From Dermabacter hominis NBRC 106157 (lineage in GTDB: Bacteria > Actinomycetota > Actinomycetes > Actinomycetales > Dermabacteraceae): a stretch of 64,000 bases of DNA. The stretch is taken from positions 62,001 through 126,000 of the forward strand of contig NZ_BCSI01000002.1 of NCBI RefSeq assembly GCF_001570785.1, read 5' to 3'. A program made the position numbers and the translations under genes. The notes under the pieces were generated by a model, which saw nothing but the letters and a program-made list of their open reading frames with translations, ran no database searches and had not been told where the DNA came from. Shown here one piece after another: positions 1-64,000 of the stretch. Every line of letters starts with the position of its first letter. Within the stretch, counting starts at the first letter, position 1.

Positions 1-314
1 CGAGCTGGGACGAGCTGCAGTTGTGCGGCGAGCACGGCATTACGTTCGTGCCGTGGTCTCCGCTAGGCGGCACAGGCGGGGGAGCCTTCGCGGTCGGTGA
101 GCGCTTCCCCGTGATCGCCGAGATCGCTCGCGCACGCGGTGTGAGCCCCCAGCAGGTCGTTCTCGCCTGGGAAATGTCACTCGGCGACCACGTACTGCCG
201 ATTCCCGGTGCTTCGAGGCCCGCATCCGTTGCGGATTCGGCGAAGGCGATGAGCCTTGCACTCGAGTCCGGTGAGAAGGACGCCCTCAACAAGGAACTGC
301 TGCCGAAGCGCTAA
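1..314 (+). CDS. aldo/keto reductase, C-terminal part (cut by window edge)
   Basis: The frame is open from the first bases of the window to a TAA at 312-314, so the gene begins upstream. The roughly 100 visible residues carry the end of an aldo/keto reductase barrel: a WSPLGG segment, then a helix reading VVLAWEMSLG and the phosphate-binding stretch VLPIPGASRP followed by a helix. In this family that stretch holds the 2'-phosphate of NADPH. The catalytic Asp-Tyr-Lys-His residues lie outside the window, so the substrate cannot be guessed. It converges on the SPFH gene across a shared terminator. Confidence 0.85.
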   Translation, partial: SWDELQLCGEHGITFVPWSPLGGTGGGAFAVGERFPVIAEIARARGVSPQQVVLAWEMSLGDHVLPIPGASRPASVADSAKAMSLALESGEKDALNKELLPKR

Positions 315-339
315 AGCGAGGTGCTGTACACGTCAAAAA

Positions 340-374
340 CGGCGGGCCCGGAATGATCCGGGTCCGCCGCTTTT
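340..374. terminator. bidirectional intrinsic terminator
   Basis: A 13-bp stem (340-352 with 357-369, one G-T pair) closes a 4-nt loop and is followed by TTTT on the + strand and preceded by AAAAA, so it can end transcripts from both convergent genes. Confidence 0.85.
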
Positions 375-391
375 AACGGATTGAGGAGCGC

Positions 392-1516
392 CTAGAAGTC
401 CGGGCCCGTATCGCCCATGTGCTCGCGGGTGGTGTTCGCGGCTTCCTCAGCCCTTTGGCGCGCTTCTTCCCTCGCACGGCGGGCGCGCTCCTTCGCCTCG
501 TTGCGAAGACGCTCAATGTGCTCGCGCGAATTGCCTTCCCCGTCAACGGGCTCGGCGGGACTCACGGGAGTGGAATCGCCGTTGATCGTGTCGTTGGCAA
601 CCTGCGCCTGGAGAAGCGCCGAGCGGATCTCTTCGCCCATCGCACCCACGGAGGCGGGATTCGAGGGGAGGAACAGCACGTTCGAGCGACCGTTGCGGGC
701 GACGTCCTGCATCGTGTCGAAGTACTGGGTCATGAGCAGAAGCTGCTCGGCAGTGTTCTCGATGCCAACCTGCTTGAGCATTTCGTACTGCTCAGCGATA
801 CCCATCGCGATCGCGCGGCGCTGCGCGGCAACGCCTTCACCCTGCAGGCGCTTGGATTCGGCCTCCGCCTCAGCCTGCGTGACGCGCTTGATCTTGTCGG
901 CTTCGGCGAGCGACTGCGCGGCGACGCGGTCGCGCTGCGCGGCGTTGATCGAGTTCATCGAGTCGCGCACGCGCTGATCCGGAGAGATGTCCTGAACGAG
1001 CGTGTTGACGATGTGGAAACCAAATTCCTGCATGCGGGTCGAAAGGGTCGCCTCGACGCTGCGAGCAATGTCGTCCTTCGACTCAAACGCCGCGTCAAGA
1101 TCGAGGCCCGACAGTGCCGAACGCACCGTGTCAAACACGTAGCTGCGGATCTGTGCCTCGGGGTTTGAGAGGCGGTAGTAGGCGTCCTGGACCGATTCCT
1201 CGCGGATCACGTACTGCACGGCTACGGGGACCGTCACGAAAACGTTGTCTTTCGTTTTCGACTCGATATTGACCTCGAGCTGTCGGATGCGCAGCGAGAT
1301 CGGCTTCGTGAGCGTGTCCATGAAGGGAATCTTTGTGTTGAGACCAGGCTTCGCGACGCGCAGGAACTTTCCGAAACGCTCCACGATGACGTTTTCCTGC
1401 GTCTTCACGGTAAAGAGGATCGAGGAACGCAGACCGCCGAACAGCAGAGCGAGCACCACGAGGATGATGACGATGACGACGATGGCGCTGACGCCAAGGC
1501 CGAGAAGGGCTTCCAT
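392..1516 (-). CDS. SPFH/Band 7 (stomatin/HflC-like) membrane-anchored protein
   Basis: The 374-aa product has an N-terminal membrane helix (about residues 6-30, rich in V, I and L). An SPFH/Band 7 domain follows (about 35-220, with ENVIVERFGKF and later the A-E-A-E-A coiled stretch typical of stomatin-like proteins), and the charged C-terminal tail is rich in Arg/Glu/Ala and probably a coiled coil. Such proteins form ring-like assemblies on the inner face of the membrane and often partner with proteases or organise lipid domains. I chose the ATG at 1514-1516 because AAAGGA sits at the right distance. The open frame runs further upstream but would overlap the peroxidase gene and encode an arginine-rich stretch unlike the family. 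It lies 29 bp after the peroxidase gene on the same strand, probably co-transcribed. Confidence 0.88.
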   Translation of the reverse strand: MEALLGLGVSAIVVIVIILVVLALLFGGLRSSILFTVKTQENVIVERFGKFLRVAKPGLNTKIPFMDTLTKPISLRIRQLEVNIESKTKDNVFVTVPVAVQYVIREESVQDAYYRLSNPEAQIRSYVFDTVRSALSGLDLDAAFESKDDIARSVEATLSTRMQEFGFHIVNTLVQDISPDQRVRDSMNSINAAQRDRVAAQSLAEADKIKRVTQAEAEAESKRLQGEGVAAQRRAIAMGIAEQYEMLKQVGIENTAEQLLLMTQYFDTMQDVARNGRSNVLFLPSNPASVGAMGEEIRSALLQAQVANDTINGDSTPVSPAEPVDGEGNSREHIERLRNEAKERARRAREEARQRAEEAANTTREHMGDTGPDF

Positions 1517-1545
1517 GAGAGTCCTTTCTGAATGGGTGGGAGTTG

Positions 1546-2058
1546 TTAGGCCGCGAGGGCCTTGGTGATGGATGTGGCGATGCGCGCGGGAGGGATGGGA
1601 GGCGCAAAGCGACGGATTACGTGTCCGTCCCGGCCCACGAGGAACTTCGTGAAATTCCACGCGATGCGGCCGCCGAGCATGCCGCCGCGCTGGTCTTCGA
1701 GCCACGTGAAGAGGGGATCAGCCCCCTTGCCGTTCACCTCGACCTTCGCAAACACGGGAAAGCTTGTGCGAAAGCGCGTCTCGCAAAAGTCGATGATCTC
1801 GTCCATTGAACCGGGCTCCTGGTTGCCGAACTGGTTGCAGGGGAATGCGAGAACGCTGAATCCCTGTTCCTCGAAGCGGTCCTGAAGCTCCTGGAGACCT
1901 TCGTACTGGGGCGTGAACCCGCATTCACTCGCGGTATTCACAACGAGCGTCACCTTGCCGGCGAACTCGGCGAGGTCGCGCGGTTCGCCGTTTGCGCCTT
2001 CGACCGTGAAGTCGAACAAGGTCGCGGGAGCGGACTGCTCGGTGTGGGCAGAGTTCAC
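1546..2058 (-). CDS. glutathione-peroxidase-family thiol peroxidase
   Basis: The 170-aa protein is a cysteine-type member of the GPx family. The peroxidatic Cys is about residue 46 in NTASECGFT. A Gln (about 80, in FGNQEPG) and a Trp (about 134, in WNFTKF) complete the catalytic set. A Cys at about 92 in DFCETRF sits where the resolving cysteine is found in thioredoxin-dependent members, so thioredoxin rather than glutathione is the likely reductant; actinobacteria mostly lack glutathione. The start is GTG (2056-2058), seven bases after an AAGGA ribosome site. No signal peptide is seen, so it acts in the cytoplasm against hydrogen peroxide or lipid hydroperoxides. It is followed by the SPFH gene. 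Confidence 0.92.
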   Translation of the reverse strand: MNSAHTEQSAPATLFDFTVEGANGEPRDLAEFAGKVTLVVNTASECGFTPQYEGLQELQDRFEEQGFSVLAFPCNQFGNQEPGSMDEIIDFCETRFRTSFPVFAKVEVNGKGADPLFTWLEDQRGGMLGGRIAWNFTKFLVGRDGHVIRRFAPPIPPARIATSITKALAA

Positions 2059-2113
2059 GAAAGATCCTTAAACGGGGGCGTGTGACGTGCGATACCAGGA
2101 TAGCGTGAAGCCC

Positions 2114-3058
2114 TCAGCGTGCCTCAAGGGACGTCGAGGGATTCGTTGCAAGAAACGCGTCAATCTCCTCGCGCGTGGGGGCCGTGATCGGTCCCTTGCG
2201 CGTCACCTTGAGGGCGGCCCCTGCATTGGCGCGGCGCGCAGCATCGAGCCAGGACAGGCCAAGCGCCCGCTCGCCGAGCACAATCCCCGTGTGGGTGTCG
2301 CCGGCGCCATTCGTATCGACCGCTTTTTGCGGGTACCCGGGCACGTAGTCGAGGTGGCCGCGCTCGAAAAGATAGCAACCGTCGGACCCATCCCTCACGA
2401 TCACGACCGCGCCCGTACCGAGGAGTCGGCCGAGGGCGGGCAGGGTCCCCGCGACGTCGTCGATTCCCGTGATCTCGCGAGCCTCATCCGCATTCGATGT
2501 CCACACGTCAGTGCGCGCGAGAACCCGGTCGCGAAGGCCGCGCGGGAACGAGGCAAACGGCGCGCCAGGGTCGAGAACCAGGAGGGCGCCCGGTGTGAGG
2601 GCGTCGAGGAACGCGAGAAGCGGGTCGCGCGTGGGCTCAAAAAAGCTGTACCCGCTCACGCACACGAGGTCGCCCTTGGACGGCTCAAGCAGAGCGAGCG
2701 ACTCGGCGGTGATGTCACGTTCAGCGCCGTAGCACGTCACGAACGTGCGTTCAGCGGACGGTTCCACGAACACGTAGCAGCTGCCCGTATCTTTGCCCTC
2801 GACCACGGGGCTCGACAGGCCAATCCCGTTCTCGCGCAGCACCGCGCGGATGAGATCGCCGTTCGGCCCCTCACCGTGGGCTCCACCGTGCACGGCCGTC
2901 GCGCCCACGCGGGCCGCAGCGAGAGAAATCGTCACGGCGCCGCCTGCATAGGATCTCGGGACGCCAACCGCATTCACGTTGGAGCCCGTGCTTGGAAGCG
3001 CGGGCACCTCGATCATGACGTCAACGAGCGCCTGGGCGGTATGGAGAACTCGGGGCAT
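2114..3058 (-). CDS. PfkB-family (ribokinase-like) carbohydrate kinase
   Basis: The 314-aa protein has the ribokinase fold: a glycine-rich AGGAVTISLAAARVGA segment near residue 38 and, at about residue 250, the second PfkB signature DTNGAGDTHTG. The Asp of GAGD there is the catalytic base and the glycines form the anion hole. Length is normal for the family. The sugar or nucleoside substrate is not evident; neighbours (HAD phosphatase on the opposite strand) do not settle it. No ribosome site is visible, but TACACT lies six bases before the ATG, so it is probably read from a leaderless transcript that starts at the A of the ATG. Confidence 0.9.
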   Translation of the reverse strand: MPRVLHTAQALVDVMIEVPALPSTGSNVNAVGVPRSYAGGAVTISLAAARVGATAVHGGAHGEGPNGDLIRAVLRENGIGLSSPVVEGKDTGSCYVFVEPSAERTFVTCYGAERDITAESLALLEPSKGDLVCVSGYSFFEPTRDPLLAFLDALTPGALLVLDPGAPFASFPRGLRDRVLARTDVWTSNADEAREITGIDDVAGTLPALGRLLGTGAVVIVRDGSDGCYLFERGHLDYVPGYPQKAVDTNGAGDTHTGIVLGERALGLSWLDAARRANAGAALKVTRKGPITAPTREEIDAFLATNPSTSLEAR

Positions 3059-3064
3059 GTCTCG

Positions 3065-3083
3065 AGTGTACGGGCACTACGAT
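3065..3083. promoter_or_regulatory. divergent leaderless promoters (pfkB kinase / HAD)
   Basis: Two TANNNT -10 boxes face away from each other in a 31-bp gap. TACACT on the minus strand (3065-3070) is 6 nt before the kinase ATG, and TACGAT on the plus strand (3078-3083) is 6 nt before the HAD ATG. Neither start has a convincing ribosome site. No -35 boxes are evident, and the upstream contacts of each promoter would lie inside the other transcription unit. Confidence 0.6.
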
Positions 3084-3089
3084 GAGGCA

Positions 3090-3932
3090 ATGCTCCCTCT
3101 TGCGCCGCCCGCCCCCGCCCTCATCGCCGCCGACATCGACGGCACATTCGTGGACGACGGAGGAAACATCCCCGCCCGCAACCTCATGGCGATCGAGCGC
3201 GCCCACGCCTCAGGACTCGACTTTTGCCTCGTCACGGCCCGGCCGCCACGGTGGCTTGCGCGGTTTCGAGGCCTCAGCGCCGGCGCGATCTACGCCGCCA
3301 ATGGCGCCTACATTCTTGACGCCGCGACGGGGGAAATCCTCGAGGACCGCGGTTTTTCAACAGACGAGGTCCGCCTTCTCGCCCGCAGGCTCGCCCTGAT
3401 CCCCGGCCTCGCCCTCTCTGCCGAAACGGCGACCGGGTTCGTGCGCGAACGGGAATTTCCCTCAGCGCCGGCGGCGGGGGAGAGGGACCACGATTCCGAC
3501 GCCAGCTTCACCCCGCTGCGCGAAATCTCCTGTGGCGCGGGCAAGATCCTTGCAGTATCGAGCGCCCTTTCGGCGGAGGACTTCTATAGGGAGGTGCGCG
3601 CCCGCATCGAGGGACTCGCGGAACTGCACATCTCCACATCCGATGGCCTTGCCGAGCTCAGCCCCCTCGGCATCTCGAAAGCCGCAGCTCTCGACCACGC
3701 CTGCCGTACGCGCGAAATCATTCATGCGCAGATCTGGGCCGTGGGCGACATGCCGAACGACCTGCCGATGCTGAGCGCGGCGGGCGTCGGAATTGCCGTG
3801 CGCAACGCCCACCCCGACGTGCTCGCCCACGCCGATGCGATCGCCCCCGCGAACACGGACGCCGCAGTGGCCCACGTGATCGATACCGCCCTGAAAGCCC
3901 GCGCCCTCGCCCGCACTACGCTGGGAGCATGA
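3090..3932 (+). CDS. HAD hydrolase, Cof subfamily (sugar-phosphate phosphatase-like)
   Basis: The 280-aa protein has the HAD motifs in order: DIDGTFVDD near the N terminus (nucleophile Asp and acid/base Asp), a large type-IIB cap in the middle, and GDMPNDLPML near residue 228, which binds magnesium. Cof proteins dephosphorylate sugar phosphates and related metabolites; the substrate here is unknown. I start it at the ATG at 3090, six bases after TACGAT, because the upstream in-frame ATG at 3057 would overlap the start of the divergent kinase. Its TGA overlaps the sulfurtransferase ATG (ATGA). Confidence 0.88.
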   Translation: MLPLAPPAPALIAADIDGTFVDDGGNIPARNLMAIERAHASGLDFCLVTARPPRWLARFRGLSAGAIYAANGAYILDAATGEILEDRGFSTDEVRLLARRLALIPGLALSAETATGFVREREFPSAPAAGERDHDSDASFTPLREISCGAGKILAVSSALSAEDFYREVRARIEGLAELHISTSDGLAELSPLGISKAAALDHACRTREIIHAQIWAVGDMPNDLPMLSAAGVGIAVRNAHPDVLAHADAIAPANTDAAVAHVIDTALKARALARTTLGA

Positions 3933-4858
3933 GCGACATTGACTGGCACGACCTTCCCCCATTCGTGAGCGCCGCCGCCCTCCTCGAGCGCACGGGAGGC
4001 CGCGCTCCCGGAAGGGGAAGCGACGGCATTGGGAGCCTCGAGCCCGGCACCGGGGACCTTGTGATCGCCGACGTTCGATGGAGCGTCGCCCAAGGCTCCC
4101 TGCGCGAGCATTACCTCGAGGCCCACATCCCCGGTGCCATCTTCGTGGATCTCGAACTCGACCTCACCGGTGCCGGCGCACCGGAACGCGGGCGGCACCC
4201 CTTCCCCGACGACGAACTCTCCGAAAAGCTCGGCAGCCTCGGCATCAACTTCGAGGACACGGTCATCTGCTACGGGGCGGGCGACCCCATGGGCGCCGCG
4301 CGCCTCGCGCTCATGCTGCGCTTCGTGGGCGTGAACGCCGCCGTCCTCGACGGAGGCCTCGAGGCCTACGTGCGGGCAGCCGACGAGGATGCGCTCGAAA
4401 GCGGAGACGTACAGCGTGAGCCGAGCGACTTTCCGTGGCAGCCATACGTGCGGCTCGTGAGCGAGGACGAAGTCCAACACGCGATCCCCACAAAAGGCGC
4501 ACTCCTCATCGATGCACGCCCACCCGAACGCTATCGCGGCGAATCCGAAACCCTCGACCCGCGACCCGGGCACATCCCGACCGCGAAAAACGTGCCGTTT
4601 ACCTCGCTACTGGAAGCTGACGGCACCCTTCGTTCACGCGCCGATATTCGCGCCGCATTTGAAGCAGTGGGAGCCACGACCGAACGAATCACCTTCAACT
4701 ACTGCGGCTCGGGAGTGAGTGCGGCGTTCAATACGCTCGCGATGGACTACGCCGGATTCGCCCACGTCTACCTCTACGCAGGCTCATATTCCGAATGGTC
4801 GCGCAACCCCGAACGTGCGGTGGAAACGGGGGAAGGGGACGTGTCCGACGCTAGCTGA
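3929..4858 (+). CDS. thiosulfate/3-mercaptopyruvate sulfurtransferase (two rhodanese domains)
   Basis: The 309-aa protein has two rhodanese domains. The N-terminal one has the usual inactive site (ICYGAGDPMGAAR). The C-terminal one carries the active loop NYCGSGVSA with the persulfide-forming Cys at about residue 259. The six-residue loop with CGSGV fits thiosulfate or 3-mercaptopyruvate sulfurtransferases; which donor is used cannot be told from sequence. The start overlaps the HAD stop (ATGA). A TACGCT box ends 6 nt before the ATG, so an internal leaderless promoter inside the HAD gene is possible besides coupling. Confidence 0.9.
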   Translation: MSDIDWHDLPPFVSAAALLERTGGRAPGRGSDGIGSLEPGTGDLVIADVRWSVAQGSLREHYLEAHIPGAIFVDLELDLTGAGAPERGRHPFPDDELSEKLGSLGINFEDTVICYGAGDPMGAARLALMLRFVGVNAAVLDGGLEAYVRAADEDALESGDVQREPSDFPWQPYVRLVSEDEVQHAIPTKGALLIDARPPERYRGESETLDPRPGHIPTAKNVPFTSLLEADGTLRSRADIRAAFEAVGATTERITFNYCGSGVSAAFNTLAMDYAGFAHVYLYAGSYSEWSRNPERAVETGEGDVSDAS

Positions 4859-4881
4859 GCAACCGTCGGAACCGGACACCT

Positions 4882-5070
4882 TTAAGCTGCGGCCGCGCTC
4901 TCGTCTGTGGAGGCTGTGCGCTCCTTCAGCGCGGCGCGCAGGAGTTCCTCGACGAACTCCGAGAGGGTCATCGATTCGTCGATGGACGCGTGCTTAATCT
5001 GCGTGATGAGTTCGATCGGCAGCTGCACGTTGAATTGGCGTTTGGAATACGCCGAACTTGAGGTAGCCAT
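4882..5070 (-). CDS. small ribbon-helix-helix DNA-binding protein
   Basis: The 62-aa protein has a short beta segment (RQFNVQLPIELITQIKHAS) followed by two helices (SMTLSEFVEELLRAALKER), the pattern of CopG/Arc-type dimers that insert a beta ribbon into the DNA major groove. No toxin gene accompanies it, so an orphan autoregulator or a regulator of a distant gene is more likely than an antitoxin. It has no ribosome site; TAGGTT ends 6 nt before the ATG, suggesting a leaderless message. The region before the start holds short repeats that could be its own operator. Confidence 0.75.
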   Translation of the reverse strand: MATSSSAYSKRQFNVQLPIELITQIKHASIDESMTLSEFVEELLRAALKERTASTDESAAAA

Positions 5071-5076
5071 GACTTA

Positions 5077-5092
5077 AACCTAACTACCTAGG
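5077..5092 (-). promoter_or_regulatory. leaderless promoter with CCTA repeats, possible RHH operator
   Basis: On the + strand the segment reads AACCTAACTACCTAGG. Its first six bases are the minus-strand -10 box TAGGTT. CCTA occurs twice, 8 bp apart, separated by a related ACTA, and the segment ends in the palindrome CCTAGG. Short repeats over a -10 box suit an autoregulating ribbon-helix-helix protein; this is inference. Confidence 0.4.
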
Positions 5093-5101
5093 AGAGCGAA
5101 A

Positions 5102-5176
5102 AGAGGGCCTAAGGGCCCAAGGGAGAGCGAAAGGGGCGTAGCGCGAAGCTGCAATGAGCTAAGCGCCACGCCCCTT
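5102..5176 (-). terminator. terminator region after the BCCT gene
   Basis: Reading the minus strand there are two hairpins: a 9-bp stem (5131-5139 with 5168-5176) with a long loop that can pair internally, then a compact GGGCC/GGCCC stem followed by TCTTTT. Confidence 0.6.
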
Positions 5177-5186
5177 CTGTGACGGA

Positions 5187-7007
5187 TCAGTCCTTGTGGC
5201 GTTGTGTGAACTGATCGAGGAAACCGCGCTTGCGGGCGCCCTCGGTGGGGGCTGCCTCACTTGCATCGACCGCCGGGAGTTCAAGCTGGCCCGTTTCCGT
5301 GGCCACGCGCTCGTAAACCCTGTCGGCGACCTCATCCGTGACGTGCTCGGTGACGTGCTCCGTCACGTGCTCGACGAGCTCGCGCCGGCGGATCTGCAGC
5401 TCGAGACGCTCGATCATGCGGACCTCGTGGCGCAAAGCGCGGAACATCGAGACGACCATCGCGATCATGACGACCGACCACGGAAGCGCAGCGATCAGCG
5501 CAAGCGCCTGAAGGCCGCTCATGCCGGATGCGTCGCCTGAGCCTGTGTAGGCCGCAATGCCGATGAGTGCCGCGGGGATCGCGCCGCTCGTGACAGCCCA
5601 GAAAATACGGGTGCCTCGGGGCGGTTCCGGGTCGCCGCGGTGCGCGATCATGTCGACCACGAATGCGCCGGAGTCCGCCGAGGTGACGAAGAAGATCGTC
5701 ACGAGAAGAATCGCGAGACCCGAAAGGAGGGTGCTCGCGGGCATCGTCTCGAACACCTGGAAGAGTGCGAGGTCCTTGTCGATAGCGCCTTCGGCGTTGA
5801 GGAAGTTGACGCCTTCGAACACGCTCTTGTAGATGGCCGTGCCACCCATGACCGTGAACCACAGAATCGTCACGAGGGTCGGAACGAGCATGACGCCCAT
5901 GATGAACTCGCGAACGGTGCGGCCACGCGAAATACGCGCGATGAACACGCCCACGAACGGCGACCAGGAGATCCACCAGCCCCAGTAGAACGTCGTCCAG
6001 CCATTGAGCCAGGACGCGCCCTCATCGCCATAGAACGGTAGGGTCTGAAAGCTCAACGAGATGAAGTTTTGAAGGTAGTTGCCGATTCCCGACACGAAGT
6101 CGCGAAGCAGGAACAGGGTTGGCCCCAGGATCAGCATGATGACGAGGAGCACGCCCGCGAGAATCAGGTTCGTGTTCGAGAGGAACTTGATGCCTTTCTC
6201 GAGGCCCGAGGCGACCGAGAGGGTCGCGAGACCCGTGATGACGATGACCATGACGAAGCGCAGCCACGGGTTATCCGGCAGCAAACCGAGGTGCACGAGA
6301 CCCGCGGAAATCTGGTTCACGCCGAAGCCGAGGGAGGTTGCGACACCGAAGAGGGTGCCGACAACGGCGATCGTGTCAATGACGTTGCCGATCCACGTAT
6401 CGGTGTGGCGGCCAAGGATCGGCTCGAGCGCCCAGCGCACGGAGAGCGGGCGGCCGCGACGGTGCGTTGCGTACGCAACGGCGAGGCCTACGACGACGTA
6501 GATGCCCCACGCGTGCAGGCCCCAGTGAAGGAATACCTGCGCCATAGCCTTAGGTGCGCGTGCCGCATCGGGAAGCTCCGCGATGTTCGGCGGCGGGTTT
6601 GAGGCGAAGAACGTCAGCGGCTCCGCGGCTCCCCAGAACACCAGCCCGATGCCCATGCCGGCCGCGAAAAGCATCGCGAACCACGACAGGAGACCGTACT
6701 GCGGCTCCTCGTCATCCTTGCCGAGCTTGATCGAGCCGAGGCGCGAAAACGCCAGAACGGCTGCTGCGGCAACGAAGAACGTCGCCGCGAGGATGTAGTA
6801 CCAGCCAACGCTTTCCACGATCGTCGTGTTGATCGTGCTCACGACTTGGCTGAACTGCTCGGGCAGAAGCACGGAGAAGAGCACCGCGACGACGATGATC
6901 GCGGCCGAGGGGTAAAAGACCCCCTTCGCCATGCCGTAGTGCCGCGGCTCTTTCTCGCCGGGCGGGGTTTCGGGGCGCGTGGGTTTTGTGGCCGTTGCGC
7001 TCGTCAA
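5187..7007 (-). CDS. BCCT-family transporter (glycine betaine/choline/carnitine type)
   Basis: The 606-aa protein has about 12 membrane helices and the BCCT hallmarks: the glycine-rich GMGIGLVFWGAAEPLTFF segment that unwinds to bind the substrate and sodium, and the tryptophan-rich YWGWWISWSPFVGVFIARISRG signature. It takes up trimethylammonium osmolytes. The C-terminal cytosolic tail has a repeated HVTEHVTEHVT helix followed by acidic and basic patches; in BetP-like proteins the tail senses osmotic stress. Start choice: AAGGAGG directly touches the ATG at 7011-7013, leaving no spacer, but is spaced six bases from the TTG at 7005-7007. I therefore prefer the TTG; the ATG would add two residues. 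A hairpin with a T-run lies 33 bp upstream. Confidence 0.88.
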   Translation of the reverse strand: MTSATATKPTRPETPPGEKEPRHYGMAKGVFYPSAAIIVVAVLFSVLLPEQFSQVVSTINTTIVESVGWYYILAATFFVAAAAVLAFSRLGSIKLGKDDEEPQYGLLSWFAMLFAAGMGIGLVFWGAAEPLTFFASNPPPNIAELPDAARAPKAMAQVFLHWGLHAWGIYVVVGLAVAYATHRRGRPLSVRWALEPILGRHTDTWIGNVIDTIAVVGTLFGVATSLGFGVNQISAGLVHLGLLPDNPWLRFVMVIVITGLATLSVASGLEKGIKFLSNTNLILAGVLLVIMLILGPTLFLLRDFVSGIGNYLQNFISLSFQTLPFYGDEGASWLNGWTTFYWGWWISWSPFVGVFIARISRGRTVREFIMGVMLVPTLVTILWFTVMGGTAIYKSVFEGVNFLNAEGAIDKDLALFQVFETMPASTLLSGLAILLVTIFFVTSADSGAFVVDMIAHRGDPEPPRGTRIFWAVTSGAIPAALIGIAAYTGSGDASGMSGLQALALIAALPWSVVMIAMVVSMFRALRHEVRMIERLELQIRRRELVEHVTEHVTEHVTDEVADRVYERVATETGQLELPAVDASEAAPTEGARKRGFLDQFTQRHKD

Positions 7008-7040
7008 GGCCATCCTCCTTCGATGTGGGTAAAAGGCAAT

Positions 7041-7062
7041 AAAAAACAGCCCCGAGGGCTGT
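7041..7062 (-). terminator. hairpin plus T-run in the BCCT leader (attenuator or upstream terminator)
   Basis: Read on the minus strand, ACAGCCC-TCG-GGGCTGT is followed directly by TTTTTT, a textbook intrinsic terminator. It ends only 33 bp before the transporter start, too little for an ordinary full promoter. It therefore either ends the nucleosidase transcript or attenuates the BCCT transcript. Confidence 0.7.
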
Positions 7063-7180
7063 CCTTGCCTCCCCACCGTACATGAAAAGCGGTTTTGGAA
7101 GCGCCCTTCGGTGAACGGCCTCACCAAGAAGCCTGGTCGGCCGGGCCCCGCTCGCTCGGTTGGTCTTGCCGGTGGTGAGG

Positions 7181-7239
7181 GTGGTGAAAAACGGCGTTAG
7201 GGTCCGGTTTTTGCGCGTGAGTTGGCGATTTTTCACCAC
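7181..7239. repeat. 11-bp inverted repeat GTGGTGAAAAA / TTTTTCACCAC
   Basis: Two perfect 11-bp arms, 37 bp apart, lie in the 270-bp gap between the BCCT and nucleosidase genes. The left arm is preceded by a second GGTGGTGA. The rest of the gap shows a weak -10-like TACGGT on the minus strand and the leader hairpin; I see no gene in it. Confidence 0.55.
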
Positions 7240-7282
7240 TTTCGGATAAGGGAAGGCGAAAGAGGCAGAGAGGAGGGATGGG

Positions 7283-8068
7283 CTACCGCAGGGCAGGCAG
7301 CGCCTGCGCGAGGGCCTGGGCCGACGCCTGCGCAGCCACCTCGAGGCCAATATGAAACTCCTCGTTCGCCCGCGGCGAGCACAGATCGCTGACTGCGCGT
7401 AGCGCGAGGAACGGCACTTGCATCAGGTGCGCGACATGCGCAAACGCACATGACTCCATGTCGGCGGTGATGGCGCCCGGGAACTTCGCGCGCATGCCGT
7501 CAGCGATGTCCGCCGTGACAAAGGCGTCGCCCGAAAGCATGAGGCCCGAACGAGCAGGAAGGCCCGCGGTCTCGACAGCCTCGAGGGCGCGGCGTGCACG
7601 CGCTTCGCACTCCTCCCCGCCGAACTGTGCGGGAGCACCCGGTACCTGGCCAGTCTCGTAACCGAAAGCCGTGGCCTCCGCGATCGAATACGCATAGGAG
7701 GAACCAACGGCGACCGTGCCCACGGCGATGTCCTCAGCGAGGCCGCCGCAGCTACCCACATTCACGATGAGGCGCGGCGAAAACTCGCCCACGGCCCACG
7801 CGAGCACGGCGCTCGCGGCTGCCGTGCCGACGCCCGTCGTCACAAGCGCGATGGGAGCCTGGCAACCGTCGGACCCCTGCGCCCCGGAGCCCGCACACTC
7901 GAGTGTGCCCACCGATGCGCTTACCTCGCCGGACGCGCCCGCACCGCGTCCCTGCCCGCCGCCCGCGAATGGGTGAGCGGCCGCGCGAAGGTCTGTGCAG
8001 AGGGACGAGACGGCGGCAGCCTCTTCAGCCATCGCCGCGACAACGAGAACATCAACGTGAGAAGTCAT
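7283..8068 (-). CDS. 5'-methylthioadenosine/S-adenosylhomocysteine nucleosidase
   Basis: The 261-aa protein has the MTA/SAH nucleosidase pattern: AAMAEEAAA near the N terminus (catalytic Glu), VNVGSCGGL in the middle, TADMES (ribose-contacting Glu) and AVSDLC with the catalytic Asp near the end. It cleaves adenine from MTA and SAH in methyl-cycle salvage. A 40-residue Gly/Ala/Ser-rich insertion follows residue 30 and makes it longer than the usual 230 residues. The ATG at 8066-8068 gives the family-typical start; a longer open frame upstream is antisense to the hydrolase and is rejected. GATACT six bases before the ATG is a weak leaderless-type box. Confidence 0.87.
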   Translation of the reverse strand: MTSHVDVLVVAAMAEEAAAVSSLCTDLRAAAHPFAGGGQGRGAGASGEVSASVGTLECAGSGAQGSDGCQAPIALVTTGVGTAAASAVLAWAVGEFSPRLIVNVGSCGGLAEDIAVGTVAVGSSYAYSIAEATAFGYETGQVPGAPAQFGGEECEARARRALEAVETAGLPARSGLMLSGDAFVTADIADGMRAKFPGAITADMESCAFAHVAHLMQVPFLALRAVSDLCSPRANEEFHIGLEVAAQASAQALAQALPALR

Positions 8069-8140
8069 GGAGCCAGTATCTCGTAAGGTCGAAACACTAG
8101 CCTTAAGGTGATTCGCGCATCGAGCCAGGAGGATCCCACT

Positions 8141-9067
8141 ATGGGTCGCATCAAGCACTACGCCGCCATCGCGGGCCGCACACTCACGCGCACCCCGCTT
8201 CCCAACTTCGTGTACGAAATTGGGTTCGGCAAGGTGCGAATCGCCAAGCCACCCGCACCCGTGCAGAAGCGGCACGCGATCGACATCGAACTCATCAACC
8301 GCACGCGAACCGTGTGGCTCGACAAGCACAAGACCGATCGCGGCATCATCGTGTACCTCCACGGCGGCAGCTACATGGCGGGACCGTTCGTCGGCGACTG
8401 GGAGTGGCTCAGCAAGCAGGTCGACGAGCGCGAGTGCGCAGGGCTCCTCATCGACTACCGCTACGGCCCCGACTACATGCACCCCACGGCCCTCGAGGAC
8501 ACCTTCGAAGTCATCAAGGCACTCGCCGCCGAGGGCCTCATCACCCAGGGCAACTGGGCGGTCGCCGGCCACCAGAGTGGTGCGGGGCTCGCACTGTCGC
8601 TCGCATCGCTCGTGAACACGAGGGTCGACGGTGGCCTCGCAAACGCCAAGGCTAAGCCCGCCGGCATCGTGCTCATGAACCCCCTGCTCGATCTCGAATT
8701 CACAAACCTCGAACTGAGCGAAACGAACCAGCACGACCCCGTGCATGAGCGCCGCATCATGCAGCTCGCTGCAAAGAAGTACGCGGGGCGCACCCCGCTC
8801 GATGATCCGGCGCTCTCGCCGCTCAATGGGGACCTCCAAGGACTGCCGCCCGTGCACTTGAGCGTCGGCACGAAGGACCTGTTCCTCACCGATTCGAGGA
8901 TCGTCACGCACCAGTTCGAGCGCGAAGAAGTCGAACTCACCTACCGCGAGATCCCCGGAAAAATCAGCGTCAACCCCCGGCTTCGCCGCGGCGCCGACAT
9001 GGCCCGACTTCTCGAGGAACAGCGAGAGTTCCTCGAGGCAAACCTCGCCGAGACGCCCGGGAAGTAG
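8141..9067 (+). CDS. alpha/beta hydrolase of the HSL type, catalytic His not visible
   Basis: The 308-aa protein shows the hormone-sensitive-lipase layout: oxyanion-hole motif LHGGSYMAG near residue 74, nucleophile elbow GHQSGAGLA near 147, and GTKDLFLTD near 244 with the acid residue. The usual catalytic His about 30 residues after the Asp is absent; the position reads REIPGKISV, with Lys where His is expected. It may be a weak esterase, an inactive binding protein, or use another His. I start at the ATG at 8141, eight bases after AGGAGGA. A TAGCCT box at 8098-8103 could be the promoter. Confidence 0.8.
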   Translation: MGRIKHYAAIAGRTLTRTPLPNFVYEIGFGKVRIAKPPAPVQKRHAIDIELINRTRTVWLDKHKTDRGIIVYLHGGSYMAGPFVGDWEWLSKQVDERECAGLLIDYRYGPDYMHPTALEDTFEVIKALAAEGLITQGNWAVAGHQSGAGLALSLASLVNTRVDGGLANAKAKPAGIVLMNPLLDLEFTNLELSETNQHDPVHERRIMQLAAKKYAGRTPLDDPALSPLNGDLQGLPPVHLSVGTKDLFLTDSRIVTHQFEREEVELTYREIPGKISVNPRLRRGADMARLLEEQREFLEANLAETPGK

Positions 9068-9091
9068 ATCCCCGAGCGGCCTCGGCCACGG

Positions 9092-10849
9092 TCACATCTG
9101 CGCGGGAGCCTGCACGCCGAGCAGGTCGAGGCCCGCGACGAGGGTGCGCTCGGTGAGCTTCGCAAGGGCGAGGCGGCCAAGCCGCACGTCGTCGCTCGCG
9201 TCCTTGAGGATTGGCGACTTCTCGTAGAAGCTCATGAACGCCTGCGCGAGATCGAAGAGGTACGCCGCGAGTTTGTGCGGGACGTACTGGGTGCCCACCT
9301 CGGCAACCGTCGGCGCGAACTGCAGGAGCTGAAGCGCGAGGGCCCGCTCGGGATCATCGACCACGCGCGGGGCTGCCGCCTCCACCTGCTCGGCGGAAAT
9401 GCCCTTCTCGGAGGCCTTGCGCTGGATCGAGCGGATGCGCGCCACGGCGTACTGGAGGTACGGCGCAGTATTGCCCTGGAGGGCGAGCATGCGGTCGAGA
9501 TCGAACACGTAATCGGAATCGTGCGCGGTCGAAAGATCCGCGTACTTGATGCTGCCGATGCCAATCTGGCGTGCGATTGTCGCCCGCTCATCCTCGGGCA
9601 GGTCCGGGCGAAGTTCATCGATAACCGAACGCGCCTTGACGACGCCCTCCTCAAGAAGCGCCATGAGGCGCAGCGACGAGCCGGAACGCGTGCGAAGGAT
9701 CTTGCCGTCCTCACCCAGCACCGAACCGATCTTCACATGTTCGGCATCGACGCTCTCGGGAAGCCAGCCCGCCTCGCGGGCCGTCGTGAACACCATCTGG
9801 AAGTGCAGCTCCTGCGAGGAACCCACAACGTAAGCGATGCGATCGGCATGGAGGTCATTCACGCGGTGGCGAATCGCCGCGAAATCGGTCGTCGCGTAGC
9901 CGTAGCCACCGTCGGACTTGCGAATAATGAGCGGAAGAGGCTGATCGTCACGGCCCTTAAATCCGTCCGGGAACACACACAGCGCGCCGTCCGACACGCG
10001 TGCGATGTCGGCCTGTTCAAGGTCGTCGCACACGCCCGCAAGCGCGTCGTTATAGGTCGATTCGCCCGCGAGATCCTTGTCGGTAAGGGTCACGTCGAGC
10101 ATGTCGTAAATGCGGTGGAAGTATTGCTTCGAAAGGCCCACCAGTTTCGTCCACATCGCGAGCGTTGCCTCATCACCCGACTGGAGGGTCGCGACGCGAG
10201 CGCGAGCGCGTTTCGCAAAATCCGTCTGCTCAACGTCTGCATCGAACTTCGCCCGCGCCGCCTGGTAGAACGCGTTCGGATCGGTCTCGAGGAGCTTCGC
10301 CTCCTCAGAAGCCTCGCCGACCTCGAGCAGGTGCTCGATGAGCATCCCAAAGGGCGTCCCCCAGTCGCCGATGTGGTTCTGGCGCACGACCGTGTGGCCT
10401 TCGAACTCGAGCACGCGTGCGAGCGCATCGCCCACGACCGTCGTGCGCAGGTGGCCAACGTGCATTTCCTTCGCGACGTTCGGCGCCGAGTAGTCGATGA
10501 CGATCGTCTCTGGCTTCTCGGGGGTCGTGACGCCAAGGCGCTCATCCTCGTGGAGTCCAGCCGCCTGGGAGGCGACCCATTCGGTCTTGAGCGTGATGTT
10601 GAGGAAGCCCGGCCCGGCAATCTCGGGCGTCTCCGCGATGTCGTCAAGCTGGACGTTGTCAAGAATCTGCTGGGCAAGGTCCCGCGGCTTCGCGCCGAGC
10701 TTCTTCGCGAGGCCCATCGCCGCGTTGCACTGGAAGTCCGAGAACTTCCCCGGCCTGATAATCGGGTCAGCGGTGCGGTACTCCTCGCCGAAAGCCTCGG
10801 CGAAGGCATTCTGGAAACGTTCAGTGAGGGCAAGTTCCGGTGCAGTCAT
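9092..10849 (-). CDS. argS: arginyl-tRNA synthetase
   Basis: The 585-aa class I synthetase has the N-terminal Add-1 domain that binds the tRNA D-loop, the HIGH-type motif HVGH at about residue 131 within APNVAKEMHVGHLR, the arginine-site QNHIGDWGTPFG, and the class I KMSKS region replaced by GKILRTRSG, as in many ArgRS enzymes. The DALR anticodon-binding domain ends the protein with VQAPAQM. No ribosome site precedes the ATG. TAGGCT ends 6 nt before it, so a leaderless transcript is likely. Confidence 0.97.
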   Translation of the reverse strand: MTAPELALTERFQNAFAEAFGEEYRTADPIIRPGKFSDFQCNAAMGLAKKLGAKPRDLAQQILDNVQLDDIAETPEIAGPGFLNITLKTEWVASQAAGLHEDERLGVTTPEKPETIVIDYSAPNVAKEMHVGHLRTTVVGDALARVLEFEGHTVVRQNHIGDWGTPFGMLIEHLLEVGEASEEAKLLETDPNAFYQAARAKFDADVEQTDFAKRARARVATLQSGDEATLAMWTKLVGLSKQYFHRIYDMLDVTLTDKDLAGESTYNDALAGVCDDLEQADIARVSDGALCVFPDGFKGRDDQPLPLIIRKSDGGYGYATTDFAAIRHRVNDLHADRIAYVVGSSQELHFQMVFTTAREAGWLPESVDAEHVKIGSVLGEDGKILRTRSGSSLRLMALLEEGVVKARSVIDELRPDLPEDERATIARQIGIGSIKYADLSTAHDSDYVFDLDRMLALQGNTAPYLQYAVARIRSIQRKASEKGISAEQVEAAAPRVVDDPERALALQLLQFAPTVAEVGTQYVPHKLAAYLFDLAQAFMSFYEKSPILKDASDDVRLGRLALAKLTERTLVAGLDLLGVQAPAQM

Positions 10850-10855
10850 AACACA

Positions 10856-10861
10856 AGCCTA
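10856..10861 (-). promoter_or_regulatory. leaderless -10 box of argS
   Basis: TAGGCT on the minus strand is separated by six bases (TGTGTT) from the argS ATG, which lacks a purine-rich ribosome site. Confidence 0.55.
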
Positions 10862-10966
10862 CGGTGTTTTGCGGTGCTACGGCACGCCGGAAGGGGGCGC
10901 GGGGAGCGACGGTTTCGTCACGCCGTCCCGCGTTTGGAGGTGGAAGGTCCGACGGTTTCCCGCCGA

Positions 10967-12613
10967 CTAGCGCTTCTTCTCCATCTGCGAGGGCGGGGTC
11001 GCCGTCGCAGCGATGAAGCCCAGGGCGTTTGTGTCGGGGAGGTCGGCAACCTTGGAGGTGTCGATTGCGCTCAGCGCGCGCAGCCACATGAGTGGGTACA
11101 GGGGAAGTTCTGTGGCAATTCGATCCATCACTTTTTGCCATGCGCGCTGGAGGTCCTCACCCATTAGGTCGAGGCGCGCGCTGCGGTCGAGCACGTCGCG
11201 AATATCGGCGAGAAGTTCGCTCTCGCCGAGGCGCAATCGAGAATCAGCCCAGAAAGGTGAAGCGTAGAGGGAGCGCAGCAGCGTGTCGGGATGAAAGCCC
11301 GTGAATGCTGGATCCAGGCACACGAGGGCGGCGTCCCAGCCGTCGGAATCCTCCTCCATGCGCTTCACGGCATCCCACCAGGGAAGTATCTCGAGCTCGG
11401 CCTCGAGCCCGACCTCCTTGAGATTGCTCTTGAGGAACTCGGCGACGGCGCGGGTCCAGGGCTCGTTGCTCGCGAGCAAGCGAAGCGTGCTGATCTTCGC
11501 GCGCGCAAAGAGGTCGCGCGCTTCCTTCGGGGCGTAGGTGTAAACGCTCGTAGCGGCGTTGAAGCCGGGGGTGCCGGGGTACATGGGGCTCTTGACCGGA
11601 TCGACGTATGTGGCGAAGACCTGCTTTGCGCATCCTTGATAGTCGAAGGCCTTCATAAAGCCGCGTCGAGCTTCGAGTGTGGAAAACGCCCGGCCCTCAT
11701 CATGGTTGAACATCGCGTACACCGTGGCTTTGCTTTTCTGGGAGCCGAGGTGGAGCGTGCTGGTCTTGGCCCGGGAGCTTTTCGCTAGTTCGCGGTATTT
11801 CGCTGGGGGCAAGGGGAATGCCACCTGCATGCTGCCGTCCATGACCGCATCAGCGATCGCGGATTCGCTGTGCTCGACGTGCCAGGTCATGGTTTCGTAG
11901 AGCGCCGGGAACACTCCCGAGTACTGGTCGAATGCTTCAAAAGCTAGTGTTTGGCTCGCGGCGTCGTGCTCCTTGATGCGCCACGGCCCGGTGCCATTGG
12001 GATGGTCGAGGAGTGAGGCGGGGTCGGTGCCCTCGGGGATGATTTTGACGAGGGAGAGGCGCTCGTTGATCTCGGGAGTGGAGTACTTGAGGCGGAGCTG
12101 GACGATATTGTCGGCCACCTGGACGGCGTGGTCGAAGAAGTCGAGAAGCTCGCGGTTGGGGAATTTGTTTTTTTCGTCGAGTGCGGCCTCGAAAGAGTAG
12201 ATGACGTCGGCGGGGGTTACGGGCATGCCGTCGTGAAAGATTGCGCCGTCGCGAAGGAACACATCGATGACGACGTCGGCGGGATTGAAGAGCTTTTGCG
12301 AGAGGCCCGGCTGCGTTGTGCCGGTCGTCGGATCCATGATGGACAAGCCCTCGTACACGTGCCACAGCGCAGCGGTGTTCTGAAGGGAGCGCGTCGTGAA
12401 CGGGCTGAGGCCGTCACTTCCGAGCGGCGCGCTGAGAATAACGTCGAGGTGCCCTGTGGGGACGGGGAGATTGAACTGCTCTGCGACCGAGAGGTTGTCC
12501 GTGTTCGGTGAGCTTTGGCAGCCCGCGGCGGTAGTTGCGAGGGCAAGAGCGCTGAGAGAGGCGCCTGCCGTAAGAAAGGCGCGCCGGCTTGTGGTGCGTG
12601 CGGGTCCGGTCAT
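10967..12613 (-). CDS. ABC transporter family 5 substrate-binding lipoprotein (peptide/nickel type)
   Basis: The 548-aa protein begins with a twin-arginine lipoprotein signal: TSRRAFLTAGASL, an Ala/Leu-rich core and a lipobox AAGC, so it is probably exported folded by Tat and lipid-anchored. The mature part follows family 5 binding proteins (LSPFTTRSLQNTAALWHVYEGL, DGAIFHDGMPVTPADVIYSFEAAL). No permease or ATPase genes are nearby, so it is an orphan whose partners lie elsewhere. TACTCT is 7 nt before the ATG; the spacer also contains GGAG, so leaderless or leadered translation are both possible. Confidence 0.88.
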   Translation of the reverse strand: MTGPARTTSRRAFLTAGASLSALALATTAAGCQSSPNTDNLSVAEQFNLPVPTGHLDVILSAPLGSDGLSPFTTRSLQNTAALWHVYEGLSIMDPTTGTTQPGLSQKLFNPADVVIDVFLRDGAIFHDGMPVTPADVIYSFEAALDEKNKFPNRELLDFFDHAVQVADNIVQLRLKYSTPEINERLSLVKIIPEGTDPASLLDHPNGTGPWRIKEHDAASQTLAFEAFDQYSGVFPALYETMTWHVEHSESAIADAVMDGSMQVAFPLPPAKYRELAKSSRAKTSTLHLGSQKSKATVYAMFNHDEGRAFSTLEARRGFMKAFDYQGCAKQVFATYVDPVKSPMYPGTPGFNAATSVYTYAPKEARDLFARAKISTLRLLASNEPWTRAVAEFLKSNLKEVGLEAELEILPWWDAVKRMEEDSDGWDAALVCLDPAFTGFHPDTLLRSLYASPFWADSRLRLGESELLADIRDVLDRSARLDLMGEDLQRAWQKVMDRIATELPLYPLMWLRALSAIDTSKVADLPDTNALGFIAATATPPSQMEKKR

Positions 12614-12786
12614 GGTCTCCAGAGTAATAGGTGCGCAGAATCGGTGGTGGAGGTGCGGGTGTGGTGTGTGACGTGGCGAGGGGAGTCACGGGTGTTTGGG
12701 GAGCGCGGGCGCTACGCTCACACGTAGGAGCGGGGTCCGACGCTTGCCCGCACACCATTGCGACCGAGGGATCTGAGGAGGCGGCC

Positions 12787-13275
12787 ATGAGCGCAGGCGA
12801 AGTGGATGTCGAGGACTATCGGCGACTGAGCGAGGACATCGCCTCGGCGATCGCGCTCCTGAGCGCGCGCGTGGGGCGCTGGGATCTCGTCACCCCGATC
12901 GACTCGTTCCTTGATGTGTCGTATGACCCTCCCACGATGGTGGTGAGTCTCTATTCCCTTTCGCGGGCGGCGGAGGCTCTTGAACAGACGGGTACGTGTG
13001 CGCTGAGCGTCCTTGGCGATCAACAGCAGGGTCTCGCCGAGCGGTTTGGTGAGCCCGGTCTCCCGCTGCAGGGGATGCTCGAGTCGGTTGCGCACACGCG
13101 TGACGGAGTGGGCAACGCCCTCATCGAGGGATCGCTCGCGACTTTCAGTCTCGAGGTCGAGTCGTCGCACGAAGCTGCGACCCACACGCTCTTTGTGTGC
13201 CGCGTGCGTGAGGTGCATCAGGGGCCTGCACGCTCGCCGCTCGTGAGATTTTCAAAGCGATATGCGAGTCTGTAG
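12787..13275 (+). CDS. flavin reductase-like (FMN-binding split-barrel) protein
   Basis: The 162-aa protein resembles the flavin reductase-like split-barrel family: PPTMVVSLYSLSRAAEALEQTGTCALSVLGDQQQGLAERFG matches the FMN-binding core, followed by a strand set ending in FVCRVREV. The N-terminal T-x-x-S segment is atypical, so ligand and reaction are uncertain. AGGAGG sits five bases before the ATG. A TACGCT box at 12713-12718 is the best promoter candidate. It is flanked by unrelated genes. Confidence 0.7.
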   Translation: MSAGEVDVEDYRRLSEDIASAIALLSARVGRWDLVTPIDSFLDVSYDPPTMVVSLYSLSRAAEALEQTGTCALSVLGDQQQGLAERFGEPGLPLQGMLESVAHTRDGVGNALIEGSLATFSLEVESSHEAATHTLFVCRVREVHQGPARSPLVRFSKRYASL

Positions 13276-13337
13276 GGCGTCAAAGAGATTCGCGACACGC
13301 TCGGCGTAGGCGGCGCGCAGATCCACCCCTACACCTC

Positions 13338-13343
13338 TACAAT
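13338..13343 (+). promoter_or_regulatory. possible -10 box before the 581-aa membrane protein
   Basis: TACAAT matches the -10 consensus; no clear -35 is seen at 17 bp. It lies in the 154-bp gap before the gene, which otherwise shows nothing. Confidence 0.35.
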
Positions 13344-13429
13344 ATTCGCGATACGCGCGCGTTTGTGCCGTGCCGCCTTCTCGGCGCTTCCCTGCACCGG
13401 CGTGCCGCGCGACACTAATGAGGGAGCCC

Positions 13430-15175
13430 ATGGCGAAGGATCAGGTGCCGGAGAACAGCGACGATCGAGTCCAGGCGGGAACCGACCCCGCTGAGGGCTG
13501 GATTTTTGTTCCCGAACCGGGCACGCTCCCCACCGAAAAGCTCCCCGATAGTGAGGATTTCGAGCGCTTCAGGATGCAGCGCGCGAACCTCGAGGGGGAG
13601 GCCGAGCACTATTTCGCGCCAGGCCTCGCGCCGCACGAGCCCGCGACCGAGACCGCGGAGATCGCGCTTCCACCTGCGCCGGCCCCTCACGCGTACGCGC
13701 GCTCGGGCGCAACCCCCTCGGCAGCGCCGAAACCCCGCTCCATGCAGCTTCCGCCGCAATTTAGCGACTTGAGCGGTTGGGATGCGTTGCGTGACATCAT
13801 CGCCGTTCTCGCATTCGGCTCGAGCTTCACGACGACGTATACGCACGCCCCCGATGCGCTGCCCGGGTGGATCCCTGCCCTCGCCGGGGGCATTGGTATT
13901 GCGACGATCCTCGCGGTGTATCTCCTGCGGTGGGTGCCCGCTTACATGAAGGATCCGAAGCCCAGGGGCCCGGAACACTTTTCATACCTGGGCATCGTGC
14001 GGAAGGTCGGCATGCTTCCCGCGTTCGCGGCGTCGATTGGGGTGCTCGGCTACGACCTTGCCGCGTCTATTCCCGACCTCCTTACACCGCTCCTTGAAGG
14101 GCCGCGCGTGGGCGTCGGCGTCTCCGTTGCGCTGCTTCTCTTGGGGGCGGTGATGGGCTCCGAGCGGCGCGGCTTCGAGGGGTATGTTCCTGATGCCGCA
14201 GCAAAGGCGCGCGCAGGTCGATGGATACTCGTGCTTCGCGTGCTTCTGCTCGTGAGCTTTGCTCTGTCTCTCGTCATGGTTGTGGGTAAGGCCGTCAACG
14301 GTGATCCGGCGTTCGCACTCGTGACGCTTTCGAACTCCCTCGGCTCGCTCGCGCTTGGGCTTTTCATCGCTAATCCGAAGCTCAACGAGCAGCCCTCGTG
14401 GTACGTGTTCCTCGTGGGGGCTACGGCGGCCATGGTCGTCGGCGCAGCGGCCGACAACTCGCTGCGGCTCGAGTATGCCGCACCGGGAAGCTTCTCGACC
14501 TCGTACGTGTGGCTTCCGTTCGCGTTCGCGGCATTCGGCCTGCTTCTCTCGCGCTCCTACGTGCGCTCGAGTACGCACAACTTCAAACGCGTCGATTGGC
14601 TCATGTACGCGGCGCGCACTTTCGAGTTTTCTCGCACCATGCACGGTGTGGCTTTCGCGGCTGTGCTCGTCTACTTCGCGGCGATTCTTGTGGGCTACGA
14701 CGCGCGAGGTGGTTCGGGCCTCGTGATTCTCCAACTTCTCCTCGTGGCTCTTCTCGCGCTCCTGTCTCACTTCGGTCGCAAGGCTCTCGTGCGAAAGAAC
14801 GCGGTCAAGGCGCGCGGTCACGCCGTATCGATCGGCGCGGCTCTCACGCTGCTCGGCTTCCTCGGTGTCATCGTGTTCTCGGTCGTCACTGGCGCCGCTG
14901 CCGGCCTTACGAACGGTGGACTCGGCCTCGTTGCGGGCATCACCGCTGCCTTGATGATCACCGTCCCCGCGCCCGTGCGTGACGAACATGGCGTTCCGGA
15001 TCTCGAACGCACGTTCGCCGAGTTCCGTGCGCGCATCAACGGCGCAGCTGGCGCGACAGCCTTCCTTCCCGATGTGTCCGAAGCCCGGCGTCGGACGCAC
15101 CGTTTCCCCTCGAGCGTTTCCCCCGAGGCGCTTTCGCCGGCCACCCCTGATCCCGACCCCGCCAAGGAGTCGTAA
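13430..15175 (+). CDS. multi-pass membrane protein of unknown function
   Basis: I do not recognise the family. The 581-aa protein has a soluble acidic and proline-rich N-terminal part (about 1-115), then about ten hydrophobic helices arranged in pairs (for example IPALAGGIGIATILAVYLL and VGVSVALLLLGAVMG), and a soluble C-terminal tail of 70 residues ending in a Pro/Asp-rich stretch. No signal peptide or catalytic motif is visible. I start at the ATG at 13430, since GAGGGAG lies just before it; an ATG at 13418 would overlap that site. It precedes the uracil permease by 26 bp and may share its transcript. Confidence 0.75.
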   Translation: MAKDQVPENSDDRVQAGTDPAEGWIFVPEPGTLPTEKLPDSEDFERFRMQRANLEGEAEHYFAPGLAPHEPATETAEIALPPAPAPHAYARSGATPSAAPKPRSMQLPPQFSDLSGWDALRDIIAVLAFGSSFTTTYTHAPDALPGWIPALAGGIGIATILAVYLLRWVPAYMKDPKPRGPEHFSYLGIVRKVGMLPAFAASIGVLGYDLAASIPDLLTPLLEGPRVGVGVSVALLLLGAVMGSERRGFEGYVPDAAAKARAGRWILVLRVLLLVSFALSLVMVVGKAVNGDPAFALVTLSNSLGSLALGLFIANPKLNEQPSWYVFLVGATAAMVVGAAADNSLRLEYAAPGSFSTSYVWLPFAFAAFGLLLSRSYVRSSTHNFKRVDWLMYAARTFEFSRTMHGVAFAAVLVYFAAILVGYDARGGSGLVILQLLLVALLALLSHFGRKALVRKNAVKARGHAVSIGAALTLLGFLGVIVFSVVTGAAAGLTNGGLGLVAGITAALMITVPAPVRDEHGVPDLERTFAEFRARINGAAGATAFLPDVSEARRRTHRFPSSVSPEALSPATPDPDPAKES

Positions 15176-15201
15176 CCCCTATCCCCAAAAGAAAGGCCGC
15201 C

Positions 15202-16521
15202 ATGCCACTGTGGAAAATTCATGGAAATGGGCTCACCGTTGAGCCAGGAAAAGTCGTTCTTCCTTCCGAACGGCTCGCATGGCCGGTCACGATTGGGATC
15301 GGCGCCCAGCACGTCATTGCGATGTTCGGCGCGACGTTCCTCGTCCCGCTCCTGACGAAATTCCCCCCATCGACGACGCTTCTCTTTTCGGGCCTCGGCA
15401 CGATCCTGTTCCTCGTCATTACGCGTAATCGAGTCCCCAGCTATCTAGGAAGCTCGTTCGCGTTCATCGCCCCGATTGTGGCGGCTACAAAGGCTCACGA
15501 CATGGGCACTGCGCTCGGCGCCGTGCTTCTCACGGGCCTCGCGCTCGCTCTCGTCGGAGTGATCGTGCAGTTCGTCGGCACACGGTGGATCGCCGTGCTC
15601 ATGCCGCCCGTCGTCATGGGTGCCATCGTCGCCCTGATCGGCTTCAACCTCGCGCCCACGGCCTACAAAAACTTCCAGCAATCGGCCCTTACCGCGACGG
15701 TGACGCTTTTCGCGGTCGTCCTGTGCACGGCGCTTTTCAAGGGCATCCTCGGGCGCGTCTCCGTTCTCCTCGGCGTTCTCGTGGGCTACCTGTTCGCCCT
15801 TGCGCGCGGCGAAGTTGACCTCACTGCCTTCTATAAGGCGCCGTGGATCGGCCTTCCCGAGTTCCACCACCCGCACTTTGATCTCTCGGTTCTTCCGATG
15901 TTCCTTCCGGTGGTTCTCGTCCTCATCGCCGAGAACGTGGGGCACGTGACGTCGGTGGGGTCGATGACCGGCGAGGATCTCGACCACATGGTGGGCCGCA
16001 CCCTCTTCTCTGACGGCATCGCGACGGCCCTCTCGGCGACGTTCGGTGGTTCGCCCACAACCACCTACGGCGAGAACATCGGCGTCATGAGCGCAACTCG
16101 CGTCTACTCGACCGCTGCCTACTGGGTTGCCGGTATTGCCGCGATCGCCCTGTCGATGTCGCCGAAGATCGGCCAGCTCATCTTCTCGATCCCGGCTGGG
16201 GTGCTCGGTGGCGTGACCTTCGTGCTCTACGGCCTCATCGGCATCGTGGGCGTGCGCATGTGGGTCGACGGACGGGTCGATTTCTCTCGGCCTCGCAACC
16301 AGATGACGGCAGGCGTCGCCCTCGTCGTGGGCATCGCGAACGTGACGTGGACGTTCGGCCCCAAGGACGCCGGCATCACCTTCAACGGCATCGCGCTCGG
16401 CACCCTTGCGGCGCTCGTGATCTACCACCTCATGACGGTAATTGGGAAGGTCACGGGCACTGAGGTTGAGGAGAATTCCGACGCACGCTCAGCGACAGCG
16501 GAAGCCACCTCTACGCGATGA
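15202..16521 (+). CDS. uraA: uracil permease (NCS2 family)
   Basis: The 439-aa protein is an NCS2 nucleobase transporter: GAQHVIAMFGATFLVPLLT near the N terminus, LGSSFAFIAPI, LIAENVGHVTSVG with the substrate-contacting Glu near residue 240, and GGSPTTTYGENIGVM containing the second conserved Glu. The H-V-x-x-V and T-T-Y-G-E-N-I pattern fits uracil carriers such as UraA/PyrP rather than xanthine or urate carriers. About 14 helices are expected. GAAAGG lies five bases before the ATG. Its stop overlaps the next ATG (ATGA). Confidence 0.9.
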   Translation: MPLWKIHGNGLTVEPGKVVLPSERLAWPVTIGIGAQHVIAMFGATFLVPLLTKFPPSTTLLFSGLGTILFLVITRNRVPSYLGSSFAFIAPIVAATKAHDMGTALGAVLLTGLALALVGVIVQFVGTRWIAVLMPPVVMGAIVALIGFNLAPTAYKNFQQSALTATVTLFAVVLCTALFKGILGRVSVLLGVLVGYLFALARGEVDLTAFYKAPWIGLPEFHHPHFDLSVLPMFLPVVLVLIAENVGHVTSVGSMTGEDLDHMVGRTLFSDGIATALSATFGGSPTTTYGENIGVMSATRVYSTAAYWVAGIAAIALSMSPKIGQLIFSIPAGVLGGVTFVLYGLIGIVGVRMWVDGRVDFSRPRNQMTAGVALVVGIANVTWTFGPKDAGITFNGIALGTLAALVIYHLMTVIGKVTGTEVEENSDARSATAEATSTR

Positions 16522-16769
16522 CCGCCGGGCAACCGTCCGAGAGAGTGCGTACGGGCTGGGCGCCGATCCTCACCCCGGGGACTCGCGTGACGGCTCGTTA
16601 CGCGCTCGATCCGCGGACCCATAAGGGGCGCGAGAAGGTCGCAGATGCCCTCGGCTACGTTGTTGAAACAGACGAGGAAACGGTCACTATCCACACGAAA
16701 CGTGGATACGCGAGGATTCCTCGCGTGTTGATCGTGGCCGTTCGGGAGGTTCCTCCTCCGCCTCGCTAG
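16518..16769 (+). CDS. small SH3-like domain protein
   Basis: The 83-aa product reads as a small beta barrel: GTRVTARYALDPR, an ADALGYVVETDEETVTIHTKRGYARIPRVLIVAVREVPPPPR core and a proline end. It recalls the N-terminal domain of actinobacterial Rv0428c-type GNAT proteins, here standing alone without an acetyltransferase. It overlaps the permease stop by 4 bp (ATGA) and ends ten bases before the DUF5926 gene. Function unknown. Confidence 0.7.
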   Translation: MTAGQPSERVRTGWAPILTPGTRVTARYALDPRTHKGREKVADALGYVVETDEETVTIHTKRGYARIPRVLIVAVREVPPPPR

Positions 16770-16778
16770 ACTTGGGCC

Positions 16779-17603
16779 ATGACTTCTAGCACCACTCTCG
16801 TTCGCCGCCCGTTCGAAGGCCTCGTTGCCGAGCATGATCTCGTTGCGATGCGCCAGCTCATCCCGTCGGCGACTCTCGACGCGACCCTCGCCCCTGAATT
16901 CGGTGGCGGCGACGTCATCATCGCCACGATCCTTCCCATGAACTGGGCGGCGATCAAGCGTGATAACGGCACCGTCATGCTCGGGATGCAGGCGAGCGTT
17001 CCCGGCAACGATACGTCCCGAGGTCTCGGCGCAGCGCTCATGCAGGCGCTTGATTCGGAGCCCGGAACGGCAGTAACGACGGTGAAGGTCGCGGATGATT
17101 CCCCGCGTCTCCAGGATCTCCTCGTCATCGATGAGAACTACACCGTCGATGTCCACGACTCGTTCGAGTACTGGCTCGGAGCGGGAGCGGAGCGTACCGA
17201 GCAGATCGAGGAGGGGCTCGAGAAGGCGAACGAGGCGATTATGCCGACGGCCGCCGTCGGCGGGCTGCCGCACGCGTACTGGGTTGATGCCGGCCCGAAG
17301 GAGCACTTGCGCTGGGTTCTCGACGAAAGCGAAGACCGCGTGATCGACGCGGTTGCGCGCCTGCACGCGAAGCGTCAGTCTGGCATTGGCGAAGGCACGC
17401 GCTACGTGGGCTCGTTCCGCGCCGATGGCCTCACGATTCCCGTGTGGGATCTGCCGAAGGGCTTCGGAGTCGAGGGTGTGGAAAACGAGGTTCCCCAGTT
17501 CCTGAAGCGCTTCGAAGAGGCGCTGTCGAGCGAGGAGCCGCTCACGGCACTTGAGCGACGCGCTCGCGGCGGTATCGTCGCGCGCGAGGTGACTCTGCGA
17601 TGA
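16779..17603 (+). CDS. DUF5926 family protein
   Basis: The 274-aa soluble protein matches the actinobacterial DUF5926 family (LVRRPFEGLVAEHDLVAMRQLIPSAT at the start, WDLPKGFGVEGVE near the end). The N-terminal segment recalls SEC-C/zinc-linked proteins in some relatives, but no Cys cluster is present here. Its role is unknown. TAGACT ends 6 nt before the ATG with no ribosome site, so it may have its own leaderless promoter that overlaps the stop of the upstream gene. It overlaps the glycosyltransferase by 4 bp (ATGA), a neighbour it often has in actinobacteria as far as I recall. Confidence 0.8.
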   Translation: MTSSTTLVRRPFEGLVAEHDLVAMRQLIPSATLDATLAPEFGGGDVIIATILPMNWAAIKRDNGTVMLGMQASVPGNDTSRGLGAALMQALDSEPGTAVTTVKVADDSPRLQDLLVIDENYTVDVHDSFEYWLGAGAERTEQIEEGLEKANEAIMPTAAVGGLPHAYWVDAGPKEHLRWVLDESEDRVIDAVARLHAKRQSGIGEGTRYVGSFRADGLTIPVWDLPKGFGVEGVENEVPQFLKRFEEALSSEEPLTALERRARGGIVAREVTLR

Positions 17604-18562
17604 CCGGCGTCGACGCCGCGCAGATGGGAGGTGCGCGACCCACGCGGGTCGCGGTTGTCATCCCCGCGAAGGACGAGGCTGAACGCATCGAACGGACCGT
17701 TGCCGCCTCGTTCGCGATCCGCGGCGTCGACCTCGTTGTCGTTGTCGATGATGGCTCATCCGATGCCACGGCGGCTCTTGCGAAGGGTGCCGGCGCGGTA
17801 GTGGTGCGTCACCGCACCAATCGCGGCAAGGCGGCAGCGATGGCGACCGGTGCCCGGGTCGTGCACATGCGAGAGGAGACCGAGCACGCCGAACGGCTCA
17901 ACGAGTCCGCTACCCCCAGCCAGGCGGTTGAGCCGCCACGCGCGCTTCTCTTTATCGATGCCGACATGCAGGATTCGGCCTCAGGCGCGCAACCGCTCGT
18001 CGAGGCGGTCCTTGAGGACGGCGTGGATATGGCGATCGCGACGCTCCCCGCGCAAGAGGGCGCAGCTGGCATGGGCTTCGTGGTGAAAACTGCCCGTAAC
18101 GGAATCCGCAAGGCCACCGGGTTCGAGACCGTGCAGCCTCTCAGTGGCACGCGCTGTATCACGCGAGAAACCTGGGATGCCGTGCAGCCTCTCGCCGCCG
18201 GGTGGGGAGTGGAAACCGGCTTGACGATTGACGCGCTTCACCAGGGGTTTTGGGTCAAGGAGATCCCTGCCGACCTCACGCATCGCGCTACCGGCAAGGA
18301 CCTGCGCTCGCAGCTTCATCGCGCAAACCAGCTGAAGGACGTCATGCGCGCGCTCTCGAAGCGGCGGTCTCTTTCGCCGAATGATCCGCTTGGCGAGGAC
18401 GGCGAGGTGCGCACGCTCACGGGCGATCGCACCGAGGCGCCCGAGTTCGTGGAGAACCCTCCCGTGAAGCACTTCGCGGTGCCGTCCCTCGAGAAGAACG
18501 CGCAGGTTAAAGCTCCTTCGGAGGAGACGGTGGACGAGCCTCGCGAGGAGCCCGAACAATAA
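17600..18562 (+). CDS. family 2 glycosyltransferase
   Basis: The 320-aa protein has a GT-A fold: VAVVIPAKDEAERI at the start, VVVVDDGSSDATAALA, then FIDADMQD as the D-x-D metal and nucleotide-sugar site near residue 118. Later segments (LSGTRCITRETW, GWGVETGLTIDAL) fit inverting GT2 enzymes acting on lipid-linked acceptors such as polyprenyl phosphate. A 70-residue hydrophilic tail follows the domain and no membrane helix is present. It is coupled to the DUF5926 gene and overlaps the 3' end of the convergent membrane-protein gene by 56 bp. Confidence 0.83.
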   Translation: MTGVDAAQMGGARPTRVAVVIPAKDEAERIERTVAASFAIRGVDLVVVVDDGSSDATAALAKGAGAVVVRHRTNRGKAAAMATGARVVHMREETEHAERLNESATPSQAVEPPRALLFIDADMQDSASGAQPLVEAVLEDGVDMAIATLPAQEGAAGMGFVVKTARNGIRKATGFETVQPLSGTRCITRETWDAVQPLAAGWGVETGLTIDALHQGFWVKEIPADLTHRATGKDLRSQLHRANQLKDVMRALSKRRSLSPNDPLGEDGEVRTLTGDRTEAPEFVENPPVKHFAVPSLEKNAQVKAPSEETVDEPREEPEQ

Positions 18563-20516
18563 GAGCCGCGCGAGCCGCAAGGCTGAATGCGAGGCCCACG
18601 ACATAGGCGAGGCCCACGAGAACGAGACCGGTATCGTTCGTGAGCGCCCCAATCCACGCGCCAGCTATGGCTGCGAGGCGTATGGCATAGAGGTGGGGGA
18701 GTTCGTGCGCGAGGCGTCCCCGCCGCACCGCGCCGTAGGTGAGCGCGATGGCCGCGAGCACGGGCGGGGCCATGAGAAGTGGCGAATAGAGCGTGAGCGG
18801 CTCGAGCATGCGCATCGTGCGATCCGCAAACACGGTCCAGAACTGTGAAGCGGCGCCCGCGAGCGATCCTGCGTCCACGAGCGTGGCGACGAACTCGCCG
18901 AGATGCGTGCGCGAGGAGGCGGGGCGCATGTAGTCGAGAGCACCCGCGAGGGCAAACACCCCTGTGCCCGCCGCGAGTGCGGCGAGAACGTGCCACGGTC
19001 GCAGCCGGATCCCACTCAGGGCGAGGCAGGCCACGAGGGTCACCGGGGCGTAGATGAGGGCGCTTCCGGCGTCGGCACCCATGCCCGGCGCGATCGAACA
19101 AAGCCCCACGATCAGGCCCGTTGCTGCCACGAGAGTGACGCGCGCCAACCCCGCTCGCCGGCCGGCTGTGAAGGCGGGAAGTGCGTGTATGAGCATGCCT
19201 ACCCCGAGCGCCCATGCCGCCAGTGTGATGCCCGTGATGTGGTTGCTCAACCCGTAGAACCGTCCGCCGTAAATCGGTTGATTTCCGAGCAGCGAGGTGA
19301 AGCTCGCGTGTGAGCCGAGCGCGGCGTCGAGGAGGATCGCGCCGGCCGTCATGAGAGCCGCGAGTGCGGGGGTGAGGAGCCGGCGACTGTGTTCGGGGAG
19401 CGCCGAGGCGAGTAGACGTACGCCGAATGTGAGGCCTGCGCCGAGCGTAGCTGTGCCGATGATCGTCCACGCCGCGATCGCGAAAAGAGGATGAACGCCT
19501 AGGTTAATGAGGGCGCTGAGCGGCATGACGCTCGAGGTGTAACCCACGGGAAGCGCGAGAATGCTGACGTTCGCGATATGCCGCGCCGCCGGGACGCGTC
19601 GCGCGAGGGCACCCGAAATAAGAAGGATAGCGACGATCGCGCCGAGCAGAGGGGCGAGGGAATCCTCGGTGGTGCGGGACGCGAACGTGATCTCGCGAGC
19701 GTGCGCGAGCTGGGTGCCTTTGGTGGTGGGGGTTCCGACGGCGGCTCGGCCGATACCGAGTTGCTCCGTGCCGGTGAAGCTCGCCGCGAGGTCGAGATTC
19801 ATGACGACGCCGACCTGGCGCGTCGACGGGCTCGTGAGAAACGCCGGACCCCAGCGCGAATCGATGTACACCTGAAGGTTGAGCGGTGTGGGAAGCGCAT
19901 CGTAGCCGCGCGTGTGCTCCACCTCGTACGTGTCCGCGGGGGAGGGGTTGAGGGAGCCGACGCTTGCGAGTGCCACTCCGCGCTCGCCACAGTCGCCCGC
20001 GTGCTTCGCGAACGCTGCATCGATGTCGCGAACACTTCGTTCGTGCTCGAGCCTGCTTACTCCTCGACCGGTTGCGACGTCGCCGAGATCGACGAGAGAG
20101 ATGCCGGCTTCGGCGAGGGCGGAGGTGGCGTCGGACAGCTCGACTTCTCCCGGTGTGCCGCTCGCCCCATTGGTACTCGTGTGCGTCAGTGCCGGTGTTC
20201 GCGTGCCCGTGGCGAGAGTAGCGAGCCCCTGACGTTTCGTGGGCATGACCGATTCGCTCGAGAGGGCGAGCCCTGCCGTGCCGGAATTCTCGGCAAAACA
20301 CCACAGGGCCGGGGTGTCCTCTTTTGTGATGTCATTCCACGTGAGGCCGCTTGTCACGAACACCGTGCGGACCGCGCGCTCGGGGGGTGCCGCGTCCTTG
20401 CGAAGACTTCCCCAGTGGAGGGAAGGGGCAAGGATGAGTGCAGCGAGGAGCGCGAGGCATGCGGCCACAATGGCCGCGCCCGCGAGGCGCTCACGCGCAT
20501 GAGAGGTGTCGTGCAT
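18507..20516 (-). CDS. polytopic membrane protein with large extracytoplasmic domain
   Basis: The 669-aa protein has one N-terminal helix, a soluble domain of about 270 residues, then about nine helices. The membrane half contains GGRFYGLSNHITGI and APGMGADAGSALI, a combination I know from a conserved actinobacterial membrane family in which an extracytoplasmic alkaline-phosphatase-like domain precedes the helices. No phosphatase metal motif is obvious here. The start at 20514-20516 is 7 nt after TACGCT on the minus strand, without a ribosome site. Its last 56 bp overlap the glycosyltransferase gene tail to tail; the two are often neighbours and might act together on envelope glycans. Confidence 0.75.
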   Translation of the reverse strand: MHDTSHARERLAGAAIVAACLALLAALILAPSLHWGSLRKDAAPPERAVRTVFVTSGLTWNDITKEDTPALWCFAENSGTAGLALSSESVMPTKRQGLATLATGTRTPALTHTSTNGASGTPGEVELSDATSALAEAGISLVDLGDVATGRGVSRLEHERSVRDIDAAFAKHAGDCGERGVALASVGSLNPSPADTYEVEHTRGYDALPTPLNLQVYIDSRWGPAFLTSPSTRQVGVVMNLDLAASFTGTEQLGIGRAAVGTPTTKGTQLAHAREITFASRTTEDSLAPLLGAIVAILLISGALARRVPAARHIANVSILALPVGYTSSVMPLSALINLGVHPLFAIAAWTIIGTATLGAGLTFGVRLLASALPEHSRRLLTPALAALMTAGAILLDAALGSHASFTSLLGNQPIYGGRFYGLSNHITGITLAAWALGVGMLIHALPAFTAGRRAGLARVTLVAATGLIVGLCSIAPGMGADAGSALIYAPVTLVACLALSGIRLRPWHVLAALAAGTGVFALAGALDYMRPASSRTHLGEFVATLVDAGSLAGAASQFWTVFADRTMRMLEPLTLYSPLLMAPPVLAAIALTYGAVRRGRLAHELPHLYAIRLAAIAGAWIGALTNDTGLVLVGLAYVVGLAFSLAARAALIVRAPREARPPSPPKEL

Positions 20517-20523
20517 GGACTCA

Positions 20524-20554
20524 AGCGTAGCGATCGAGCACATGCCCGTACTCT
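20524..20554. promoter_or_regulatory. divergent leaderless promoters (membrane protein / pheA)
   Basis: TACGCT on the minus strand (20524-20529) is 7 nt before the membrane-protein ATG; TACTCT on the plus strand (20549-20554) is 7 nt before the pheA ATG. The gap between the two start codons is 45 bp and neither has a ribosome site. Confidence 0.6.
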
Positions 20555-20561
20555 TAGTGAC

Positions 20562-21530
20562 ATGCGATATGGATTCCTCGGCCCCGAGACAACCTTCACC
20601 CATCAGGCACTCCTCCAAGCGCTCATGGGCCCGCTGCCGGTGCGACCCGACGATGGGGAGCACACGCTCGTGCCCTATCGAAGCGTTGCCGAAGCGATTG
20701 GCGATCTCGTTGCCGGCGACGTCGACGCAATGATGGCCCCGATCGAGAACTCAGTCGAGGGAGGCGTCTCCGGCACCCTCGACGTCCTCTCCGCGACCGG
20801 CGGCATCACGATCGTGGCCGAGCAGATAGTTCCCATCACCTTTGTGCTTGCGACGCGCGTGCCGTCGAACCTCGAGAATCTTGAAGCCGTCTACTCTCAC
20901 CCGCATGCGCAGGCGCAGTGCCAGGGGTTCGTGCGTGACAACATTCCCGGCGCATCGCCCCAGCCCGCGCTTTCGACCGCCGCTGCGGCCCGCGAGATCG
21001 CGGAGCTCGACGACGCAGATCCGCGTGCCCGCACCGCCGCCGCGATCTGCTCGCCGCTCGCCGCCGAACATTTTGGGCTGCACGTCGTCGCCGAGGGCAT
21101 CGAGGACACGAAGGGTGCCGAAACCCGCTTTGTGCTCGTGGAGCGCGACGGTCTCATCCCCGCGCGCACGGGCGCGGACAAAACAACGATCGTCGCCCAC
21201 CTCGCCCACGACCGCTCTGGCTCCCTCCTCGAGATGCTCGAGGTGCTCAGCTCCAACGGCGTGAACCTCTCCCGCATCGAATCAAGGCCCATCGGTGACG
21301 CGCTTGGCCGCTACTCCTTCTCCCTCGACCTCGAGGGTCACATCGAGGACCGCCGAGTCGCCTCGGCACTGCGCGGCTTGCATCGCATCTGCTCGCGCAT
21401 CGTGTTCCTCGGCTCGTACAGTCGGGCCGACGGTTCCGTGCCCTACGTTGTGGACCACAACACCGACACGGCCTACGAGGAAGCCCGCAGCTTCGTTGCG
21501 GGCCTCGAGGCGCTCATCGCGAGAGACTGA
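20562..21530 (+). CDS. pheA: prephenate dehydratase
   Basis: The 322-aa protein converts prephenate to phenylpyruvate in phenylalanine synthesis. It starts with RYGFLGPETTFTHQAL, has PIENSVEGGVSGTLD (substrate site), GAETRFVLVER with the catalytic T-R-F, and a C-terminal ACT domain with LSRIESRPIGD, the ESRP motif that binds phenylalanine for feedback control. It is a monofunctional type without chorismate mutase. The start is 7 nt after TACTCT with no ribosome site. Confidence 0.95.
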   Translation: MRYGFLGPETTFTHQALLQALMGPLPVRPDDGEHTLVPYRSVAEAIGDLVAGDVDAMMAPIENSVEGGVSGTLDVLSATGGITIVAEQIVPITFVLATRVPSNLENLEAVYSHPHAQAQCQGFVRDNIPGASPQPALSTAAAAREIAELDDADPRARTAAAICSPLAAEHFGLHVVAEGIEDTKGAETRFVLVERDGLIPARTGADKTTIVAHLAHDRSGSLLEMLEVLSSNGVNLSRIESRPIGDALGRYSFSLDLEGHIEDRRVASALRGLHRICSRIVFLGSYSRADGSVPYVVDHNTDTAYEEARSFVAGLEALIARD

Positions 21531-21536
21531 CGCCGC

Positions 21537-22478
21537 TTAGCGGGCGCAGCGAATGAGGAGCGCGCCCGCATCGACGCGCGTCACGAGGTGCGTGGCGTTG
21601 CCGACGTAGTCGCCGTCGACCTGAACGGGGAGAGCCTTCGACGTGCTCACGACAGCCTCGCGGGCCTGGAACGTGCGGTGGTTGGAGATTTTCGCGAGAG
21701 TTTTGGGTCCTCCCGGAAGCACGAGCTGGCCGAGGATCTGGGAAAAGCCCGCCGCGCCCTTCCAGTCGAGGGCGAGAATCTCGAGGGAGCCGTTTGAGCG
21801 ATCAGCTCCGGGCATGAGCGTAATTCCGCCCGGGAGGCGCCCCACGTTGCCGATCATGACCGTGCGGGCATTGAGCGTCTTCGGAGACCGACCATCGAGC
21901 TCAAGGTCGACGCTTTGCCCGCGCCCCACGATCTTCTTCGCTCCCGCCACCACGTAGGCGAGCCAGCCCACGGCCTTCTTGAGCTTCGAGTTGGTGTTCT
22001 CCATGATGACCGCATCGAAACCGAAGCCCGCGATCACGAGGAACGGTTCTTCCTTCGCACCACTCGCATCCTCGAGGCTCTCGCCGTGCTGCAGGTAGCC
22101 GAGGTCCGCAGTGAGGGCTTCACCCGTGAGGGCGACCCTGACCGCGCCGCGCAGATTATCGATCGGAATGTCGAGGTTGCGCGCAAAAAGGTTACCGGTG
22201 CCCATCGGGATGATGCCGAGCGCCACGCCAGTATGGGCGAGCCCCGCGGCGACGAGGCGCACCGTGCCATCGCCACCGGCCGCGAGGACAACCGAGCAGC
22301 CGTCGGACACCGCCTGCTGAGCCTGACCAAAGCCCGCATCCTCCACGGTTGTTTCGTAGAACGACACCTGCGCATCCGGGTCCACACTGAAGACGTGGCT
22401 CACGACCCGGCCGCGAAATTCGGCGACATCCTTGAGCTTTGACGGGTTGACGACGACCCCAACGTGTAGTTTTTCCAC
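21537..22478 (-). CDS. diacylglycerol kinase-family lipid kinase
   Basis: The 313-aa protein has the DgkB/LCB5-like catalytic domain: [10 protein letters not shown] near the start, [16 protein letters not shown] (GGDGT nucleotide site, about residue 80) and [18 protein letters not shown]. The C-terminal half is the beta-sandwich with [18 protein letters not shown]. It phosphorylates diacylglycerol or a related lipid and returns it to phospholipid synthesis. The start is GTG; TATGCT lies 6 nt before it, and the spacer contains GGAG. Confidence 0.87.
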
Positions 22479-22484
22479 CGCTCC

Positions 22485-22515
22485 AGCATACGGGGGCGGC
22501 GTGGCACTGTACCCT
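22485..22515. promoter_or_regulatory. divergent leaderless promoters (lipid kinase / serS)
   Basis: TATGCT on the minus strand (22485-22490) is 6 nt before the kinase GTG; TACCCT on the plus strand (22510-22515) is 7 nt before the serS ATG. The gap between starts is 44 bp. Confidence 0.6.
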
Positions 22516-22522
22516 GGAAAAC

Positions 22523-23782
22523 ATGATCGATCTGCGATTGCTCCGTGAGAACCCCGAACGCGTGCGCGAGGCCCAAAAAGCGCGTCGCCGCGACCCCAAA
22601 ACTGTTGACGCCGTGCTCGAAGCCGACCAGGCCTGGCGTGAGGCCACGCAGTCGTTTGAGTCGCTGCGTGCCGAACAGAAATCCTTCGGCAAGAAGGTCG
22701 CCCAGGCCAAGGGTGAGGAAAAGCAGGCTCTCGTTGCCGAAGCGAAAGAGCTGAGTCAGAAGGTCAAGGACCTCGAGCAGCGCGCAGGCGAAGCTGAGGA
22801 GGCGCGCGAGAAGGCGCTGCGTGCGATCCCCAACATCGCGGAAGGCGCCCCCGAAGGGCTCGAAGAGGACTTTGAGGTCCGCGAGACCCACGGCGAGATC
22901 CCGAGCTTCGACTTTGACGTGCGCGATCACCTCGACATCGCCGAGAAGCTCAAGGCGATCGACATGCAGCGTGGCGCGAAAGTTTCCGGCTCGCGTTTCT
23001 ACTTCCTCACCGGGGTGGGTGCGCAACTTGAGCTCGCGATCCTCAACGCCGCACTCGACAAGGCAACCCGTGCGGGCTTCACGCCCGTCATCACGCCCAC
23101 CCTCGTTCTTCCTGAAACGATGGATGGCACCGGCTTCCTCGGTGAACACGCCGATGAGGTCTACCACCTCGACAAGGACGACGACCTCTACCTCGTCGGC
23201 ACGAGCGAGGTCGCGCTCGCGGGCTATCACCGCGACGAAGTTCTCGACCTCGACAATGGGCCCCTGCGCTACGCCGGGTGGAGCGCGTGCTACCGCCGCG
23301 AGGCGGGCAGCTACGGCAAGGACACGCGCGGCATCATCCGCGTCCACCAGTTCCACAAGGTCGAGATGTTCTCGTACTGCAAGCTCGAGGACTCCTACGA
23401 AGAACACGAGAGGCTCCTCGACATGGAGCGCGAGATGATGGCGCTCATCGATGTGCCCTACCGCGTGATCGATACCGCCGCGGGCGACCTCGGCACATCC
23501 GCCGCCCGCAAGTTTGACTGCGAGGCGTGGGTGCCGAGCCAGAACACGTACCGCGAGCTCACGTCCACGTCGAACTGCACGCAGTTCCAGGCGCGCCGCC
23601 TCAACATCCGCGAGCGAGTGGACGGGGCGCTCCGCCCAGTCGCGACCCTCAACGGCACTCTTGGCACGACCCGCTTCATCGTCGCGCTGCTCGAGAATCA
23701 CCAGCAGGCCGACGGCAGCGTCGTGGTTCCCGAGGGGCTGCGTCCCTACCTTGGCGGCCGCGAAATCTTCGAGGTTCGATGA
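22523..23782 (+). CDS. serS: seryl-tRNA synthetase
   Basis: The 419-aa class II synthetase has the N-terminal antiparallel coiled-coil arm (about 30-100) that grips the long variable arm of tRNA-Ser, and the catalytic domain with GTSEVALAG, the motif 2 stretch [24 protein letters not shown] and the motif 3 end [19 protein letters not shown]. Start at ATG 22523, 7 nt after TACCCT and without a ribosome site. Its TGA overlaps the next ATG. Two tRNA-Ser genes lie downstream (24.7 and 29.7 kb). Confidence 0.97.
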
Positions 23783-24657
23783 GTCCCGCGCGCAGCACCA
23801 AGGGCTTTGACGAGGCGCACCTTCGCGCTCTGCTCGAGCCTCTCGCGGGGCACCGGGCCCTGATTGGCCTCGACGTGGACGGCACCCTCGTTGACCACGC
23901 CGGCATCATGGACCCGCGGGTGAAGAAGGCGCTTCACGCGGTGCGCGAGGCTGGCCACCACATCGTGATCGCGACGGGCCGTTCGCTCAACACGACCCTC
24001 CCGATCGTGCGTGTGGCGGGCGTGTCAGACGGTTGGTCGGTGAGCGCGAACGGTGCCGTGACCACGAAAATTACCGGGGCTGGCGACGACGACTACAAGA
24101 TTGTCGAGACCGTTACTTTTGACCCCGAGCCCGCGCTACGCGCGATGTATCAGGCCGTCCCCACGGCGCGATTCGCGATTGAGAGGGCGAGCGGTGGCTT
24201 TATAGGGACCGAAAGCTTCGACGATCTCGACTTCGGCATCCAAGCGGAGCCTGCGAGTATCGAGGAGCTTTTCGGGGCGAAAGAGGTCGTGCGCGTCGTC
24301 GTGACAGCACCCGATATTCCCCTCGATGAGTTCGCGCGCATCGTCGAGCGCGCCGGCGTGAGCGGCTGTGAATACGCCGTGGGCTGGTCGAGCTGGCTCG
24401 ACATGTCAGCGCCCGGCACGACGAAGGCCAGCGCGCTTGAAGCGTTGCGCGAGCGCCTTGGCGTGGATCCCGAGCACACCGTGACAGTTGGGGATGGCTC
24501 GAACGATGTGGAAATGCTCGACTGGGCAGCCGTCGGCGTGGCAATGGGTCAGGCGAGCGAGCGCGTGAAGTCGTACGCCGACGCCGAGACCCTCAGCATT
24601 GACGAGCACGGCGCGGAGCTCGTGCTGCGCCACCTTCTCTCTGCTGACTCCCGCTAA
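23779..24657 (+). CDS. HAD hydrolase, Cof subfamily
   Basis: The 292-aa protein has DVDGTLVDH near residue 34 (nucleophile Asp), ATGRSLNTT (motif II Thr/Ser), a Cof-type cap and [13 protein letters not shown] near the C terminus (magnesium site). It is a cytoplasmic phosphatase of unknown substrate. The ATG overlaps the serS stop (ATGA), a pairing common in actinobacteria. It is the second Cof protein in the window but clearly diverged from the one at 3.1 kb. Confidence 0.88.
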
Positions 24658-24716
24658 TTTTCTCCAGCCCGATAGCGCGTCGGGTAGGATGTACGGGCGC
24701 CTCGCAAGCGGCGCAA

Positions 24717-24804
24717 GGAGAGTTGACAGAGCGGCCGAATGTGGCGGTCTTGAAAACCGCTGTGCAGCAACCCTGCACCAAGGGTTCAAATCCCTTACTC
24801 TCCG
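24717..24804 (+). tRNA. tRNA-Ser (anticodon TGA, reads UCA)
   Basis: A 7-bp acceptor stem (24717-24723 with 24797-24803), an anticodon loop CTTGAAA inside a GCGGT/ACCGC stem, the long variable arm typical of serine tRNAs, and GGGTTCAAATCCC as the T arm. CCA is not encoded. TAGGAT at 24685-24690 is a likely -10 box. Confidence 0.93.
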
Positions 24805-24810
24805 CACTAG

Positions 24811-24877
24811 AGCACACGGGCTTGCCGTGTGCTGTTCCCCGTCTTCGACGTGCTGGGCACGTCGAGGACGGGGTTTT
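24811..24877 (+). terminator. two hairpins after tRNA-Ser, second one a strong terminator
   Basis: A 9-bp hairpin (24811-24819 with 24825-24833) is followed by a very long near-perfect hairpin (24837-24873, CCCCGTC...GACGGGG with an inner CGACGTGC/GCACGTCG) and TTTT. Confidence 0.85.
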
Positions 24878-24938
24878 GTATTCTCTGCCGCGTATATACG
24901 TACGATCGAGAGAGTCGAGCCCCACTAAGGAGACAATC

Positions 24939-25418
24939 ATGAACGTCAAACTCGCTCCGGGCGATAAGGCCCCCGACTTCGACCTCCCGCTCGTTGGTGG
25001 TGGTCGAATCACGCTCGCTGACCTCGCCGGCGAAAGTGCCCTCATCTGGTTCTACCCCGCCGCCGGAACCTCGCTGTGCACGCGTCAGGCGCGCGACCTT
25101 CGAGATCATGCCGAAGAACTCACTGCGAACGGTGCCCGCATTCTCGGCATTTCCCCCGACCCGATTGACAAGGTCGAGGAATTCGTGGAAAAAGAAAATC
25201 TTCCTTTTGCGATGGCCGCAGATGAGGACCATGCCGTCATGGAGGCGTACGGCGCTTGGGGCGAAAAGAATATGTACGGCGTGAAGAAGATGGGCGTGAT
25301 CCGCTCGAGCTTCGTTATCGATGCTCATGGCGTGCTCACCGCAGTGAAGTATCGCGTTGGCACCCCGAAACACGTGGAGTTTGTGCGCAAAGCTTTGAAC
25401 CTCGATGCGCAAATGTGA
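24939..25418 (+). CDS. peroxiredoxin (Bcp/PrxQ-like, single cysteine)
   Basis: The 159-aa protein follows the AhpC/Bcp fold: GDKAPDFDLPLVGGGRITLADL at the start, then PAAGTSLCTRQARDLRD in which P-x-x-x-T-x-x-C carries the peroxidatic Cys at about residue 47. The second Cys found five residues later in many PrxQ enzymes is replaced by Arg, and no other Cys exists in the protein, so it must work as a 1-Cys enzyme with an external thiol. AAGGAG lies six bases before the ATG. TACGAT at 24901-24906 is the probable -10 box. Confidence 0.9.
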   Translation: MNVKLAPGDKAPDFDLPLVGGGRITLADLAGESALIWFYPAAGTSLCTRQARDLRDHAEELTANGARILGISPDPIDKVEEFVEKENLPFAMAADEDHAVMEAYGAWGEKNMYGVKKMGVIRSSFVIDAHGVLTAVKYRVGTPKHVEFVRKALNLDAQM

Positions 25419-25460
25419 CGGCCCTCCCTAAACCTGAGAATTTCCGTCAGTAGGTGGTGC

Positions 25461-25466
25461 TACGTT
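25461..25466 (+). promoter_or_regulatory. possible -10 box of the lipoprotein array
   Basis: TACGTT lies in the 134-bp gap before the first lipoprotein gene. No good -35 is seen. The rest of the leader is rich in short GGGC/GCCC repeats (25485-25535) that could fold. Confidence 0.35.
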
Positions 25467-25552
25467 AGTCCGCGTTCCTTTGTGGGCCTCAAGGGCTCTG
25501 CGAAGGGCGAGACCCTTGGGCTGCTGGCCCTGACCAACACGAAAGGTTGACG

Positions 25553-26203
25553 ATGTCTACTTTCATGCGTAAGAACCGTTCGGTCTCCATCATCGCTGCT
25601 GCCGGCGTGCTCGCTTTCGGCCTCGCAGGTTGTGGCGCCTCCAACGACGCGAAGAAGGATGATTCCGCTTCGAAGGAGACCACGACCGCTTCAGAGACCA
25701 AGGAGGACTCGACGTCGAGCGAGAGCTCAGCCTCGTCCTCGGATGAGAGCTCGGACTCCGGCAGCGGTGCTGTCACGGGAGACGACGTCGGTTCGAGCGT
25801 TCACGGGACGCCCGTGGAGCTTGACGAAACCCCCTTCACGGAAGAAGACAAGAAGAAGGGCGCACAGGTCGTGGCCGACTTCTTCACCAGTTCGCTCGAT
25901 AAGAAGTTCGAAGATACGTGCACGAACATGGTGGCGAGGAACGGGGACGCCTACGAGCGCATGGATACCCCTGAGATCCGCGAACAGTGCGCTGCTCAGA
26001 ACGAGCGAGTCCTCTCCAGCATGGGTATCTCCGAGGATCAGGCTGAGCAGATTAAGCAGGTGATGAAGCCCGAAAACCTCGAGATCCAGCCGAACGACGA
26101 CGGTACTGCCAAGGTTTTGTTCCAGGGCCAGGATCTCGGCATCTCGCTCCTCAAGGTGAAGGGCGTGGGTCCGCTCGTCGACATGAGGAATCTGCCTTCC
26201 TGA
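25553..26203 (+). CDS. lipoprotein, array copy 1
   Basis: The 216-aa protein has a lipoprotein signal (basic start, hydrophobic core, lipobox LAGC at about residues 22-25). A Ser/Glu/Asp-rich disordered linker of about 55 residues follows, then a compact domain of about 130 residues. The domain has the TPFTEEDKKKGAQ entry helix, two cysteines with 22 residues between them (CTNMV...REQC) that probably form a disulfide, and a closing strand pair NDDGTAKVLFQGQDLGISLLKVKG. I do not recognise the family. AAAGG lies before the ATG. Copies 1 and 2 are the most alike of five tandem paralogues. Confidence 0.85.
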   Translation: MSTFMRKNRSVSIIAAAGVLAFGLAGCGASNDAKKDDSASKETTTASETKEDSTSSESSASSSDESSDSGSGAVTGDDVGSSVHGTPVELDETPFTEEDKKKGAQVVADFFTSSLDKKFEDTCTNMVARNGDAYERMDTPEIREQCAAQNERVLSSMGISEDQAEQIKQVMKPENLEIQPNDDGTAKVLFQGQDLGISLLKVKGVGPLVDMRNLPS

Positions 26204-26260
26204 TTCTCTCCATGGTTCGGGTCGGTCACCCGCTCTGAGGTGAGAGACGAGTAAAGCTTG

Positions 26261-26301
26261 GGAGGCTCGGTAGTGTTGTCTACCGGGCCTCCTTCGCTTT
26301 T
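26261..26301 (+). terminator. intrinsic terminator after lipoprotein 1
   Basis: A 13-bp stem (26261-26273 with 26280-26292, one wobble pair) is followed by TTCGCTTTTT. Confidence 0.85.
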
Positions 26302-26459
26302 TAACGGCGACGGTTCGCTATGTGCGGGTGGCCGCCGAGGTTGCGCAGGATGGAAATACTGTGCGTGTGGTGCTCGAGGAACGTGCCAGGAACGCCCGTT
26401 ACGCTTCGTCTGCGACACCACCCGGTGCGCTCCGCACCTCATTCATGAGAGGGGTTCCC
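26302..26459 (+). repeat. duplicated leader segment before lipoprotein 2 (second copy at 27262-27422)
   Basis: The stretch from the terminator T-run to the lipoprotein 2 start is nearly the same as the one before lipoprotein 3; shared blocks include TTCGCTATGTGCGGGTGGCC and GCCAGGAACGCCCGTTAC. It presumably carries the promoter and ribosome site, but it also reads as an open frame of about 46 codons fused to the lipoprotein ATG, so it may be a fossil coding piece. The duplication shows that the unit terminator-leader-gene was copied as a block. Confidence 0.75.
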
Positions 26460-27164
26460 ATGACCAAGACAATCCGTATGACCCGATCGCTCTCCACTGT
26501 TGCTGCCGTTGGCGTGCTCGCCTTTGGCCTCGCGGGCTGTGGAGCCTTCTCCTTAACGAAGGAGGATGAATCCGACACGAAGGAGACCACGACCGCTTCA
26601 GAAGCCAAGGAGGACTCGACAAACGAGGAGGACTCGACAACCGAGGAGGACTCGGCAAACGAGGAGGACTCGAAGTCGGACGAGAGCTCACCCTCAGCCT
26701 CGGATGAGGCCTCGGACGGCGACAACGGCGCTGTCACGGGAGACGACATCCAATCGAGCATTCACGGGACGCCGGTGGAGCTTGACGAAACCCCCTTCAC
26801 GGAGGAAGACAAAAAGAAGGGCGCACAGGTTGTGGCCGACGCCCTGACCAGCTCGTTCGATAAGAAGTTCGAGGACGCGTGCTCGGACATGGTGATGAGG
26901 AACGGGAACGCCTACGAGCGCATGGATACCGATGAGGTCCGCGAGCTGTGCGCTGCCCAGAGCGAGCGGCTCCTCTCCAGCCAGGGCGTCACCGACGAGC
27001 AGGCTGAGCAGATTAAGCAGTTGATCACGCCAGACATCATCGAGATTCAGCCGAACGGGGACGGCACTGCCAAGGTTTTGATCCAGGGCCAGGAATTTGG
27101 CGTCTCGCTCGTCAAGGTGAAGGGCGCAGGCCCGCTCCTCGACTTGAGGAATATGCCTTCCTGA
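26460..27164 (+). CDS. lipoprotein, array copy 2
   Basis: The 234-aa protein is closely similar to copy 1: lipobox LAGC near residue 23, a longer Glu/Asp/Ser linker with a repeated EEDS unit (NEEDSTTEEDSANEEDS), then HGTPVELDETPFTEEDKKKG, the cysteine pair CSDMV...RELC with 22 residues between, and NGDGTAKVLIQGQEFGVSLVKVKG. GAGAGGGG lies before the ATG. The open frame upstream is the duplicated leader, not a better start. Expected to sit on the outer face of the membrane by its lipid anchor. Confidence 0.85.
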   Translation: MTKTIRMTRSLSTVAAVGVLAFGLAGCGAFSLTKEDESDTKETTTASEAKEDSTNEEDSTTEEDSANEEDSKSDESSPSASDEASDGDNGAVTGDDIQSSIHGTPVELDETPFTEEDKKKGAQVVADALTSSFDKKFEDACSDMVMRNGNAYERMDTDEVRELCAAQSERLLSSQGVTDEQAEQIKQLITPDIIEIQPNGDGTAKVLIQGQEFGVSLVKVKGAGPLLDLRNMPS

Positions 27165-27223
27165 TCGCCTCCACGGTTCGGGGCGATCCCCCCGAGTTGA
27201 GGCGAGAAAAAGAGTGAAGCTTT

Positions 27224-27265
27224 GGAGGCTCGGTAGTTTCGTCTACCGAGCCACCTTCAACTTTT
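27224..27265 (+). terminator. intrinsic terminator after lipoprotein 2
   Basis: The GGCTCGGTAG/CTACCGAGCC stem (27227-27236 with 27243-27252) is followed by TTCAACTTTT; it is the counterpart of the terminator after lipoprotein 1. Confidence 0.8.
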
Positions 27266-27422
27266 AACGGCGCCAGTTCGCTATGTGCGGGTGGCCGCCG
27301 AGGTTGCGCAGGCTGGAAATACTGTGGGTGTGGTGGTCGAGGAATATGCCAGGAACGCCCGTTACTTTAGTCCTACGACACCACCTGGCGTGCTCCGCGC
27401 CTCATTCATGTGAGAGGTTCCC
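27262..27422 (+). repeat. duplicated leader segment before lipoprotein 3 (first copy at 26302-26459)
   Basis: Near-copy of the leader before lipoprotein 2. Here the open frame in the conserved part ends with TGA just before the lipoprotein start (CATTCATGTGAGAGG), so it is not fused to the gene. This argues that the shared stretch is regulatory or a remnant rather than part of the lipoprotein. Confidence 0.75.
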
Positions 27423-28193
27423 ATGACCAAGACATTCCGTATGACACGTTCGGTCTCCGCTGTTGCCGCCGCGGGATTTCTCGTTTTCGGCGCAGTCGGC
27501 TGTGGCGCCATGAAGACATCCAAGGATGAGGAGACGTCCGCATCCTCCTCTTCAGAGGCAACTTCATCGGAGTCGCCCTCCTCCAGCGACAATTCGAATC
27601 CAGCCGACGAACCGTCGGATTCAGGTAGTGAAACTCCGGATTCGGTCGATGGGCCCACGACACCGTCGACCGATGAAACAACACCTTCGACCCCGGCGAA
27701 ACCCGGCGAGGACCCTACGGGTACCGTTGCCCCAAAGGGCGGTACTCCAGCGGTCAAGGGCGATCCAGTCGAGGTTGACCCCACTCCTCTTACCGAGGCG
27801 GAGAAGGAAAAGGGCAAGCAGATGATGGCCGACTTCTTTGTCGCGATCTCAACGTCCGGGGATTTCTCTTCACTTTGTGACATTGCCGTTTTCAAGGACC
27901 CTTCCGGAACCCCCTACCGCATGGACAAGAAGCCAGAAATGCGTGAGAAGTGTGCTGAACTCGTGGGGCAGATCGCCGGTGCTGGCGGCGCTGGTCAAGG
28001 AGGAAGCGGAGTCTCCGAGGAGCAAGCCAAATCGTTGTTTGACCCCGCCACGTTCGAACTGAAGGACAACGGCGACGGTTCCTTTGCCCTGTCTATGAAA
28101 GGCCAATCCCTTGGCTTCAGTATCCTCAAGATCAAGGATGGCGGGGTTCGCGTTGTAGCAGACCAGGTCGATCTCTCTGGCCAGCCGAACTAG
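27423..28193 (+). CDS. lipoprotein, array copy 3
   Basis: The 256-aa protein shares the signal (MTKTFRMTRSVS, lipobox AVGC) with copy 2, but has a Pro/Ser/Thr linker of about 80 residues and a more diverged domain: VEVDPTPLTEAEKEKGKQ, cysteine pair CDIAV...REKC with 24 residues between, and NGDGSFALSMKGQSLGFSILKIKDG. A Gly-rich loop (GAGGAGQGGSG) sits after the second Cys. GAGAGG lies before the ATG. No terminator separates it from copy 4, so copies 3, 4 and 5 may share a transcript. Confidence 0.83.
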   Translation: MTKTFRMTRSVSAVAAAGFLVFGAVGCGAMKTSKDEETSASSSSEATSSESPSSSDNSNPADEPSDSGSETPDSVDGPTTPSTDETTPSTPAKPGEDPTGTVAPKGGTPAVKGDPVEVDPTPLTEAEKEKGKQMMADFFVAISTSGDFSSLCDIAVFKDPSGTPYRMDKKPEMREKCAELVGQIAGAGGAGQGGSGVSEEQAKSLFDPATFELKDNGDGSFALSMKGQSLGFSILKIKDGGVRVVADQVDLSGQPN

Positions 28194-28245
28194 ATTCTTG
28201 GGAAAACGCGGTGAACTCGACGAGATAGTACAGAAGGAGAGCCAG

Positions 28246-28914
28246 ATGAAAGTTAAGAATCGTATTTCTCGAACCATCGCAGTAGCAGTCGCGACTAGCG
28301 CACTGGCTGCAAGCGTCGCGTCGTGCGGAGCCCTGAATGTAGAAGGCAGAGACGAAAAGGACGCAACCTCGTCCTCGTCGGCCGCGACGCCAGGCACGCC
28401 TGCCGAAAGCGCGAGCGACAGTGAGGCTGATGACTCTCGCGGCGCCACCGATCCCGCCGACAAACAGTCGCCGACCTCCTCAAACGGTAGCGATGCCGGG
28501 TCGCGGAAAGAGATTCCCGAAAACGCACACGCAAAGCTCGATCCCACACCTCTCACCGCTGAAGAGATGAAGAAAGGTCAGCAGCTCCCGCAGGACCTCG
28601 TCTTGAAACTTTTCGAGGGGGAGTATGAGCAAGCGTGCGGCATGCTCGTGTTCGCGAAAAATGGCGACCTGTTGCGAGCTGATGTCCCCGAGCTCAAATC
28701 TCTGTGTGCGCAAGAGCTAGAGGAGAACATACAGAAGGGCGAGATCTCCTCGATGCCCAAAGAGAAGATCATGGAAGATTCGGACCCCAAACGCTTCACG
28801 CTCCACGACAATGGCGACGGAACTGCAACCTACGAGCGCGATGGCGAGGTCAGCGGCGAGAAACTCGTACGGCTTGACGACGGTAGTCTGCGTATCCTGA
28901 TCGAGGGTTTCTAA
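28246..28914 (+). CDS. lipoprotein, array copy 4
   Basis: The 222-aa protein has a lipoprotein signal with lipobox VASC, a Ser/Ala/Asp linker, and the array domain: KLDPTPLTAEEMKKGQQ, cysteine pair CGMLV...KSLC with 22 residues between, and NGDGTATYERDGEVSGEKLVRLDDG. The last strand is charged rather than hydrophobic. AAGGAG sits six bases before the ATG at 28246. Function unknown. Confidence 0.82.
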   Translation: MKVKNRISRTIAVAVATSALAASVASCGALNVEGRDEKDATSSSSAATPGTPAESASDSEADDSRGATDPADKQSPTSSNGSDAGSRKEIPENAHAKLDPTPLTAEEMKKGQQLPQDLVLKLFEGEYEQACGMLVFAKNGDLLRADVPELKSLCAQELEENIQKGEISSMPKEKIMEDSDPKRFTLHDNGDGTATYERDGEVSGEKLVRLDDGSLRILIEGF

Positions 28915-28968
28915 AGCTTTTCGGCGCCCCACGTGGTCCTGACTCCTCACCGATACGGAGGCGAAACG

Positions 28969-29646
28969 ATGAACCCCGCCCGGAGAACCCGTCCTCTATC
29001 CACTGCTCTTGCTGCGGTTCTCGTGGCGGGGACGCTCACCGGGTGTGGCGCCATCCTTTCCTCGCGAGGTGGCAGTGAGCCGTCGAGCTCGGCGAGCACG
29101 TCGAGCGAGCAACCGTCGGAATCCTCGAAGCCCGCCCCCACACCGGGAGCCGGGGAGACGACCTCGACACCTGCGCCTAAGCAGCTAAACCCGAGTGGGG
29201 GTCCCGCTCCCAAACCCGCGCCGAACCCTGCGCCCGCGCCGGCCACGCAAGATCCAGCCGACGGAGGTGGCGCGACCTTCAAGCTCAGCCCGACGCCCTT
29301 CACGGAGGAGGAAAAGCAGCAGGCCGTAAAAGTCACCGCGGCGTACATCCAGGCGCGCATGGAAAGCAACTGGCAGGTGGCGTGCGAGCTGGCGGCCGCC
29401 GAGAGTAACGGGTCCTACTTTGTGCTCGAGAGCCAAATTGAGAAGGACGCATGCATACGCGCCGCGAATCAGAACGTTCCGCCCGTGGATCCGGCCAAGG
29501 CACAATCCATCAGACAGGCCCTCGACGGGGCTGCCTTTACCGTCGACGACCACGGCGACGGAACCGCGGAAGTGAAAAGTAAGGAGCTCGGTATGGGCTT
29601 AACCGTCGTGAAGCTTGAAAGCAAGGGTATCTACGTCAGACCGTGA
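28969..29646 (+). CDS. lipoprotein, array copy 5
   Basis: The 225-aa protein has lipobox LTGC, a Pro/Ala-rich linker (PAPKPAPNPAPAPA) unlike the Glu-rich ones of copies 1 and 2, and the array domain: KLSPTPFTEEEKQQAVK, cysteine pair CELAA...KDAC with 22 residues between, and HGDGTAEVKSKELGMGLTVVKLESKG. GGAGG lies seven bases before the ATG. It is the last member before tRNA-Ser. Confidence 0.82.
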   Translation: MNPARRTRPLSTALAAVLVAGTLTGCGAILSSRGGSEPSSSASTSSEQPSESSKPAPTPGAGETTSTPAPKQLNPSGGPAPKPAPNPAPAPATQDPADGGGATFKLSPTPFTEEEKQQAVKVTAAYIQARMESNWQVACELAAAESNGSYFVLESQIEKDACIRAANQNVPPVDPAKAQSIRQALDGAAFTVDDHGDGTAEVKSKELGMGLTVVKLESKGIYVRP

Positions 29647-29685
29647 CCTTCGCCCCCACGCAATGTGGCGCGTACCGCGAAAAAT

Positions 29686-29714
29686 TTGAGCCCCTCGACG
29701 AAGTTCGGTAGGCT
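29686..29714 (+). promoter_or_regulatory. tRNA-Ser(GCT) promoter
   Basis: TTGAGC (29686-29691), a 17-bp spacer and TAGGCT (29709-29714), ending 21 bp before the tRNA. Confidence 0.75.
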
Positions 29715-29735
29715 GACTCAGCGCCGTGCGCGCAA

Positions 29736-29825
29736 GGAGACGTGGCAGAGTGGCCGAATGCGCTCCCCTGCTAAGGGAGTAGGCGGTGTAGAGCCGCCTC
29801 GGAGGTTCAAATCCTCTCGTCTCCG
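29736..29825 (+). tRNA. tRNA-Ser (anticodon GCT, reads AGC/AGU)
   Basis: A 7-bp acceptor stem (29736-29742 with 29818-29824), anticodon loop CTGCTAA in a CTCCC/GGGAG stem, long variable arm (GGCGGTGTAGAGCCGCC region) and T arm with GGTTCAAATCC. CCA is not encoded. Confidence 0.95.
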
Positions 29826-29832
29826 CGGATGG

Positions 29833-29876
29833 GATGTTCCCCCGCCCGCTTTAACGCGGGTGGGGGAACATCTTTT
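29833..29876 (+). terminator. strong terminator after tRNA-Ser(GCT)
   Basis: A 17-bp stem (29833-29849 with 29856-29872, one G-T pair) with a 6-nt loop followed by TTTT. The following 236 bp up to ppc hold only a TAGACT -10-like box at 30007. Confidence 0.92.
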
Positions 29877-30112
29877 AACCTTTGCCGCGTTGATTTTTCA
29901 CGTTGCGTCGCACAGGTAACGAACGCTCTGGACGGCCGCGTAACACTCGCTGCAATGCGTGGCGGATGCGGTTCAACCCCGTGGATGCAGGTGGGACACG
30001 TGTGGGAGTAGACTGGCCCCGGCTCATTCGGCGCTGATGGGGAACCGCGGGCGCCGCGCCGGTGTTTTCGGTTCGCCACGGGTGCCACCCGCTTCCAAAC
30101 GAGAGGTCTCAG

Positions 30113-32947
30113 GTGCGCGAACAGCACGACGATAGCCTTCACAACGTGCCCACGTTGACGGCCGAATTCCCGGTGGTGGGCGATGACCCGCTCATTGACG
30201 CGCCGCTTCGCGCGACTGTGCGTCGGCTTTCCACGCTCCTCGGTGAAACGCTCGCCGATCAGCACGGCCAAGAACTCCTCGACTTGGTTGAGGAGGTGCG
30301 CCAACTTGCGAAGCAATCGAAGCAGTCGAAATCGGCCGAGGACACGATGCGCGTGCAGCGCCGCCTCGCGGAACTGCCCATCGAGCAGGCGACGGAACTC
30401 ACCCGCGCATTCACGCAGTACTTCTTGCTCGCGAATGCCGCCGAGCAGACCTATCGCGTGCGAGAACTGCAGGGGCAGAACGAAAACGATTCGTGGATCC
30501 CTCGCACGGTGCGGTCGATTGCAGAAGAAGCCGGGGCCGAGGAGCTTCAGCGCACGGTCGATGAACTCGATGTGCGCCTTGTCTTCACGGCCCACCCCAC
30601 CGAAGCATCGCGCCGCGCGGTTCTCACGAAGCTGCGTCGCGTGTCCACCCTCCTCGAAACCGACACCGACGAAGGCACGCGTGCGCGTAAAAAGCAGGAT
30701 CGCGACCTTGCAGAGACGATCGAGGCGCTCTGGCAGACTGACGAGCTGCGTCGCACCCAGCCAACGCCCCAAGATGAGGCGCGCAACGCCATCTTCTACT
30801 TGCGTTCTCTCTACCTCCACACTCTCCCCGAGGTCCTCGACGCTCTTCGCCACGAACTGCGCGACTACGGCGCGGATCTTCCCGTGAGGAAGGTGCCGCT
30901 GCGTTTCGGCTCCTGGATTGGCGGCGATCGCGATGGCAACCCGTACGTGACGGCCGATGTCACGCGCGAAGTCCTCAAACTTCAGGCCGATGCCGCGATC
31001 GATATCGCCGAGGCGTTCCTCGATTCGCTCACGCTTGAACTGTCGATGAGCTCAACCCTCATCGGCGAAGACCAGGAGTTCAACGAGAGTCTCAAGAAGG
31101 ATCAAGAGGCCCTCGCGTTTGTCCCTGAGAAACAGTTCGAGCTCTTCGCCCACGAGCCCTACCGGCTCAAGCTGTTCTCGATGCGAGCGAAACTCGCGGC
31201 AACACGCAAGCGCATCCACAATGGCGAGGCGCACGAGCCCGGCGTCGACTATCTCACGGGTGCGGAGCTCCAGGACGACTTCGAAGAGCTGCGCGCATCA
31301 CTTCGTACCCACCGCGGTGACCTCATGGCCGACGGTTCGGTAGCCCTCGCGCAGTCCGTTCTCGCTGGCAGCGGTCTCAACCTCGCCATCATGGACGTGC
31401 GTGAGCACGCCGAAAAACATCATGACCTGCTCGCGGAGATGTTCGACCGCGTGGGCGAACTCGACAAGGCCTATGGGGAGCTCACGCGCGAAGAGCGCAC
31501 GAAGGTGCTCTCCTCCGAGCTTGCGTCGAAGCGGCCACTCGCCAGCGCGCAGCTACTCGGCGAGGAATCACCGCTCGATCCCTCGGTGCAGAACACGTTC
31601 AACGTGTTCCGCGAAATCCGCACGGCACAGCGTACGTACGGCCCCGATGTCATCCAGACCTATATCGTCTCGATGACCCGCGGCGCCGACGACATCCTTG
31701 CCGTGGCACTGCTCGCGCGCGAAGCCGGACTCGTGAACCTTGCAGGCGACGAACCCCGCGCAGACATCGGCTTTAGCCCGCTCCTCGAAACTGTCGAAGA
31801 GCTTCGCCACGCCGGCGAGATCCTCGACGAACTTCTCAGTGACCCGAGCTACCGCGAGATCGTGCGCCTTCGCGGCGATCGTCACGAGATCATGCTCGGC
31901 TATTCCGATTCGAACAAGGAATCGGGCGTCATCACGAGCCAATGGGAGATCCATCAGGCGCAGCGTCGCCTTCGCGATGTTGCCGCCAAACACAACGTGA
32001 CCCTACGCCTGTTCCACGGTCGCGGGGGAAGCGTCGGACGCGGCGGTGGCCCCACGTATGACGCGATCCTGGCCCAGCCCTACGGTGTTCTCGAGGGTGA
32101 AATCAAGTTCACCGAACAGGGCGAGGTCATCTCCGATAAATACATGCTGCCCGTGCTCGCACGCGAAAACCTCGACCTTTCGCTCGCGGCGGTCATGCAG
32201 GGCTCGGCTCTGCACCGAAAGCCCCGCACGAGCCCTGAGGATCTGGAGCGCTTCGGCACGGTGATGGAAAGTCTTTCCGACGCCTCCTTCGCGCGCTATC
32301 GCACCCTCATTGACGATCCCGACCTGCCCGAGTACTTCGTGGCCTCCACGCCCGTGGAGCAGCTTGGTGACTTGAAGATCGGCTCGCGCCCCTCTAAGCG
32401 AACGACGAGCGAGAAGGGCCTCGACGGTTTGCGCGCGATTCCGTGGGTGTTCGGTTGGACGCAGTCCCGCCAGATCGTCCCCGGATGGTTCGGCGCGGGC
32501 TCAGGCCTCAAGGCCGCGCGCGAGGCCGGCTACGAGGGCGATCTCAAGGAGATGTACGAGAACTGGCACTTCTTCCGCACCGTCATTTCGAATGTGGAAA
32601 TGACGCTCGCGAAGACCGACATGGGCATCGCTTCGCACTATGTGCATTCGCTCGTGCCGACGCGCCTGTGGCACCTGTTCGAGACGATCCGCGAGGAGTA
32701 CGAGCTCACGGTCGCGGAGATCGAACGCCTCACTGGCGTTCTCAATCTTCTCGACAACTCGCCCGTGCTCAAGAGGACCCTCGAGGTGCGTGACCGCTAC
32801 CTCGACCCGATTAGCTACATGCAGGTCGCGATGCTGCAGCGTGTGCGCGATTCGCACGAACGAGGCATCGAGATTACGGATGCGGAAAAGCGTGCTCTGC
32901 TGACGACGATCAACGGGGTTGCCGCTGGTTTGAAGAACACCGGCTGA
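30113..32947 (+). CDS. ppc: phosphoenolpyruvate carboxylase
   Basis: The 944-aa enzyme fixes bicarbonate onto PEP to give oxaloacetate, replenishing the TCA cycle. Visible signatures are VFTAHPTEASRRAVL (catalytic His near residue 160), GYSDSNKESG (Lys), FHGRGGSVGRGGGP (glycine-rich loop with the catalytic Arg), RAIPWVFGWTQSR, and the C-terminal NTG end that binds the inhibitor aspartate. I start at the GTG at 30113, five bases after GAGAGG. It has its own promoter region and converges on the formate/nitrite channel gene. Confidence 0.97.
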   Translation: MREQHDDSLHNVPTLTAEFPVVGDDPLIDAPLRATVRRLSTLLGETLADQHGQELLDLVEEVRQLAKQSKQSKSAEDTMRVQRRLAELPIEQATELTRAFTQYFLLANAAEQTYRVRELQGQNENDSWIPRTVRSIAEEAGAEELQRTVDELDVRLVFTAHPTEASRRAVLTKLRRVSTLLETDTDEGTRARKKQDRDLAETIEALWQTDELRRTQPTPQDEARNAIFYLRSLYLHTLPEVLDALRHELRDYGADLPVRKVPLRFGSWIGGDRDGNPYVTADVTREVLKLQADAAIDIAEAFLDSLTLELSMSSTLIGEDQEFNESLKKDQEALAFVPEKQFELFAHEPYRLKLFSMRAKLAATRKRIHNGEAHEPGVDYLTGAELQDDFEELRASLRTHRGDLMADGSVALAQSVLAGSGLNLAIMDVREHAEKHHDLLAEMFDRVGELDKAYGELTREERTKVLSSELASKRPLASAQLLGEESPLDPSVQNTFNVFREIRTAQRTYGPDVIQTYIVSMTRGADDILAVALLAREAGLVNLAGDEPRADIGFSPLLETVEELRHAGEILDELLSDPSYREIVRLRGDRHEIMLGYSDSNKESGVITSQWEIHQAQRRLRDVAAKHNVTLRLFHGRGGSVGRGGGPTYDAILAQPYGVLEGEIKFTEQGEVISDKYMLPVLARENLDLSLAAVMQGSALHRKPRTSPEDLERFGTVMESLSDASFARYRTLIDDPDLPEYFVASTPVEQLGDLKIGSRPSKRTTSEKGLDGLRAIPWVFGWTQSRQIVPGWFGAGSGLKAAREAGYEGDLKEMYENWHFFRTVISNVEMTLAKTDMGIASHYVHSLVPTRLWHLFETIREEYELTVAEIERLTGVLNLLDNSPVLKRTLEVRDRYLDPISYMQVAMLQRVRDSHERGIEITDAEKRALLTTINGVAAGLKNTG

Positions 32948-32970
32948 TTCGCCGCTGCACGGTCAACGTG

Positions 32971-33006
32971 AAGGCCCGGCCCCTCGATGTGAGGGAGCCG
33001 GGCCTT
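32971..33006. terminator. bidirectional terminator between ppc and the FNT channel gene
   Basis: A 10-bp perfect stem (32971-32980 with 32997-33006) with an inner CCTC/GAGG pair, flanked by A- and T-runs, serves both convergent genes. Confidence 0.88.
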
Positions 33007-33032
33007 TGACTGTTGGCGAGGAAGGTGCGCCG

Positions 33033-33938
33033 TTACTTGGCGGCGACAGCGGCTTCGCGCTCGGCCTTGATGGCATCCTTGCGGTAGGCCACCCAGAAGT
33101 AGCAGCCCACGCACAGGGCGCCACCGATGATGTTGCCGAGGGTCACGGGGAGGAGGTTGCCGAGGATGATCTTGTCCCAGCTGATCATGTCGAAGTCCGC
33201 GGCAGTGACGCCGGCGTTCGTGACGGCTTCACCAGCCCAGAAGGCATCCGCGCCGAAGGTCTTGATGAGCCAGCCCATGGGAAGCATGAACATGTTCGCG
33301 ACCGAGTGCTCGAAGCCGGTGGACACGAAGATCACGAGCGGTACGACGATGGCGAGGCCCTTGTCGAGGAACGAGCGACCCGCGAAGGTGAGCCACACGG
33401 CCATGCACACGAGGAAGTTACAGAGAATACCGAGAACGAAAGCGTTGCCCCAGTCGAGCGAGAGCTTGCCCTTCGTGACGTTGAGGACGATGAGGCCCCA
33501 CGCGCTCTTGTTCGTGGCGGGGGTGTTGGCGAGGAACACGAGGATCGCGATCGTCACCGAACCGATGAAGTTTGCGACGTAGGAGAGGCCCCAGTGGCGG
33601 AGCAGCTGGCCGGCGGTAATGCGCTTGGACAGGAGCGGCATGATGTTGAGGGTCGTACCAGTGAAGAGGTCCGAGCCGGAGTTGATGACCATGATGAGGC
33701 CGGTCGCGAAGAACGCGCCACCGATCATCTTCGTGATGCCGAGCGGCCACTCGCCGGGAGCGCCCTGCTGAGTGGTGACGAACATGATGAAGCCAAACGC
33801 AATGTAGGCGCCGCCGGTGAGGCCGAGCCAGAAAATCTTCCAGGCCGGCATCGTGGCCTTCGCGTACATGCCGTCTTCAAGTGCCTTCGCCATGGCAGGC
33901 GCAGGCGGAATATTGAGCTTATTTGCGAGGTCGTCCAC
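33033..33938 (-). CDS. formate/nitrite transporter family channel
   Basis: The 301-aa protein has the six-helix FNT fold: GGAYIAFGFIMF in helix 2, SGSDLFTGTT in the loop that gates the pore, WGNAFVLGILCNFLVCMAVW in helix 4, FEHSVANMF with the pore His, and GNIIGGALCVGCYFW in helix 6. Members move formate, nitrite or hydrosulfide; no adjacent formate-lyase or nitrite-reductase gene decides which. The start is GTG, seven bases after AAGGAG. The 5' region has a TAGGCT box (34001-34006) and a GGCGC/GCGCC hairpin in the leader. Confidence 0.9.
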   Translation of the reverse strand: MDDLANKLNIPPAPAMAKALEDGMYAKATMPAWKIFWLGLTGGAYIAFGFIMFVTTQQGAPGEWPLGITKMIGGAFFATGLIMVINSGSDLFTGTTLNIMPLLSKRITAGQLLRHWGLSYVANFIGSVTIAILVFLANTPATNKSAWGLIVLNVTKGKLSLDWGNAFVLGILCNFLVCMAVWLTFAGRSFLDKGLAIVVPLVIFVSTGFEHSVANMFMLPMGWLIKTFGADAFWAGEAVTNAGVTAADFDMISWDKIILGNLLPVTLGNIIGGALCVGCYFWVAYRKDAIKAEREAAVAAK

Positions 33939-34024
33939 GGGACGTCTCCTTTAGGGATCAGGGGTAAAGGGACCTTTGGCGCATTAAGCGCCTTGGGTCT
34001 AGCCTACGCCTTCGCCCCAGCTTT

Positions 34025-34050
34025 AGTGGAAATTGGCGGCTATTTCCACT
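34025..34050 (-). other. 9-bp inverted repeat across the FAR-HAD stop codon
   Basis: AGTGGAAAT (34025-34033) and ATTTCCACT (34042-34050) pair perfectly with an 8-nt loop that includes the stop codon. No T-run follows on the minus strand; it may be a 3' end stabiliser or a weak terminator. Confidence 0.45.
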
Positions 34051-36298
34051 CGACGATTGGCCAGCGGTTCTTCTTCGCCTCGGCGTACAGACCCAGGTCG
34101 GGCGAGATCGCCGTGGGGTTCCCGAGCACACCGAGCCAGGCGGCGTCGGCATGCGAATCACCGTAACCGTAGGAGTGAGCGAGATCGAAGTTCCCGTTTT
34201 GCGCGTACTTCTTTAGCCAATTTGCGCGGGCCTCGCCGACCACCGGGGGAGTGGCGAGGTAGCCCGTGAGGACGCCGTTTTCTTCGTGCATGTGGGTTGC
34301 CACGACCTCGTCGAAGAGATCCGCGAGGGGCTCCACCAGGATGTCGAGGGCCCCCGTGATGAGGATCGTGCGGTGCCCGGCGGCGCGGTGTTCCTTGAGG
34401 CGTTCGAGTGCCTGGGCTTTAATCTGGCCGCGAACCTTCTCGCCGAGTTCACCCGCGAGAACCTCCTGGAGTTCTGCCGTGGTGAAACCGCGGTAGCGGC
34501 GCATGACGCTTCGAATGAACTCCGAGCGCGAGTGCTGCTCATTGCGCAGGTACTGGGGGAGCGCCCCCGCGAGCTTGACGACTTCCTTTGCGCCACCGGC
34601 GCTTGAACGGGTTTCCTTCACGATCGCGAGATACTGCTGCACGATGTTCTGCGCGATCACGGTGCCGTCGAGGTCAAACACGGCGAGAGTGTCGCTCGAG
34701 GCGGTCAGCTCACTCGGCTTGTGTTCGGCTCGAGCCTTGCGGGCTGCCTTTTGGCGTGAGTAGGCGTTCGTAAGCTCGGTGACAGCGGGCAGGTGGTGAT
34801 CGCGGAAGTACGAGGTCCAGTCGAGATCAGTGATGTCGAAGTCGTACTTCTCGAGGAAGTCCTTGGGCAGCGATGCGCGCAGCGCGCGCGTGTTTGCGTC
34901 GTCAAAGACCATTTCGGTCTTCGTGTACGCCTTGTAGAGACCCATGAACTTCTTGAGGGTGTCGAGGGCGGAGGAGTTCTTGTGGAGCTTGCCTGCCCAG
35001 GAGCGGGTAGTGCGAGTGCCGGGGAGGCGTCCGACGGCAACCTCGGCCGCCTTGACTGCCGTGTTTGTGGCCCAGAACTTCGCCTCTACCAAATCGACCG
35101 ACGGGAAGGTCCACATGGGAACCGCAATCGGCTCGCCCTTGTCGTCCGTCAGGGGATTTTCCACGAAGTAGTCGTGGACGATGCTCACCATCTCGTGGAG
35201 GGGGAGTGGGTTCGAGTTGCCCGAGGCGACCTGGTAGTACGCCTCATCGCCCGTGCGCTCAACGTTCTGAGTTGCCAGCGCAAGGATGACACCGACGATG
35301 TGGTCGACGGGGATGATGTCGAGGATCGAATCGGGCAGGCCCGGGAACTCCGAGAGCCGACCCTTGCCGTAGGCCATGATGAGCGGGTCGGCGACCTTGT
35401 ACCCGTCGATCCAGCCGGGGAAGGGGTGAGAGACAGCGGATTCGATGATGGCGGGACGTACGAAACTCAGGCGGTGGCCTGAATCGGCCCACATCTCTTC
35501 GCCAACGCGCTCGGCCATGGCCTTCGTGAACGTGTAAATGTCCGTCCAGCCAAGCGAGTTCGCGCGCTGGAGGCCGTAATCCTGCAGGCGAGCGCGCACC
35601 CACGCGCGGCGAGCGTCCTCCGCGACCGAGGCGATTGCCTTCGGGCCCATCTTTCCGCTCTTCAGCTCGGCGAGGCGCAGGTTCTTCTTGATCTGTTCGG
35701 GCGTGCGCGAGAGTGCATCGACTTCGCGTGCCGCCGCAAACGCGGCGTCGTATTCTTCGCGCCAGTTCACGTTGTGCGTGAGGCGGCCTTCACGGCACAG
35801 GCCCTTGGCGAGACCGCTCACGTACGAGGTGGACACGTGAATGACGTGGGGATCCTGGCCGCCTGGCAGCGTCTTCTTCGATTCGAGGAGAGCCTCATAC
35901 AGGTTCTTCGCTCCACCCACATTCGTGGCGAAGGCTTCGTTAATGGGCGGGTCGAAGCTCACCGAGCTCGCCGAGTGCACAACGACATCAAACGTGCGCT
36001 CAAGCGGGGGGAGATTCGTCAGGTCGCCCTCGATGACGTCGGTGCGTTCCTCGAAGGCTGTGCGCACGGCATCTTCGCCTACGCGATCACTCCACGAGGT
36101 GAACGACGGCTTGCGCAGCAAGGTGGCAAGCCGCTTCTTACCCGTGAGCGTCCCCTTGGGGCGCACGATAGCCGTCACGCGAACCTCGGGGAAATGCTCG
36201 AGGAAAGCCTGGAGAACAGCCTGGCCTAGAAAGCCTGTCGCCCCCGTGAGAAGAACTTCGCGATACTTGGTATTTGCGCTGGTAGAGGGTACAGACAT
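34040..36298 (-). CDS. fatty acyl-CoA reductase-like SDR fused to a HAD-IB phosphatase domain
   Basis: The 752-aa protein is a fusion. Residues 1-380 form an extended SDR of the male-sterility/fatty-acyl-reductase type: LLTGATGFLGQAVL (NADPH site), VVHSASSVSFDPP, and YTFTKAMAE with the catalytic Tyr and Lys. A FAR-like C-terminal helical region covers about 420-520. Residues 555-752 form a HAD-IB phosphatase domain: AVFDLDGTV (nucleophile Asp), LITGALDILVEPLA and YGYGDSHADAAWLG. The reductase half would turn acyl-CoA or acyl-ACP into fatty alcohol or aldehyde; the HAD half may dephosphorylate a lipid intermediate. The ATG follows GAGGA. It is divergent from the SDR-PlsC-AGPS operon, and the four genes together suggest ether-lipid synthesis. 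Confidence 0.85.
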   Translation of the reverse strand: MSVPSTSANTKYREVLLTGATGFLGQAVLQAFLEHFPEVRVTAIVRPKGTLTGKKRLATLLRKPSFTSWSDRVGEDAVRTAFEERTDVIEGDLTNLPPLERTFDVVVHSASSVSFDPPINEAFATNVGGAKNLYEALLESKKTLPGGQDPHVIHVSTSYVSGLAKGLCREGRLTHNVNWREEYDAAFAAAREVDALSRTPEQIKKNLRLAELKSGKMGPKAIASVAEDARRAWVRARLQDYGLQRANSLGWTDIYTFTKAMAERVGEEMWADSGHRLSFVRPAIIESAVSHPFPGWIDGYKVADPLIMAYGKGRLSEFPGLPDSILDIIPVDHIVGVILALATQNVERTGDEAYYQVASGNSNPLPLHEMVSIVHDYFVENPLTDDKGEPIAVPMWTFPSVDLVEAKFWATNTAVKAAEVAVGRLPGTRTTRSWAGKLHKNSSALDTLKKFMGLYKAYTKTEMVFDDANTRALRASLPKDFLEKYDFDITDLDWTSYFRDHHLPAVTELTNAYSRQKAARKARAEHKPSELTASSDTLAVFDLDGTVIAQNIVQQYLAIVKETRSSAGGAKEVVKLAGALPQYLRNEQHSRSEFIRSVMRRYRGFTTAELQEVLAGELGEKVRGQIKAQALERLKEHRAAGHRTILITGALDILVEPLADLFDEVVATHMHEENGVLTGYLATPPVVGEARANWLKKYAQNGNFDLAHSYGYGDSHADAAWLGVLGNPTAISPDLGLYAEAKKNRWPIVEWK

Positions 36299-36368
36299 GC
36301 GTTTAAATCCTCGCGATCGAGCATTGGTGAAAGTACTGGGGCGCCCGCGTGGGCATGCGTGCCTAGTG

Positions 36369-36374
36369 TATCGT
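36369..36374 (+). promoter_or_regulatory. leaderless -10 box of the SDR-plsC-agpS operon
   Basis: TATCGT lies 7 nt before the SDR ATG; AGGGG in the spacer could also serve as a weak ribosome site. Confidence 0.5.
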
Positions 36375-36381
36375 AGGGGCC

Positions 36382-37200
36382 ATGCATAGGGCCCTCATCA
36401 CCGGCGGCACCTCTGGTATTGGGGCCGCTTTCGCGCGCGAATTCGCCAAGCGGCGTGTCGACCTCGTGCTGGTCGCCCGCAACGCCGATCGTCTTTCGCG
36501 TTTCGCACAAGACCTCCGCACCCGCTACGACATCGATGTTGAAGAGATGGTGTGCGATCTCGAAGTTGTCGCAGATCGCGATCGCGTCGAAGAGCGTCTA
36601 GCCCAAGAAAGCAGCGAGCACCCGGCAGTCGACATCCTCGTGAACAACGCAGGTTTCAGCGTGCGTAGCGACATTCTCGGCGAGGACCTCTCGCTTCACG
36701 ACTCGGGTATCGACGTGATGATCAGGGCCGTCTTCCACCTCTCTAATGCAGCCGGCCGCGCCATGGCTCGCCGCGGCAAAGGGTGGGTCATCAACGTGAA
36801 CTCCGTTTCCGGTTATCTCCCGCAAAACAACTACTCTGCGATCAAGGCGTGGGGCAATACCTACACCGAAGCGCTCGCGGTTCGCCTCGCGGGCAGCGGT
36901 GTGCGAGTGACCTCGCTCCAGCCGGGCTGGGTTCGTACCGAGTTCCACGAGCGTGCGGGTATCTCCGGTTCTTCGATCCCCGACTTCCTGTGGCTCTCGC
37001 CGGAGCGCCTCGTGAGGGAATGCCTGCAGGATGTGGCGCGCGGAAAGCTCATCTCGGTCCCCTCAAAGCGCTTTAAGGTGCTCGCTTTCCTCGCGCGGAT
37101 CGCTCCCCGGAACATCATGCATTCAATCGCGGCGTGGTTCACCAAACGGCGCAACAGCGAGAAGCCGCTTTCTCAATCCGTCACGAAGGGAAGCAAGTGA
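36382..37200 (+). CDS. short-chain dehydrogenase/reductase, candidate acyl/alkyl-DHAP reductase
   Basis: The 272-aa classical SDR has TGGTSGIGAAFAREFA (cofactor loop; following basic residues favour NADPH), VNNAGFS, and the catalytic Ser-Tyr-Lys in NVNSVSGYLPQNNYSAIKAW. A basic tail (FTKRRNSEK) follows a hydrophobic segment. It is the first gene of an operon with PlsC and alkyl-DHAP synthase, joined by GTGA and ATGA overlaps. In that setting the missing step is reduction of the ketone of acyl- or alkyl-DHAP, done in animals by an SDR; the assignment of this substrate is inference from context. Confidence 0.85.
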   Translation: MHRALITGGTSGIGAAFAREFAKRRVDLVLVARNADRLSRFAQDLRTRYDIDVEEMVCDLEVVADRDRVEERLAQESSEHPAVDILVNNAGFSVRSDILGEDLSLHDSGIDVMIRAVFHLSNAAGRAMARRGKGWVINVNSVSGYLPQNNYSAIKAWGNTYTEALAVRLAGSGVRVTSLQPGWVRTEFHERAGISGSSIPDFLWLSPERLVRECLQDVARGKLISVPSKRFKVLAFLARIAPRNIMHSIAAWFTKRRNSEKPLSQSVTKGSK

Positions 37201-37907
37201 GCAGGTATCACGACCCCTCCCTTTACCGTTCGACCTGGCGCGCGTACCTTCGCGCGCTGCTCGTGCGAGTCGGATTCAAGGGCGTCGTGAAGAGCGCCGT
37301 GACGCAGAAGATCGTCGTCGATCCCGCAGTGAAAAAGGTGCGCGGTGCCTACCTGCTCGTCGCGAACCACTCGAGCCACCTCGATGCGCCTATGCTGGCG
37401 CAAGGCCTCCCCTTTACCCAGGGAAAATACCTCTCCACGGGCGTCGCGCGAGAGTACTTCTTTGACATTTGGTACCGCCGCATCTTCGTGCGAGCACTCT
37501 TCAATGCCTTCCCCATCGACCGCGACGGCTCCCGCAAGCACTCGGGCATCACGCGAACACTGCTCACCGCGGGCATTCCCGTGCTTGTTTTTCCCGAGGG
37601 GACACGGTCGAAGACGGGGAAGATGGCCGAGTTCAAACCCGGCGCTGCGTCACTCGCCATCAGCGAAAACGTGCCCGTCATTCCAGCTGCACTGATCGGT
37701 GCGCATGAAGCGATGCCCAAAGGCCGCAGCTGGCCAAAGCCGGGAAGGCCCCCGGTCGGGGTCGTCATTGGTGCGCCCCTTCGAGCTGAGGAAGGCGAAA
37801 GCGCACTCAGCTTCAACGCGAGGATTCAGGCGGCCGTCCGAACCCTTAGAGCCCACAATTACGAAGCCATCATGGGAACCCAACCACCCGAGGAGCAAGC
37901 GTCATGA
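37197..37907 (+). CDS. PlsC-type 1-acyl-glycerol-3-phosphate acyltransferase
   Basis: The 236-aa protein has the acyltransferase motifs in order: NHSSHLDAP (the H-x4-D catalytic pair near residue 58), FPIDRDGSR (motif II), FPEGTRSKTGKMAEFKPGAA (motif III, phosphate binding) and VPVIPAALIG (motif IV). It would acylate lysophosphatidate, or its 1-alkyl counterpart in an ether-lipid pathway; it might instead acylate DHAP. The GTG start overlaps the SDR stop (GTGA) after AAGGGAA; its own stop overlaps the AGPS ATG. Confidence 0.9.
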   Translation: MSRYHDPSLYRSTWRAYLRALLVRVGFKGVVKSAVTQKIVVDPAVKKVRGAYLLVANHSSHLDAPMLAQGLPFTQGKYLSTGVAREYFFDIWYRRIFVRALFNAFPIDRDGSRKHSGITRTLLTAGIPVLVFPEGTRSKTGKMAEFKPGAASLAISENVPVIPAALIGAHEAMPKGRSWPKPGRPPVGVVIGAPLRAEEGESALSFNARIQAAVRTLRAHNYEAIMGTQPPEEQAS

Positions 37908-39607
37908 ACAGCCCCATTTCGGCACGCGAGGTTAAGCGACACAAGTGGTGGGGGTGGGGTCTTGACGACATCACCTTCCGCTGGGACAACAAGCCCGCTT
38001 TCCCCGGCTTCGCAAAGTCGAAGATCGGCATGGACCTTGAGAAGCTCACGCCGGCACCGGAGCCGCAACTGAGCGACTACGACGTTCCCGCGAGCCGCCT
38101 CGGCGCCGAGGACCGCGCCGCTCTCGCCGGCATTGTTGGCAAAGACAACCTTCTCGATGACGACGAGTACCGCGTCGTTCACTCTTTCGGTCGCTCCGTG
38201 ATCGACCTGTTCCGCGCGCGCACCGGGGACTTTGCTCGCATCGTCGACGCCGTGATCTACCCGAAGAGCGACGATGAGGTCCAGCAGATCCTCGCCTACA
38301 TCGTCGACCACGACCTCGTGGCGATCCCCTACGGCGGCGGCTCCTCGATCTCCGGATCCGTCACCCCGAACGTTGACGAGCAGCGCGCCATCATCACGAT
38401 CAACCTCGGCCGTATGCGCGAGGTCATCTCGATCGACGATACCTCCGGCCTCGCCCGCGTTGAGGCCGGCGTGTACGGTCCCGATCTCGAAGAGCAGCTC
38501 AACGAGCTCGGTTGGACGATGGGGCACTTCCCCGACTCGTTCACCTATTCGACGCTCGGTGGCTGGGCCGCGACACGCTCGACCGGCATGCAGTCGGATC
38601 GCTACGGCGACATTGAGGACATCGTGCGGGGTCTCAGGGTCGTGCGCCCCGACGGCATTGTCGAGACCAAGCCGATCCCCGGCCGCGACTCCGGTTCGAG
38701 CATCCACGAAATGATTCTCGGTTCCGAAGGTCGCCTCGGCGTCATCACGGAATGCACCGTGCGCGTGCATCGCATGGCGGAAAACCGCGTCGTCATCGCG
38801 TACATGTTCCCCGATTGGGAATCCGGCATCCGCGGCATGCACGCCATTGCCCGTAGCGAAGTCCACCCCGTGTTCACGCGCCTGAGCGACGGCCCGGAGA
38901 CTGCCTTCAGCCTGTCGATGCTCAAAGAGCCCAAGGATAAAAAGGGAGAAATCACCCGCAAGGTCCAGGACACCCTTTTCGCCTATCTGCGCAAAAAGGG
39001 CTGGGACACCGAGAACGAGATGTGCATGAGCTACGTGTGCTTCGAAGGCTCGAAGGCCCAGATCAGCCGCGAGCAGGCCGCAGTGAAGAAGATCGTCAAG
39101 AAGGCCGGCGGCATTACCCTCGGTGCGGGCCCCGGGGCGATCTACGATCAGAAGAAGTTCGATACCCCCTACCTTCGTGACTTCCTTCTCGGCCTCAACG
39201 TGTTCGGCGACGTCTCCGATACTGGCACCACGTGGGCACGGATTAACGAGATGCACTCGAAGGTGTATGACACGTTCTACGCGAAGCTCGATGAGCTCGG
39301 GATTCCCGGCTTCTTCTTCTGCCACATGAGCCACAGCTATCACCAGGGTGCATGTCTGTACTTCACGTTCGCCGTTCCCTATGCGAACAACGAGGTCATG
39401 CTCGAGCAGTACACGGCGATCAAGCACGCGGTGCAAAGCGAGTTCCAGAAGCACGCCGGCACTCTTTCGCACCACCACGCGGTCGGAACTGAGCACCAGC
39501 CCTGGATTGAGGAAGAGGCCGGTCCTCTCGGCGTCAAGATGATGCGTGATCTCTACGAGACTCAGGATCCGGGCAAGAACCTCAACCCCGGCAAGATCGT
39601 TTCCTGA
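37904..39607 (+). CDS. agpS: alkyldihydroxyacetonephosphate synthase-like FAD enzyme
   Basis: The 567-aa flavoprotein matches peroxisomal AGPS along its length rather than generic glycolate or lactate oxidases. It has the FAD loop PYGGGSSISGSV (about residue 145), PDSFTYSTLGGWAATRSTGMQSDRYGDIED, GSEGRLGVITE, MSHSYHQGACLYFTFA and the active-site triple-His LSHHHAVGT followed by WIEEE. The enzyme swaps the acyl chain of acyl-DHAP for a fatty alcohol, making the ether bond. No membrane helix or peroxisome signal is present. The ATG overlaps the PlsC stop, and a terminator follows. AGPS-like proteins are annotated in other actinobacteria, often without proof of ether-lipid synthesis. Confidence 0.88.
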   Translation: MNSPISAREVKRHKWWGWGLDDITFRWDNKPAFPGFAKSKIGMDLEKLTPAPEPQLSDYDVPASRLGAEDRAALAGIVGKDNLLDDDEYRVVHSFGRSVIDLFRARTGDFARIVDAVIYPKSDDEVQQILAYIVDHDLVAIPYGGGSSISGSVTPNVDEQRAIITINLGRMREVISIDDTSGLARVEAGVYGPDLEEQLNELGWTMGHFPDSFTYSTLGGWAATRSTGMQSDRYGDIEDIVRGLRVVRPDGIVETKPIPGRDSGSSIHEMILGSEGRLGVITECTVRVHRMAENRVVIAYMFPDWESGIRGMHAIARSEVHPVFTRLSDGPETAFSLSMLKEPKDKKGEITRKVQDTLFAYLRKKGWDTENEMCMSYVCFEGSKAQISREQAAVKKIVKKAGGITLGAGPGAIYDQKKFDTPYLRDFLLGLNVFGDVSDTGTTWARINEMHSKVYDTFYAKLDELGIPGFFFCHMSHSYHQGACLYFTFAVPYANNEVMLEQYTAIKHAVQSEFQKHAGTLSHHHAVGTEHQPWIEEEAGPLGVKMMRDLYETQDPGKNLNPGKIVS

Positions 39608-39637
39608 CGCTTGCCTCGCGGCCATTGAGGTTGCACG

Positions 39638-39683
39638 AAAACGCCGCGCCTTCGCCCATACGGGGTGGGGTGCGGCGTTTCTT
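39638..39683 (+). terminator. terminator after agpS
   Basis: AAACGCCGC (39638-39646) pairs with GCGGCGTTT (39672-39680); a GCCC/GGGG inner pair shortens the loop and CTTTG follows. Confidence 0.75.
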
Positions 39684-39835
39684 TGTGGGGCGATGGGGGA
39701 GGGCAAGCGTCGGATCCCGGCCCGGCACCGCGGACCCGCCATGCACATATCGCCCGGCCCGCTGGCCACCCCTCCGGCCCGGCTCACCTCTTCCGTCCGG
39801 GCTTCTCGGCCCTTTTCCTGGTCTAGGAAACTAAA

Positions 39836-39883
39836 CCCAACGTTTGTGGCGGTATCCGGTCGCATTCCGCCACAAACGTTGGG
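39836..39883. repeat. 17-bp perfect inverted repeat of unknown role
   Basis: CCCAACGTTTGTGGCGG (39836-39852) and CCGCCACAAACGTTGGG (39867-39883) are exact reverse complements around a 14-bp centre. No T-run follows either arm, so it is not an ordinary terminator. It lies in the 340-bp gene-free stretch between agpS and tRNA-Arg, along with one terminator on each side and no open frame I can support. Confidence 0.85.
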
Positions 39884-39914
39884 CACAGATTCACGTATCG
39901 ACGATGGAGAGCGC

Positions 39915-39946
39915 AAAAGGCCCTCCACCGAAGTGGAGGGCCTTTT
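39915..39946. terminator. bidirectional terminator beside tRNA-Arg
   Basis: AAAAGGCCCTCCAC (39915-39928) pairs perfectly with GTGGAGGGCCTTTT (39933-39946) over a 4-nt loop; it ends the tRNA-Arg transcript on the minus strand. Confidence 0.92.
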
Positions 39947-39949
39947 TGC

Positions 39950-40025
39950 TGGCGCGCCCGGAGGGATTCGAACCCCCAACCTTCTGATCCGTAGTCAGAT
40001 GCTCTATCCGTTAAGCTACGGGCGC
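39950..40025 (-). tRNA. tRNA-Arg (anticodon ACG)
   Basis: A 7-bp acceptor stem (GCGCCCG with CGGGCGC), D arm with AGCTTAACGGATAGAGC, anticodon loop CTACGGA, T arm with GGTTCGAATCC, discriminator G and an encoded CCA (39950-39952). Confidence 0.96.
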
Positions 40026-40085
40026 TTTTTGCCTGTTCTCTCGAACTGACTTGTATTACTTTACTCCGGTACGGCCCGAAGTGCG

Positions 40086-40123
40086 AGCCGAGGGCCCGTG
40101 AGTCTAGTCACGAGCCCTCGGCT
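40086..40123 (-). terminator. long hairpin after the LppM-like gene
   Basis: AGCCGAGGGC (40086-40095) pairs with GCCCTCGGCT (40114-40123), with an inner CGTGA/TCACG stem. No T-run, so termination is uncertain. Confidence 0.5.
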
Positions 40124-40148
40124 GCGATGCGCTCAGGGCGCGGAGGGG

Positions 40149-41099
40149 TTACTGCTTACCGAAGGTCTGGCCGGGGTTGTCCTGCGGTCCCTGATTGCCA
40201 GGTTCGCCGAACGAGTTCCCCTGGAAGCCCTGCTGAGGCGGCTGGTGCCCCTGCTGTGGTGCTTCGTAGCTGCCCTGCTGGGGAGCCTGGTAGCTCGGCG
40301 GCTGGGGCGCGTTCGAGGTGCCCTGCGAGGGGTGCTGGCCGAAGCTCGGCTGGGCACCCGGCTGTGCCTGCTGCCCCTGCGGCTGCGCGCCTCCGTGGGT
40401 CGAGCTCTGGAAGGATCCCTGCTGCTGGAAGTGTGCGTCGCCGGCACCGGACTTCTTCTTGCGCTTCATGAACACGAGGGCGCCGATGACAACCGCCGCA
40501 AGGACAAGGAGAAGAACAACAACGACCACGATGATGACGATGAGCCAGGGGAAGCTGCTGCCCTCGGCCTTGATGTTGATGTCTGAGAAGTATTCTTTCG
40601 TGTCGGTGATGTGGACCTTGTTGCCGTCGATCTTGCCGACGCTCGATTCGGTGACCTTGCCGGGGAAAACGAAGGTGAAATCAACCTTGAAGCCGGCAGC
40701 CGCCGCCTGGTCGCCAAACGACCCTTTGGAGGCTTCCTTGTAGGTGTAGGTGTCCGATTCCTTGTCGTACTTCAAGGCATCGCCCATGGGGTTTTTTTCA
40801 TCCTTTTGGCCAGAGAAAGTGCACACGACCTCGTCGTCTTTCTCCTCTAGCTTGAGATCTGGCTTGGTCTCGCCAGTAAATTCCTCAAGAGCTTCATCGC
40901 CGCAGAACTGAGAGGGGGTCATGCCGATTTCCTCGAGCGAGGATTTCTTTATTGAGACGACACCCTCGAGGGTGATCTTTTCGGGGCTCTCGATGGTGAC
41001 CGTCGCGTCGAGCTTGCCGCAGCCCGCAACGACGAGCATGAACGGGATGAGCATTAACGCTGCGATCTTCTTCAAAGGGTTGGCCTGTGGTGCTGTCAC
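40149..41099 (-). CDS. LppM-like lipoprotein with C-terminal membrane anchor and Gln/Pro-rich tail
   Basis: The 316-aa protein has a lipobox VAGC at residues 24-27, a beta-rich domain of about 150 residues (LDATVTIESPEKITLEGVVSI ... VFPGKVTESSVGKIDGNKVHITDTK), one membrane helix (FPWLIVIIVVVVVLLLVLAAVVIG), KRKKK, and a cytoplasmic tail of about 85 residues rich in Gln, Pro, Gly with repeated PPQQGF/APQQG units. The layout matches LppM (Rv2171-type) proteins, which in mycobacteria influence phagocytosis. GTG start after AGAGG. It lies 9 bp after a paralogue. Confidence 0.82.
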   Translation of the reverse strand: MTAPQANPLKKIAALMLIPFMLVVAGCGKLDATVTIESPEKITLEGVVSIKKSSLEEIGMTPSQFCGDEALEEFTGETKPDLKLEEKDDEVVCTFSGQKDEKNPMGDALKYDKESDTYTYKEASKGSFGDQAAAAGFKVDFTFVFPGKVTESSVGKIDGNKVHITDTKEYFSDINIKAEGSSFPWLIVIIVVVVVLLLVLAAVVIGALVFMKRKKKSGAGDAHFQQQGSFQSSTHGGAQPQGQQAQPGAQPSFGQHPSQGTSNAPQPPSYQAPQQGSYEAPQQGHQPPQQGFQGNSFGEPGNQGPQDNPGQTFGKQ

Positions 41100-41108
41100 A
41101 AGGAACCT

Positions 41109-42002
41109 CTACTTTCGTGGAATCCGGAATGTGGTGGACAAATCTGTGGGTACTTCAGCGGCCTGCGGAACCGGGGCTTGGGGGTCGCTATCGATACTGG
41201 CCTGACCTTTGTAATGTCGAGAATCGGCGCCTTCGGGACTTCGATAGTTTGGCTCGCGTATCTCGGGCTGCTGGCCTGGCCTACTTTGTTGCGTAGATGA
41301 GCCGTTTTGAAACGTTTGGGCGTTTGCGGCAGGGCTCTTTTTCCTTTTGCGAGCGATGACAATGAGAGCCGTGATGGCGAGAGCCGCAAAGAAGAGGAGC
41401 GCAAGTGCCACCGCAATAATGATGACGACAATGAGCCAGGGGAACCCGGGGCCCTCGGACTTGATCTCGTAGTCCGAGAGGAAACTCTCGATACTGCTGA
41501 TCTGAACCTTGTTGCCGCTGATCCTGCCGACGTTCGATTCAGTAACCTTGCCTGGCATGACGATGGTGACGCTAGTCATGAAGGCGCCGAGAGAGAGCCG
41601 CTCGGCGATTTCAGGGGCAGGCATGATCCCCTTCAGTGTGTAGGTGTTCGAGTCCTTGTCGTAAGTGAGGATCTGCTTGAGCTGTTCGGGATCCTCTATC
41701 GTACTGGTGAATTCGCACTCGAAGATGTCGCCTGTTTCGGTCAGCTTGGTCTTGAGTGTGCCTTCGAAGGCTGGTCCACCAGCACCCGTCGTATCTTTCG
41801 AGGTACAAACATCCGCGGGTTTCATGCCGTATTTTTCAAGCACCGAACTGTACCCCCGAGCAACGCCTTCGAGGACAACTTTGTCGGCGCTTTCTACTGT
41901 CATGGTTGCTTTGAGGTCCCCGCAGCCGGCGATGAGGAGGAGAAAAGGAATCACTAAGAGCGCAGCGAACTTTCTCAGGGGGTTCGACTGAGTCGTCGTC
42001 AT
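41109..42002 (-). CDS. LppM-like lipoprotein, tandem paralogue
   Basis: The 297-aa protein parallels its downstream neighbour: SNPLRKFAALLVIPFLLLIAGCG signal with lipobox IAGC, a domain with LKATMTVESADKVVLEGVA and VMPGKVTESNVGRISGNKVQIS, a membrane helix starting FPWLIVVIIIAVALALLFFAAL, then RKRKK and a shorter polar tail without the Gln repeats. AAGGT precedes the ATG at 42000-42002. The two genes are 9 bp apart and arose by tandem duplication. The different tails suggest different inner partners for a shared outer domain. Confidence 0.82.
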   Translation of the reverse strand: MTTTQSNPLRKFAALLVIPFLLLIAGCGDLKATMTVESADKVVLEGVARGYSSVLEKYGMKPADVCTSKDTTGAGGPAFEGTLKTKLTETGDIFECEFTSTIEDPEQLKQILTYDKDSNTYTLKGIMPAPEIAERLSLGAFMTSVTIVMPGKVTESNVGRISGNKVQISSIESFLSDYEIKSEGPGFPWLIVVIIIAVALALLFFAALAITALIVIARKRKKSPAANAQTFQNGSSTQQSRPGQQPEIREPNYRSPEGADSRHYKGQASIDSDPQAPVPQAAEVPTDLSTTFRIPRK

Positions 42003-42061
42003 GGGGAGACCTTGCGTGTAAAGGGACGGGCGCGACTGTACTCTAACGCACAACCATGGTC

Positions 42062-42892
42062 TTATTCTTCGCCTTCCCGTGAGGCCGAACCAGGCGGCAT
42101 ACCTTCGCCGAAGACGGGCGAGGCTTCGGGCCGTTTGGGATGCACGGCATCTCCCGAGCTTTCGCCGCGGATGCGCCGCATTACCCAGGGGCCGAGGTGA
42201 TCGCGCGCCCACACGAGGTCCTTTTCTGCTGCCTGGCGCCACGTGCGCTGCGGCGGGTCGTGGGGCGTGAATTCGCGGAGGTTGTTCGGGACGTCGAGAA
42301 CGGCGAGGACTTCGCGCGCAATCGTGTGGTGCCCAAGAGGTGAAAAATGCAGGCGGTCCTCGGCCCACATGCTTTCGTGAACGAGCTGGCGCGCAGCCCA
42401 CAGATCTACGACGAATGCGTTGTATCGTTTGGCGATCGTGCGCATGTTTTCGTTGTAGATCGCGGAGCGCCCACGGATGAGGTTGAGAACGGGGGTGTTG
42501 CCGACGTCGGGCCCTGTCCACAGGATGATGTCGGTGCCTGTCTCAGCGAGGCGCGCGACGGCGACGTCGATTTCGGAAGCGATCTCGTCGGGATCGCCGC
42601 GCCGGATCACGTCGTTGCCTCCCGCAAAGAAGCTCACGAGATCCGGCTTGAGGTCGATCGCCGGCTCGAGCTGCTCCTCGATGATTTGTTTGTAGAGCCG
42701 GCCGCGGATCGCGAGGTTCGCGTAGGCGAAATCGGGGCACGTGCGCCCGAGCTCTTCGGCGACGCGATCTGCCCAACCGCGAACCCCTCCGGGCACGTGC
42801 GGATCGGGATCACCGATGCCTTCCGTGAATGAGTCACCGATGGCGACGAATCGCCGCCACGGGTGAAGGGGGGTGGCTGGGACGCTGCTCAT
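42062..42892 (-). CDS. SGNH/GDSL hydrolase
   Basis: The 276-aa protein has the SGNH blocks: AIGDSFTEG (catalytic Ser, block I), a Gly in block II, FFAGGNDV (block III Asn) and EDRLHFSPLGH (block V Asp-x-x-His). It has no signal peptide, so it is a cytoplasmic esterase or thioesterase; the substrate is unknown. GGAGG precedes the ATG, within the end of crgA, so the two are co-transcribed. The C-terminal 60 residues are charged and outside the domain. Confidence 0.88.
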   Translation of the reverse strand: MSSVPATPLHPWRRFVAIGDSFTEGIGDPDPHVPGGVRGWADRVAEELGRTCPDFAYANLAIRGRLYKQIIEEQLEPAIDLKPDLVSFFAGGNDVIRRGDPDEIASEIDVAVARLAETGTDIILWTGPDVGNTPVLNLIRGRSAIYNENMRTIAKRYNAFVVDLWAARQLVHESMWAEDRLHFSPLGHHTIAREVLAVLDVPNNLREFTPHDPPQRTWRQAAEKDLVWARDHLGPWVMRRIRGESSGDAVHPKRPEASPVFGEGMPPGSASREGEE

Positions 42893-42893
42893 G

Positions 42894-43205
42894 CTACCTC
42901 CAGAAGGTCAGGAGCCCGCCGCCCGCGAGAAGGATGCCGATGCCAACGGCAAGGTTCCAGTCGCCAATGGGGAGCGGGTACTGGGCGCTCGAAATGTAGT
43001 ACACAACCATGTACAGGATTCCGAGGATGAGGAGAGTGACGGCGGTGGGCACCAGCCAGGCTGGGCTTGGCTTGTAGGCTTCCGCGGCGCTTTCTTGAGC
43101 GCGGCGCGAGCGGCGGGTTTCGGCCTCGGCGCGAGTCACTCGATCCCGTGCAGGCTGGTTCTGCTGGGTGGGGATGGTCGAGGAACGCCGAACTTTCTTG
43201 GCCAT
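42894..43205 (-). CDS. crgA: cell division protein CrgA
   Basis: The 103-aa protein starts MAKKVRR, has an arginine-rich cytoplasmic part, then two membrane helices (SPAWLVPTAVTLLILGILYMVVYYI and WNLAVGIGILLAGGGLLTFWR) separated by the short outer loop SSAQYPLPIGD. This is the typical CrgA layout and length; CrgA stabilises the FtsZ ring and recruits PbpA/FtsI. AAAGG precedes the ATG. Position beside the sortase and kinase genes is the usual actinobacterial arrangement. Confidence 0.93.
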   Translation of the reverse strand: MAKKVRRSSTIPTQQNQPARDRVTRAEAETRRSRRAQESAAEAYKPSPAWLVPTAVTLLILGILYMVVYYISSAQYPLPIGDWNLAVGIGILLAGGGLLTFWR

Positions 43206-43359
43206 GGGGTACCTTTCACAACGGTCACGGATGCGCCGGGCCGCCCCGAGGGGTGGGTGCGGTGCCGGCAACGGCATATATTAGGGTACAGTGCGCGAAG
43301 GAATAGGTTGGTGTTATTCCGACGCCCGCCGATTAACCCCCTGCCGAATCGGAGACATT

Positions 43360-44100
43360 GTGCCTTCTTCCCGCCATAGGCGAGCGCCCGAGCGTAAACG
43401 GAGCGTGGTCTCGAGCATTATTGGTGTGCTCGGCGAACTGTTGATTACCGTCGGAGCTTTCCTCCTTCTTTTTGTCGTGTGGCAGCTGTGGTGGACGGAT
43501 GTTATTGCTGACCGCGAGCATGCCGTCATCATCCAGGAGCTCCAGTCGAAGTGGGGCGGGCCCGCGCCGAAGAAGATCGCACCCCCCGAAAAGGGCGAAC
43601 CGCCGAAGATCGAGAATGTCAAAGAAAACGAGGTGTGGGGCGAGCTCCACGTGCCGAAGTTCGATAAGGCCACGTCTCCCATGGCCGAGGGCGTGAGCAT
43701 GGAGAAGGTCCTTAACGTGATCGGCAACGGGCACTATCCCGACACAGCCCTCCCGGGTGAAGTGGGGAACTTCGCGTTTGCGGGTCACCGTTCGACATAC
43801 GGGCGTCCACTGCACGACATCGCGCGGCTTCAGCCCGGTGACCCGGTCATCATTGAGGGGCCGAAGGCCTATTACGTGTACTACGTAACGGGATCGGAGA
43901 TTGTGCAGCCGAACGACGTGCAGGTGATTGCGCCGGTTCCGAATAAGCCGGGGGAGGAGCCAACGGAGCGGATGCTCACCATGACGGCGTGCCACCCCAT
44001 GTATTCGGCTGCGGAGCGGTACATCACGTACGCGAAGTATGACCACTGGGTTGATCGCAGCAAGGGAATCCCCAAAGAGCTCGCGGAGGTTAAGAAGTAA
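43360..44100 (+). CDS. srtE: class E sortase
   Basis: The 246-aa protein has a basic start, one membrane helix (GVLGELLITVGAFLLLFVVWQLWW) and the sortase barrel: FAGHRSTYGRPL with the catalytic His and MTACHPMYSAAERY with the catalytic Cys and, after it, the Arg. The Tyr after the His (HRSTYG) and the genome position are typical of class E, which prefers LAxTG signals and attaches housekeeping surface proteins. I start at the GTG at 43360, after CGGAGA; an upstream in-frame GTG at 43291 is possible but would add a non-conserved stretch. Confidence 0.9.
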   Translation: MPSSRHRRAPERKRSVVSSIIGVLGELLITVGAFLLLFVVWQLWWTDVIADREHAVIIQELQSKWGGPAPKKIAPPEKGEPPKIENVKENEVWGELHVPKFDKATSPMAEGVSMEKVLNVIGNGHYPDTALPGEVGNFAFAGHRSTYGRPLHDIARLQPGDPVIIEGPKAYYVYYVTGSEIVQPNDVQVIAPVPNKPGEEPTERMLTMTACHPMYSAAERYITYAKYDHWVDRSKGIPKELAEVKK

Positions 44101-44270
44101 TGTACGGCTGGCTCTATCGGATTATTCCTGGCCCGTGGTGGGTCAAGGTGTTGGTGCTGCTGATTCTGTTCGCGGCGATTGTCGTGGTGCTCTTCGGTTG
44201 GGTGTTCCCCTTGATCGCACCGTATATGCCGTTCAACCAGGGGACGATCTCGGCGCTCGGCGCCCTGTAG
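44100..44270 (+). CDS. small single-helix membrane protein
   Basis: This 56-aa gene starts at the ATG formed by TAATG with the sortase stop, so it is translationally coupled. The product begins MYGWLYRIIPGPWWVKVLVL and has one long hydrophobic helix (LLILFAAIVVVLFGWVFPLI), then a short tail ending in ISALGAL. Aromatic residues before the helix suggest it sits at the membrane interface. Small hydrophobic proteins occur at this place in other actinobacteria; function unknown, possibly a sortase partner. Confidence 0.8.
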   Translation: MYGWLYRIIPGPWWVKVLVLLILFAAIVVVLFGWVFPLIAPYMPFNQGTISALGAL

Positions 44271-44335
44271 CCGCGGCGTCGACAACGGCATAGGCAGTCC
44301 CTGCCTTACGGGATCTACTGCCCTTTCCTACACCC

Positions 44336-45025
44336 TCAGTGAGGGGCCGCAGAAGTGAGCAGCGGCGCGAAAGTGCGGGCTCGCTCGCCAGCCCCCGTTC
44401 CGTCTCGACCTTCTGCGAGTTCGAGGAAGTGCGCGAGGATCGTGTGCCCGCCGTTAGTAAGCACGCTCTCCGGGTGGAACTGGACACTGTGGAGCGGGAG
44501 GCTCCTGTGTGAAAGCCCCTGGATGCTGCCGTCGTCGGCGCGAGCCGTGACCTCGAGAACTGCCTCGTCGACCGTGTCGGGCACGACAGCGAGCGAGTGA
44601 TAGCGGGTCGCCTCAAACGGTGAGGGTAGGGACGCAAACGGCCCTTGGCCTTCGTGGTGGATGAGGCTTGTCTTGCCGTGCATGAGTTGCGGCGCATGCG
44701 TCACGATCGCCCCGAAGTAATGGCCGAGACACTGAAGCCCGAGGCATACCCCAAACATCGGAGTCGACGTGCGGGCACACTCACCGATCACGTCGAGGCT
44801 TCGCCCGGCGGTGAGGGGGTTGCCCGGACCTGGGGAGATGAGAACGCCGTCAAATCCCGAAAGATCAGGGGCACCGGACGAGGTTTCAGGTACGGCGTCG
44901 TTGCGGACAACTACGCACTCGGCTCCCATCTGCTCGAGATACCCGATGATCGTGTACACGAACGAATCGTAGTTATCGACCACGAGGATGCGGCACGAGG
45001 AGCCGGTGGGGTCAGTTGCCGCCAT
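44336..45025 (-). CDS. pabA: glutamine amidotransferase subunit of aminodeoxychorismate/anthranilate synthase
   Basis: The 229-aa class I amidotransferase starts with RILVVDNYDSFVYTIIGYL, has SPGPGNP (oxyanion), GVCLGLQCLGH with the nucleophile Cys, and VQFHPESVLT with the catalytic His-Glu. It feeds ammonia to a PabB or TrpE partner that is not in this window. The gene sits after pknB as in mycobacteria. I chose the ATG at 45023-45025, 14 bp inside pknB; earlier in-frame ATGs would place a repeat-derived METATE-like stretch in front that overlaps the pknB tail. Confidence 0.88.
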   Translation of the reverse strand: MAATDPTGSSCRILVVDNYDSFVYTIIGYLEQMGAECVVVRNDAVPETSSGAPDLSGFDGVLISPGPGNPLTAGRSLDVIGECARTSTPMFGVCLGLQCLGHYFGAIVTHAPQLMHGKTSLIHHEGQGPFASLPSPFEATRYHSLAVVPDTVDEAVLEVTARADDGSIQGLSHRSLPLHSVQFHPESVLTNGGHTILAHFLELAEGRDGTGAGERARTFAPLLTSAAPH

Positions 45026-47180
45026 TGCCGCGGCCACGCCCGTTGCCGGCTCCATTTCCGTTGCCATTGCCGTTTCCGTTGCCATTGCCGTTTCCTTCAC
45101 CGTCGACCGGAGTGACCGAAGGCGCGGCGGGGGTTGTGGTCGCGGTCGGCGTGGGGGTAGGCGTGGGCTCAGGGCCCTTCGACACGATGATCGTGACGCT
45201 CGACCCGGACTTCACCTCGGAGTTGACCTCCGGATCTGTGCGGATCACCCGACCCTTTTCGACAGTCGGGGAGAACTCCTCTTGCACCTGCGTGCCGAGG
45301 TTGAGCTCGGGGACGCTCAAGCGTGTGCGCGCTTCCTCGAGAGTTTGACCCACGACATTCGGAATGGTCACGGGGCCGGCTTCAGCGGCGACGACGAGGC
45401 GCACGGTCGAGCCCTTCATTGCGGTGCCGTCGGCGGGCGTCTGTTCGAGAACGGTGCCGACGGTTTCCCCATCCTTTGCCTCGCGGCTCGCCACGGTGAC
45501 CTCGAACCCGGCATCCTTGAGAGCCTGTTCGGCGTCGGCCTGAGTGAACCCAACCACGCTCGGGACGGTGAGCTGACCGCTCGAAATCCAGACTTTAACG
45601 GCGCTGCCTTGCGGGGCGCTCGCGCCGTCGCCCGGCTCGGAACGGATCACAACATCCTTATCGAACTCGGTTGAATCTTCGGTGCCGGCAACGGTCATCG
45701 TGAAGCCGGCGTCCTCGAGAGCCTTCTGTGCCTCATCCTTCGTGAGCCCTTCGAGCTTAGGCACGCTGGCGGAGTCCGGGCCGCTCGAGACTACGACGTT
45801 GACGGTAGAGCCCTTGACGACCTGGGCCTTTGCTTCAGGATCGGTTGAGATGACGAGCCCTTCGTCAACCTCTGTGCTCGCCTTTTCAGTGAACTTCGGG
45901 GTGAGCCCTGCTTCGGTAAGGGTGCGCTTCGCATCGTCTTCCGCCATGCCCACGACCGACGGCACGCCCACCTGTTCGGGCTCGCGATTCTGCTGCGCGA
46001 TGAACCACCACGCGGCGCCCGCCACAATAAGCAGCAGGAGGATCAATCCGGCGACCCACGCGCCTACGTGACGTTTCTTTTCCTCTTCCGGCGCAATCTC
46101 ATCGAGTGCACTCCTCGGCCCTTGCGGCGTGGGCGACGCTACCGCCGCGGCCGCAGGAGCGGACGGGGCCATCGGAGCCGTATGCGTGGGAATGACCTGG
46201 GTTTCCTGGTCCTGGAACGCCGTCGTGTTTTCAAACTCCGTGGGGCTCAGCACCTGGGTTGCCGCTTCAGCACTTGCGGGGCCCGCAGCGCCTGCGGCAA
46301 GGGTGCCAAGAATCCGCGGTTCGCGGCCTGCCGCCGCGTCGGTAATATCCTTCGCGAAATCCGAGGCGCTTTGGTACCGCACCTCGCGGTCCTTCGCGAG
46401 GCCGTGGAGCACGACGGCGTCCATGAATTTGCTGATGTTCGGGTTGTAGGTCGAGGGGACCACCGGAGTTTCGCGCACATGCTGGTATGCGATCGACACC
46501 GGCGAGTCGCCCGTGAAGGGCGGGCGACCCGTGAGGAGCTCGTAGAGAACAACCGCCGCGGAGTACACATCGCTGCGCGCATCCACCTGCTGGCCACGCG
46601 CCTGCTCCGGCGAGAGGTACTGTGCGGTGCCCATAACGGCTTGCGTCTGGGTCATGGCCGCGGTCGCTTCGGATACCGCGCGTGCGATACCGAAGTCCAT
46701 GACCTTGACCTCGTTGTTCTTCGTGATCATGATGTTGCCGGGCTTGATGTCCCGGTGAACGATTCCCGCGTTATGTGAGTACTGGAGGGCGCCCAGCACA
46801 CCCCCCATAATCGCGCACGCGCGCTGCTCGCTCATGGGGTTTTCCGCCGAGATGAAGGATCGAAGCGTGTCGCCCTCGACGTACTCCATGACGATGTAGG
46901 GGATCGTCACCTCTTCGCCCGTGGGCTCGGTGCGGTGGTCCTCGCCAGTGTCGTAGACGCCCACGATCGTGGGATGGTTGAGCCCCGCGGCTGACTGTGC
47001 CTCACGGCGGAAGCGTTCCTGGAAGTGGGGATCGCGCGCGAGGTCCGAGCGCAACACTTTGAGGGCGACCGTGCGATGCAAGCGCGTGTCGCGCGCAAGA
47101 TACACCTCAGCCATGCCGCCACGCCCAAGGAGACGCCCAATCTCGTAGCGGTTACTGAGTAACATGCGGTCTTCGCTCAC
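45012..47180 (-). CDS. pknB: Ser/Thr protein kinase PknB with four PASTA domains
   Basis: The 722-aa kinase has the catalytic domain at about 8-270 (GRGGMAEVYLA loop, VALKVL with the ATP-binding Lys, HRDIKPGNIM, DFGIA), a variable linker, a membrane helix at about 370-392 (VAGLILLLLIVAGAAWWFI) and four extracellular PASTA repeats (about 403-675) that bind muropeptides and lipid II. It controls cell-wall synthesis and division by phosphorylating targets such as FhaA-type and CwlM-type proteins. An unusual C-terminal tail of Thr-Pro then Gly-Asn repeats follows. The GTG overlaps the pknA stop (GTGA); an ATG 15 bases later is the alternative start. Confidence 0.95.
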   Translation of the reverse strand: MSEDRMLLSNRYEIGRLLGRGGMAEVYLARDTRLHRTVALKVLRSDLARDPHFQERFRREAQSAAGLNHPTIVGVYDTGEDHRTEPTGEEVTIPYIVMEYVEGDTLRSFISAENPMSEQRACAIMGGVLGALQYSHNAGIVHRDIKPGNIMITKNNEVKVMDFGIARAVSEATAAMTQTQAVMGTAQYLSPEQARGQQVDARSDVYSAAVVLYELLTGRPPFTGDSPVSIAYQHVRETPVVPSTYNPNISKFMDAVVLHGLAKDREVRYQSASDFAKDITDAAAGREPRILGTLAAGAAGPASAEAATQVLSPTEFENTTAFQDQETQVIPTHTAPMAPSAPAAAAVASPTPQGPRSALDEIAPEEEKKRHVGAWVAGLILLLLIVAGAAWWFIAQQNREPEQVGVPSVVGMAEDDAKRTLTEAGLTPKFTEKASTEVDEGLVISTDPEAKAQVVKGSTVNVVVSSGPDSASVPKLEGLTKDEAQKALEDAGFTMTVAGTEDSTEFDKDVVIRSEPGDGASAPQGSAVKVWISSGQLTVPSVVGFTQADAEQALKDAGFEVTVASREAKDGETVGTVLEQTPADGTAMKGSTVRLVVAAEAGPVTIPNVVGQTLEEARTRLSVPELNLGTQVQEEFSPTVEKGRVIRTDPEVNSEVKSGSSVTIIVSKGPEPTPTPTPTATTTPAAPSVTPVDGEGNGNGNGNGNGNGNGAGNGRGRGNGGN
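45055..45095 (-). repeat. 18-bp tandem repeat encoding the Gly-Asn tail of PknB
   Basis: The unit TTTCCGTTGCCATTGCCG (+ strand) occurs 2.3 times in exact register, flanked by degenerate copies. It encodes Gly-Asn dipeptides in pknB and, in the other frame, Ala-Met-Ala-Thr-Glu-Thr upstream of pabA. Confidence 0.85.
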
Positions 47181-48505
47181 AATGCCACCGTAGCCTTCCT
47201 CAAGAGTGCGCTCACATCCGCGCCCGTCCATTCTAATGAGTGTGTGCCCGCACCAAGGGATACCGTTCCGGTTGCCACGAGAATCGCCACAATAATGGCG
47301 ATCACAACGACGGCAAGCACGATTAGAAGCGGCAAGCTGACCCTACCGACGCTCTGTCCCGTGGATGTTCCGCGCCGCGCGGCGGCCCTGTGATCGCGAC
47401 TTGCGCTACTCGCAGAGTTAGCGCTCGCCGCCGAACGCGCGCTCGGTGCCGACGCTGCCGTTGACGAGGACCTGATGGTGACCGGCTTTGAGCCGACGCC
47501 CGCGAGCGGCATCGCCGCCGTTCGGGTTCCAGTGGGCGAAATCGGGTTCGCCGTGCGCGAGTTGGCTTTCGAGGTGATTTTGCGGCTCGAGTGGCCACCG
47601 TCGCGCTTGGAGGCGGAGGCGGAGGCATCGGAACGTCCGCCAGGGGCGCGCACGCTGCTCGTCCCGAACCGCGGCTCCTCGCCTCGTTCGATCGAATCGA
47701 GAATGCGGGCGACAACCGCCGCCGACCGGGGGCGGTTGGCCGGAGCCTTCGCGAGCATCATCATGACGAGACGGCGCAGATCCGGGTTGATGCGCTCGGG
47801 AAGCTCCGGTGGTGCCTCCTTAACCTGGGCCATCGCAATCTCGACTTGGCTCGTGCCCGTGAATGGGCGTGAGCCGGTCAGCATCTCGTAGGCGACGATG
47901 CCGAGCGCGTAAATGTCGGAAAGACTCGTGGCCTGCTTTCCCATGGCCTGCTCGGGAGACAGGTATTGGGCGGTGCCCATGACCAGGCCGGTCTTCGTGA
48001 GCTTCGCCTGGTCGTTAGAGCGGGCAATACCGAAGTCGGTGATCTTGAGCGCCCAGTCGTTCGTGTCGTCCACGAGCACGTTCTCCGGCTTGACGTCGCG
48101 GTGGACGACGCCTTTGACATGCGCGGCATCCAGTGCTTTCGCGAGTTCCTTGAGCACGGCGATCACGCGGTCTTCGTCGAGACCGTCTGGGTTTTCTTCG
48201 ATGATGTCTGAGAGGGGGCGGCCCTTCACGAGCTCCATGACGATATAGGCGCGCCCGTCAAGCTCTCCGTAGTCATAGAGGCCGGCGATCGCGTCGTGCG
48301 CGAGCGCGGCGGTATGGCGTGCCTCGGCGCGGAAACGCTTGAGGTAGCCCTCTTCGCCCGCGAACTCTTCGCGCAGAACCTTAACGGCTACGGGGCGGTC
48401 GAGCTCCTGGTCCTTGCCTTCCCAGACCTGGCCCATGCCACCCGTGGCAATGAGGCGAGTGAGTTCGTAGCGTCCTTCGAGAACGAGTCCTTTACGTGTT
48501 TTCAT
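47177..48505 (-). CDS. pknA: Ser/Thr protein kinase PknA
   Basis: The 442-aa kinase has IATGGMGQVWEG (ATP loop), VAVKVLREEF (Lys), HRDVKPENVL and DFGIARS, with an activation loop containing two Thr (KLTKTG). The kinase domain ends near 275. A Ser/Ala/Arg-rich linker of about 125 residues follows, then one membrane helix (SLPLLIVLAVVVIAIIVAILVATG) and a short outer tail. It lacks PASTA repeats, as PknA does. GAGGA inside the end of pbpA serves as ribosome site. Confidence 0.94.
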   Translation of the reverse strand: MKTRKGLVLEGRYELTRLIATGGMGQVWEGKDQELDRPVAVKVLREEFAGEEGYLKRFRAEARHTAALAHDAIAGLYDYGELDGRAYIVMELVKGRPLSDIIEENPDGLDEDRVIAVLKELAKALDAAHVKGVVHRDVKPENVLVDDTNDWALKITDFGIARSNDQAKLTKTGLVMGTAQYLSPEQAMGKQATSLSDIYALGIVAYEMLTGSRPFTGTSQVEIAMAQVKEAPPELPERINPDLRRLVMMMLAKAPANRPRSAAVVARILDSIERGEEPRFGTSSVRAPGGRSDASASASKRDGGHSSRKITSKANSRTANPISPTGTRTAAMPLAGVGSKPVTIRSSSTAASAPSARSAASANSASSASRDHRAAARRGTSTGQSVGRVSLPLLIVLAVVVIAIIVAILVATGTVSLGAGTHSLEWTGADVSALLRKATVAL

Positions 48506-48506
48506 G

Positions 48507-49952
48507 CTATTCCTCGATCACTGCCTTCATGAGGTCTCGCGCGACGGGGGTGGCAACGGTGCTTCCGTAGCCGGCCTCCTCGACGACAACGGCCACCGCA
48601 ACCTTCTTGTCGCCCTTCATGGCGTAGCCAACGAACCACGAGTGCGGCTTCTTCCCTTTCGCCCACTGCGCCGTTCCGGTTTTTCCGCCGACCTCGGCCC
48701 CGTCGATCTGGGCGCGCTTTGCCGTTCCATCCGTCACCGTTGCTTCCATCATTTGCCGCATCTGCGCGGCATGAGCGGCGGAAAGCGGCTGACTCTTCTC
48801 GCGCGGAGCGAGTGCCTTGACCTCTTTGAGGTCGCCCGTGCGAACAGACTTGACGAGCTGGGGTTCCATGACGATGCCGTCGTTGGCGAACGAGCCCGCC
48901 ATCATCGCCATTTGGAGCGGGGTTACCTTGTCTTCGTATTGCCCGATCGAGCTCAGGGCGAGTTGGGCATCGTCCATATCGGAGGCCATCGACGACGGTG
49001 TCACCGAGAGTGGGATCTGCATCTTCGTGCCGAATCCGTATTCCTCGGCCTTTTTCTTCAGAGCGTCTTCGCCGAGCTGGACGCCGAGCATCGCGAACGA
49101 GGTATTGCAGCTTTGCTGGAGCGCGGACTGCAAGCTCGACACGTCGTTCGGGCCGCACGGGGAGGTATCGCCGTTCGGGTGGTTCGACATCGACGTGGAC
49201 GAGTTCGGGAGCTGATAGCTTCCGGGGCCGGGGATTTCCGATTCGGGAGTGTAGTTGCCGGATTCGAGCGCAGCCGCGGCGACGAGGAGCTTAAATGTCG
49301 AGCCCGGCGGGTAGAGGTTGCCCGCAATCGCCCGGTTACTCAGAGGCTTCTTCGGGTCGTCATTGAGCTTGGACCACGCCTTGCTGACAGACTTCGAATC
49401 GTGTGAAGCCAGGGCGTTCGGGTCGTAGCTCGGGGTCGAGACCATCGCGAGAATCGCGCCTGTATCGGGGTCGATTGCGACGGCTGCGCCGCGATGGTCG
49501 CCGAGGGCCTCGTAGGCGGCCTTTTGTGCCTTCGCATTGATCGTGAGTTCGACTTGCGCGCCCTGGGGGTCGTGGCCCGAAAGTACGGTCATGAGGCGGT
49601 CGTAGAAGAGAGAGTCGGCCTTGCCCGAAAGCTCTTCGTTCATGGCTTTTTCCATGCCGCCGAAGCCGTACACGACGCTGTAGTAGCCCGTGACGGGTGC
49701 GTACAGGCCCGGCTCAGCGTATTCACGCTTGAGCCCGTAGCGATTGTTGACTTTCGTGCTTGAGGCAACGGCAACACCGTCGACGACGATCGGCCCGCGC
49801 GGCCGCCCAAACTCGTTGTAGATCGTGCGCGCGTTGCGGCCGTTCGCGTTGAGTTCTTCCGCTTTGATGACCTGGAAATAGGTGGTGGAGCCAAAGAGGA
49901 AGAGGAGCAATACGGTGAGCACGAGCGAGACGTGGCGAAGCGGTTTGTTCAT
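48507..49952 (-). CDS. pbpA: class B penicillin-binding protein PbpA
   Basis: The 481-aa transpeptidase has an N-terminal membrane anchor (VSLVLTVLLLFLFGSTTYFQV), a pedestal domain and the penicillin-binding motifs PPGSTFKLL (S-x-x-K, nucleophile Ser), SCN (S-x-N) and GGKTGTAQ (K-T-G-T). It cross-links peptidoglycan and works with the SEDS glycosyltransferase encoded just upstream, whose last bases it overlaps. Length fits actinobacterial PbpA. Confidence 0.95.
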   Translation of the reverse strand: MNKPLRHVSLVLTVLLLFLFGSTTYFQVIKAEELNANGRNARTIYNEFGRPRGPIVVDGVAVASSTKVNNRYGLKREYAEPGLYAPVTGYYSVVYGFGGMEKAMNEELSGKADSLFYDRLMTVLSGHDPQGAQVELTINAKAQKAAYEALGDHRGAAVAIDPDTGAILAMVSTPSYDPNALASHDSKSVSKAWSKLNDDPKKPLSNRAIAGNLYPPGSTFKLLVAAAALESGNYTPESEIPGPGSYQLPNSSTSMSNHPNGDTSPCGPNDVSSLQSALQQSCNTSFAMLGVQLGEDALKKKAEEYGFGTKMQIPLSVTPSSMASDMDDAQLALSSIGQYEDKVTPLQMAMMAGSFANDGIVMEPQLVKSVRTGDLKEVKALAPREKSQPLSAAHAAQMRQMMEATVTDGTAKRAQIDGAEVGGKTGTAQWAKGKKPHSWFVGYAMKGDKKVAVAVVVEEAGYGSTVATPVARDLMKAVIEE

Positions 49953-51358
49953 GCTGTGACCTCCGCACTCATCGCGTGCGGCGCGTGCTGATCGGCCGCG
50001 ATGTGCTTTTCGGTTTCGCCGAGGCTGCGTGCCGCGGGCCTTCGTGCGGCGTCGCTCAGTTTCATGAGGAGCCCCACGATGATCCAGTTGGCCACGAGGC
50101 TTGAGCCACCCGCGGCCATGAAGGGAAGCGTGAGGCCGGTCAGGGGGATCACGCGCGTCACGCCGCCCACGACGATGAACGTTTGAAGGCCCAGAGTGAA
50201 TGAGAGCCCGGCCGCGATGAGTTTCCCGTAACCGTCGGAAATCCCGACCGCTGAGCGTAGCCCGCGCTGCACGATGATCGCGTAGAGCGCGAGAAGCGCG
50301 AACACGCCCACGAGCCCAAGCTCCTCGGCGACCGACGCGAAAATGAAGTCGGACTGCGCGAACGGGACGGTGTCCTGGCGGCCTTCGCCGAGGCCGACGC
50401 CGAACAGGCCGCCGTTCGCGATGCCGAAGATGCCGTTGTTAATCTGCCCGCAGTTGCTGAAGTTTCCGCTGCCCATGGGGTCGAGCCAACACTCGAAGCG
50501 GCGCTGCACGTGACCGAGCTTGAGCACGTAGTAGATTCCCGGGGGTGCGAACATAAGGGCGCCGATGATGAACCAGCTCAGGCGGTCCGTTGCGGTGTAC
50601 AGAATGACGACGAAGAGCCCGAAGAACAACAGGGACGTGCCGAGGTCGTTTTGGAAGACGAGAACGGCGGTCGCGCCGGCCCACGCGAAAAGGAGCGGGC
50701 CGAGATCCGACCAGCGGGGCAGGGTGATGCCGAGGACGCGCGGCCCCGCGAGGGCGAGTGTGTCGCGCCTCGAGACGAGGAAGCCGGCGAAGAACATCGC
50801 GAAGAGGATTTTCGCGACTTCGGCGGGCTGGAATGAATAGCCCGCGATCCGGATCCAAATCCGTGCGCCATAGTTAGCGGCGCCAATGCCGGGGGCAAGC
50901 GGCAGGAGCAGGAACAGGAGTCCGACGGCACCCGTGATCCAGGTGTAGCGACGGAGCTGGCGGTGGTCCCTCATGAGCATGAGCACGGCGGCGACGCACG
51001 CGAGGCCGAGCGCTGTCCACATGACCTGGCGCGAGGCGAAGCCATGCCCCCAGGACGTGTATTTCTCGTAGACGAGATCCACGCTCTTGATCGTGGCGAG
51101 GCCGATGAGGTTGATCAGGAGAGCGGTGGGCAGGAGCAGCGGATCGGCATACGAGATGCGCACTGCTGCAACGATGTACACGATCAGCGCCCCGACACCG
51201 AGCCCGCCAATCTGCCACCAGGTTGATGCGGCGATCTGTTCGTTGCGCCCGAGGTCGACGAGGACGTTCGCGCCGAGACCGATCGCGAAGGCAGCCAGAA
51301 GCAGAACAAGGTGCAAGATGCGCCGTGTTCGTGCCTGATAGCTGATGACCGTCGCCAT
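49949..51358 (-). CDS. rodA: SEDS peptidoglycan glycosyltransferase RodA/FtsW
   Basis: The 469-aa polytopic protein has about 12 helices and SEDS signatures: SFQPAEVAKILFAMFFAGF, the outer-loop VFQNDLGTSLLFFGLF with the catalytic-site Asp, and PLTGLTLPFMAAGGSSLVANW near the end. It polymerises lipid II together with PbpA. The ATG shares one base with the pstP stop (TAATG). The C-terminal 35 residues are cytoplasmic and polar. Confidence 0.94.
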   Translation of the reverse strand: MATVISYQARTRRILHLVLLLAAFAIGLGANVLVDLGRNEQIAASTWWQIGGLGVGALIVYIVAAVRISYADPLLLPTALLINLIGLATIKSVDLVYEKYTSWGHGFASRQVMWTALGLACVAAVLMLMRDHRQLRRYTWITGAVGLLFLLLPLAPGIGAANYGARIWIRIAGYSFQPAEVAKILFAMFFAGFLVSRRDTLALAGPRVLGITLPRWSDLGPLLFAWAGATAVLVFQNDLGTSLLFFGLFVVILYTATDRLSWFIIGALMFAPPGIYYVLKLGHVQRRFECWLDPMGSGNFSNCGQINNGIFGIANGGLFGVGLGEGRQDTVPFAQSDFIFASVAEELGLVGVFALLALYAIIVQRGLRSAVGISDGYGKLIAAGLSFTLGLQTFIVVGGVTRVIPLTGLTLPFMAAGGSSLVANWIIVGLLMKLSDAARRPAARSLGETEKHIAADQHAPHAMSAEVTA

Positions 51359-52662
51359 TAGCGCCCGCCGTCCGAGGGAGCCTGGCCGGTTTCGGCCTCG
51401 CCGCCGCTATCGCTTGCGCCACCGCTGTCGCTTGCGCCGGCCTGCGGGTCTTTCGAGAGGCTCCCCTCCGCCGCGAGCTGCGCGACGATGCGGTCGGCGT
51501 CGTCTCTGTTCTTTGCGCTGATGGTGTTTGTGACCTGGGTTTGGGTCACGGGCTGGAGGTCGCTGAGGACCACGTCGGTGACGGCCTCTTCGTGGGAGAG
51601 CGAAAGGGGGCCGAGGTCTTGCGCGATGCCCTTATAGATGACGACCTGTGAGCCGTTGGTGCCAACGTAGTACTGATCTTGCGTCCAGTTATAGGCGAAC
51701 CAGGCACCACCGATGAGGAGTGCAGCGATGAGGGTGAAGAGCGCCGCCACCGGCCAGTTCGAGCGCCTCGGGGGTTCCTCTTCGTAGTCTTCGTCTTCGT
51801 ACGGCACTTCTTCCCGCGTGAGTGCTGCGGCGCGTGCGGCGGGTCCCGTCGCGGCCGTGGGGCGATGGCGGTCGCGCGCGGCGGCACCAACGACGATGCT
51901 TCCACTCGACGGGCCGGGATCGCCCTTGTGAAGGTCGTCGATGTCGATGACGTCGGCGATGACGCACGTGATGTTGTCGGGGCCGCCCGCTTTGAGAGCG
52001 AGTTCGACGAGGTGCTCGGCGCATTCATCGGGGTCGTCGATGCTCGAGAGGACGTCGCTGATGGTTTCGAACGAGACGAGTCCCGAGAGGCCATCGGAGC
52101 ACAGCATCCAGCGGTCGCCTGGGACGGCTGGTTTGAGGCTCAGGTCGAGTTCGGGATCGGCGTCGACATCACCGAGGACGCGCATGATCATGGAGCGCTG
52201 CGGGTGGCGTTCGGCTTCTTCCGGGGTGAGGCGCCCTTCGTCGATGAGGCGCTGCACGAACGTGTGGTCTTTTGTGACCTGGGTGCACGTGCCTTCGCGC
52301 ACAAGGTAGGCGCGCGAGTCACCGATGTGGACGAGCGCGAACTTGTTGCCCGCGCGCAAGAGCGCGGTGACGGTCGTGCCGAGGCCCGCGAGAAGGGGTT
52401 CTTCGCGAGCGCGCCGCAGGATGGCATCGTTTGCGTCAAGGACGGCGCCCTCGAGTGCGGCGACGATATCGGTTCCAGGTGCGTCGGTTTCGAGCTCCGA
52501 AAGCGTGCCCACGGCGACTGAGCTGGCGACGTCGCCACCGGCGTGGCCTCCCATCCCGTCGGCGACGACGAGGAGGTGGGAGCCGGCGTAACCGGAGTCC
52601 TGGTTGTTCGAGCGTACGAGCCCGACGTCTGTTTTCGCTGCGTAGCGCAACGCGATGGTCAT
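51358..52662 (-). CDS. pstP: PP2C-type Ser/Thr phosphatase PstP
   Basis: The 434-aa protein reverses PknA/PknB phosphorylation. The PP2C domain (1-240) shows RSNNQDSGY, VVADGMGGHAGGDVAS (metal-binding Asp), HIGDSRAYL, CSDGLSG and GGPDNITCVIADV. A disordered acidic stretch and one membrane helix (WPVAALFTLIAALLIGGAWFAYNW) follow, then an outer domain of about 110 residues ending in a Gly/Ser/Asp-rich tail with SDSGGASDSGG. Overlaps fhaB by 4 bp. Confidence 0.95.
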   Translation of the reverse strand: MTIALRYAAKTDVGLVRSNNQDSGYAGSHLLVVADGMGGHAGGDVASSVAVGTLSELETDAPGTDIVAALEGAVLDANDAILRRAREEPLLAGLGTTVTALLRAGNKFALVHIGDSRAYLVREGTCTQVTKDHTFVQRLIDEGRLTPEEAERHPQRSMIMRVLGDVDADPELDLSLKPAVPGDRWMLCSDGLSGLVSFETISDVLSSIDDPDECAEHLVELALKAGGPDNITCVIADVIDIDDLHKGDPGPSSGSIVVGAAARDRHRPTAATGPAARAAALTREEVPYEDEDYEEEPPRRSNWPVAALFTLIAALLIGGAWFAYNWTQDQYYVGTNGSQVVIYKGIAQDLGPLSLSHEEAVTDVVLSDLQPVTQTQVTNTISAKNRDDADRIVAQLAAEGSLSKDPQAGASDSGGASDSGGEAETGQAPSDGGR

Positions 52663-53174
52663 CGGGGGCCTCGCCTCAATTCAATTTGAGTGTTGCCGAT
52701 CGTGATGGCGGCGCCTGGCTTGAAGGGAGCGGAGGCTCCTTCGAGGGGCTTGCCAGCGAGGGTCGTGCCGTTAGTTGAGCCCAGGTCCTCGACGTACCAC
52801 TCGCCATCGTGAGGGAATACGCGCGCGTGGCGGTTGGAGGCGTATTCGTCGGAAAGCACGAGGGTGCATTCCGGGGCGCGGCCGATGAGGATCGGCGAGG
52901 CCGCGAGGCGGATCGTGGTGCCGCGAAGGGGGCCTGCGGTGACGACCAGCTGGGTTTGAACGGCGTTCGGATCGGTGGTTTTTTGACCCTGCTGGAGAGC
53001 GGAAGGGTCGCTCACCGTGCGTCTCTCGGCGCCTGCTTTTCGCCCGCTTCCGCCGCGCGTGATGACCGTGGTTCCGAAGAGGTCGTTGCGCAGGACGAGG
53101 AGCGCAACGATCACGAAAAGCCACAGCGCAACGACGAAACCGAAGCGCAGGACGATGAGGGTTAGCTCGCTCAC
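52659..53174 (-). CDS. fhaB: FHA-domain membrane protein FhaB/FipA
   Basis: The 171-aa protein has an N-terminal membrane helix (LIVLRFGFVVALWLFVIVALLVLRNDLFG), a 45-residue linker and a C-terminal FHA domain: ILIGRAPECTLVL, EYASNRHARVF and VEDLGSTNGTTLAG, the residues that bind phosphothreonine. It links the kinases to the divisome in related bacteria. Seven bases separate it from fhaA. Confidence 0.94.
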   Translation of the reverse strand: MSELTLIVLRFGFVVALWLFVIVALLVLRNDLFGTTVITRGGSGRKAGAERRTVSDPSALQQGQKTTDPNAVQTQLVVTAGPLRGTTIRLAASPILIGRAPECTLVLSDEYASNRHARVFPHDGEWYVEDLGSTNGTTLAGKPLEGASAPFKPGAAITIGNTQIELRRGPR

Positions 53175-53181
53175 GCGGACC

Positions 53182-53880
53182 TCACCACTCGGAGGGCGCG
53201 CCCGTAGGCAAAATGACGGTGAGACGCGTGCGCCCGATGCGGATCGTCGCGCCGTCGGGGAGCCCGGTGGGGGTCGTAATGCGCTCGCCGTTCACGAAGG
53301 TGCCGTTCGTGGAGCCAAGGTCCGTTGCGGTCATCGATGTGCCGTCAACGCGGAGTTCAAGGTGGTGGCGGCTCACGCCCGTGTCGTCGAGGATGATGTC
53401 GCTGTCGCCGCCGCGGCCGATCACGGTGACGCGGCCCGTGAGGAGGTACTGCTGACCGTCGATTTCGAGGATCGGCTGGAAGTTTTCGCCGCCCGTCGTC
53501 GCCGGTGCGAGTGAGGAGCGTTCGGTGCTCGATTCGGTTTCGAAGCGCCCGGCCTTGACGTCATCGTCGCGCTTGAGCGCGACGGTTACGTTCCCCACAA
53601 ACAGGTATTTCTGCTGATCGGCGTGATCGACGAGGATCCGCTGGAGTTCATCAACGAGGGTGTCCTCCCACGAGGCGAACCGTTCGTAATCCACCGAGTT
53701 GAGGTACACGGAGTACGTGTTGGGTGCGAGCGTGCGGGCGCGGTCGAGGACCTGAATCTGATCGTCGCATTCGCGCTTGAGCCCTTGGGCGAGGTCGAGT
53801 GGCTTGATGCTGCCGCCGCGCGAGAACACGTTCGACACTCCGCGGTCGAGGCTGCGCTCGATTCGGTCGAGAAAACTCAA
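53182..53880 (-). CDS. fhaA: FHA-domain protein FhaA (DUF3662-FHA)
   Basis: The 232-aa protein has an N-terminal DUF3662 domain (LDRIERSLDRGVSNVFSR...KPLDLAQGLKRECDD) and a C-terminal FHA domain with TVIGRGGDSDIILDD, VSRHHLELR and DLGSTNGTFVNGERI. It binds phosphorylated PknB targets such as the MviN-type flippase. I start at the TTG at 53878-53880, exactly seven bases after a perfect AAGGAG; the upstream ATG frame lacks a ribosome site and adds residues absent in the family. First gene of the fhaA-to-pabA operon. Confidence 0.94.
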   Translation of the reverse strand: MSFLDRIERSLDRGVSNVFSRGGSIKPLDLAQGLKRECDDQIQVLDRARTLAPNTYSVYLNSVDYERFASWEDTLVDELQRILVDHADQQKYLFVGNVTVALKRDDDVKAGRFETESSTERSSLAPATTGGENFQPILEIDGQQYLLTGRVTVIGRGGDSDIILDDTGVSRHHLELRVDGTSMTATDLGSTNGTFVNGERITTPTGLPDGATIRIGRTRLTVILPTGAPSEW

Positions 53881-53978
53881 CGTGGGTCTCCTTGGGTAAA
53901 CGTCGTACGCCGCGAGTCTATCGCGTGTCATGCACGCACGATTCGTTCAGATGTAATGATGTGGTGGAGGATTGGTGT

Positions 53979-54854
53979 ATGAGTGATGTGCACGCGAACC
54001 CCGCCCACGTTGATCCGGAGTCTCTTGAGCCGCTTCTTTCGTCCTTGAGTTTTGATTCGGCCGTTGGCCTCATCCGTTCCGACGGTCGCTTAATCACCGC
54101 GTACGGGGATCTTGACCGAGTGTTCCCGCTCGCGAGTGTCTCGAAGCTGATCGCGACGTACGCCGCGCTCGTCGCGATCGATCGCGGAGCCCTTTCCCTT
54201 GATGACGCTGCAGGTGAAGAGACTCCGCAGGGCTGCACTGTCGAACACCTACTTGCCCACGCCGCCGGCTATGCGTTTGAAGGCGGGGAGTTTCTTGCTG
54301 CGCCCGGAAAGCGCCGCATGTACACGAATGCGGGTATCGAGCAGCTCGGGCGCGTTGTCGCGCGCGCCGTCGGAACGGACTTTGACCGGTGGGTGCGCGA
54401 GAGCGTGACGGAGCCACTGGGGATGGAGACCGTCGAGGTAGCCGGCTCGCCCGCCAAAGATTACCGCGCAAGCATCGAGGATCTTCTTTTACTTGGCCGG
54501 GAGTTCTTGACTCCCACGCTCATTTCTTCAGAGCTCGCTGAATCAGCGCATCGCCCCCATTTCCCGGGCCTTTCCGGCGTGCTTCCCGGTTACGGCCGCC
54601 AAAGCCCGAATGACTGGGGTCTGGGTGTGGAGATCAAAGGGAAGAAGGAGCCGCACTGGACGGGCGCGCTCAACTCGGCCCGCACGTTCGGGCACTTCGG
54701 GCAATCGGGGTCGTTCCTCTGGGTTGACCCGGAAGCGATCCCGGGTGGGCTCAGTGCGGCATTTTTGTCGTCGAAGCCGTTTGGCGAGGAGCACGCCGGC
54801 GTGTGGCCCGCTCTCAACGACACCCTCGTTCGCGCGGCGCGAGCTCGTTTCTGA
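53979..54854 (+). CDS. beta-lactamase-related serine hydrolase (class C fold)
   Basis: The 291-aa protein has the penicillin-recognising fold: LASVSKLIATYAAL with the S-x-x-K nucleophile near residue 51 and RMYTNAGIEQLGRV with the Y-x-N motif near 110. The third motif is HFGQSG near 235, where class C esterases have H-x-G. No signal peptide is visible, so it is probably a cytoplasmic esterase or amidase rather than a resistance enzyme. GGAGG precedes the ATG by eight bases. Confidence 0.85.
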   Translation: MSDVHANPAHVDPESLEPLLSSLSFDSAVGLIRSDGRLITAYGDLDRVFPLASVSKLIATYAALVAIDRGALSLDDAAGEETPQGCTVEHLLAHAAGYAFEGGEFLAAPGKRRMYTNAGIEQLGRVVARAVGTDFDRWVRESVTEPLGMETVEVAGSPAKDYRASIEDLLLLGREFLTPTLISSELAESAHRPHFPGLSGVLPGYGRQSPNDWGLGVEIKGKKEPHWTGALNSARTFGHFGQSGSFLWVDPEAIPGGLSAAFLSSKPFGEEHAGVWPALNDTLVRAARARF

Positions 54855-54860
54855 ACAGCG

Positions 54861-54882
54861 ATAGTGTTCACTCGGTCACTAT
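54861..54882 (+). promoter_or_regulatory. inverted repeat at the sulfolipid operon promoter
   Basis: ATAGTG (54861-54866) and CACTAT (54877-54882) form an inverted repeat around 10 bp that itself contains TTCACTCGG. TATTGT (54880-54885) is a possible -10 box overlapping the right arm, so a dimeric repressor bound here would block transcription. Inference from layout only. Confidence 0.4.
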
Positions 54883-54892
54883 TGTGGACTGA

Positions 54893-57285
<2,393 letters not shown>

Positions 57286-57291
57286 AGGGGA

Positions 57292-57912
57292 TTAGATCTT
57301 GGCCGCGTAGGTGATGACGTGCTGCGTATCGGTGCTTTGGGCAACCACGTAGCTCTCACCGGATTCATCGTGGAGGACGCGGATCAGCACCGAACCCTCA
57401 TAGCGGTTAACGATCGCCGCCTCGGCGTCGTGTGGATTTGCCGCGGCGCGATCGGCGCTCGTCTCGACATCGGAAATGACCTCGCCGAAGGCCTTCATGT
57501 ATGCCGAGCCATCACCCGCCGGATCTTTGTGCAAGTCGAGCACCCCTTCCGGGAAGGTACCGCGGGTTGCGGAATCTTCCTCATACCTGCGCGCCCCGGC
57601 TGTCGCGTAGGTCTCCCACATTTCAGGGGTGTCCTGTGTGCGAGAGCCGGGCAGGCTCGCGGCCTCGGGCGTGAAGAGTGACTCGTCAAACTTTCCGTCT
57701 GGGTCAGCTTTTGAGGGCACGTATCCGTCGCCTGGCGACGCTTCGGATTCGCTCACGCGCCCCTCTTCGGGGATAGTCGTAGCGCTTTGTGTTGCCGTGG
57801 CGCTTTCGGAACGCGAATCTGGTTCGGGTGCGGAGCCGCCCGAGCACGCTGCGCACGCGCTTACGAGCAGGGCGGCCGTTGCACACACGACCCGGCGAGT
57901 CACCTGTTGCAC
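57292..57912 (-). CDS. lipoprotein of unknown function, coupled to the LGFP/NlpC gene
   Basis: The 206-aa protein has a signal with lipobox VSAC (near residues 17-20; a second Cys pair follows), a Ser/Glu/Asp-rich linker, and a domain of about 130 residues with AGARRYEEDSATRGTFPEGVLDL and VNRYEGSVLIRVLHDESGESYVVAQSTD. It has no sequence likeness to the 25-29 kb lipoprotein array that I can see. The GTG start shares a base with the stop of the hydrolase gene (TAGTG), so the two are made together, suggesting a role with the hydrolase at the cell wall. Confidence 0.78.
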   Translation of the reverse strand: MQQVTRRVVCATAALLVSACAACSGGSAPEPDSRSESATATQSATTIPEEGRVSESEASPGDGYVPSKADPDGKFDESLFTPEAASLPGSRTQDTPEMWETYATAGARRYEEDSATRGTFPEGVLDLHKDPAGDGSAYMKAFGEVISDVETSADRAAANPHDAEAAIVNRYEGSVLIRVLHDESGESYVVAQSTDTQHVITYAAKI

Positions 57913-60038
57913 TAGAAGGGCCTCAGAACGTACGGGTCAGCCTTGCGACCGGGAAGGTTCCGGGTGTACGAGCGAATGTGAACGCCAGGACCCCAGGAAT
58001 GCAGCATCTGACCATTGCCCAGATACATCGTCATGTGACGGATGGTGCCGCCGGAGTCTCGGTAGAAGATCCAGTCGCCGCGCTGAATCTGCGAGATTGG
58101 CACCTTGCGGAACTTCTTGGAGTTGTAGAAGTAGTGCGTCGAGAGCCAGTTTGCACCGGCATGTTGTTCGGGCGTTACCCCCGTCTCGAGACCGGCGGCA
58201 TTCATTGCCTGGATAGCGATACCTGAGCAGTCGTAGCCTAGTTTGTAGCCGCCGGCACCGCCCCAAGTGTAGGGCGAGCCTACCTGCGAACGCGCAAAAT
58301 TCACCATGGTGTCGATGCGCTCTTGACGGCTTGCAGTGATGCCTACCTTGGGTTTCACCGTGAAGCCATCCGCGTACCAGCTCACGCCAGTGCCTAGCGA
58401 ATCCCACGTGCGCTTATCCACGACACCGGTGACGGGCAGACCTCGCTTGCGCTGCCAAGACTTGACGGCTCGGATCGTTTTCGCGTTCATCGTTGCACTG
58501 TGGCCATCTGAGTAGATCCCGAGGCGTTTTTGGACAGCGGCTACGCGAACGCCGTTCCAGCCCTTGGTGAGGTTGTGCCCACCGCGAGAGGTCGTGGGAT
58601 TATTCGTGGGGCCGAAGTAGTAGGGATTCGCGGGCTCCCAGCCCACGACCCCTGTGCCATTCGAACGCGTCCAGTACAGAACTCCGTTCTCGAAGTTTTG
58701 GCGGAACTGCCCCTTGTAGGTGTACTCGTTCGAGGTGGGAAGACCGAGGAAGCCCCGCTCAAAGCCGCGCTTGGCGTACTGGTTGAGCATGCCTGAGTGC
58801 ACGGCATAGGCACCGGTGCGCGGGTGCCAGTACATATTTCCGCCCTCGAAGTACTGAATGGTGACTCCGTTATTGAGCTTGGTTTCGCCACTGCGAGGAA
58901 GGCCGAGGGCGCTGTTCGGGCCCCCGATGCCGTTGTAACTCTTATGGATGGCATTCTTGGTGACTTCAGTGATGCCGGTGCGTGAGTTCCAATAGATCGT
59001 GCCGTTTTGGAAGTTTTGTGCGCGGCCGCCGCGTACCGAGTATTCCTGCGAGGTGGGGAAGCCGAGCGCACCGTGTTCATATCCTTGCCGGGCCCAGATG
59101 CCAAAGATCGCGCCGTTGTGAGAGATGGAGTGCGTGCCAGAACCCGCCGAGTAGTAGGCGATGCCGTGCTGGAACCGCTGGAGGTAGCCGCCTCGGATCT
59201 TGGTTTCGTTCTCCGTGGGAAAGCCCAACCAGCTCTTAGGGCCGCCGAGTGACTCATAGTGGTCGCCAATGCCGCCCTTGGTTACCCACACATTCTTCGT
59301 GGCGAAGTCGTAGTGCAGGGTTCCGCCCGTGAACTTCTGCATGACGCCGCCGGGCACTCGAATCTCATCGGTCGAGGGGTAACCCAGCCATCCGCGCGTT
59401 TGGCCGCTGCGCTTCCAGAACGTTTCGAAGCCGCCGCCGCGGTTGACGGCGTGTGCTCCACCGTTGCCCGGGGACCAGTAGAGGTCGGCATTCTCGAAAT
59501 GCTGGACGTAGCCACCGCCGTTGAGTTTTTGCTCGTTGGACGTGGGGTTACCAATCCAAGAATCCGCGCCACCGGTCTCGTCCCAATAGCCGCGCATCGC
59601 GCCGACGATGGCGAACCGTGGCGTGCTTTCGGGGGTCGCGCTGAAGGTTCGGATGCTCGACGCGGGCTTCTCTGCGGGCGCATCGGTGGTGGATTCCTCC
59701 ACGGAGGTGGTTGTGGAGTCGCGTGGGGCGGGTGCCGATTCGCGAGGCGCAGGGGCCGGGGTATCGTCCGTGGACGTAGGAGCCTCGAGCGGCGCGTCGG
59801 TGGTGTTTTCGCTGGGAGCCTCCGTGCCGGGAGTTTGATCGGCCGGGGTTTCCTCAACAGGGGTTTCAGAGGGGGCCGGTTCCGAGGGGGCCGGCGTGGG
59901 GGCCTCGGTCGTCGAGAGGGTCGGTTCGTCGGTTGGATCGGAGGGAGAAGCCTGCACGGCGAGCGGGGTGAAGGTGACGCCGGTGGCGAGAAGGGCAGCC
60001 GAGATGCGTCGGCCGGTAAGAGAGGAGAGGGGATACAT
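57912..60038 (-). CDS. secreted NlpC/P60 cell-wall hydrolase with LGFP repeats
   Basis: The 708-aa exported protein has a signal peptide (ISAALLATGVTFTPLAVQAS) and a Pro/Thr/Glu-rich stretch to about 135. Six LGFP repeats follow (about 143-455; cores such as SWLGFPTENET, GALGFPTSQEY, GFLGLPTSNEY), then a peptidoglycan-binding domain (KGWNGVRVAAVQKRLGIY...RAVKSWQRKRGLP) and a C-terminal NlpC/P60 peptidase with YDCSGIAIQAMNAAG (Cys) and IRHMTMYLGNG (His). It should cut the stem peptide of peptidoglycan; the LGFP repeats are thought to hold the wall. Upstream region has GTAAC/GTAAT direct repeats. Confidence 0.92.
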   Translation of the reverse strand: MYPLSSLTGRRISAALLATGVTFTPLAVQASPSDPTDEPTLSTTEAPTPAPSEPAPSETPVEETPADQTPGTEAPSENTTDAPLEAPTSTDDTPAPAPRESAPAPRDSTTTSVEESTTDAPAEKPASSIRTFSATPESTPRFAIVGAMRGYWDETGGADSWIGNPTSNEQKLNGGGYVQHFENADLYWSPGNGGAHAVNRGGGFETFWKRSGQTRGWLGYPSTDEIRVPGGVMQKFTGGTLHYDFATKNVWVTKGGIGDHYESLGGPKSWLGFPTENETKIRGGYLQRFQHGIAYYSAGSGTHSISHNGAIFGIWARQGYEHGALGFPTSQEYSVRGGRAQNFQNGTIYWNSRTGITEVTKNAIHKSYNGIGGPNSALGLPRSGETKLNNGVTIQYFEGGNMYWHPRTGAYAVHSGMLNQYAKRGFERGFLGLPTSNEYTYKGQFRQNFENGVLYWTRSNGTGVVGWEPANPYYFGPTNNPTTSRGGHNLTKGWNGVRVAAVQKRLGIYSDGHSATMNAKTIRAVKSWQRKRGLPVTGVVDKRTWDSLGTGVSWYADGFTVKPKVGITASRQERIDTMVNFARSQVGSPYTWGGAGGYKLGYDCSGIAIQAMNAAGLETGVTPEQHAGANWLSTHYFYNSKKFRKVPISQIQRGDWIFYRDSGGTIRHMTMYLGNGQMLHSWGPGVHIRSYTRNLPGRKADPYVLRPF

Positions 60039-60120
60039 GGCAGCAGCCTCACGTGAGAGATACGGAACGCCCTTAGCTTAGGTCAAAAATTCCGTTGTGA
60101 GGACACCGGTGGCCCTTCTC

Positions 60121-60146
60121 GTAACAATCGTAATCAAGTTGTAATC
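60121..60146 (-). promoter_or_regulatory. GTAAC/GTAAT direct repeats, possible MtrA-type box
   Basis: On the + strand GTAAC, GTAAT and GTAAT begin at 60121, 60130 and 60141, about one helix turn apart, 83 bp before the hydrolase start. MtrA, the actinobacterial regulator of cell-wall hydrolases, binds direct repeats of this kind in some species. A TTGACC at -35 distance lies further down. Confidence 0.45.
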
Positions 60147-60173
60147 GCGCGAGGTCCCAGAAGGAGTCGCGAG

Positions 60174-60695
60174 TCACTTCCGTGCGCCGTACAGCAGCCA
60201 GGTCGGTCGCGTGGTTGCGATCCAGCGCATGCCCGCGACCGCGAGGATTGACACGATGCCGAGCAAAATCGCCGGGGTGTAGTTTCGCGTTGCGGGCTCG
60301 GTCTCCGGTTGCAGCGCGAGCGTGAGCGCCACGGCAACCCCGACGGTGGCCACGCCAAGGACGATGCCGACGATCATGAACGTGCGCGCGAATGTGCGCA
60401 GCCACGCCTCGCCGTCCGCCGGGTACCCCACTCCCGCGCGGTGTTTCTTTGCGGCGATGCCCCCGATGCATCCCGCGACGAGCGCGCCAATCACCCACGC
60501 GACGAAAAGTCCGAGCGAAAGCCACCACGTGATTTGCGAGGCGGCAAGCCCTGCGAGGACGCCCGCAAGGGCGCCAAGCAGACCGAGGCGGGCGAGGAAG
60601 GCCGCCCCTTCGGCGTCGGTGTCGAGGTTCGGCGGGAAAGCCGCGAATGCGTCGGCACCGTAGCCTTGGGCGTTCCAGTCCTGCGACTCGCTCAT
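60174..60695 (-). CDS. small four-helix membrane protein
   Basis: The 173-aa protein begins with a polar 35-residue stretch (MSESQDWNAQGYGADAFAAF) and has four hydrophobic helices in two hairpins. The signature-like QITWWLSLGLFVAWVIGALVAGCIGGIAAKK suggests a small integral protein of unknown role. AAGGGA lies seven bases before the ATG, just after hemL; it is the last gene of the hem operon. Family not recognised. Confidence 0.72.
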   Translation of the reverse strand: MSESQDWNAQGYGADAFAAFPPNLDTDAEGAAFLARLGLLGALAGVLAGLAASQITWWLSLGLFVAWVIGALVAGCIGGIAAKKHRAGVGYPADGEAWLRTFARTFMIVGIVLGVATVGVAVALTLALQPETEPATRNYTPAILLGIVSILAVAGMRWIATTRPTWLLYGARK

Positions 60696-60699
60696 GAGG

Positions 60700-61986
60700 T
60701 CATCCCTTCGGTGAGGCCGCTGCCTTTGCTGCGGAGGGCAAAGCGGCGATGATGCGTTCAAGGATATCGGGAGTGTGGGCCCTAGAGACGAAATACGCCT
60801 CAAACGCGCTCGGCGGCATGTAGATGCCCTGGGCGAGCATCGCGTGGAAGAACCGAGCGAAGGCATCGGTGTCCTGGGACTTTGCGTCCTCATAGCAGCG
60901 CACGTCGCGATCGGTGAAGAACACGGAGAAGAGGGTGCCGAAGCGGTTGATCGAGTGCGGGACGCCTTCGGCGCTTAGCGCGTCGTCGAATGCAGAAATG
61001 AGGGTTGTTGCCGAATCGTTGAGCTGCGCGTAAAGCGCGTCATCGAGCTGGCTCAACGTCGCGATGCCCGCGGCGGTTGCGAGGGGGTTACCCGAGAGAG
61101 TGCCCGCTTGATAGACGGGGCCGAGGGGGGAGAGGTGCTCCATAATGTCGGCCCGGCCGCCGAAGGCGCCCACCGGCATGCCACCGCCGATGACCTTGCC
61201 GAAGGTCACGAGATCCGGCACGACGCCATCGATTCCGTGGGCGCCCGTCGCGCTCGCGCGAAAGCCGGTCAGTACTTCGTCGACAATGAGGAGCGCACCG
61301 GCCGCGTGCGCCTCATCGAGGAGGAATGCGTTGAAGTCGCCCGGGTCGATGACGCCCATGTTGCACGGGGCGCCCTCGGTGATCACCGCGGCGATGTTCT
61401 CTCCGTGTTCGGCGAACGCTTCGCGCACCGCCTCGCGGTCGCCGTAGGGAAGCACGAGAGTTTCGGCAGCCGTCGGATCCGTGACTCCCGCCGAGCCCGG
61501 CAGCGAGAACGTGGCTACCCCCGAACCTGCCTCCGCGAGCAGCGAATCGACGTGGCCGTGGTAGCAGCCCGCGAACTTCACAATGAGATCGCGCCCCGTG
61601 AAACCGCGCGCGAGGCGCAGTGCGCTCATGGTTGCCTCGGTGCCCGAGTTCACCATGCGAATCTTCTCGACCGCGGGGACGCGGTCGATCACGAGTTCGG
61701 CGAGGCGAATTTCGCCCTCGTGGGGAGCGCCGAAGCTCAGCGAGTGCGCCGCGGCCTCCGAGACGGCGTTGACGACGGTCGCCTCGGCATGGCCGAGAAT
61801 CATGGGCCCCCACGAGCCCACGAGGTCCACGTACTCGGTTCCCTCGGCGTCCGTCAGTAGCGCGCCGTTGCCGCTCACGAGGTACGGGGGAGTGCCGCCC
61901 ACGCTCCCGAAGGCGCGCACGGGCGAATTCACCCCGCCGGGAATGACGTGCTGCGCGCGGGCGAAGAGTTCGGCGTTCGTGGGCAT
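60700..61986 (-). CDS. hemL: glutamate-1-semialdehyde 2,1-aminomutase
   Basis: The 428-aa PLP enzyme makes 5-aminolevulinate in the C5 pathway. It shows [55 protein letters not shown] and [18 protein letters not shown] with the PLP-binding Lys. Start at the ATG at 61984-61986 after GGAGGT; a TTG directly upstream is less likely. Its presence shows that tetrapyrroles are made from glutamyl-tRNA; hemA is not in the window. Confidence 0.96.
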
Positions 61987-62011
61987 CAAGACCTCCTAGA
62001 TTGAGCGGTGA

Positions 62012-63022
62012 TCAGACGAATTCGCGAAGGTGAGGGGGAAGATTGGCGAGGAGCTTCGCCGCGTACGGCGCGTAGTAGGTGAGTACGTGGGCTGCGCCCG
62101 CTCGCTTGAACGCGAGGAGAGACTCGAGCACTGCGCGATCGCGGTCAAGCCAGCCGTTCTCGCACGCCGCCTCGATCATCGCGTACTCGCCAGAGACCTG
62201 GTACGTGCCAACGGGAACGGGGCTCGCGGCCGCAACGTCGGCAAGCACATCGAGATAGGGCAGCCCGGGCTTGACCATGATCATGTCGGCGCCCTCGCCC
62301 AGGTCGAGCTCGAGCTCGCGAAGCGCCTCGCGCCCGTTCGCCGGATCCTGCTGGTAGGTCTTGCGATCGCCCGTCAGCGACGAATCGACGGCTTCGCGGA
62401 ACGGCCCGTAGAACGCGGAGGCATACTTCGCGGTGTAGGCGTAAATCGCGACGTTCGTGAAGCCTTCCGAATCGAGCGCGTCGCGGATAGCGGCGATCTG
62501 GCCGTCCATCATGCCCGAGGGGGCAACAACGTGGGCACCCGCGCGCGCCTGAGCGAGGGCCATCTCGCGATAGACCTCGAGCGTCGCGTCATTGTCCACG
62601 CCGCCATCCTGGTCGAGGACCCCGCAGTGGCCGTGATCCGTGAATTCATCGAGGCACAGATCGGCCATCACCAGAAGCGAATCGCCGAGCTCGTCACGCA
62701 GGCGCGAGATAGCGACGTTCAGGATCCCGTTCGGGTCGGTTGCGCCGGATCCGACGGCATCCTTCTTCTCGGGGATGCCAAACAGCATGATGCCGCCAAG
62801 ACCGAGGTCGGCGGCTTCGCGGGCGGCCGTGACGAGGGAGTCGAGCGAGTGCTGCACGACGCCGGGCATCGACGCGATGGGGCGAGCCTCGCTCGCGCCC
62901 TCGCGCACGAATGCCGGAAGAATGAAATCGGCGCTGCGCAGGGTCGTCTCGCGATTAAGGCGGCGCATCGCGTCGCTCGCGCGAAGGCGGCGGGGGCGAT
63001 GGAAGGGGCGCTTCACGGTCAT
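62012..63022 (-). CDS. hemB: delta-aminolevulinic acid dehydratase (porphobilinogen synthase)
   Basis: The 336-aa enzyme joins two aminolevulinates. The two Schiff-base lysines lie in YTAKYASAFYGPFR and MIMVKPGLPYLD. The metal-site region reads DLCLDEFTDHGHCGVLDQDGGVDND, with two cysteines in the part where zinc enzymes have three and magnesium enzymes have Asp/Ala, so metal use is uncertain. The ATG shares a base with the hemD stop (TAATG). Confidence 0.96.
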   Translation of the reverse strand: MTVKRPFHRPRRLRASDAMRRLNRETTLRSADFILPAFVREGASEARPIASMPGVVQHSLDSLVTAAREAADLGLGGIMLFGIPEKKDAVGSGATDPNGILNVAISRLRDELGDSLLVMADLCLDEFTDHGHCGVLDQDGGVDNDATLEVYREMALAQARAGAHVVAPSGMMDGQIAAIRDALDSEGFTNVAIYAYTAKYASAFYGPFREAVDSSLTGDRKTYQQDPANGREALRELELDLGEGADMIMVKPGLPYLDVLADVAAASPVPVGTYQVSGEYAMIEAACENGWLDRDRAVLESLLAFKRAGAAHVLTYYAPYAAKLLANLPPHLREFV

Positions 63023-63777
63023 TACTCGGGGTCCTTTCCCAGTACTTCGGCAACGGCTTCAGCGAGCGCGCGATCGCTTGGATCTTTCGCGACCGCTGCA
63101 ACCGGGAGATTCACACTGATCGCCGCCTCCTCGCTCGGCTTGCCGATCACGACGAGTTTCGTACTCTCGTGGATCGCGAGCTGTGAGAGAGCACGAACGA
63201 TCATGGGGCTCGTCGCGACGACGGCGCTGAAGCCGCCTGCGGCGAGATTGTCGACGACGTCGCGCGGTTGCGGGATAGTTTTCGGGCGGTACGCGGTCTC
63301 TCGCTGAACCTCGTAGCCCGCCATGCGGAGGGCGAGCTCGAGCTGTGGCGCGGCCGCCGAACTGACCGGGTAGAAAATCCGCTGCGCGAGCCCGTCGCCA
63401 CCTTGCTGATTGACGGGGAAGACGTCGATAAGAGAAGCCGCGCTTCCCTGCGCAATCGTTTCGACAGTGAGGCCGGCTTCGCGGGCGGCCGCGGCGGTCG
63501 CTTCACCTACCGCGGCGGCTTTGAACTCCTGGATCGCGGGCAGTTCCGACCACTCGGGCAGAGCCCGCAGGGCCGTCACCGTCGTGACCGACGTGAGAAG
63601 AAGCCAATCGAATTCGCCGTGGGCAAGGTCTCTGAGGGCATCGCGCAGATCGGCGTCCGTTTCGAACGAGAACTCCGTGAACGGAGAATGCACGGCCTCA
63701 AAACCGCGAGCGTTGAGCTCCGCGACGAGGCCATCGCCGCGCCCCTCGGGGCGCGTCACGAGAACGGGTGCTGTCAT
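63022..63777 (-). CDS. hemD: uroporphyrinogen-III synthase
   Basis: The 251-aa protein has the poorly conserved HemD pattern: VLVTRPEGRGDGLVAEL at the start, WLLLTSVTTVTAL in the first domain, AVGEATAAAAREAGL, and the C-terminal VVATSPMIVRALSQL and KLVVIGKPSEEAA segments. It closes the hydroxymethylbilane ring with inversion of ring D. The ATG overlaps the hemC stop (ATGA) after GAGGAG. Confidence 0.9.
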   Translation of the reverse strand: MTAPVLVTRPEGRGDGLVAELNARGFEAVHSPFTEFSFETDADLRDALRDLAHGEFDWLLLTSVTTVTALRALPEWSELPAIQEFKAAAVGEATAAAAREAGLTVETIAQGSAASLIDVFPVNQQGGDGLAQRIFYPVSSAAAPQLELALRMAGYEVQRETAYRPKTIPQPRDVVDNLAAGGFSAVVATSPMIVRALSQLAIHESTKLVVIGKPSEEAAISVNLPVAAVAKDPSDRALAEAVAEVLGKDPE

Positions 63778-64000
63778 GCTAGCCACTCCTCAGCAAGTAG
63801 ATCTCGGGCGCCAGCGGCGAGCATGTCCTCCGCAAGCGCCCTGCCCGCGGCCTCGGCCGAGGCCGCCGTCACCGGTGTATTCGTGCGGCTTTCGCGAACA
63901 AGATGCGTGTTTCGACCGTATACCCCGGCCTTGAGAACGAGTCGATTATTGTCCGTGACCTCGGCGAATGCGGCGACCGGCGCCGAGCACCCCGCCTCGA
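63774..64000 (-). CDS. hemC: hydroxymethylbilane synthase, C-terminal part (cut by window edge)
   Basis: The frame runs from the window end to a TGA at 63774-63776. The 75 visible residues begin EAGCSAPVAAFAEV, the site where the catalytic Cys carries the dipyrromethane cofactor, and end RDLLAEEWLA. The gene is intact as far as seen; its start lies beyond the window. Confidence 0.9.
   Translation of the reverse strand, partial: EAGCSAPVAAFAEVTDNNRLVLKAGVYGRNTHLVRESRTNTPVTAASAEAAGRALAEDMLAAGARDLLAEEWLA

Follow-up and report, generated by a model that had tools for sequence, protein, structure and literature searches.

Gene content and organization of the locus

The window analyzed here is a 64,000-nucleotide stretch of the Dermabacter hominis NBRC 106157 genome. 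Four adjacent genes, encoding FAR-HAD, SDR, PlsC, and AGPS, lie at 34040-39607, where the sequence-only reading had claimed them; all four are present, and their Pfam domains were confirmed. The features are as follows.

34040..36298, minus strand: FAR-HAD, a fatty acyl-CoA reductase fused to a HAD-IB phosphatase-like domain (752 aa; NAD_binding_4, Sterile, and HAD domains; best PDB match 7eoz)
36299..36381, no strand: intergenic region of 83 bp between the divergent FAR-HAD and SDR genes, presumed promoter region
36382..37200, plus strand: SDR, predicted to reduce alkyl-(acyl-)DHAP in the place of PexRAP/DHRS7B (adh_short, 3e-35; motifs TGGTSGIG and YSAIK)
37197..37907, plus strand: PlsC-family acyltransferase, predicted to act on DHAP in the place of GNPAT, or else at sn-2 (236 aa; PF01553, 1e-21)
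37904..39607, plus strand: AGPS, predicted alkyl-DHAP synthase, with a predicted acyl-for-alkyl exchange on acyl-DHAP (567 aa; PDB 2uuu and 4bby; fold, residues, and tree)
38531..38539, plus strand: P-D-S signature codons of AGPS (P210, D211, S212; D211 corresponds to D303 of guinea-pig AGPS), which separate eukaryote-type AGPS from P-Q-S "AGPS-like" proteins

The described junctions were likewise recovered: SDR and PlsC are joined by a GTGA overlap and PlsC and AGPS by an ATGA overlap, and the reductase gene is divergent, with the FAR and SDR starts 83 bp apart. For PlsC we took the GTG at 37197 as the start, which matches the GTGA overlap; the ORF finder's start at 37134 would overlap SDR by 67 bp. 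No sigma-70-like promoter was found in the FAR-HAD/SDR intergenic region, and searches for plasmid and PHROG matches were uninformative.

Identity of the flavoenzyme

The flavoenzyme contains all three of the motifs by which it had originally been called an AGPS homolog: PDSFTYSTLGGW from residue 210, SYHQGACLYF around Y479, and LSHHHAVGT with H523-525. Among solved chains it matched Dictyostelium AGPS (PDB 2uuu, 8e-103) and guinea-pig AGPS (PDB 4bby, 4e-81). Its predicted fold aligned with mammalian AGPS over 541 residues spanning residues 4-566 (Z 42.3, rmsd 2.1 A), with the N-terminal part also matched, whereas the alignment with D-lactate dehydrogenases (LDHD) spanned residues 66-566 only (Z 33.6). 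Counterparts of guinea-pig H300, T309, R419, R515, Y578, and H615-617, which we take to be the active-site residues of mammalian AGPS, are all conserved. The titles of two solved structures, 4bc7 and 4bca, describe AGPS with R419 and Y578 mutated.

In a tree of 42 sequences (FastTree, midpoint-rooted without an outgroup, with partial chains for the eukaryotic rows), the window protein grouped with the eukaryotic enzymes and was separated from the more common "AGPS-like" family of bacteria (split support 0.96-0.98). One residue marks this split: the eukaryote-type enzymes have P-D-S and the bacterial "AGPS-like" proteins P-Q-S. Among 80 named loci, a FAR gene was found near 6 of 10 P-D-S enzymes vs. 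0 of 66 P-Q-S enzymes. Proteins of the Rv3107c (agpS) type belong to the same flavoenzyme family as the window AGPS and share its catalytic histidines, but they have P-Q-S, are only about 35% identical, and form a separate clade; a Mycobacterium sequence (L120) suggests that Rv3107c itself is of the P-Q-S type. The signature may serve as a one-residue marker to tell likely true AGPS from look-alikes that are pooled by homology screens.

Sequence, fold, phylogeny, and active-site residues, together with the conserved clustering and FAR co-occurrence described below, favor AGPS chemistry over hydroxy-acid oxidation and bear out the initial assignment. We thus consider the flavoenzyme to be very probably an alkyl-DHAP synthase.

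Acyltransferase, SDR, and reductase

The cluster PlsC contains both the NHSSHLD (NHx4D) and FPEGTRS blocks, which alone do not discriminate between DHAP, G3P, and LPA as acceptor. The genome encodes two further PlsC-family proteins, only 28-31% identical to the cluster PlsC. Because these can cover ordinary sn-2 acylation, the cluster enzyme is most simply a dedicated DHAP acyltransferase, the assignment toward which we lean. The sequence-only reading had held that a DHAP acyltransferase is missing unless PlsC does that step, which is probably wrong given that the two other genes free the cluster PlsC for it. A somewhat less probable arrangement is the reverse, in which the cluster PlsC acylates sn-2 of alkyl-G3P and one of the two other proteins acylates DHAP. 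Specificity for DHAP vs. lyso-phosphatidate is indistinguishable by sequence, and the cluster PlsC has a single relative of solved structure, a 1-acyl-G3P (LPA) acyltransferase (5kym). However, with sn-2 acylation already possible by housekeeping enzymes, a pathway-specific step better accounts for a dedicated gene; in the Myxococcus operon, too, AGPS is accompanied by an acyltransferase, one described as resembling GNPAT (PMC9131029).

The Rossmann and Y-x3-K motifs of the SDR are common to all SDRs and thus lend weak support to an acyl/alkyl-DHAP reductase of the PexRAP/DHRS7B or Ayr1 kind; its best NCBIfam model was mycolate reductase, below the cut-off. Both the PlsC and SDR families are broad, and the substrates named here for their two members are predictions.

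FAR-HAD combines NAD_binding_4 (9e-40), the C-terminal "Sterile" domain of FAR, and HAD (2e-34), and matches fatty acyl-CoA reductase 7eoz at 1.5e-42. Its motifs TGATGFLG, YTFTK, DLDGT, and GDSHAD are all intact, and the HAD motifs DxDxT and GDxxxD, represented by the last two, are intact throughout the window family. This conservation, along with the stand-alone HAD protein ElbB that the elb operon of Myxococcus encodes (PMC9131029), would suit a pathway in which the HAD half dephosphorylates alkyl-DHAP or alkyl-G3P to alkylglycerol, which PlsC and other enzymes then acylate to give ether-linked neutral lipids or glycolipids. We regard this as unlikely, as motif I of cluster-bearing relatives has H, E, or Q in place of its second Asp (DLHGT, DLEGT, DLQKT). 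Loss of this Asp there implies that phosphatase chemistry is no conserved part of the pathway and weakens the case for HAD as an essential phosphatase; judged by these motifs, the pathway does not require the HAD half.

Conservation across actinobacteria

Within the window genus and family, 43 of 46 other genomes encode AGPS at 64-98% identity. A search of relatives for a conserved neighborhood had been proposed as a check, and the four-gene set does recur across families: FAR, SDR, PlsC, and AGPS occur together in the window family, in three further families (f13, f19, and f38, the last of which holds Phytoactinopolyspora), in Brevibacterium casei, and in a Microbacteriaceae MAG. The cluster is thus found in at least four GTDB families plus B. 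casei; gene order and orientation vary, and the genes are codirectional in two loci (L086 and L075). This recurrence, the identity within the genus and family, and the matches to solved AGPS chains go beyond chance. FAR also adjoins AGPS in a Gemmatimonadota MAG (L110), and in another locus (L135) FAR, AGPS, SDR, and a lipid kinase are found together. In L135, FAR and AGPS flank a gene for a 652-aa protein; a GNPAT assignment for it was considered and dropped, as it matched no Pfam, NCBIfam, or PDB family.

Across 297 genomes of the class, full FAR-HAD was present in 31 of 35 with cluster-type AGPS vs. 34 of 262 without (Fisher 1e-19, with kinship ignored). The association is incomplete in both directions. 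AGPS lies apart from FAR in f36, Kineococcus, and Actinoplanes (L107), and FAR-HAD was undetected in four fragmented f36 genomes that encode AGPS. Two f38 genomes have FAR-HAD without cluster-type AGPS, which indicates that FAR-HAD has other uses.

Comparison with known ether-lipid systems

The four activities predicted for the window are those of the animal peroxisomal module, FAR1, GNPAT, AGPS, and PexRAP/DHRS7B. The AGPS proteins are alike in fold and in active-site residues and both carry the P-D-S signature, and the reductases have the same NAD_binding_4 plus Sterile architecture. The window differs in having a single gene cluster and no peroxisome, in the fusion of FAR to HAD, in an acyltransferase of PlsC size, and in the absence of a CarF/PEDS1 gene for the plasmalogen step.

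In Myxococcus, an operon of AGPS, a FAR-acyltransferase fusion, and a reductase is already known (PMC9131029), so the window-type set is not unique. This operon, MXAN_1676-1674 of the aerobe M. xanthus, encodes AGPS, a FAR-GNPAT fusion, and an NAD epimerase, and so, like the window, brings a reductase-type gene together with AGPS, FAR, and an acyltransferase; the fusion partner of FAR is the acyltransferase there and HAD in the window. From descriptions of the two rather than by sequence, the window locus would correspond to MXAN_1676-1674 with other fusions. Loss of the AGPS homolog MXAN_1676 cut M. xanthus ether lipids only slightly (PMC9131029). We also sought MXAN_1676-type AGPS in the order of a myxobacterial MAG, and found relatives with no FAR nearby in the loci examined.

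The M. xanthus ether-lipid operon elbA-E shares with the window a FAR-like domain, an acyltransferase, a HAD protein, and reductases, but it lacks AGPS and its ElbD unites ACS and ACP domains in a single polypeptide. No ElbD-type FAR-ACS-ACP-acyltransferase protein was found among the ORFs of the window at 30-44 kb, where HAD is the sole fusion partner of FAR. Related genes need not be accompanied by detectable ether lipids, as Pontiella with elbD shows (PMC11868695).

The anaerobic plsA/plsR plasmalogen route and Ger lead to the same end-product class as predicted for the window, sn-1 ether lipids, but by reduction of an ester of finished phospholipids. PF09989, which we take to be the PlsA-type protein, was found in 0 of 19 genomes, including that of the window organism, and control genomes were positive. 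PF10520, the CarF/PEDS1 lipid desaturase, was detected neither in the window genome nor in any of 18 further actinobacteria (positive control, myxobacterial MAG G384). We therefore rejected both the PlsA/anaerobic route and CarF for the window organism; the first of these results agrees with the aerobic route originally proposed.

Predicted pathway and product

Taken together, the locus probably encodes an aerobic-type, DHAP-based, AGPS-dependent route to alkyl ether lipids, the equivalent of the four dedicated reactions that open ether-lipid synthesis in animals, and the organism probably makes ether lipids by way of it. The substrates and order of steps given here are those we infer. FAR-HAD would reduce acyl-CoA (or acyl-ACP) to fatty alcohol, and PlsC would convert DHAP to 1-acyl-DHAP. 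AGPS would then replace the acyl chain with the alcohol via a covalent FAD adduct to give 1-O-alkyl-DHAP, whose ketone the SDR would reduce to 1-O-alkyl-glycerol-3-phosphate. Housekeeping PlsC enzymes and the CDP route would carry this intermediate on to alkyl-acyl phospholipids or glycolipids. Our literature searches, which covered few subscription journals, turned up no report of the cluster, no report of ether lipids in Dermabacter or Brachybacterium, and no lipid data from either the species or its family.

The product would be plasmanyl (saturated ether) rather than plasmenyl lipids. A plasmalogen (vinyl ether), formed via a desaturase unrecognized here, seems quite doubtful for the window organism, whose genome showed neither CarF/PEDS1 nor PF09989, nor the diiron protein described below. 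Anteiso-15:0 dimethylacetal in aerobic Kineococcus rubinsiae, and the like in Subtercola species (PMC7472656), speak for such a product, as does Kineococcus indalonis, which has cluster-type AGPS and FAR-HAD with no CarF and no PF09989 match.

In many relatives outside the window genus, a diiron protein of the stearoyl-ACP-desaturase fold and a ligand-less paralog flank the FAR gene. This pair is a candidate for plasmalogen synthesis without CarF. It is conceivable, though we think it improbable, that a widespread actinobacterial ether-lipid pathway has the four-gene cluster as its core, with the soluble diiron protein, partnered by its paralog, serving as a plasmanyl Delta-1' desaturase of a new kind, unrelated to CarF/PEDS1, a step the window genus lost or never gained. 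If so, plasmalogens in aerobic actinobacteria would arise through a route not known before. Alternatively, the pair may introduce double bonds into acyl chains or use the fatty aldehyde that FAR makes. As the source of the Kineococcus dimethylacetals it is unsupported, with no copy in the K. indalonis draft.

Least probable of all is a reading of the flavoenzyme as a VAO/PCMH-superfamily D-2-hydroxy-acid dehydrogenase, with free fatty alcohols or wax-type esters as products of the cluster: the Pfam domains are generic (FAD_binding_4, FAD-oxidase_C), NCBIfam similarity to GlcD falls below the cut-off, and FAR-HAD also occurs without AGPS, but fold, N-terminal region, active-site residues, and tree favor AGPS, and on fold, tree, and residues we rejected a hydroxy-acid oxidase.

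Implications for aerobic actinobacteria

To our knowledge, bacterial ether lipids of the aerobic route are known mainly from myxobacteria. The retention of the four-gene set in many actinobacteria suggests that ordinary aerobic bacteria probably make ether lipids in the animal-like way more commonly than supposed. The cluster also adds simple bacterial models for the disease-related AGPS and GNPAT, and bears on the origin of the eukaryotic ether-lipid pathway. Plasmalogens reported in the aerobic actinobacteria Kineococcus and Subtercola were called surprising, and we found no genetic explanation for them; the conserved set of four genes, as a match to the animal module, offers a directly testable one.

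Gene content and identity of the AGPS homolog

Reading frames and domain searches uphold the coordinates of the four adjacent genes described in the sequence-only reading (34040–39607), along with their GTGA and ATGA overlaps and the divergent reductase:

34040–36298, reverse strand: FAR-HAD (752 aa, divergent), in which a fatty-acyl reductase complete with the FAR C-terminal domain is fused to a HAD-IB domain
36382–37200, forward strand: SDR
37197–37907, forward strand: PlsC-family acyltransferase, most plausibly starting with the GTG codon of the GTGA overlap (37197)
37904–39607, forward strand: AGPS flavoprotein, 567 aa, starting within the ATGA overlap

The genome that carries the cluster comprises 2.16 Mb in 28 contigs. 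Judged from translations only, an adjacent pair of genes farther along (40149–42521, reverse strand) encodes two predicted lipoproteins that resemble each other, each with a membrane helix at the C-terminus, and is followed by a GDSL-like esterase gene (42062–42892, reverse strand) and a sortase-like gene (43291–44100, forward strand).

The flavoprotein had been read as an AGPS homolog, and structure matches, predicted fold and active-site residues all bear this out. Its top matches among all solved structures are the alkyl-DHAP synthases of Dictyostelium (8e-103) and guinea pig (4e-81), with D-lactate dehydrogenase far behind (1e-24). The predicted model (mean pLDDT 86.5) aligns with mammalian AGPS over residues 4–566 (Z 42.3, rmsd 2.1 Å), whereas alignment with D-lactate dehydrogenases (Z 33.6) begins only at residue 66; the N-terminal part of AGPS is thus also present. 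Equivalents of guinea-pig H300, T309, R419, R515, Y578 and H615–617 are all kept, two of these positions corresponding to mammalian mutants with solved structures (Arg419His and Tyr578Phe, according to the structure titles).

Two families of bacterial AGPS homologs

Many actinobacteria and other bacteria encode a more distant “AGPS-like” protein (~35% identity), named agpS in mycobacteria. In a 42-sequence tree, both eukaryotic enzymes, the Dermabacter enzyme and its cluster-type relatives group apart from these proteins (support 0.96–0.98 for the split, 1.0 for the cluster-type clade). A single residue nearly tracks the split, with P-D-S in the eukaryotic and cluster-type enzymes and P-Q-S in the others; a Gemmatimonadota enzyme (L110) has P-D-S yet falls just across it. 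Among 80 named loci, a FAR gene lies within 10 kb of the P-D-S enzyme in 6 of 10 (one, L154, only weakly positive; of the four negatives, L105 ends at a contig edge and L108 is a 3-kb contig) and of the P-Q-S enzyme in 0 of 66. Published homology screens use 30% identity (PMC11868695), which would lump the two types. At one locus (L081:9006-12280) a P-Q-S gene overlaps one for a protein of the glycerol-3-phosphate oxidase/dehydrogenase type, a hint that the P-Q-S family may likewise act on a DHAP-linked substrate. A myxobacterial MAG (G384; loci L172, L184) has a strong CarF/PEDS1 match (PF10520, 1e-55), and its AGPS homolog at L172 is of P-Q-S type.

Conservation of the neighborhood

Within the genus and family, cluster-type AGPS is encoded by 43 of the 46 other genomes. 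Examination of relatives for a conserved neighborhood, which the sequence-only reading had proposed, found FAR-HAD, SDR, PlsC and AGPS together in Dermabacteraceae (L064–L074), in GTDB families f13 (L075–L077), f19 (L084, L085) and f38 (L086, L087, L089, L090, L102), and in Brevibacterium casei (L109), Phytoactinopolyspora (L104; we place P. limicola in f38, since G271 and G380 share their match coordinates) and a Microbacteriaceae MAG (L106). A Propionibacteriaceae MAG (L105) has SDR-PlsC-AGPS. Gene order and orientation vary from family to family, and at L086 the four all run in one direction and overlap slightly, which argues for selection keeping them together. Across 297 genomes of the class, full-length FAR-HAD is present in 31 of 35 carriers of cluster-type AGPS, the other four being fragmented drafts, vs. 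34 of 262 non-carriers (Fisher 1e-19, kinship between genomes ignored).

Outside the actinobacteria, a stand-alone FAR gene directly overlaps the AGPS gene in the Gemmatimonadota MAG (L110:8353-11689), and bacterium KW1-S15_112 (L135:6079-13399) encodes in a row FAR, a 652-aa protein, AGPS (43% identical to the guinea-pig chain), SDR and a diacylglycerol-kinase-like protein. The 652-aa protein occupies the slot where an acyltransferase would be expected and has no family match in Pfam, NCBIfam or PDB. The FAR-AGPS association therefore arose, or was kept, in separate phyla.

HAD motifs are intact across Dermabacteraceae, whereas f13, f19 and f38 have H, E or Q in place of motif I's second Asp; a phosphatase step is therefore no shared part of the pathway. 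Orthologs with DLHGT, DLEGT or DLQKT occur at L075, L076, L077, L084–L087, L089 and L090; by these motifs, their HAD is a phosphatase domain gone non-canonical, with its fusion to FAR retained. A second FAR-HAD type (~43% identical) lies in another conserved cluster (L091–L103, e.g., L100:8447-14856), which lacks AGPS and also contains genes for a zinc alcohol dehydrogenase, a protein with a lactate-racemase N domain, and PlsC. Kineococcus (f14, where G382 and G076 share their match coordinates) and f8 have this type at a locus separate from AGPS.

Predicted pathway and product

Animals make ether lipids through four dedicated steps, FAR1, GNPAT, AGPS and PexRAP (PMC9131029; PMC9702350), and the cluster would supply one gene for each. 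A DHAP acyltransferase had been thought missing. We counter that two further PF01553 proteins in the genome, 28–31% identical to the cluster PlsC, could in principle perform ordinary sn-2 acylation, so that the cluster PlsC is most simply assigned as the predicted DHAP acyltransferase; PlsC motifs do not discriminate substrate, and the sole solved relative is an LPA acyltransferase. Neither PF10520 (with G384 as positive control) nor PF09989, a marker of PlsA, was found in the genome, and we therefore predict plasmanyl rather than plasmenyl lipids.

Some relatives may carry a last step. A 264-aa protein adjoins FAR in 11 cluster loci (L075, L076, L077, L084, L085, L087, L104, L106, L109, L210, L211), with a paralog:

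L075:15365-16159, reverse strand: conserved diiron protein beside FAR-HAD, with two ExxH motifs and a stearoyl-ACP-desaturase fold
e.g., L084:11056-11862, reverse strand: adjoining paralog without the His ligands

The protein has two more conserved Glu, and its model (pLDDT 85) most resembles stearoyl-ACP desaturases of plants (Z 19, rmsd ~3 Å), followed by mycobacterial DesA2 (Z 17) and other diiron proteins (15–16). It is encoded in 22 of 24 genomes with cluster-type FAR-HAD vs. 2 of 273 others (297 genomes; 7e-29, kinship ignored). Some Dermabacteraceae have it; it was not found in the genus Dermabacter or the Kineococcus draft. On one reading it is a candidate Δ1′ (plasmalogen) desaturase in place of CarF; on others it would desaturate acyl chains or act on the aldehyde of FAR.

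Relation to reported lipids and known systems

Our literature search found no lipid paper on Dermabacteraceae. The report of anteiso-15:0 dimethylacetal in an aerobic Kineococcus described the finding as at first sight surprising and pointed to Subtercola as the aerobic precedent (PMC7472656). Kineococcus indalonis has cluster-type AGPS and a FAR-HAD, and its genome gave no match for CarF or PF09989. The whole cluster occurs in one MAG of Microbacteriaceae, the family of Subtercola. The tie is circumstantial, the lipids and genes coming from different species.

Among bacteria, the closest precedent is M. xanthus MXAN_1676-1674; disrupting it had only a slight effect (PMC9131029). The Dermabacter cluster is set apart from known systems by the fusion of FAR to HAD, separate PlsC and SDR, and broad actinobacterial conservation. 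For AGPS and FAR, the membership tests computable from sequence or model came out positive; taken together, the genes point to a cluster that works like the animal ether-lipid module, with an ether lipid as its predicted product.
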